Positions 1-22,739 of a stretch of 22,739 nt of DNA are shown here, in pieces; the stretch's first letter is position 1; the number at the start of each line of letters is the position of its first letter. The notes beneath the pieces were generated by a model. That model worked only from the letters and a program-made list of their open reading frames with translations. It did no database searches and had not been told where the DNA came from. Position numbers and translations under genes: made by a program. The stretch is taken from IMG/VR virus record IMGVR_UViG_3300006076_000030, positions 1 through 22,739 of that record. One strand, given 5' to 3'. The stretch comes from a virus.

Positions 1-196
1 AACGACAATAAAAACTCCTCTTTATAATCTCAGGAGCCCCCTCTAGAGAAGTTAATTGATTATTACTACAATCAAAATATCCATTTACAATCTTAGGAGA
101 TCCTTCTAGAGAAGTTAATTCTAATCCTGAGACATTTATATTACCTTCATAGGTTTGTCCCGATAGGTTTCCATATTTTGTATCACTAAATTTCAT
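1..196 (-). CDS. Leucine-rich-repeat-like protein (3' part lost at window edge)
   Basis: Reading leftward from an ATG at 196, the frame stays open to the window edge and encodes 65 residues. A purine-rich AAGGAT site lies about 8 bases before the start. The visible part has at least two copies of a short repeat around LTSLEGSPKIVNGYFDC and LTSLEGAPEIIKRSFYC, spaced about 25 residues apart. At DNA level the repeats share TCTAGAGAAGTTAATT. This pattern (L..L.G.P..V.G.F.C..N.) is typical of degenerate leucine-rich-repeat proteins that are common in T4-type phages; their function is not established. A palindromic AT promoter lies just upstream, so the gene is probably the first of its transcript. 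The C-terminus is outside the window, so repeat number and length are unknown. Confidence 0.7.
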   Translation of the reverse strand, partial: MKFSDTKYGNLSGQTYEGNINVSGLELTSLEGSPKIVNGYFDCSNNQLTSLEGAPEIIKRSFYCR

Positions 197-212
197 CTTT
201 TTATCCTTCTTT

Positions 213-231
213 TTTATATAATATATTATAA
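213..231 (-). promoter_or_regulatory. Palindromic AT promoter, copy 1
   Basis: On the minus strand the motif TATAATATATTATATAAA lies 17-34 bases before the ATG at 196. Its core TATAATATATTATA (217-230) is a perfect 14-base palindrome. The first six bases match a sigma70 -10 box, which would put the RNA start near 218 and give a leader of about 22 bases. No -35 box is evident. The same motif recurs at 956-973 and 22614-22631, which supports function. Confidence 0.6.
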
Positions 232-244
232 TAAAGATTAAGAG

Positions 245-457
245 TTATTTAACCTTATTGTAGTCCTTCATAAATTTACTACAATCTTTTACCCAGATAG
301 TATCTGCTTTATTATTTGATCGTAAATTAGGACATTCTTCTAAACCTCTTTTAATAGCAGTTTCATTCGTAATTCCTTGATTATAATTCATAACACCTGC
401 AGCTACTAAAAGGATTAATACTATTATAATTACAAAGATCATAGCATTCTTATCCAT
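245..457 (-). CDS. Small single-pass membrane protein
   Basis: The product is 70 residues. Residues 6-24 (IFVIIIVLILLVAAGVM) form one clear transmembrane helix, preceded by a short charged N-terminus. The remaining ~45 residues are polar and contain two cysteines (in EECPN and VKDCSK) that could form a disulfide if the tail is periplasmic. The ATG at 457 is preceded by a strong GGAGGAAT site inside the end of the next upstream gene, from which it is separated by a single base, so the two are translationally linked. I do not recognise a family. Location in the inner membrane is inferred from the helix alone. Confidence 0.65.
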   Translation of the reverse strand: MDKNAMIFVIIIVLILLVAAGVMNYNQGITNETAIKRGLEECPNLRSNNKADTIWVKDCSKFMKDYNKVK

Positions 458-458
458 T

Positions 459-674
459 CTATTCCTCCATTTCTTTTATTAGTCTTTCATTAAATTTAAT
501 AGCCCTGATACAGTCATTAATTCTGACAGAATCTCTCGTCAAATAATCTTCTTTTAAGAGATTTTTAATAAGTTGATTTGCTAAGGAAATTTTAGTCTCA
601 AGAGCCTCTTTATAACTCATTCGAGATAGTCCTCTAAGACTATCTCTATCATATAAGTATTTAGAATCTTTCAT
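459..674 (-). CDS. Small helical protein of unknown function
   Basis: The product is 71 residues, highly charged and predicted by eye to be almost wholly alpha-helical (SYKEALETKISLANQLIKNL, then a second helix ending in RLIKEMEE). There is no signal peptide, membrane segment or cysteine motif. The ATG at 674 is preceded by a TAGGAT ribosome site that overlaps the stop of the gene at 683-940. The gene sits in the middle of a three-gene minus-strand operon starting at the promoter near 960. I do not recognise the family; a small phage protein acting on the host is possible but unsupported. Confidence 0.6.
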   Translation of the reverse strand: MKDSKYLYDRDSLRGLSRMSYKEALETKISLANQLIKNLLKEDYLTRDSVRINDCIRAIKFNERLIKEMEE

Positions 675-682
675 TTTAAATC

Positions 683-940
683 CTACTGATAATCTTGATA
701 ACTAAGTTCTGTTGTATATCTATCAGTCACAAGATTAATAGCTCTACAAAGCTTATCATTAGATTTATTACGAAATTCAACGATAGTACCATTTGCAACT
801 TTACGAGTTTTAGTTTTTATAAGACCTCTATTAAATTTTTTAGTATTAGATACTATATTTTTAAATCTTTTTTCAATTTCAGACCTATCATCTAAAGTTT
901 CAACTGTCATAATAACTCTATATTTAGTAACTCGTTCCAT
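683..940 (-). CDS. Small basic protein of unknown function
   Basis: The product is 85 residues, rich in Lys and Arg. It begins with a likely beta strand (YRVIMTVET), then a helix (DRSEIEKRFKNIV), a basic stretch (GLIKTKTRKVANG), a strand and a final helix. This alternation suggests a compact alpha/beta fold, perhaps nucleic-acid binding, but no family is recognised. It is the first gene of the operon 940-245: the palindromic promoter lies 20-33 bases upstream and a GAAGGAA ribosome site precedes the ATG. An overlapping plus-strand open frame in the same place has no ribosome site and is taken as a shadow. Confidence 0.65.
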   Translation of the reverse strand: MERVTKYRVIMTVETLDDRSEIEKRFKNIVSNTKKFNRGLIKTKTRKVANGTIVEFRNKSNDKLCRAINLVTDRYTTELSYQDYQ

Positions 941-955
941 CTTTCCTTCTTTCTC

Positions 956-973
956 TTTATATAATATATTATA
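956..973 (-). promoter_or_regulatory. Palindromic AT promoter, copy 2
   Basis: The minus strand again reads TATAATATATTATATAAA, with the perfect palindrome at 960-973, followed by GAGAAAGAAGG and the ATG at 940. Together with copy 3 (22614-22631) it shares a longer identical stretch that also covers the following GAGAAA. The spacing to the start codon matches copies 1 and 3. It is read as a host sigma70-type promoter for the 940-245 operon. Confidence 0.6.
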
Positions 974-1002
974 GTGTAATAAAACTTAAAGTTAGATTAA
1001 TT

Positions 1003-2103
1003 CTATAAATCTGACCAATCATCATCAGACATAGCAGATACAACACCTATTTTATATTCTGTGGCCTCAATTTCCTGAGGGAGCACTTCTTCTCTTGATT
1101 TTCCAAGCCATTGGTCCATCCAAGGAAGTGGATTTTGGGTAACGTCTTCAAACATTTTAGGTTCTTTAATAGCTCTAAGTCTAGTATTAACTATGTACTT
1201 CATATATTTTTCGAGAATCTCTGTATTAAGTCCGATAATTGAACCCTCCTCAAATAAATATTGAGCCCATTCTATTTCATTCATTGCTGCATCATAAAAC
1301 ATTTGTCTAGTTTCTTCTCTAGTTTCCTCAATAACCTCAAAGAACCCTTCTTGCTCATCCTTCTTTAAGATGTTAATAAGTTTTTGAGTAATTTGAAGGT
1401 GAAGTAATTCATCTCTAGCAATTAGTTTTAATTCTTGAGCGTTTCCTGTCATTTTTTGATTCTCAGCAAAAGCAAAAGTACATGCAAATGAAACGAAAAA
1501 TCTAACCCCCTCAATAATATTCCAAGCTATTAGAGCCTTCCATGCATATTTTTTCATATCTTTTAGGGTAGGTCTAGCAGGATCTGATTTTGGTAGACAC
1601 TCCCATTTAGCTAAAGCATTATAAAATTTCTCATAAGCATCGGTAATACTTCCTGTATGTTTTTTAATTATTTCATCATCTATGATCTCATCGAAAATCT
1701 TAGCAGGGTCAGGATATACATTTCTCAAAATATATGAATAACTATCTGAATGATTTACCTCTTGAAATTGTAGTCTCGTAATAGCAGCTTCTAATGCCGA
1801 ATTAGTAGTAATTCGTCCGAAAGTTAATAGTGGACTTCTTCCTTGAATAGTATCAAGCACCATCTGTCTTTTGATATTAAGCACTGAAATCCTAGATTCA
1901 CTATTTTCTAGAGATTTAAAATCAGCTACATCCTGATCTAGAGAAATTTCCTGAGGTTTCCAAAAGTTTTCATCCATCTTTTCTGCTAAATCATAAAACA
2001 CCTGATGTTTCATAATATCATATCTCTGTAGACCTCTACCACTTCCGAAAAAGATCGGTTCATGCATTAAATCAAATTTTTTAGTTTCGTCGTATAATTT
2101 CAT
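1003..2103 (-). CDS. nrdB: Ribonucleoside-diphosphate reductase class Ia, beta subunit
   Basis: This is the R2 subunit, which holds the diiron-tyrosyl radical that the alpha subunit uses to reduce ribonucleoside diphosphates to deoxy forms for phage DNA synthesis in the cytoplasm. At 366 residues it is normal length. Every metal and radical residue is visible: D84 in LDTIQGR, E115 and H118 in QEVNHSDSY, radical Y122, E198 in NIIEGVRF, and E232/H235 in ARDELLHL. The numbering up to Y122 is the same as in E. coli NrdB. The acidic C-terminal tail (SDDDWSDL) is the expected docking peptide for NrdA. The start ATG at 2103 has a TAGGAAT site and lies two bases after the stop of the upstream kinase gene, so nrdA, the kinase and nrdB form one operon. 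Confidence 0.96.
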   Translation of the reverse strand: MKLYDETKKFDLMHEPIFFGSGRGLQRYDIMKHQVFYDLAEKMDENFWKPQEISLDQDVADFKSLENSESRISVLNIKRQMVLDTIQGRSPLLTFGRITTNSALEAAITRLQFQEVNHSDSYSYILRNVYPDPAKIFDEIIDDEIIKKHTGSITDAYEKFYNALAKWECLPKSDPARPTLKDMKKYAWKALIAWNIIEGVRFFVSFACTFAFAENQKMTGNAQELKLIARDELLHLQITQKLINILKKDEQEGFFEVIEETREETRQMFYDAAMNEIEWAQYLFEEGSIIGLNTEILEKYMKYIVNTRLRAIKEPKMFEDVTQNPLPWMDQWLGKSREEVLPQEIEATEYKIGVVSAMSDDDWSDL

Positions 2104-2104
2104 T

Positions 2105-2608
2105 TTATATTCCTAATATTTTTTTTATATCTTCAATATCTTTTATCTTATGGAATTCGATATTATTTCTTTCGAGTATTTCTAATATTATATTATCTAA
2201 TTCTAAAGATTCACTTAAACCTTGCTTTCTACCGTACTTTTGAAATTTCTTCTCATCTCTTTCTATAAAAAAATTAATATTATTATATGAATTAAATACA
2301 TTTAGAACAAAATTTTCAAATATTTTATAGTCTACGGATTTATTATATGCTATAGATAAAAGAATCGGACTATCTGTAATAGAAAAATCTACATGATTTT
2401 TTAGTCTAAATAATTTATGATGCTGCTCAGCAAATACTAAAATTTGATCACTTAGCCTAGTATCATCATTAGAATAGGTAAGATCTTTTGCAAATTCTTG
2501 AGTAATCTCTACTATATAATTATTTTTTTTCATATAGGTGAATAGCTCAGAAGCTAGAGTAGATTTTCCTACTCCAGGTCCTCCGAATAAATTAATAATC
2601 TTCATCAT
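2105..2608 (-). CDS. Small P-loop ATPase/kinase (AAA_28/NadR-like)
   Basis: The product is about 167 residues and starts with a Walker A motif, MKIINLFGGPGVGKSTLASEL. Further marks are an acidic residue in TQEFAKDL after strand 2, a Walker-B-like ITDSPIL near residue 82, and a basic lid-like stretch (KKFQKYGRKQG) near residue 130. This arrangement matches small AAA_28 or nucleoside/NMP-kinase-like P-loop proteins that phages often carry beside nucleotide-metabolism genes. Substrate cannot be told from sequence. I place the start at the ATG at 2608, whose last bases overlap the nrdA stop (ATGA; a second ATG follows at 2605); an earlier in-frame ATG would add residues lying wholly inside nrdA. 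Its position between nrdA and nrdB suggests a role in dNTP supply. Confidence 0.8.
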   Translation of the reverse strand: MMKIINLFGGPGVGKSTLASELFTYMKKNNYIVEITQEFAKDLTYSNDDTRLSDQILVFAEQHHKLFRLKNHVDFSITDSPILLSIAYNKSVDYKIFENFVLNVFNSYNNINFFIERDEKKFQKYGRKQGLSESLELDNIILEILERNNIEFHKIKDIEDIKKILGI

Positions 2609-4836
2609 ACTGAACAACCACCACCAGAACACCCTACTTCATCAGTATCCTCTTTATCTGAATCGATAGTATCAATAAATGTACTATAATATGTTGTCTT
2701 AACTCCTAATTTATAAGCTTCAGTAATAGTCTTAATCATTTTTTTATTAGGAAATTTCATTTTATTATCTTTTGGATCTAGTACAAAATCTTTTTCTGGA
2801 GTCCAATATACATTAGTACTAATAGATTGATCAATATACAATTGAAATTTAGAAATCATTCTTAAATAAGCTATATTATCTACCTCTGTAGCTAAAGTAT
2901 AGTATGAAGATCCTTTACTAAAATTAGGTACGATTTGTTTAGCATTTCCTACTTTAGATTTTTTAGTGATAATAAGATCTCTAGGCATATCTATTCCTGA
3001 AGTACTATTAGATACATCAGAGCTAGTTCCTGCAGGAGGGATTGCGCTTAGAGTAAGATTTCTTAGTCCGTACTTGACAATATCTTTTCTTAAACTCTCC
3101 CATTCTTCTTTTGGAATAAATCTCCACTTACCGTCATTAGGTAACCAACCATCAGCATATTTAGATCTTTCTCTAAACCATTTAGCCTCACCCTTTTCTT
3201 GAGCTAGTTTACAAGATGCCTTAAGTAAATTAAATTGTAAATGTTCTGCAAATTCTTCTGCTAGGTCTAAAGCTTCTTGAGTATTATATCTTACCTTTTG
3301 TTTAGTAAGGTAGTGAGCCCAATCCGACAAACCAATACCTAAATATCTAGCATTAATAGTAGGATTTCCGGCTGCAGGAATAGGATATTCTTGAATATCT
3401 ATAATATTATCTAGAAAATATACAAGATTTTCTGTAATTCTAGGTAGTTCTGATATTTTAACACGTCCTGCATTAACATTACTCAATATACATAAAGCAA
3501 CCTGACCGTCATCTCCATATAAACTAGTCATAGGTTTAGTAGGGAGAAGGATCTCTAGACATAGATTGCTCATTTTAATAACATCTTTAAGAGGTCCATT
3601 ATTAATATGATCTAAAAATATCGGATAATATCTTCCTGTTTCAAATCTCTCTTTTGCAAAAAGTTCAAGAAGCTCTCTAGCCGAGAACTTACGTTTTCTG
3701 ATTCCTCTTTTATTTTCTAAATCTATATATGTTTTCTCCCATTTATTATAATCATTTAGATTAGTAATTAGGTCTCTAGATTCTTCAGCGCTAAATAACG
3801 TAATATCCTCATTATTTTTTACTCTATCAAAAAATAATTTATTAAACCCAATACCATAATCTAATTTTTTTACAGAATTTTCTGGAGTACTCTTATTAGA
3901 TTTTAAGGTAAGTATTTTATCAATTTCCCAGTTCCAGAACATATGAAAGCTAGTAGCAGATCCTCCTCTAGATCCTTGTGATGCCCATTTAACTGCAGAT
4001 TCATGCCATCTCAATATTGAAACTACTCCATTATGAATAATACGACCATTTTTAACTGGTGCACCCACGCCCCTAACTCCACCATTAAAGACTCCAATTC
4101 CCGATCCATATGTAGTCATTAATGAACAAGCTCCATTAGCAGAGATTAGAGATTTAGTAGTATCACCTCCATCTATTAAACAACATGAGGCATATGATGT
4201 ACTCAATGTTCTAAGACCTGACATAATAGGACTCGGAAGAGATTCTTTAAATGTACTAAGATCCTCATAAAATTCTATAATTCGATGAGTTCTATCTTTT
4301 CTCTTTTTGAATGCAGTCATAGATACTAGCATGAAAAGTTCTTGAGGTGTTTCTAAAAGTCTTTTGTCTTTTATTTTCACTATATACTTATCAATAAGAG
4401 TTCTTAGTCCGATATATGTGAAGTTTAAATCTCTCTGATATTTAATTTTAGAACCGTAGAAATTAATTTCATCTTCTGTATAATATTCAAGAAGATTTTC
4501 ATAATATCCAGACTTAATATTCTTCTTAACAGTCTCTAGAAGAGGCTTAGGATCATATTGCTCCCATACTTCCTTTCTTAACTCTATAATAAGACTTCTA
4601 GCCGCTGCATATTGATAATTAGGAGACCTTAAGGAAATAAGGTCTGCAGTTGCTTTAGTTGTAACTCTATGAATATCTGTAGTTTTAATACCATCATAAA
4701 AATTAGGTCTAGCAACCAATTCAATTTCAGAAACACTACAACCAGATAAACCTTCTATCGTCCGATTAACCATTCTATGATACTTTTCGATATCTAATGG
4801 CTCTCTTCTACCTTTTCTTTTTATTACATTAATCAA
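2605..4836 (-). CDS. nrdA: Ribonucleoside-diphosphate reductase class Ia, alpha subunit
   Basis: This is the catalytic R1 subunit (743 residues, normal length). An ATP-cone occupies roughly residues 1-90 (VIKRKGRREPLDIEKYH), implying allosteric activity control. The active site is complete: C218 and C449 form the redox pair, and N424, C426 (thiyl) and E428 lie in SNLCLEILLPTKP. The radical-transfer tyrosines are Y716-Y717 (GVKTTYYSTF), and the C-terminal shuttle pair C736/C741 is in GCSGGGCSV. The start is a TTG at 4836 with a near-perfect AAGGAG site seven bases upstream. No in-frame ATG is available that keeps the ATP-cone, so TTG is well supported. It lies 11 bases after the queE-like gene and overlaps the kinase start. 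Confidence 0.96.
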   Translation of the reverse strand: MINVIKRKGRREPLDIEKYHRMVNRTIEGLSGCSVSEIELVARPNFYDGIKTTDIHRVTTKATADLISLRSPNYQYAAARSLIIELRKEVWEQYDPKPLLETVKKNIKSGYYENLLEYYTEDEINFYGSKIKYQRDLNFTYIGLRTLIDKYIVKIKDKRLLETPQELFMLVSMTAFKKRKDRTHRIIEFYEDLSTFKESLPSPIMSGLRTLSTSYASCCLIDGGDTTKSLISANGACSLMTTYGSGIGVFNGGVRGVGAPVKNGRIIHNGVVSILRWHESAVKWASQGSRGGSATSFHMFWNWEIDKILTLKSNKSTPENSVKKLDYGIGFNKLFFDRVKNNEDITLFSAEESRDLITNLNDYNKWEKTYIDLENKRGIRKRKFSARELLELFAKERFETGRYYPIFLDHINNGPLKDVIKMSNLCLEILLPTKPMTSLYGDDGQVALCILSNVNAGRVKISELPRITENLVYFLDNIIDIQEYPIPAAGNPTINARYLGIGLSDWAHYLTKQKVRYNTQEALDLAEEFAEHLQFNLLKASCKLAQEKGEAKWFRERSKYADGWLPNDGKWRFIPKEEWESLRKDIVKYGLRNLTLSAIPPAGTSSDVSNSTSGIDMPRDLIITKKSKVGNAKQIVPNFSKGSSYYTLATEVDNIAYLRMISKFQLYIDQSISTNVYWTPEKDFVLDPKDNKMKFPNKKMIKTITEAYKLGVKTTYYSTFIDTIDSDKEDTDEVGCSGGGCSV

Positions 4837-4847
4837 TTAAATTCTCC

Positions 4848-5615
4848 TTATACACCAGGTTTGTCGTTCCATGCTCTAATATGTAGCCTATCAGAATAAT
4901 TAAATCCTAATTCTACACATTTTTCCATAACAAATTGACAATTCTTGTCTACTTCTATTTTATTTTCTCCCATAGGCATTAGATATACATTAGCAAATAC
5001 TGGAATACCTCTTAAAATCTCTTTAATTTCATCCCAATCTGAATCCCATGTATCTTTAGATACTACGAACTTTAGATAACTTTCAGGACAGTGTTCAAGA
5101 ATATTAGTAATATTTTCTATATTTACTCTTTTATGTTCAGGTTCACCAGAGTTAGAAAGTTTTACAGACATAGAAAACATAATATCTTCTTGATATTTTC
5201 TAGTAAATTCAATATCTATAGACGAGTTAGTCTCAATAGTAACCTTATGTCCTCTAGATATATAGTGAGATAAAACTCTCTGAATTACGTCTTCCTTCCA
5301 ATGAATTAGAGGCTCCCCTCCAGTTAATACAATATCGGGTTTTAAGAGATTCTCTTTTGATAGAGTAGGCATAGTATTATCTATCCTATTAACTAAATCT
5401 AAATAATCTACATAATAATTCCATGAATCTTTAAACTTAGGTGATACAGCTCTAATACTATCACACCCCTTAATGATATTACCGTCCGGAGCTTCTAAAG
5501 AACACCCGAAACCCTCACATTTAAAATTACATAATCCTGTTCTTACAAATACAGAAGGTACTATTCTTTTACCCTCTCCTTGTATAGAATAGAATGTTTC
5601 TACAATTGGTACCAT
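4848..5615 (-). CDS. queE: 7-carboxy-7-deazaguanine synthase-like radical SAM enzyme (QueE)
   Basis: QueE converts 6-carboxytetrahydropterin to 7-carboxy-7-deazaguanine, the base precursor of queuosine and of deazaguanine-modified phage DNA. The 255-residue product opens with the family signature ETFYSIQGEG (6-15) and has GGEP at 99-102, expected for SAM binding. Its cluster cysteines are C29, C33 and C38 in CNFKCEGFGC, that is CX3CX4C rather than the usual CX3CX2C; a further Cys follows in GCDSIRAV (51). I recall similar GFGC and GCDSI strings in Campylobacter-type QueE, so the cluster is probably functional. An AGAGGA site precedes the ATG. The gene leads the queE-nrdA-kinase-nrdB group and has a ~150-base structured leader. 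No queC, queD or folE is in the window, so the end product is inference. Confidence 0.85.
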   Translation of the reverse strand: MVPIVETFYSIQGEGKRIVPSVFVRTGLCNFKCEGFGCSLEAPDGNIIKGCDSIRAVSPKFKDSWNYYVDYLDLVNRIDNTMPTLSKENLLKPDIVLTGGEPLIHWKEDVIQRVLSHYISRGHKVTIETNSSIDIEFTRKYQEDIMFSMSVKLSNSGEPEHKRVNIENITNILEHCPESYLKFVVSKDTWDSDWDEIKEILRGIPVFANVYLMPMGENKIEVDKNCQFVMEKCVELGFNYSDRLHIRAWNDKPGV

Positions 5616-5638
5616 ATTTTATTCCTCTTTTTTTAATT

Positions 5639-5770
5639 ATATAGTAACTTTATTAAATTACATTTATGAACTACAGATTTTAAATAAAATATTTCTGATA
5701 AGGGATTTTTGTATCGAGCTCTCTTGAGTTGTAGTTTTTATTGCTCACTATAATCTATTAGTTACTATAT
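5639..5770 (-). promoter_or_regulatory. Structured 5' leader of queE (candidate cis-regulatory RNA)
   Basis: The ~188-base gap before queE holds no gene. On the minus strand ATATAGTAACT (5770-5760) is exactly complementary to AGTTACTATAT (5649-5639), closing the region with an 11-bp helix that ends about 24 bases before the ATG. Nested inside, AACTACA (5736-5730) pairs with TGTAGTT (5675-5669), a 7-bp helix. Weaker hairpins lie within (for example AAATA/TATTT). Nested long-range helices near a ribosome site suggest a riboswitch-like or attenuating leader. I could not match it to the preQ1 riboswitch classes. Confidence 0.45.
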
Positions 5771-5781
5771 TATATATTATA
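5766..5781 (-). promoter_or_regulatory. AT promoter for queE-nrd operon
   Basis: The minus strand reads TATAATATATAATATA, a variant of the palindromic promoter motif seen elsewhere. With TATAAT (5781-5776) as the -10 box, RNA would start near 5769, almost exactly at the first base of the 11-bp closing helix of the queE leader. No -35 box is apparent. Confidence 0.45.
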
Positions 5782-5803
5782 ATAAAAAGAACTTAAATGA
5801 GTT

Positions 5804-6115
5804 TTAAAGGAGGCTATTGATGCGTCGAATATTATTATTAAGGTCTTCTATAACTTTTTTAAGAATTTTAGGTTTAAGACAACTTACCTCTATATGTTTA
5901 GATCCGTTCTCCCCACCTCTAAATTCTCCGTTAATAGTAATACCCTGTTTTCTCTTATCTATAAGAGGCTTAAATTCAGATATCTCTATAAATTCTACAA
6001 TAGATGATTTAATTTTATTTGTACATGTACTTTCATATAAATCATTATATTTAGATAAAATATTATCTATAAGTTTATCTAATCTAGATTCTTTTAGGTA
6101 TGTTTTGAATTTCAA
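5804..6115 (-). CDS. Small protein with capsid-targeting-like N-terminus
   Basis: The 103-residue product starts MKFKTYLKESR, resembling the short N-terminal capsid-targeting peptides (T4: MKTYQEFIAEA) that bring internal proteins into the prohead and are cut by gp21 after (L/I)xE. A similar start is seen in the gene at 18585-18815. The rest is alpha/beta with a glycine-rich segment (NGEFRGGENGSKH) and no recognised domain. The start codon is TTG at 6115, supported by an AGAGGAAAG site 3-9 bases upstream and by the conserved N-terminal peptide. No TATAAATA box is seen upstream; an AT-rich TATATAATATAG stretch lies before the ribosome site. Packaging in the head is inference. Confidence 0.6.
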   Translation of the reverse strand: MKFKTYLKESRLDKLIDNILSKYNDLYESTCTNKIKSSIVEFIEISEFKPLIDKRKQGITINGEFRGGENGSKHIEVSCLKPKILKKVIEDLNNNIRRINSLL

Positions 6116-6125
6116 GTTCTTTCCT

Positions 6126-6875
6126 CTATATTATATAGTATTTAATGTTATTTTCTTTTAAAAGATTTAAAACTCTTGTACAAGCTACTTCTAAATTATC
6201 TATATCAGAATAATTCTTAATAATTATCTTATTAAATTTTTTAATTTTCATAAAATCTTTAATCTTCTCCTCAAATATAGTAGGATCTTTTTTAAATATT
6301 TCTATATAAATATTATCAATACAGATATTTACATCAATATCTTGAAAAAATATAGTTTCTAGTTCTTGAATTTCATATAATGTTCTTTTAAGAATACTCG
6401 ATATAATATTTACAATACTAGAAAAGAAAATACCTTTATCTAAATTATCGTCTATATTAGATATTTTCTCTTCTAGTAGGGTATAAATCTTCTCGTGAGA
6501 GTCTATCCAAAAATTAATAAATTCTAATTCTCTATCTTTAAAATTCTCTCTCAATAATTCCTCGTAATATTTCTTACGTTCTCTAGCTAATTTTATTATT
6601 TTAGATTTAATTTCTAATATATTATTTTTCATATCACATAAAATAAGTTGCTCGATCTCATTTATCCAATCATACCATATATCATACTTTAATAACATTA
6701 TATCTTTAGAAACAATAGAAAACTCGAAATTTGCATTACTATACATTTGTTTTAAAATAAAAGCCTGCTGAATCTTAAATAGGCTAATAGACTCACTAGA
6801 TTGAATTCTAAATTTTATATTATTATGAATAAACTTTCTAGGATGGAAGTATTTACTTACTTCTATATTTCTCAT
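6126..6875 (-). CDS. Unknown 249-residue helical protein
   Basis: I do not recognise this gene. The product is 249 residues, rich in Ile, Lys, Glu and Asn, with long helical stretches in the middle (around residues 60-130) and a final alpha/beta segment ending KENNIKYYII. There is no signal peptide or clear membrane helix. The ATG at 6875 shares an ATGA overlap with the stop of the upstream membrane protein gene and has a GGGAGG ribosome site, so it is translationally coupled to it. It is the last gene before the start of the 5804-6115 gene in the lysis/neck transcript, so late expression is likely by read-through. Confidence 0.6.
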   Translation of the reverse strand: MRNIEVSKYFHPRKFIHNNIKFRIQSSESISLFKIQQAFILKQMYSNANFEFSIVSKDIMLLKYDIWYDWINEIEQLILCDMKNNILEIKSKIIKLARERKKYYEELLRENFKDRELEFINFWIDSHEKIYTLLEEKISNIDDNLDKGIFFSSIVNIISSILKRTLYEIQELETIFFQDIDVNICIDNIYIEIFKKDPTIFEEKIKDFMKIKKFNKIIIKNYSDIDNLEVACTRVLNLLKENNIKYYII

Positions 6876-7252
6876 TTTATACCTCCCTTAACACTTAAGA
6901 ACATCATAGTCTCAACTTTAGATGAAATTTGATTTAAGTCCCTTACTAAATTATCAATTTTATTATGAAAATTTTTTTCGCTACTTTTAGCATCCTGTTC
7001 AATCTCACTAATATCTATCCTTAGTTCTTTTAGTAATTCTTTTATAGATAGTATATTATCGATAATTTCTTTAGTTTTAATATCCATATGATTTTTATTT
7101 TCCTGAAAGCTGGTAGCATCAGGAATTGAATTTAAAAACGGTTTTACTCTTTTATAATAGAAAGTAAGTACTGCTACAGTAAGAATCGATATAGAGACAT
7201 CCCCATAATGTACTTTTAAAAAAGATAAAATTGAACCTAGAATTATCTCCAC
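6872..7252 (-). CDS. Membrane-anchored coiled-coil protein
   Basis: The 126-residue product has an N-terminal hydrophobic segment, residues ~5-30, including SISILTVAVLTFYY, followed by a basic stop-transfer patch (YKRVKPF). A long heptad-like helix follows, about residues 60-115 (IIDNILSIKELLKELRIDISEI onward in two pieces). The start is GTG at 7252 with an AAAGG site six bases upstream; the GTG lies two bases after the stop of the candidate holin gene. Being within the lysis block, it may be an accessory lysis protein such as an antiholin, or a second holin-like protein. No family match can be made by eye. Topology is inferred from hydrophobicity and charge only. Confidence 0.55.
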   Translation of the reverse strand: MEIILGSILSFLKVHYGDVSISILTVAVLTFYYKRVKPFLNSIPDATSFQENKNHMDIKTKEIIDNILSIKELLKELRIDISEIEQDAKSSEKNFHNKIDNLVRDLNQISSKVETMMFLSVKGGIK

Positions 7253-7254
7253 AC

Positions 7255-7491
7255 TTAGCCTTTAAATGATTTAATTATATCTGATATTTTATCGAGAGAG
7301 TTTATTCCGAATGTAATAATAATTAATGCAGCAATAAGAGCATATGTAATTATTTGAACATATCCTAATCCAAGAGGGATCATAAAGGCATATACAAATA
7401 TAATAATAATAACAAGAATTATTAATCTGGTAAATACTCTATGCTTATCTAAGACATCTACAGGCTTTTTCTTTTCTATATTATTTTCCAT
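7255..7491 (-). CDS. Candidate holin (two membrane helices)
   Basis: The 78-residue protein has a charged N-terminus (MENNIEKKKPVDVLDKHR), a first membrane helix at about 22-42 (LIILVIIIIFVYAFMIPLG), a short turn, a second helix at about 47-64 (ITYALIAALIIITFG) and a short Lys-containing tail. Two helices, small size and a charged tail fit class II holins, which form the inner-membrane holes that let endolysin reach the peptidoglycan. Position supports this: it overlaps the outer-spanin gene by 11 bases and follows endolysin and spanin genes on the same strand. Holins are too diverse to be named on sequence alone; another small membrane protein remains possible. Confidence 0.5.
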   Translation of the reverse strand: MENNIEKKKPVDVLDKHRVFTRLIILVIIIIFVYAFMIPLGLGYVQIITYALIAALIIITFGINSLDKISDIIKSFKG

Positions 7492-7762
7492 CTAAATTCT
7501 CTTCACACCAGTTTTTATATAGAATCCAATTATTCCTAAGAATAATAGCGTCATTCTTAGGGATTAATATATAATTCTTATTATTTATATTAGTAAAATA
7601 TATATTATATTTTTCAAACTTAGGTTTTTTAGTAATAGGAGGTCTAGGGATTTCTACATACCTGATCTTTACAGTAGGTCTGCACTCATCTTGACTACAC
7701 CCCTGAAATATATTACTTACCAATAGTAGAAACAGAATCGTATAAATTTTTAAATTCTTCAT
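7481..7762 (-). CDS. Outer-membrane spanin lipoprotein (Rz1-like)
   Basis: The 93-residue protein starts with a typical lipoprotein signal: basic N-terminus (MKNLK), hydrophobic core (ILFLLLVSN) and a lipobox-like IFQGC with Cys22 as the acylation site. The -3 residue is Phe, slightly off consensus. A proline-rich stretch follows (EIPRPPITKKPKF), a hallmark of Rz1-type outer spanins. Its start codon lies inside the 3' end of the inner-spanin gene, overlapping by 50 bases in another frame, the classic arrangement for Rz/Rz1 pairs. The AAAGGAT ribosome site is within the inner-spanin coding sequence. It should pair with the inner spanin to fuse the two membranes at the last step of lysis. Confidence 0.75.
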   Translation of the reverse strand: MKNLKIYTILFLLLVSNIFQGCSQDECRPTVKIRYVEIPRPPITKKPKFEKYNIYFTNINNKNYILIPKNDAIILRNNWILYKNWCEENLDGK

Positions 7763-8177
7763 CTTTTATATCCTTTCCTTCAATTATAGGAATTTTACAA
7801 TCTTTAACTTTGATAATTTTAGAAGGTTTAGTATCTAATTTCTTTTTAAGTAAATGAATATCTTTTCGAAGAGAGACTATAATTTCATCTCTAGAATTTA
7901 TCTGTTTTTTATATATAGACTCTACTTCATTATATCTATTTCTAATAATATTAAGCTCCTTAGTATTATGAGCATTAGCATCCTTACAATTATCTCTATC
8001 TATCCTAACTTTTTCTATTCTTCTATTTAGAATATTTACATCTTTTTTAAGTGAGGATATTCTAAAGGTATCATATGATATCACCAATAGTATCAATATC
8101 ACTAAAAAAAACTTTATGTTAAATAGCTTAGAAAAGTTAGAATTAGATAGAAATCCAAATATAGATAAAAAACCCAT
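7713..8177 (-). CDS. Inner-membrane spanin (Rz-like)
   Basis: The 154-residue protein has a single N-terminal membrane helix at about residues 22-38 (IKFFLVILILLVISYD) preceded by a short cytoplasmic part. A long periplasmic coiled coil follows, about 42-115, with repeated charged heptads (SSLKKDVNILNRRIEKV). Near the end is a KVKDCKIP segment whose Cys could support dimerisation. This is the layout of type II inner spanins. The next gene, a lipoprotein, starts within its 3' end. The ATG at 8177 lies two bases after the endolysin stop with only a weak ribosome site, so translation is probably coupled to the endolysin gene. Confidence 0.75.
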   Translation of the reverse strand: MGFLSIFGFLSNSNFSKLFNIKFFLVILILLVISYDTFRISSLKKDVNILNRRIEKVRIDRDNCKDANAHNTKELNIIRNRYNEVESIYKKQINSRDEIIVSLRKDIHLLKKKLDTKPSKIIKVKDCKIPIIEGKDIKDEEFKNLYDSVSTIGK

Positions 8178-8179
8178 AG

Positions 8180-8593
8180 CTAAGCTTTAAATTTTAGGAG
8201 TTCTGATCTACTCCTAGTATCTAAGTGTACCCAAGTAATATCTATCTCTAATCCTTTAATATAAGGATATATATCTGGGTTATCTATAATATCCTGACGA
8301 ATTTCATCAGGTGTATATTTACTAAATATTATATCTACTGCTCTTCCCCACGAATGCATACTAGAATATGAATAATACGGACTATCTGGAGTGCGAATTC
8401 CGCTCCAATTTCTATTACCATTCCATAACCAGTTATTGATTGTTGCAGTACCCTCAGGAAATCTTTCCTTAATAGTATCTATAGATTCTATTAGTTGAGG
8501 ATCTAGGAAATCCCAACATTTATCTCCATATTTTTTAAAAAGTTCTTGAGGAACTAGCTCTTCAATTTTAAAGTGTTTTGATTTTAAATACAT
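8180..8593 (-). CDS. Endolysin, M15-type zinc peptidase
   Basis: The 137-residue product matches small M15 peptidases (D-Ala-D-Ala carboxypeptidase or L-Ala-D-Glu endopeptidase types) that cut peptide cross-links of peptidoglycan. Zinc-site motifs are clear: SSMHSWGRAVDI (His and Asp of the SxHxxGxAxD signature, about residues 78-89) and the second His in ITWVHLDTR (about 118-126). The N-terminal FKIEELVP segment is the usual family beginning. It has no signal peptide, so export depends on a holin. The ATG at 8593 has a strong AAGGAG site seven bases upstream. Genes for spanins and a candidate holin follow on the same strand, making a complete lysis cassette. Confidence 0.88.
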   Translation of the reverse strand: MYLKSKHFKIEELVPQELFKKYGDKCWDFLDPQLIESIDTIKERFPEGTATINNWLWNGNRNWSGIRTPDSPYYSYSSMHSWGRAVDIIFSKYTPDEIRQDIIDNPDIYPYIKGLEIDITWVHLDTRSRSELLKFKA

Positions 8594-8604
8594 TTTTTCT
8601 CCTT

Positions 8605-8633
8605 ATTTTATCCACTGAATTTTATCCACTGAA
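8605..8633. repeat. 14-bp tandem duplication at the gp13 stop codon
   Basis: ATTTTATCCACTGA is present twice in immediate succession (8605-8618 and 8619-8632, plus one shared A). One copy spans the last codons and stop of the gp13-like gene; the other forms the spacer before the endolysin ribosome site. It looks like a recent slippage duplication. Confidence 0.85.
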
Positions 8634-9506
8634 CATTCCGAGTGCTTCGGAGTATTTATCTAATAGATCTTCATCTAATTTTTCTAAAGCAGTTTCAGCT
8701 TCTGATTTCATATCAGCATAGTTTATTTCTGCTCCACCTACCAATGCCTGAGAATATTTACCTGTTATAGTTCCCCATAAATACTTAGTCTTATTAAGAG
8801 CATATTCCTTAATCCAAGGATGATTATATATCTCATCATATTCAGGATTAGGAACATATTCTACAGCTGCTTCTACTAAGAAAGGTCCTGTTACGTTCTC
8901 AAATATTCTTAATATTTTACTATTACTGTTAAATTCAAAGTTTACACCTACACCATATAGAGATTGGAGAGTATCTCTTTGAGATATTGTAACATATGCA
9001 TCTACTGCATTATCTAAAGTACTTCCTGTTGCTAGACCACCAGCTATACCGTTTGAAATATCCCCAGCTATACCATTAGCTCCTTCTAAACTAGAAACCT
9101 CACCCTGTATAGTAATATGTGGAACATATCCTACACCTACTGTACCCCAACCAGGTCCTAGATTAATACCTCCAGCTCCAGGTTGATTAACACTTCCTAA
9201 ACTATTTGCAAAAGAGATTGATTGAATTGCTTGTACTCTATAATCTAGAAGATAATCCTGTATGTCTTCCTTTCCTTCTATTATAAATGATACGGTTCTC
9301 TCACCCCCATATGCATAATCTGAAAATTTACGTATAGTTTCATCTATAACTAATGCTATTTGATCATTAGATACATCTACAGTTATCATCGGCTCACCTA
9401 GCATAGTTCGAATATAATTGATTAATTTATCCTCACTATCTATTCTTCGAGATCTTTGCTTAGTATTAACAATATCTGGCTGATTTCTACCTTGCATGTT
9501 ACTCAT
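8622..9506 (-). CDS. 13: Neck protein, T4 gp13-like
   Basis: In T4, gp13 completes the head and forms the neck collar between portal and tail. The 294-residue product (T4 gp13 is 309) has an N-terminal helical domain containing INYIRTMLGEPMITVDVSND. A Gly-rich central insertion follows (about 105-170, many Gly/Ala), and a C-terminal domain has PWIKEYALNKTKYLWGTI and a helix ending ALEKLDEDLLDKYSEALG. These N- and C-terminal patterns are the ones I associate with neck proteins of T4-type and marine myophages. The ATG at 9506 has an AAGGT site and lies 25 bases downstream of a minus-strand TATAAATA late box. It is the first gene of the neck-lysis transcript. Assignment to gp13 rather than gp14 is by size and motif recall. 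Confidence 0.7.
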   Translation of the reverse strand: MSNMQGRNQPDIVNTKQRSRRIDSEDKLINYIRTMLGEPMITVDVSNDQIALVIDETIRKFSDYAYGGERTVSFIIEGKEDIQDYLLDYRVQAIQSISFANSLGSVNQPGAGGINLGPGWGTVGVGYVPHITIQGEVSSLEGANGIAGDISNGIAGGLATGSTLDNAVDAYVTISQRDTLQSLYGVGVNFEFNSNSKILRIFENVTGPFLVEAAVEYVPNPEYDEIYNHPWIKEYALNKTKYLWGTITGKYSQALVGGAEINYADMKSEAETALEKLDEDLLDKYSEALGMFSG

Positions 9507-9530
9507 TTTATACCTTATGTTTATTTACAA

Positions 9531-9544
9531 TATTTATATAAATA
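9531..9544. promoter_or_regulatory. Divergent (bidirectional) late promoter
   Basis: TATTTATATAAATA is a perfect palindrome containing a TATAAATA T4-type late box on each strand: 9537-9544 (plus, towards gp20) and 9538-9531 (minus, towards gp13). The boxes overlap by two bases. The start codons are 19 bases (gp20) and 24 bases (gp13) away, ordinary leader lengths for late phage genes. Confidence 0.8.
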
Positions 9545-9563
9545 AATTAAAAATGGAGCTTTT

Positions 9564-11075
9564 ATGGATTTATGGGAGGCAATTAAAAAACCCTTTATTA
9601 CAGATACTTCAGATATAAAGAAACCTTCTAGTGAGACTAGACCTGAAAATATCACCGTAGAACTATCTGATGAATATACAGGGGTAGTAGCATTTTCTTC
9701 AGAAGATTCAGGAAAGGGGTTTAATTCTTATGCTGAAACTATGACACCTTTAGAATATCAAAATAAAGTAATAAAAAAATATAGAGTACTAGCAGAACAT
9801 TCCGATGTTAATTATGCTATTGATATTTTAATTAATGAGATGATTTTTTCTATAGATAATGATATACTAAAAATTAATGTAACTAATCAGAGTGATAAAA
9901 TAAAAAAGAAAATTATTGAAAAATTTAATAAAATTATAAAAACCGTCAATATAAAAGATAATATAGATATTATATGTAGGCAATTATATATAGACGGACA
10001 GATTAATATAGCTTTAATATATGATAAGAGTGAATTAAAAACAGGTATCAAGACAGCTAAAATTCTAGAACCTTTCAATCTATTTTATGATAAATCTGAT
10101 AAATTATGGAAGTTTGTAGAAAAAGAAAATGATTCTCTATATTCAACTGAAATCAAGTATGATGAGACATACTCTTCAGATGAACTAGTACATGTAGATT
10201 TTAAGCTTTATAAAAATATAACACTGAGTGAAGATGAGGTAACTAAAATTAATTATGGATATCTAGAAAGTGTTAGTAAGTATGCTAATCAACTAGATAC
10301 TTTAGAATCTCTACTGGTTCCTCTAAGATATTCGAGATCTGTCTCTAGAAGATTATTTAATATAGATGTAGCAGATCTCCCACCTAAAAAAGCTAAAGAA
10401 TTAATGAATCAAATTAGAAATGAGTTTAAATATAAGAAAACTTATGATACTACTAAGGGTACTATTAAAAATATTAATGCCACTCAGCCTATAGTTGAGG
10501 ACTATTGGTTATCTAATAGAAATGGAGGTCGTGGAACTACCGTTGATACAATGGATGAGAAAGGTGCTCTAATGGATTTAGATGATATTATATTTATCTC
10601 TAAAAAACTTTTCACCTCCTTAAAAATTCCTAGTAATCTCAACCCATATCTAGATGATATAGGTGATTTTAGTTATGATTCGGATACTGTTTCTGGAGAT
10701 AATATGTCATTCTATCTCTTTATAGACAAATTAAGAAAACCTGTAGTATCCCTTATGAAGAGAATCCTAATGAGAGAGCTAATATATACAGGAGAGATTA
10801 CCGAACAAGAATGGAATCAACTTGAAGATGATATAGAAATTGAATTTTCTAGCAAATCTCTATTTCTAGAAAATATGAAAAGAGATCTGTTCTTAAAAGG
10901 AATAGGAAATTTTCAAGATATTAAAGAGGATATAGGAAAAATAGTTTCATTAGAAACTGCTTTAAAAACTACCCTTGGATGGTCTTCAGAAGATATAGAC
11001 GAAGAACTAGAAAAAATTAGAAAAGAAAAGGCTAACCCACTATACAATAATTTTTATAGTGATTCAGAATTCTAA
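9564..11075 (+). CDS. 20: Portal vertex protein, T4 gp20-like
   Basis: The portal is the dodecameric ring at the unique head vertex through which DNA is packaged and ejected, and on which the prohead is built. At 503 residues it is close to T4 gp20 (524). Typical features are the early segment YQNKVIKKYRVLAEHSDVNYA, followed by IDILINEMIF (about residues 70-95). In the C-terminal half, GALMDLDDIIFISKKLFTSL and then KIPSNLNPY correspond to the conserved portal stem region. The ATG at 9564 is preceded by GGAG; an out-of-frame ATG sits within that site. The gene is first in the plus-strand head operon and has its own late promoter. Confidence 0.9.
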   Translation: MDLWEAIKKPFITDTSDIKKPSSETRPENITVELSDEYTGVVAFSSEDSGKGFNSYAETMTPLEYQNKVIKKYRVLAEHSDVNYAIDILINEMIFSIDNDILKINVTNQSDKIKKKIIEKFNKIIKTVNIKDNIDIICRQLYIDGQINIALIYDKSELKTGIKTAKILEPFNLFYDKSDKLWKFVEKENDSLYSTEIKYDETYSSDELVHVDFKLYKNITLSEDEVTKINYGYLESVSKYANQLDTLESLLVPLRYSRSVSRRLFNIDVADLPPKKAKELMNQIRNEFKYKKTYDTTKGTIKNINATQPIVEDYWLSNRNGGRGTTVDTMDEKGALMDLDDIIFISKKLFTSLKIPSNLNPYLDDIGDFSYDSDTVSGDNMSFYLFIDKLRKPVVSLMKRILMRELIYTGEITEQEWNQLEDDIEIEFSSKSLFLENMKRDLFLKGIGNFQDIKEDIGKIVSLETALKTTLGWSSEDIDEELEKIRKEKANPLYNNFYSDSEF

Positions 11076-11078
11076 TCT

Positions 11079-11086
11079 TATAAATA
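11079..11086 (+). promoter_or_regulatory. Late promoter for gp67-gp21
   Basis: An exact TATAAATA box begins 3 bases after the gp20 stop codon and lies 29 bases before the gp67 ATG at 11116, so core protein and protease can be transcribed apart from the portal. Confidence 0.75.
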
Positions 11087-11115
11087 AAAATATATAACAC
11101 TTAAAGGAAACTAAA

Positions 11116-11367
11116 ATGGATCAAGTAAATACTATGGATTTAATTAAATCTGCAGAAGAAAGAAAATATGTTAAATTTGAAGAACTAGCACTAGATACTC
11201 TTAAAGATAAGCTAGATAATCATCCTAAAGTACAGGAATTCAGAGATACCCTAAATTCTATCAGTGAAGCATCTAAAGACGAAGATAAAGACGGTGATGA
11301 TGATACTACAGAAAAAGGCGATACTGATAAAGATGAGGATGAAGAAGATGAAGAAGATGAAGAATAA
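11116..11367 (+). CDS. 67: Prohead core protein, T4 gp67-like
   Basis: The 83-residue product has a helical N-terminal half (MDLIKSAEERKYVKFEELAL) and a strongly acidic C-terminal tail made almost wholly of Asp and Glu (KDEDEEDEEDEE). T4 gp67 (PIP, 80 residues) has this shape and is also coded between gp20 and gp21. It is a core component of the prohead and is cut by gp21. Identification rests on size, charge and gene position more than on residue identity. The ATG has an AAGGAA site. The tail is encoded by a GATGAAGAA-like repeat, so its length may vary between relatives. Confidence 0.8.
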   Translation: MDQVNTMDLIKSAEERKYVKFEELALDTLKDKLDNHPKVQEFRDTLNSISEASKDEDKDGDDDTTEKGDTDKDEDEEDEEDEE

Positions 11368-11386
11368 TTCTTAAATAAGGAAAATC

Positions 11387-12436
11387 ATGAAATTAATTCT
11401 GGAAGAAAGCTTAGATATCGAAGCTGTAGTAGAACTAAATGAAGCTACAGGAGAAAAAACATATGTTATTAAGGGTACTTTTAGTACACCTGAACTTAAA
11501 AACAGAAATGGTAGAATCTACCCGATGAAAATCTGGAAAGAGAATGTAGATAGATATCAAAGAGAAATCGAAAATAATACTCAAAATACTTTAATGGAAA
11601 AGGAACACCCTCCTAGAACTGAAGTAGACCCAACTAAAGCTGTTGCCAGAATTCGCAAACTAGAAATTCGCAACGGTGTAGTATATGGAGAATCTGTAAT
11701 TTTTAATAAACCTGAGACAGAAGATATAAGAGAAAGTATAGATAAAGGTCGAAAAGTAGGAGTATCTTCAAGAGGTGTAGGTAGACTTAATGGAGATATA
11801 GTAGAAGAATTTAATCTTATTACATATGATATAGTAGCTAATCCATCAGATTGGAATGCTAGTTTAGATGGATTTAATGAATCTTTAATCCTAGAAAGTG
11901 TAGAAATTGAAGCTGATGGGTATGGTGGGTGGATATGCACTCCCTCAGGATGTACCTTAGTAGAGTCGAAAGATATTACTAAAGAAGTTGAAAAAAGACT
12001 TAAAAATGAGCCTGTTATGATTACAGATGAGACTGGAAATGTTATTACTATTGAACATAAAGATGGTAAGTTTTTCTCAGGAGTAGATCAATATGGTAAT
12101 GGTATAGAGCTAAAAGGTCTTAAGGGATATATATTAGTAGAGTCTAAAAAAGAAACTCCTTGTACTAAGAAGGCTCTAGAACTAAAAGAAGCATTAGAAA
12201 AAATTGCTAGATCTAAAGAACTAGAGAAACAACTTAAAGAAGAGGAGGAGCTTAAAAAGAAATTTAAGAGCTTAATATCAGGATATAGTTTAGATGAATC
12301 TGACTATATATATGATGAAATCAAGACAGAATTAATATCACTAATAGAAGCAAATAAAATTAAAAATATTAAATTGAAAGATATTGGTGTAAAAATTTCA
12401 TTTGATGATAGAAATAAAACTATAAAGGTATTTTAA
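11387..12436 (+). CDS. 21: Prohead core protease, T4 gp21-like, with long C-terminal extension
   Basis: gp21 is the maturation protease that, inside the prohead, cuts scaffold, core and capsid proteins after (L/I)xE. The protease domain covers about residues 1-165: substrate-loop segment LKNRNGRIYP (37-46), catalytic His74 in MEKEHPP, nucleophile Ser127/128 in VGVSSRGVG, and the YDIVANPS segment (147-154). The whole product is 349 residues against 212 in T4. The extra ~180 residues hold a Cys-containing WICTPSGC loop, two LVESK stretches, a charged coiled coil (about 262-296) and a small final domain. The stop overlaps the next ATG (TAATG). The extension is not explained by T4 biology. Confidence 0.9.
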   Translation: MKLILEESLDIEAVVELNEATGEKTYVIKGTFSTPELKNRNGRIYPMKIWKENVDRYQREIENNTQNTLMEKEHPPRTEVDPTKAVARIRKLEIRNGVVYGESVIFNKPETEDIRESIDKGRKVGVSSRGVGRLNGDIVEEFNLITYDIVANPSDWNASLDGFNESLILESVEIEADGYGGWICTPSGCTLVESKDITKEVEKRLKNEPVMITDETGNVITIEHKDGKFFSGVDQYGNGIELKGLKGYILVESKKETPCTKKALELKEALEKIARSKELEKQLKEEEELKKKFKSLISGYSLDESDYIYDEIKTELISLIEANKIKNIKLKDIGVKISFDDRNKTIKVF

Positions 12437-12681
12437 TGTTTAATTTTAAAGAGATTTTTTCTGAAACATCTAAAACTAACGAATCGTATTTAGAGGATGA
12501 TATAGAAACTAAGAATATTTTAGATTCTTTAGAAGATACTCTTACAAGAGTTTTTAAGTTAAATAAAGGATATAAAGATCCTACTTCTAATAAACATCTT
12601 AAGAGAGCTATGAAAAATATAGCGGATGCTTCAGATAGTATAGAATCCTTTTATGAGTATGAATTTGGAAAGGAGTATTAA
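12436..12681 (+). CDS. Small head-module protein with capsid-targeting-like N-terminus
   Basis: The 81-residue product begins MFNFKEIFSET, sharing FNFxExFSE with the next gene. Such a short hydrophobic/acidic leader resembles gp21-processed capsid-targeting peptides. The rest is helical and charged (HLKRAMKNIADASDSIESF). It lies between the protease and scaffold genes, where T4 has no gene, with TAATG coupling on both sides. It may be a core or internal head protein; T4 gp68 is a possible functional counterpart although its usual position is between 67 and 21. No family is recognised. Confidence 0.65.
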   Translation: MFNFKEIFSETSKTNESYLEDDIETKNILDSLEDTLTRVFKLNKGYKDPTSNKHLKRAMKNIADASDSIESFYEYEFGKEY

Positions 12682-12941
12682 TGTCCTTATTTAATTTTGA
12701 GGAGGTTTTTTCTGAAGCAGTTAAAAATACTAAAGTATATGGATATAAAGAATTTTATAAAAGTCCACTTACCGAGGAGATAGTATGTTATGTAAACGAA
12801 AATAATGATATTTTCGATCTAGATAATAATATTATAGAGAATCAAAGTAGATATAGAGAGATGATAGAGTCATCTGCACTATTAAAGGTAAATAGATTAG
12901 AGGTTTCTAAACCTCTTCTATCAGAAATTGGATTTATATAA
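12681..12941 (+). CDS. Second small head-module protein with the same N-terminal leader
   Basis: The 86-residue product begins MSLFNFEEVFSEAVKNT, matching the leader of the gene just upstream (FNFKEIFSET). After the leader the two diverge: this one has a beta-rich segment (KVYGYKEFYKSPLTEEIVCYV) and ends SEIGFI. The ATG overlaps the upstream stop (TAATG), with a GGAAAGGAG ribosome site. Its last bases contain the late promoter of gp22. A head-internal or core protein role is inferred from context and leader. Confidence 0.65.
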   Translation: MSLFNFEEVFSEAVKNTKVYGYKEFYKSPLTEEIVCYVNENNDIFDLDNNIIENQSRYREMIESSALLKVNRLEVSKPLLSEIGFI

Positions 12942-12944
12942 ATA
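12937..12944 (+). promoter_or_regulatory. Late promoter for gp22
   Basis: An exact TATAAATA box lies at the 3' end of the preceding gene, overlapping its stop codon. It is followed 13 bases later by the structured leader of gp22. Confidence 0.75.
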
Positions 12945-12957
12945 AATATAATAATAA

Positions 12958-13011
12958 ATATTAAGATAGAGATGAAAAAGAGTGAAATCATCAATAGATG
13001 AGTCTTAATAT
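12958..13011 (+). promoter_or_regulatory. Structured leader element, copy 1 (gp22)
   Basis: ATATTAAGA (12958-12966) is exactly complementary to TCTTAATAT (13003-13011), forming a 9-bp helix around a 36-base interior. The interior has TAGAGATGAAAAAGAGTGAA followed by a perfect hairpin TCATC-AATA-GATGA (12988-13001). The same design, with other helix sequences, precedes gp23. The element ends 22 bases before the gp22 ATG and should lie close to the 5' end of the late transcript. Confidence 0.7.
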
Positions 13012-13033
13012 ATAAAAAGAAAGGAATTCACAG

Positions 13034-13762
13034 ATGAATGAATTATTTGAATCGTTAAGTATTGACGATAAAACAAAAGCTGAATTATCAGAAGCATTTG
13101 ATAAAGCCGTTATGGCTAAATCTGTTGAGCTAATGGAGTCTCATGTTCAAGAAAAAATTGAAGAGGCTAGAGTTGAGCTAGAAGAAGAATATAAAGAAAA
13201 GGTTGAGGATCTTGAGGAAACTCTAGACGGATATTTAACTTCTGTAGTTGAAGAATTTGTTGCAGAAAACGAAGTTAAGCATCAAAGAATTATTGAAGAG
13301 TCAAAAGTAGAAAAACTTTTAGAAACTTTTGATACAATGCTTAAAACTATGGGTATTGAAATGTTAGAAATTCAAGAAGCTAAGTCTGAAAAAGAAATTC
13401 TAGAAGATGAAAACTCATTAGAAAATAGACTTGATAGATTAGAAGATAAACTATCTGAAAAAGAGCATGAGCTTATTGAAGCTAGAAAAGAAGCTCAAGA
13501 ATATCTTAGAGCTGGAGTTATTGCAGAACTTTCAGAAGGACTTACTCTTACTGAAAAAGAAAAATTCGAAACTTTAGCTGATATGATTGAATTCTCTAAA
13601 GATGAGAAATATATAAGTGCTCTAGAGACTATTAAGGAAAACTTAATTGATAATAGAGGTGATAATATTCAAGAATCAGCAGTAGCATCTCTTCCTGCTA
13701 AAGCTTATAAAACTGAAGAAGTAGATGTAGCAGCTGCTACAGATTTTAGTAAATATATCTAA
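13034..13762 (+). CDS. 22: Prohead scaffolding core protein, T4 gp22-like
   Basis: gp22 is the main internal scaffold on which the gp23 shell assembles; it is later degraded by gp21. The 242-residue product (T4: 269) is acidic and almost wholly helical. It has long coiled coils (VQEKIEEARVELEEEYKEKV; LENRLDRLEDKLSEKEHELI) and the characteristic C-terminal segment AELSEGLTLTEKEKFETLAD. The tail DVAAATDFSKYI probably contacts the shell. Several LxE motifs could be cut by gp21. The ATG follows an AAAGGAATT site. It sits directly before gp23 as in T4. Confidence 0.9.
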   Translation: MNELFESLSIDDKTKAELSEAFDKAVMAKSVELMESHVQEKIEEARVELEEEYKEKVEDLEETLDGYLTSVVEEFVAENEVKHQRIIEESKVEKLLETFDTMLKTMGIEMLEIQEAKSEKEILEDENSLENRLDRLEDKLSEKEHELIEARKEAQEYLRAGVIAELSEGLTLTEKEKFETLADMIEFSKDEKYISALETIKENLIDNRGDNIQESAVASLPAKAYKTEEVDVAAATDFSKYI

Positions 13763-13764
13763 TA

Positions 13765-13772
13765 TATAAATA
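13765..13772 (+). promoter_or_regulatory. Late promoter for gp23
   Basis: An exact TATAAATA box starts 3 bases after the gp22 stop, 121 bases before the gp23 ATG. The long leader it produces contains two RNA structures. Confidence 0.75.
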
Positions 13773-13779
13773 CTAAAAA

Positions 13780-13833
13780 CTTGAAAAGTAGAAGTGAAAT
13801 AGAGCTGAAACAACAAGGGGTTGGCTTTTCAAG
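13780..13833 (+). promoter_or_regulatory. Structured leader element, copy 2 (gp23)
   Basis: CTTGAAAAG (13780-13788) pairs perfectly with CTTTTCAAG (13825-13833) around a 36-base interior that reads TAGAAGTGAAATAGAGCTGA, then a small hairpin CAAC-AAGGG-GTTG (13811-13823). Interior length, the TAGA..TGAAA.AGAG core and the second TGAAA are shared with the gp22 leader, while the paired arms differ but stay complementary. Confidence 0.7.
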
Positions 13834-13837
13834 GAAC

Positions 13838-13855
13838 TTCAATCTTTAGATTGAA
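13838..13855 (+). promoter_or_regulatory. Second hairpin in gp23 leader
   Basis: TTCAATC-TTTA-GATTGAA forms a perfect 7-bp stem with a four-base loop. It is followed by ~24 A-rich bases and the AAAGGAA ribosome site of gp23. The hairpin may shield the mRNA 5' end from decay or keep the ribosome site open. Confidence 0.65.
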
Positions 13856-13893
13856 AACAAAAAATAAAATAAAAATAAAAAAAGGAATTTAAA

Positions 13894-15270
13894 ATGGCTG
13901 ATTATAAAGCACTTTTAGAAAGCTCAAAATACGCTCCACTTGGAGAATTTGAAAAAGGCACACTTGCTGCTATTATGGAAAATACAGAAAAAGAAACTAA
14001 GCAAATGATTGCTGAAGGTACTATTTCTGCAGATATCGCTCAGTTTACACCATTCTTAATGCCAATGTTACGTAGAATTTATCCTACACTTATTGCTAAT
14101 GAATTACTTGGTGTTCAACCAATGTCAGGACCAACAGGTTTCATCTATAGTTTAACTAATCGTTTCGACGGTAATACTGCTAATGAAATTGACCCTAATA
14201 TTCAAGCTCAAGTTCTTGATTTAAGTGCTACTAAGGCTGTTGGTGATACACTTACAGGTGCTACTTCGGGAGCTACTGGTACTGTTGTTTATGTTGAGCC
14301 TGCTACACATGGTTTTGGACATGCTAATAAATTCGCTGGACGTGTTCTTGTTGAGTTAGATGCTGGTTCTGTTAAATTCATTGCTGGTGAGGATGTAGAT
14401 GGTGGTACTACAAGTACAACTGCTGTTTATTCTAATCAAGCTGCATGGCAAGCAATTCTTCCTAACTACTCTGGTACTTATACTACTGCTGAAGGTGAAG
14501 TAAGAGGTACTACTGGTAATGAAATGAATACAGTTGGTATTGCAGTTGAGAGAAAGCAAGTTGAAGCGCGTACTCGTAAACTTAGAGCTCAATATACTAT
14601 TGAGATGTATCAAGATCTTAAATCTATGCATGGTGTTCTTGCTGACCAAGAACTTATGAGTCTTATGAATTATGAAATCAAATCTGAAACTGACCGTGAA
14701 GTTGTTGATTTTGTTAATGCTAATGCAACTGCTCAATCTGATTTTGTTGTAGATGTAACAGGTGCTGGTCGTTCAAGATGGGAAATTGAAGATTATCGTC
14801 TTCTTGCTACTAAACTTTCTGATATGAGTCGTGAAATCGGTAGATTAAATAAACGTGGAGCTGCTAACAAGTTACTTGTTTCTCCAAAAGTTCTTACTAT
14901 GCTTGAGCAAATCGGTGGATACTATGCTTCTGATGTTGATTCGACTGTTAATCCACAAGCTGCTAACACAGCTGTAGCTGGTAGATTTGATAATAAATTC
15001 TCAGTTGTAGTTGATAACTATGCTAAATCTGATTATGCTACATTGATCTATAAAGGTTCTAATCAGGATGCACTTGGTGTTTGGGCTCCTTATACACCTG
15101 TTCAAATCCAAAAAGTAACTAATGTAGAAACTGGTCAACCAGCACTTATTGCTATGACACGTTATGGTCTTGCAACTAACCCTTGGGTAGATGATGCAGT
15201 CTCTATGGGTGAAGCTTCTCCATATGCTTCTACAATTGGTGTAGACTTCGCTAACTCAGTTCTTAAATAA
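13894..15270 (+). CDS. 23: Major capsid protein, T4 gp23-like
   Basis: This HK97-fold protein forms the hexons of the head. It has 458 residues against 521 in T4. Clear gp23 signatures are MLRRIYPTLIANELLGVQPM (58-77), PTGFIYSL, VERKQVEARTRKLRAQYTIE (218-237), MYQDLKSMHG and ETDREVVDFVN. The likely gp21 cut is after Glu41 in MIAE-GTISADI, giving a mature N-terminus. Residues ~107-182 are an insertion domain unlike that of T4, containing GDTLTGATSGATGTVVYV. Codon use differs from neighbours: CGT for Arg, CTT for Leu, GGT/GCT for Gly/Ala, as expected for the most abundant protein. It has its own late promoter, a structured leader and downstream hairpins. Confidence 0.96.
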   Translation: MADYKALLESSKYAPLGEFEKGTLAAIMENTEKETKQMIAEGTISADIAQFTPFLMPMLRRIYPTLIANELLGVQPMSGPTGFIYSLTNRFDGNTANEIDPNIQAQVLDLSATKAVGDTLTGATSGATGTVVYVEPATHGFGHANKFAGRVLVELDAGSVKFIAGEDVDGGTTSTTAVYSNQAAWQAILPNYSGTYTTAEGEVRGTTGNEMNTVGIAVERKQVEARTRKLRAQYTIEMYQDLKSMHGVLADQELMSLMNYEIKSETDREVVDFVNANATAQSDFVVDVTGAGRSRWEIEDYRLLATKLSDMSREIGRLNKRGAANKLLVSPKVLTMLEQIGGYYASDVDSTVNPQAANTAVAGRFDNKFSVVVDNYAKSDYATLIYKGSNQDALGVWAPYTPVQIQKVTNVETGQPALIAMTRYGLATNPWVDDAVSMGEASPYASTIGVDFANSVLK

Positions 15271-15276
15271 GAACTA

Positions 15277-15292
15277 GTTAGTAGATACTAAC
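15277..15292 (+). other. Hairpin 1 after gp23
   Basis: GTTAGT-AGAT-ACTAAC: a perfect 6-bp stem with a four-base loop, six bases after the gp23 stop. First of three consecutive hairpins in the gap before the homing endonuclease gene. Confidence 0.6.
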
Positions 15293-15293
15293 C

Positions 15294-15315
15294 TAAACCT
15301 CCTCCCGGGGGTTTA
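15294..15315 (+). terminator. Hairpin 2 after gp23 (GC-rich, terminator-like)
   Basis: TAAACCTCC pairs with GGGGGTTTA around a UCCC loop, 9 bp with one U-G pair. It is the most GC-rich stretch in the region. There is no U-run after it, so it may act as an RNA-stabilising 3' end or a weak or factor-dependent terminator of the gp23 message rather than a classic intrinsic terminator. Confidence 0.55.
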
Positions 15316-15318
15316 AAT

Positions 15319-15351
15319 AGGCTTAAGAGTCTTCCTCCTCCTCTTAAGTCT
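15319..15351 (+). terminator. Hairpin 3 after gp23
   Basis: AGGCTTAAGAG (15319-15329) pairs with CTCTTAAGTCT (15341-15351), 11 bp with one G-U pair and a pyrimidine-only loop TCTTCCTCCTC. A U-rich stretch (CTTCTTTAATTCTCTC) follows after a few bases, so weak termination is possible. A third CTTAAG lies at 15374-15379. Confidence 0.5.
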
Positions 15352-15387
15352 ACTTAAACTTCTTTAATTCTCTCTTAAGAAAAAAAT

Positions 15388-15403
15388 CATATAATATTAT
15401 ATG
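15388..15403. promoter_or_regulatory. Palindrome over the homing endonuclease start codon
   Basis: CATATAATATTATATG is a perfect 16-base palindrome whose last three bases are the ATG of the endonuclease gene. It contains TATAAT and resembles the AT promoter motif. No ribosome site precedes the ATG. It could be a promoter, or an RNA hairpin burying the start codon. Confidence 0.5.
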
Positions 15404-16858
15404 AAGAAAAATTCTATAAAATCACTAAATATAACTGAAGAATATTTTAAAGAGATATATTTTAATAAATCCTATAAAGAAATCTGTAATATACTCGATA
15501 TTACAGAGTATGGAATTACTACTATAGCTAAAGATTTAGGATTATCTAAAAAGAAAAAAATCACCTTAGAAACTCTAGATCTAACAGAAGAAAAATTTAA
15601 AGAGTTATTTTATAGATACTCATATTCTGAATTATCAAAAAAATTAAATGTAGGAGAACATATAATTCTCAAATTAGCTAGAGAATTATCACTTAAAAAA
15701 GATAAGAAAAATATAGTTGATAAGAGTAGGTTTATTGAGTTATTTAATTCTCATACATATAAAGAAATGACGGATATATTAGGTTTAAAAATAGGTACTA
15801 TTTATAGAATTAAAGATGAATTAGGAATATATAAAGTAAAGAAGATAGATATAGATAATATAGATTCAGAAAAATTAGCTAAGGATATGAAGAATAAAAC
15901 ATGGTGTGAAATTTCAGAAGAATATGAACTTTGTGGAACATCTCTTATAAAAATAGCAAAACATCTCAATCTTAAAAAACATATTAAGTACAGTATGGAA
16001 GAAAAAATTATAGAAGATCTAAATCTTCCAGAAAATATAAAATATGTTTTAAGAACAAAAAATATTATTTCTAAAGAACTCGATATTTATTTTCCTGACT
16101 ATAACTTTGCTATTGAATATAATGGGAGTTTATGGCATTCAAGAGGAACTACATTTCCCAATAATTTTGAAAAATTTGAAAACTATCATCTTTTAAAAAA
16201 AACAAAAGAATGTGAACAAAATAATATTCAATTATATCATATATTCGATTATGAGTATAACGATGAAATAAAAAGAGATATATGGATATCCATGATAAGA
16301 AGCAAATTAGGATTATCTGACAGGATATATGCTAGAAAATGTGTAATAAAAGAGATAGATACTAAAACATCTAAAGAATTTCTGAATGAAAATCATATGC
16401 AGGGTGGAGATGTTCCTAATAATTTAGCTTTTGGACTATACTATAGTAACGAGTTAGTATCCTTAATGACTTTTGGAAAATCTAGGTTTAATAAAAAATA
16501 TGGCTATGAATTATTAAGATTCTGTAATAAGAAAAATTTTACAGTTATCGGTGGAGCATCAAGATTATTAAAGTACTTCACTAAAAATTATTCAGGTTCA
16601 ATAATATCTTATGCTAATCGTAGATGGTCTAACGGAAACCTATATGAAAAAATTGGATTTAGGAAAATAAACGAATCTAACCCCAATTATTTCTATATTA
16701 AGGATGGAAAAATATTTTCTAGAAATAGTTTTCAGAAACATAAACTAAAGAATAAATTAGAAAATTTTAACGAAGATCTATCTGAAGTACAGAATATGAT
16801 GAATAATGAATATAGGCAATTATTTGATTGTGGAAATATAGTATATGGATTAATATAA
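15401..16858 (+). CDS. Homing endonuclease, Hef/Vsr-like, with four N-terminal HTH repeats
   Basis: This free-standing homing endonuclease gene lies between gp23 and the next structural gene. The 485-residue product has four tandem ~45-residue helix-turn-helix repeats (about 10-53, 59-103, 106-148, 154-196), each ending in a Lys-rich linker (LGLSKKKK, LSLKKDKK, LGIYKVKK, LNLKKHIK). A Vsr/PD-(D/E)XK-like nuclease follows at about 215-295, with ELDIYFPDYNFAIEYNGSLW (226-245), H246 and the KKTKECEQNNIQLYHIF stretch. A C-terminal domain (~305-430) with GGASRLLKYF and SYANRRWSNGNLYEKIGF resembles a domain often fused to Hef-type phage endonucleases and recalls an acyltransferase fold. No ribosome site is visible before the ATG, so expression is probably low. 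The gene is complete. Confidence 0.85.
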   Translation: MKKNSIKSLNITEEYFKEIYFNKSYKEICNILDITEYGITTIAKDLGLSKKKKITLETLDLTEEKFKELFYRYSYSELSKKLNVGEHIILKLARELSLKKDKKNIVDKSRFIELFNSHTYKEMTDILGLKIGTIYRIKDELGIYKVKKIDIDNIDSEKLAKDMKNKTWCEISEEYELCGTSLIKIAKHLNLKKHIKYSMEEKIIEDLNLPENIKYVLRTKNIISKELDIYFPDYNFAIEYNGSLWHSRGTTFPNNFEKFENYHLLKKTKECEQNNIQLYHIFDYEYNDEIKRDIWISMIRSKLGLSDRIYARKCVIKEIDTKTSKEFLNENHMQGGDVPNNLAFGLYYSNELVSLMTFGKSRFNKKYGYELLRFCNKKNFTVIGGASRLLKYFTKNYSGSIISYANRRWSNGNLYEKIGFRKINESNPNYFYIKDGKIFSRNSFQKHKLKNKLENFNEDLSEVQNMMNNEYRQLFDCGNIVYGLI

Positions 16859-16861
16859 TAC

Positions 16862-16869
16862 TATAAATA
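16862..16869 (+). promoter_or_regulatory. Late promoter box abutting a start codon
   Basis: Exact TATAAATA, ending only four bases before the ATG at 16874. Late transcripts normally start about 5-7 bases after the box, so the RNA would begin at or just inside the start codon. Confidence 0.6.
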
Positions 16870-16873
16870 TAGT

Positions 16874-17581
16874 ATGGAAGAAAATAAAATAAATGAGTCA
16901 TTTGATCTTAATATCTCAGATACAATAGGAATTAATAATTTAAAAGAGATATTTACTATAGATCCCTTTTATGATAATAATATATATAATGAATCTCTTC
17001 AGGCGCTCAAAAATAATAAAATAAAATATGAGGAATTTATCTTACTTAAAAATCCCTACAACTTCTATCTTCGATTAGAAGATAAGAAGCTCCCAGTAAT
17101 GTTAAACTATGAGATGATTAGTAGGTCAAGGTGGGAGTTCTTAGTTACAAAGGTTAGACCATTAGTACCTAGAGATATTTTAAAATTATATAGATTTAAT
17201 AGAAGTGTATCATCTATTAAAGAATATATAAACAATGATGTATTTTCTGAAGCTCTAAAATCTAAAACAACAATAGTATTTAATTATAAAAATAGAGAAC
17301 AACTCACTAATCTCTCAAAAAAGTATGGAAAAATTTATATTATAGGTAAATACTATAATACATTTAGATTAGCAGTATGTTTTAATCCTGAGATTAAAAA
17401 TGTTCTTCTACCCAATGATGTTTTAATCACACAAGGAGAACATAAGTTAGGAGAGTTAGAATTAAATATTAATAAAAATATTTTAAAATCTAAAGAGAAA
17501 ATTATTAAGTACACGAGTACACCATATTTTAAAGATGGAAATTTCTTTCCTACTTCTCCTGTATCTCCTATTAAGGTTTAG
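16874..17581 (+). CDS. Unknown structural-module protein (235 residues)
   Basis: I do not recognise this protein. It has 235 residues: a polar N-terminus, a region with NPYNFYLRLEDKKLPVMLNY (about 58-77), a segment with RPLVPRDILKLYRFNRSVSS, and a beta-rich C-terminal half ending TSPVSPIKV. No membrane segment or signal peptide is seen. It is followed after two bases by the next gene and then gp4. In T4 the order is 3-2-4, so position suggests a head/tail completion role, but its length does not fit T4 gp3 (176). The ATG lacks a ribosome site and sits right beside a late box; the next in-frame ATG is about 75 codons on, so the start is kept with reservation. Confidence 0.65.
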   Translation: MEENKINESFDLNISDTIGINNLKEIFTIDPFYDNNIYNESLQALKNNKIKYEEFILLKNPYNFYLRLEDKKLPVMLNYEMISRSRWEFLVTKVRPLVPRDILKLYRFNRSVSSIKEYINNDVFSEALKSKTTIVFNYKNREQLTNLSKKYGKIYIIGKYYNTFRLAVCFNPEIKNVLLPNDVLITQGEHKLGELELNINKNILKSKEKIIKYTSTPYFKDGNFFPTSPVSPIKV

Positions 17582-17583
17582 AA

Positions 17584-18099
17584 ATGAAGAATATATTTAA
17601 AACTGCTTCTAAAAAAGCTAAAGATTTTGTAAAAGATTTTAAAAAACTAGGAAGAAGTGCAAAAAAGAAATTCCTGAGAAAATTTCAAAAAGAGAATAAA
17701 ACTAAAAAGACTCCTAGTTCATTTAAAGAAGGAAACTTTCTATTCTTTAAATATAATGCAATTCATGAAGAACATAAATTTGATAAAAATCCCTTAATAA
17801 TATGTTTAGGTAAATCTAGACAAAATCAAAAACATATTTTAGGATTAAATGTTCACTGGATGCCTGAAAATCAGAGAGTATTACTAGCATCACTTATATC
17901 TGAAATAAAGAAGAAAAATAATGGTAGGGTAGTTTATGAGGATATAAAACCTCTTATAAAAAGATTTGAAGGATCTCCTATTCTAAGAAGATATGCTATA
18001 AGGAGAATCTCTAATACTATTTTACAGATGGATGACAATGAATACTTAGCGGCTGCTTCAATAAGCTTTCCGGAATGGTCACAAATATCTGAAAGGTAG
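17584..18099 (+). CDS. Basic virion protein, possibly DNA end protector (gp2-like)
   Basis: The 171-residue product has a very basic helical N-terminus (about 1-45, KNIFKTASKKAKDFVKDFKK and RSAKKKFLRKF). A folded part follows with FLFFKYNAIHEEHKF, NPLIICLGK and HILGLNVHWMPENQR; the end is RRYAIRRISNTILQMDDNEY. I associate the pattern of a hydrophobic strand, GLNxHWMP and a basic C-terminal helix with a family found beside head-completion genes in distant T4-type phages. T4 gene 2, the DNA end protector, is immediately before gene 4, as here. The gp2 label is therefore mainly positional. The N-terminal basic arm fits DNA contact in the filled head. Ribosome site AGG lies close to the ATG. Confidence 0.7.
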   Translation: MKNIFKTASKKAKDFVKDFKKLGRSAKKKFLRKFQKENKTKKTPSSFKEGNFLFFKYNAIHEEHKFDKNPLIICLGKSRQNQKHILGLNVHWMPENQRVLLASLISEIKKKNNGRVVYEDIKPLIKRFEGSPILRRYAIRRISNTILQMDDNEYLAAASISFPEWSQISER

Positions 18100-18103
18100 A
18101 TAG

Positions 18104-18568
18104 ATGATTTCAAGAGCAAAAAGATTTCAAGCTAAAAGAAAAAGATATAGAACTAATAAAGAAGGTGGTAGAAGTCGCTTCGAAAGAGGTTTTTATCAGC
18201 CTATAAATGAGGACAAATATCGTAGACCTCTTAATAATTATATGAATAAGCATGAATTTCCTGAGTATAGAAGTTCCTGGGAGAAAAAGTTTATGAAGTA
18301 CTGTGATCTTAATAAGGATATAGAGTACTGGACCACCGAACCATTTGCTATTGAATATATATCTCCTAAAGATAACAGAAAACACAGATACTTTCCAGAC
18401 TTTCTAATAAAATTTAAAGACGGAAAGAAGAGATTAATTGAGATTAAGCCTGAAAATCAATGGAATGATCCAATTAATATAGCTAAATGGAAATCAGCTG
18501 AAAAGTTTTGTAAATTTCATGAATTAGAATTTGTAGTGCTTGGTGAAAAAGAACTAGGTATAAAATAA
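18104..18568 (+). CDS. 4: Head completion protein, T4 gp4-like
   Basis: T4 gp4 (150 residues) acts on filled heads to make them competent for tail joining; it has an endonuclease-like PD-(D/E)XK/TnsA fold. This 154-residue protein has a basic N-terminus, then EYRSSWEKKFMKYCDLN with E60, RKHRYFPDFLIKF with D99, and KKRLIEIKP with E113 and K115, i.e. the full E...D...ExK nuclease signature. Length and motif spacing match gp4 well. The ATG at 18104 follows an AAAGGTAG site that overlaps the stop of the preceding gene. It closes the plus-strand head module and converges with minus-strand genes. Confidence 0.9.
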   Translation: MISRAKRFQAKRKRYRTNKEGGRSRFERGFYQPINEDKYRRPLNNYMNKHEFPEYRSSWEKKFMKYCDLNKDIEYWTTEPFAIEYISPKDNRKHRYFPDFLIKFKDGKKRLIEIKPENQWNDPINIAKWKSAEKFCKFHELEFVVLGEKELGIK

Positions 18569-18576
18569 AATTTCTA

Positions 18577-18594
18577 TATAGAGATTAATCTATA
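18577..18594. terminator. AT-rich hairpin at convergent gene ends
   Basis: TATAGA-GATTAA-TCTATA can form a 6-bp stem in RNA from either strand, overlapping the end of the 18585-18815 gene, just after gp4. On the minus strand a U-rich stretch (AAATTTTATTTTA) follows. The stem is weak, so termination is only a suggestion. Confidence 0.35.
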
Positions 18595-18815
18595 AAGATC
18601 GAACTTCCATCTATTTTATCTGTTTTAGATATCCTAGCAGCAGTTTCAGCATCTTTAGTATTAAAAAGCTTTACCTCTATTCCGAATCTAGTAGGAATAA
18701 TTTGCTTAATCTTTACTTCTTTTCTAATTTTTTCTAGGATATCTTCTGAATTAGAGTTTTTTTCTATAATCTCTTCTTGCTTATTAGATTCTTTAAAGAA
18801 TTTTTTAAAATTCAT
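18585..18815 (-). CDS. Small late protein with capsid-targeting-like N-terminus
   Basis: The 76-residue product begins MNFKKFFKESNKQEE, like MKFKTYLKES of the gene at 5804-6115 and akin to T4 capsid-targeting peptides that gp21 removes. A charged helix (DILEKIRKEVKIK) and a small beta/alpha end (RFGIEVKLFNTKDAETAAR) follow. A minus-strand TATAAATA late box lies 19 bases upstream of the ATG, which has an AGAGGTT site. Late expression fits a protein packaged into the head. No domain is recognised; DNA-associated internal head protein is an inference. Confidence 0.65.
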   Translation of the reverse strand: MNFKKFFKESNKQEEIIEKNSNSEDILEKIRKEVKIKQIIPTRFGIEVKLFNTKDAETAARISKTDKIDGSSIFID

Positions 18816-18833
18816 AATAACCTCTTTTAATTT

Positions 18834-18841
18834 TATTTATA
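18834..18841 (-). promoter_or_regulatory. Minus-strand late promoter
   Basis: The minus strand reads TATAAATA (18841-18834), overlapping the stop codon of the upstream gene and lying 19 bases before the ATG at 18815. It is the only late box found in this otherwise early-looking arm. Confidence 0.65.
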
Positions 18842-19028
18842 TTAGTAAATGTGGTATAGAATTTTTTATTTTATTAGTAGCCTTATATATAAAATCATCT
18901 ACATTCTCTATTTTATTAACATTAATAGTAATATTTTTATTTTTTATACCTGTACTATTCCAAATTTCTACCACCATAAAAATATCCCTTTCATCATGTC
19001 CGTTAAAATTAATAAAAATTTTATTCAC
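18837..19028 (-). CDS. Small alpha/beta protein, apparently the 3' part of a frameshifted gene
   Basis: The frame from a GTG at 19028 encodes 63 residues (NKIFINFNGHDERDIFMVVE, then an alpha/beta segment ending IKNSIPHLLI). The same frame continues upstream without an ATG for 21 more sensible codons (ALNIEQNLSQIIPKDRV) back to a stop at 19089-19091. There it meets, in the -1 relation, a short frame with a good ribosome site and ATG at 19123. Joined through the AAAA run at 19079-19082, the two would give a ~95-residue protein, the size of its neighbours. Whether the gene is broken, recoded or mis-sequenced cannot be told. The C-terminus PHLLI matches the ends of the next two genes (PFLII, PNLVI). 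Confidence 0.5.
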   Translation of the reverse strand: MNKIFINFNGHDERDIFMVVEIWNSTGIKNKNITINVNKIENVDDFIYKATNKIKNSIPHLLI

Positions 19029-19075
19029 TCTATCTTTAGGTATTATTTGACTAAGATTCTGCTCAATATTTAATG

Positions 19076-19123
19076 CTATTTTATATAATCAGAATCCTTC
19101 GATAATAATTTAGATATTTTCAT
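19076..19123 (-). pseudogene. 5' part of the frameshifted small gene
   Basis: An ATG at 19123 with an AAGGAT site opens a 15-codon frame (MKISKLLSKDSDYIK) that ends at TAG at 19076-19078. Its last codons overlap the longer frame that continues to 18837. The good ribosome site here, and the weak one at the GTG at 19028, suggest this was the original start. Confidence 0.45.
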
Positions 19124-19131
19124 ATAAATCC

Positions 19132-19347
19132 TTATATAATAAGAAAGGGATATTTTTTAGTCATTTCTTTCTCTATTATGTTTTTTTGTAGATTATAATT
19201 AACAACACTAATCACTTTTATTACTATATGTGGTTTATAAAACCTTATATGTAGATAGGTAGTTAGATCTTGTTCTAATACTATATCTACCTCGACTTCT
19301 CTACCGGTTATATTTTTAATAAAATTTTTTATTTTATATGTAATCAT
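19132..19347 (-). CDS. Small alpha/beta protein of unknown function
   Basis: The 71-residue product starts with a basic helix (TYKIKNFIKNITG), then two beta strands (EVEVDIVLEQ; YLHIRFYKPHIVIKVISV) and a final helix ending KKYPFLII. Its ATG shares an ATGA overlap with the stop of the gene upstream. It is the middle one of three small neighbours that all end P-x-L-(I/V/L)-I, which suggests a tandem family or a shared binding tail. No function is recognised. Confidence 0.6.
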   Translation of the reverse strand: MITYKIKNFIKNITGREVEVDIVLEQDLTTYLHIRFYKPHIVIKVISVVNYNLQKNIIEKEMTKKYPFLII

Positions 19348-19604
19348 ATTACTAGATTCGGCCTTAATCTTTGAATATTTTCATAAATTACTTGTTTTTT
19401 AATATTTGTTCCGGTTACATCAAATTTAATAGTATCATCAATATCTTTAAAATTTATAGTCATGATAAATACTCCAAGCCTGGTTAAATCCTCTACTATT
19501 TTTATAGAGTTTTTCAGACCTGTTATAGATTCTACCTCTGATACTAACATAAAATACTCACTAAAAGCATAATCAATATCTAAAAATGTATCATCTGTCA
19601 CCAT
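19344..19604 (-). CDS. Small alpha/beta protein of unknown function
   Basis: I place the start at the ATG at 19604 (86 residues), preceded by GGAAG at suitable spacing and overlapping the nuclease gene by only 14 bases. A further upstream ATG at 19658 would add 18 residues lying wholly inside the nuclease coding sequence. The product has an acidic N-terminus (TDDTFLDIDYAF), a helix, strands (GVFIMTINFKD; TIKFDVTG) and a final helix ending RLRPNLVI. No family is recognised. It belongs to the same operon as the nuclease. Confidence 0.6.
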   Translation of the reverse strand: MVTDDTFLDIDYAFSEYFMLVSEVESITGLKNSIKIVEDLTRLGVFIMTINFKDIDDTIKFDVTGTNIKKQVIYENIQRLRPNLVI

Positions 19605-20328
19605 CGCAGTACTTCTTCCATCCGCAGTAGTCACATAATTTTGTAATATGTTTTTCAAACCTAGAATCTACTTCTATATTTCTAATATTTTTTAAAAGAA
19701 ACTTTATATATGTATTAAGATTTTCTCTTTTCATTGTATATGTACTAAATGTTCCGTGCTCTACAAACACATACATTAATTCAATTTCGTCTACAGGAAA
19801 GTTATGAAAATACCATGCTGCATAATAAATTAATTGATCAGGTTTTTGAGCAAACTGTCCTGCAGATCTATCCTTTCCTGTTTTCCAGTCAATTATGAAT
19901 ACTTTATCTGTTTCTCTATCAACACACACATAATCAATCTTACCTCTAAATACACAATCGGGATCTAAAAAATCGCAAGTTACTATATTTTTATTTTCTA
20001 TTTTCAAACCTACATCTAATTCAGCACCTAGAGGAAAATATGAAAATATTTTTTTACCTAATGAAGATTGTATAAAATCATTATAAATTCTTTTAGATTC
20101 TATTACAATTTCTTTTGGAATTTTTTCTTTTTTAATTTCCTTAAGAATTTTTTCTTTAGAAAATTTAGCAGTATGATTTTCTAAAAACAGGTGAGTACAA
20201 AAACCTTTCTTAAGAGGTGTATCATCCTGAGGCTCTCTAGGAATTTTATCAATGTAGCTATACTTAAAAGATCTAGGACATTGATTCCAAAGAGCAATTC
20301 TAGAAGCAGAATATGGTGAGTATTTCAT
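19591..20328 (-). CDS. Cas4/AddB-like PD-(D/E)XK nuclease with Fe-S cluster
   Basis: The 245-residue product is a RecB-family nuclease (PDDEXK_1/Cas4-like). Visible features: SASRIALWNQCPRSFKYSYI at the N-terminus with C17; H46 in GFCTHLFLE; D132 in FRGKIDYV; D147 and K149 in IIDWKTGK; Q165 and YY in DQLIYYAAW. The C-terminal cysteines C232, C235 and C241 in LCDYCGWKKYC, together with C17, form the four ligands of a 4Fe-4S cluster as in Cas4, AddB and MGME-like enzymes. It should be a DNA exonuclease acting on ends. Phage Cas4-like proteins are known from Campylobacter phages. The ATG at 20328 has an AGAGG site and overlaps the stop of the gene upstream by one base. Confidence 0.88.
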   Translation of the reverse strand: MKYSPYSASRIALWNQCPRSFKYSYIDKIPREPQDDTPLKKGFCTHLFLENHTAKFSKEKILKEIKKEKIPKEIVIESKRIYNDFIQSSLGKKIFSYFPLGAELDVGLKIENKNIVTCDFLDPDCVFRGKIDYVCVDRETDKVFIIDWKTGKDRSAGQFAQKPDQLIYYAAWYFHNFPVDEIELMYVFVEHGTFSTYTMKRENLNTYIKFLLKNIRNIEVDSRFEKHITKLCDYCGWKKYCDGDR

Positions 20329-20822
20329 TATAGTGCCTCTTCTCTAACCATTCCATATAAGGAAGCATCATTTTTAATCATATTTTTAACACTTTCTATG
20401 AGAATAGCGTCATTTGAATCCTCCTTAAGTTCGCTTACCATTTCCTTAAAGGCCTTATCTACTGCAGTGACCTTAATTCCTTCATCCTTCATTTCATCTT
20501 TAAGTTCTTTAAGCTCTTCTTTTAAAGTCTTAATTTCCTCATTGATTCTATATCTTTCATTAAGATATTTTTTTACACTATCTTGAATATCTTCAATATA
20601 TTCTTCTAGGTACCTATCTGAATCTTCAGATTTTTTAGCTTCTTTTTTTGCATCCTCAAGAGAATATTTATGAACAAATTGAGATACATCTTCAATACTT
20701 GTGTTATTATCAGTATCATCTACTTTTATATCCTCTAGATCTACATTATTTTCTGTAGAATAATCTTCATTTGTATCAGAACTAACCTCATTTAGTAGTT
20801 CATCTAAATCTAAATCACTCAT
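20328..20822 (-). CDS. Acidic coiled-coil protein, C-terminal part recalls GapR/DUF2312
   Basis: The 164-residue product has an acidic, probably disordered N-terminal half (about 1-50, many Asp, Asn, Thr). A helical part follows with YLNERYRINEEIKTLKEELK, then ELKDEMKDEGIKVTAVDKAF. This spacing of a coiled coil, 'E-x-x-D-E-G-I/F-K/D-V' and a following helix recalls the GapR/DUF2312 family of DNA-binding coiled coils, but the resemblance is by eye only. It is transcribed directly before the Cas4-like nuclease with a one-base overlap, so a shared DNA-related job is plausible. The ATG at 20822 has a strong AAGGAG site. Confidence 0.6.
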   Translation of the reverse strand: MSDLDLDELLNEVSSDTNEDYSTENNVDLEDIKVDDTDNNTSIEDVSQFVHKYSLEDAKKEAKKSEDSDRYLEEYIEDIQDSVKKYLNERYRINEEIKTLKEELKELKDEMKDEGIKVTAVDKAFKEMVSELKEDSNDAILIESVKNMIKNDASLYGMVREEAL

Positions 20823-20823
20823 C

Positions 20824-21276
20824 TTATTCTCCTTTATTTTTTATTAATCTAGATAATTCATCAGAAGATTTAATAAGATCCTCTTCTGTACTAAAATCAT
20901 AATATACAGCACTAGAAGTTATCTTATAGGAATCTTTTAAAGTAGCACCTACATTCATATTAAAGATTAGTCTAAATTTAGGATTATGTCCTAATCTAAT
21001 ATACTCTTTAATAAATGTTACATTATCTAGATTAACATAAATATTAGAGTTATCTGATAGTTCGAAGGTAATAAAACCTTCATTCTCCAGAGTTTCTTTT
21101 AATTCTTTTCTTTCTAATGCGTCAATTTCCACATATGTATAATCTGGAGAAACCATTCCATCTACTATAGATATAGCACTATTATAATTAAAAATAACTC
21201 GATTCATTTCAAATTTAATACTGACTACATTACGTAAATTAATATAATTAGTACCTACTTCTATAAACTTTCTCAT
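20824..21276 (-). CDS. Unknown protein with an internal duplication
   Basis: The 150-residue product seems to hold two copies of one beta-rich unit. The first has NYINLRNVVSIKFEMNRVIF followed by NYN (residues ~10-32). The second has IYVNLDNVTFIKEY, then a short insert and FRLIFNMN (~79-106). Both read NL-x-NV-x-x-IK ... R-x-IFN-x-N. Each is followed by a variable loop and a helix (ERKELKETLENEG; TEEDLIKSSDELS). No family is recognised; the fold may be a small beta-barrel or PH-like pair. Its ATG at 21276 has an AAGGAAAG site and lies close to an AT-type promoter. It is first in the operon that includes the Cas4-like nuclease. Confidence 0.65.
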   Translation of the reverse strand: MRKFIEVGTNYINLRNVVSIKFEMNRVIFNYNSAISIVDGMVSPDYTYVEIDALERKELKETLENEGFITFELSDNSNIYVNLDNVTFIKEYIRLGHNPKFRLIFNMNVGATLKDSYKITSSAVYYDFSTEEDLIKSSDELSRLIKNKGE

Positions 21277-21290
21277 CTTACTTTCCTTTT

Positions 21291-21303
21291 TATATATTAT
21301 ATA
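21291..21303 (-). promoter_or_regulatory. AT promoter for the Cas4-like nuclease operon
   Basis: The minus strand reads TATATAATATATA followed by AAAAGG, 15-27 bases before the ATG at 21276. It contains TATAAT and resembles the palindromic promoter, but is shorter and not an exact copy. The 72-base gap holds nothing else. Confidence 0.45.
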
Positions 21304-21348
21304 TTTTTTATTTTAAAATACCTTTAAACTTCATGTATCTTCTGTTTT

Positions 21349-22596
21349 TTATTTACTCTTAATATCAAAAATTTTATGATGTTTAAGAACCTTAGGAATC
21401 TCTCCTGATGTACTTAACCAAAGCACAGGTTTTTTAAATTCTCTCCAATTACTATCCGAAGTAATATCCTCAATAAACATATCAGAAATCATAATAAGAA
21501 CATCACACTTTTCTTTTTTAGATTTAATAAATTCTGGACAGGCCCCCATATATGTTCCTCCATATCCTTTTCTCTTAAATCTTTTAAAATTATTTTTATT
21601 AAAAGATTCTACACCTTTAATATTAGTATCAATTTGAATAATTTTAAGCTCACCCACATTCTTGATAACTTCATTAATTTCTATTAAACCCTCTAAGACA
21701 TCATTATCACTCATGGAGCCTGAAGTATCTACACCTACTAATACTATTGGTTTATCTTTTTGTACTTTTTTACCTCTTAAGTCAGCTCTATGTGGAAATC
21801 TTCTATTTTTTCTTTTGATAGTCTCAATTCTAGATCCATTCCTAGAGCTAAGAATTTTTCTTAGTTCTTTTTTCCATGAAATCTTTGCTTTACGTTTAAG
21901 CAACTTAAGAATTTGTTCAATATCACCTGGAGTATTTCCTCTAGACTGTGAAATAGCCTCCTTCACCATATTCTCAGTAGTAGATTTCATAAGCTCCTCT
22001 ATACTACTATCACTCTCAGAACTATCCCATTCATGAACATCTAATGTCTCATCCCCGTCTAAATCTGTAAGGTCTGGTTTTTGTTCACCTTGCGAGTTAT
22101 CTTCAGGTCCATTCCAATCTTGACCTTGAGATTCTGCCTTATCTTTATCTTTTTGTTGATTTTCCTGTTCTTGCTTTAGTAGCTCATAGTATGTTTCAGC
22201 ACTTTCATTCTCTGGAAAATCATAATTACTAGGATATTGTACACCATCTGGTAGATTGTCAATTAATTGATTGATTGCAATATCTGCTGCAATATTAAAT
22301 AGTTCATGATCTCTCTCACCTTTACGAATTAAATGTAGACCTAAAATATGTCTACACTCGTGAATAAGAACTGCTATTCTTTCTTCTTGAGTGAGTGTAT
22401 TAAAATAATCACCAATTTTTAGATTATAGTTAATAGAGCCTTTATCGAAACTTACTCCTAAAGTAGGAAATTTAGGATCAAAAATAACATTCATCTTAGC
22501 TAAAATAAATCCATAAAAACTTAATTTCACGTACGTAGGATTGCTAATTAATTTAACAATTGATTCTTGATAATTTTGTTTAATTAAATCTTTCAT
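21349..22596 (-). CDS. VWA-domain, HExxH metallopeptidase-like protein (DUF2201-like)
   Basis: The 415-residue product has two domains. The N-terminal one (~1-140) has an HExxH zinc motif, H79-E80-C-R-H83 in AVLIHECRHILGLHL, with D105 in NIAADIAIN a likely third ligand. An acidic Gln/Asp-rich linker (~140-200) follows. The C-terminal von Willebrand A domain (~283-415) has a complete MIDAS signature: DTSGSMS (290-296), T348 in GYGGTYM and D372 in MISDMF. This is the architecture of DUF2201-type VWA metallopeptidase-like proteins, usually partnered with a MoxR AAA+ ATPase. Target in infection is unknown. The ATG at 22596 follows an AAAGGAT site and the third copy of the palindromic promoter. 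Confidence 0.88.
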   Translation of the reverse strand: MKDLIKQNYQESIVKLISNPTYVKLSFYGFILAKMNVIFDPKFPTLGVSFDKGSINYNLKIGDYFNTLTQEERIAVLIHECRHILGLHLIRKGERDHELFNIAADIAINQLIDNLPDGVQYPSNYDFPENESAETYYELLKQEQENQQKDKDKAESQGQDWNGPEDNSQGEQKPDLTDLDGDETLDVHEWDSSESDSSIEELMKSTTENMVKEAISQSRGNTPGDIEQILKLLKRKAKISWKKELRKILSSRNGSRIETIKRKNRRFPHRADLRGKKVQKDKPIVLVGVDTSGSMSDNDVLEGLIEINEVIKNVGELKIIQIDTNIKGVESFNKNNFKRFKRKGYGGTYMGACPEFIKSKKEKCDVLIMISDMFIEDITSDSNWREFKKPVLWLSTSGEIPKVLKHHKIFDIKSK

Positions 22597-22613
22597 CTTT
22601 CTATCCTTTTCTC

Positions 22614-22631
22614 TTTATATAATATATTATA
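22614..22631 (-). promoter_or_regulatory. Palindromic AT promoter, copy 3
   Basis: TATAATATATTATATAAA on the minus strand, with the perfect palindrome at 22618-22631, 18-35 bases before the VWA gene start. Upstream, AGATTAAATCTAGATTAATCT (22641-22661), itself nearly palindromic, overlaps the end of the preceding gene and might be an additional recognition site. Confidence 0.6.
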
Positions 22632-22649
22632 GTATAATAGAGATTAAAT

Positions 22650-22739
22650 CTAGATTAATCTGTGTGGAAATTCAGCTCTTATATATTCATTAAACATATC
22701 ATCACTAAAATCTGTATAATTTTCCTTCTGAAATGGAAG
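22650..22739 (-). CDS. C-terminal end of an unidentified protein (5' part beyond window)
   Basis: Entering from the right edge, an open minus-strand frame encodes 29 residues (LPFQKENYTDFSDDMFNEYI, then RAEFPHRLI) and stops at TAG (22650-22652). Since VWA proteins of the next gene's type commonly sit after a MoxR-like AAA+ ATPase, this may be the end of such an ATPase, but the tail alone carries no diagnostic motif. Confidence 0.5.
   Translation of the reverse strand, partial: LPFQKENYTDFSDDMFNEYIRAEFPHRLI

Follow-up and report, generated by a model that had tools for sequence, protein, structure and literature searches.

A covarying structured RNA in the scaffold and capsid gene leaders of a little-studied branch of T4-like phages

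Why should the leaders of two neighboring phage head genes carry the same arrangement of paired and unpaired bases, when the paired sequences themselves differ completely? This question is raised by a 22,739-nucleotide stretch of viral DNA (IMG/VR record IMGVR_UViG_3300006076_000030), the whole of which we refer to as the window. PHROG profile matches identify it as part of a T4-like myovirus, with genes for the portal, head maturation protease, gp22, and gp23 in that order. The nearest annotated capsids, at about 45–48% identity, belong to Vibrio phages (e.g., Va1) and Campylobacter phages (e.g., CP21), and the 1-kb region containing the element has no DNA-level match among 50,697 annotated phages. 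The phages that bear the element are a little-studied T4-like branch, distinct from the laboratory models. The relevant features are as follows:

Within the window: portal, phrog_213 match
Within the window: head maturation protease, phrog_207 match
12937..12944, + strand: T4-type late promoter box TATAAATA of gp22, exact consensus
12958..12967, + strand: P1 5' arm of copy 1, nine Watson-Crick pairs plus the U of a U·G pair; complements 13002-13011; covariation
12968..12987, + strand: unpaired conserved core of copy 1, AGAGATGAAAAAGAGTGAAA, with TGAAA..AG..TGAAA; kept in 20 copies
12988..13001, + strand: P2 hairpin of copy 1, TCATC-AATA-GATGA; sequence changed yet paired in all relatives
13002..13011, + strand: P1 3' arm of copy 1, adjoining P2 (sequence, RNAfold)
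13034..13762, + strand: gp22 head scaffolding protein, phrog_237, E 8e-27
13765..13772, + strand: T4-type late promoter box TATAAATA of gp23, exact consensus
13780..13789, + strand: P1 5' arm of copy 2, nine pairs plus the U of a U·G pair; complements 13824-13833
13790..13810, + strand: unpaired conserved core of copy 2, AGAAGTGAAATAGAGCTGAAA (conservation among copies)
13811..13823, + strand: P2 hairpin of copy 2, CAAC-AAGGG-GTTG (alignment, RNAfold)
13824..13833, + strand: P1 3' arm of copy 2, adjoining P2 (sequence, RNAfold)
13838..13855, + strand: second, simple hairpin in the gp23 leader, TTCAATC-TTTA-GATTGAA; accessory, outside the core element
13894..15270, + strand: gp23 major head protein, phrog_138, E 5e-87

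A preliminary description of this DNA had proposed two copies of one structured RNA, and its account of their architecture holds in every part. The outer helices, ATATTAAGA (12958-12966) with TCTTAATAT (13003-13011) in copy 1 and CTTGAAAAG (13780-13788) with CTTTTCAAG (13825-13833) in copy 2, are perfect complements, each enclosing 36 nt. The small inner hairpins are TCATC/GATGA (12988-12992/12997-13001) and CAAC/GTTG (13811-13814/13820-13823). Both interiors share TAGAnnTGAAAnAGAG(n)TGAAA, a pattern that matches exactly two places in the window and none when reversed as a control. In the RNAfold minimum free energy structures, each copy gains a tenth outer pair, U·G (T12967·G13002 and T13789·G13824). 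Because this pair closes the outer helix, P2 and the 3' arm of P1 abut without a linker, and the whole can therefore be read as one helix whose 5' strand is interrupted by a bulge. The fold is thus a continuous helix (P1 plus P2) with a 20–21-nt purine-rich bulge, AGAnnUGAAAnAGAnnUGAAA, in an element of roughly 54 bases. Folding energy alone is only moderately unusual (z -1.8 for copy 1 and -2.4 for copy 2); it is comparison among relatives that makes the case for a structure.

Relatives were collected by capsid protein similarity. The same arrangement, with different arms, is found in the gp23 leaders of contigs whose capsids are 57–99% identical, and in the gp22 leaders of contigs at 68% capsid identity or more. 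Two examples are GATTTATAAGT-AGAGTTGAAACAGATATTGAAA-TGCATAGCA-GCTTATAAATC (L143) and AGTATTACGCTGAT-AGAGCCTGAAATAGAAACTGAAA-CTCTCGGTGGAGAG-GTCAGCGTGATGTT (L145). A descriptor requiring the core, an adjacent arm of at least 6 bp, and a hairpin of at least 3 bp was scanned over 668 kb, where it returned 20 distinct leader matches and three others (L026, L145:498, and L207), with no match at all in the reversed or complemented sequence. In the 81-, 183-, and 235-kb contigs, convincing matches occur only at the gp22 and gp23 leaders; the gp23 copy of the 235-kb contig scores weakly (16.6 bits), yet the full arrangement is present. Of the remaining weak or core-only matches, the six that were inspected all lie within or overlap open frames.

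To what extent is the pairing itself conserved? The preliminary description had suggested a covariance-model search of related phages, and such a search did find copies in which pairing is kept. The model was built from six copies and used to align 20 copies drawn from 12 contigs, counting the window; it replaced MAFFT, which alone misaligned the variable hairpins. An alignment of this kind leans towards the structure of its model, here derived from six sequences, and slid and shuffled controls were applied. All 220 of 220 cells hold standard pairs (100%), and changes on both sides are seen in each of the 12 pairs. The covariation score is 1.057, compared with 0.266±0.034 for shuffled alignments and 0.10–0.15 (maximum 0.145) when the partners are slid, and RNAalifold recovers the same structure from the 20-copy alignment. 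The P1 pair beside the core is U·G in eight of the 19 distinct copies, U-A in seven, C-G in three, and G-C in one. Since a U·G pair would be A·C on the opposite strand, selection acts on the sense-strand (coding-strand) RNA.

The constant part of the family is the unpaired core, AGA, UGAAA, AG, and UGAAA, with the two UGAAA starts 9–13 nt apart. Its overall shape is a P1 of 8 bp or more, a 19–23-nt purine-rich unpaired core, and a P2 that directly adjoins P1. Covariation in relatives therefore strongly supports the proposal that the gp22 and gp23 leaders hold two copies of a selected RNA structure. Judged from these alignments, the two-copy observation is genuine and beyond chance, the helix sequences having changed repeatedly with pairing kept. 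Covarying sense-strand helices in the leaders of orthologous genes are what is generally expected of a structured cis-regulatory leader RNA, and they are what was found here.

This bears directly on the most skeptical reading, namely that the copies arise by chance or reflect a DNA-level feature such as a late-promoter or replication-related palindrome. An AT-rich genome does yield long helices readily (with free placement, shuffled sequence gives 7 bp on average), but covariation, the sense-strand U·G pairs, the absence of control matches, and the consistent orientation and position of all copies speak against it. For the main clade we regard this reading as effectively refuted, its probability being close to negligible.

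Outside that clade, the picture is mixed. Homologous phages lacking the pairing or the core had been named in advance as evidence against the element; none occurs within the clade, whereas further out they do occur (CP21, phiKT1024, and T4). The element is absent from the leaders of Campylobacter phages CP21 and NCTC12673 and of Vibrio phages phiKT1024/SRILMA. The phiKT1024 capsid is ~70% identical to that of L198, and since phiKT1024 lacks the element though related to L198 phages, the element is dispensable in some lineages. It is also absent from T4, where the gaps, of 30 nt and 18 nt, leave no room for it; the earlier remark that T4 has no such element agrees with this.

A minimal core, defined as UGAAA-N-AG-N1-4-UGAAA, reaches further. 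It occurs in 22 of 61 gp22 leaders and in 9 of 65 gp23 leaders, against 0.045 and 0.030 expected, respectively, from dinucleotide shuffles. In the clade at 57–59% capsid identity, the gp22 leaders (L149, L151, L152, and L153) have an extra hairpin between AGA and the core, its loop being UGAAAU in three cases; the L150 gp22 leader resembles this variant, with a less regular P1. Among phages farther away (capsids mostly 42–50% identical), 13 of the 53 distinct loci examined have the core ahead of gp22, usually in the form UGAAAUAGUUUGAAA. Its presence in distant gp22 leaders is established. The surroundings vary: five phages (L171, L174, L181, L187, and L198) have a hairpin ahead of the core and a P1 3' arm behind it, and in five others (L154, L155, L177, L179, and L190) the core occupies the loop of a single stem. 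With freely placed arms, the enclosing helices in distant phages average 9.6 bp, compared with 7.3 bp in shuffled sequence. These contexts are provisional because AT-rich sequence yields long arms by chance; alternative helical contexts for the core are nevertheless likely, each being a single-sequence prediction that is individually weak.

Please note that IMG/VR matches to the short core TGAAAWAGTTTGAAA enter no count. Searching IMG/VR and the bacterial and archaeal genomes with the exact long pattern gave no P1/P2 arrangement outside the clade among the matches listed. A different common motif, TGACCG(G)AAAT-GTC-AAACTA followed by TAATTTTTATCGATAAAAATT, was seen upstream of gp22 in L215, L218, and L219; its sequence suggests a further structured element of gp22 leaders, this one in a distinct group of phages.

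Where does the element sit in the message? As the preliminary description had it, the spacing from the end of the exact late box TATAAATA to the element is 13 nt for copy 1 and 7 nt for copy 2. An exact box also lies 6–16 nt ahead of P1 in 14 of the 20 copies, and none is found within 70 nt upstream of the gp23 copies of L004 and L005. The proposal that the element lies near the mRNA 5' end thus stands for most copies but does not extend to those two. In some distant phages (e.g., L171, L181, L196, L198, and L199) the core even precedes the best gp22 late box and may form part of the gp21 message upstream, so a role confined to the mRNA 5' end would not account for these cases.

At the other end, the start of P1 is 72–128 nt from the ATG, and both the Shine-Dalgarno (SD) sequence and the start codon lie outside P1 and P2. 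In the window, the SD sequences AAAGGA (13020-13025) and AAAAGGA (13880-13886) are both downstream of P1; the ribosome-binding sites are 3' of the fold, beyond an A-rich stretch. The accessory hairpin listed above has counterparts of differing sequence 3' of the element in several other gp23 leaders.

A comparison with characterized phage RNAs is useful at this point. The T4 gene e and I-TevI leader hairpins adjoin late promoters and sequester the ribosome-binding site in early transcripts (PMC3014915). They share with our element an RNA structure beside a late promoter in T4-like phages. The element, in contrast, is transcribed from the late promoter and lies upstream of an open SD; no ribosome-binding site was found inside a stem, as sequestration of that type would require. 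The gene 32 leader pseudoknot of T4 and RB69 is an autogenous operator through which a phage protein controls translation (PMC3014915), and it too is a structured RNA in the leader of a T4-type phage message. It belongs to another gene class and has a pseudoknot fold, whereas the element has a nested helix with a purine bulge, is found at two late head genes, and leaves the SD outside the fold. The manA and wcaG motifs are covarying cis-regulatory RNA candidates in the 5' UTRs of T4-like cyanophages (PMC2864571); these are different families, attached to metabolic and light-response genes, and the element has no Rfam match. Indeed, no Rfam 15 family scores above its gathering threshold in the window, and in the element region matches at E up to 10 are at chance level only. 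In searches of the open-access literature, including a T4 review (PMC3014915), no account of such an element shared by gp22 and gp23 was found, the subscription literature being incompletely covered. The family, its core, and its placement on two head genes therefore appear new; structured leader RNA as a kind is known.

What, then, might it do? A conserved, single-stranded, purine-rich core whose supporting helices vary usually marks a recognized site, and we infer one here. Our preferred reading, held tentatively and at somewhat less than an even chance, is a cis-acting leader module that would co-control the scaffold and capsid mRNAs, a trans-acting protein reading the core so that the message is stabilized or boosted. 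P1 and P2 would stack as a rod, holding the ends of the core together and displaying it to a factor acting in trans, for which an RNA-binding protein of the phage or host is the likeliest candidate. With the site on both messages, the stability and/or translation of the two, and hence the scaffold:capsid ratio late in infection, would be adjusted together; T4-like phages must make capsid and scaffold proteins in quantity and in the correct ratio. The net effect would probably be positive, with the 5' region shielded from decay or translation enhanced. We judge this likelier than repression because the fold leaves out the ribosome-binding site, the leader beyond it is open and A-rich, and the phage requires both proteins in abundance. 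RegA was considered as the partner and rejected: no PF01818 homologue was found in five element-bearing contigs, some of them fragments (PF01818 was found in T4), and a translational operator read by a phage-encoded RegA is accordingly not indicated in those five. In a broader version, which we think rather unlikely, the core would function in a bulge, three-way junction, or hairpin loop alike across T4-like phages; it would capture a conserved part of the gene-expression machinery, whether the late RNA polymerase, the ribosome, or one of its proteins, in favor of the capsid genes.

Could the fold act without any partner? As a passive 5'-end stabilizer, the rod would block 5'-end-dependent decay by RppH/RNase E or RNase J, and the core would be kept constant solely by its packing into a compact tertiary fold. 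P1 does begin a few nucleotides from the predicted +1 in most copies (positions that follow known T4 late-promoter geometry), the genes are highly expressed, and the SD is free. However, a plain hairpin would suffice for this purpose, and a near-invariant core amid changing helices and contexts argues for recognition or catalysis; the L004 and L005 gp23 copies, lacking an exact late box within 70 nt, also fit poorly. We consider this explanation unlikely, though less so than the other rivals. Catalysis in the form of a new self-cleaving or processing RNA (a ribozyme or endonuclease site generating the 5' ends of the gp22 and gp23 messages) seems highly improbable. The compact fold at a helix junction and the strong conservation of the purine core would suit it, and topology tolerance is possible, as for hammerhead ribozymes, which tolerate different topologies (PMC10085705). 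Against this, no Rfam ribozyme family matches, and cleavage of an element often only a few nucleotides after the promoter would achieve little.

Two further explanations take other RNAs as their model. The put RNA of phage HK022 occurs in two copies and has conserved unpaired bases. It is a structured RNA just downstream of phage promoters that acts on transcription by itself (PMC9378689). By analogy, nascent leader RNA might bind the late RNA polymerase so that it resists pausing or termination along the head-gene operon. The element is mostly promoter-proximal and structured, has conserved unpaired bases, and stands in two copies at the starts of transcription units; but distant members precede another late box, and no terminator was identified between gp22 and gp23 that would have to be suppressed. 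The put RNA, likened here by description only, differs in acting on early lambdoid transcripts and host RNA polymerase. We find such a role improbable. Still more doubtful is rRNA mimicry, in which the core would imitate a conserved strand at a junction in domain I of 23S rRNA and recruit a ribosomal protein, a ribosome-assembly factor, or the ribosome. E. coli 23S nt 499-515 (L220), UGAAAAAGAACCUGAAA, fits the core pattern, which one of 200 shuffled versions of the first 982 nt of that rRNA also matched. The RF02541 consensus there, AGUGAAAuAGaaCcUGAAA, lies between the 3' strand of a hairpin and the strand of the next helix, so that UGAAA-N-AG-Nn-UGAAA stands between two helix strands in both RNAs. 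This likeness is, however, post hoc, the core is short and A-rich, and we claim no homology. The rRNA strand sits within a large fold, its helical context differs, and no rRNA match came from a cmscan of the region that included RF02541 among its models. The resemblance is only a lead.

Returning to the preferred reading of a leader module recognized in trans, its value is easily stated. The element combines strong covariation with a compact fold in phages unlike the laboratory models. Should the core be a site for protein binding, a late-gene regulon has been identified; should the element work on its own, it is a new functional RNA of compact size.

Some neighboring genes also deserve mention. 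Two small ORFs (12436-12681 and 12681-12941) adjoin directly before gp22 and begin similarly (FNFKEIFSE and FNFEEVFSE); neither has a PHROG match, and they are possibly paralogous prohead core proteins. Immediately 3' of gp23 is an HNH homing-endonuclease-like gene (15401-16858, phrog_3339). Finally, a QueE-like radical SAM gene (window 4848-5615, phrog_2076) suggests 7-deazaguanine chemistry in the phage from which the window derives.
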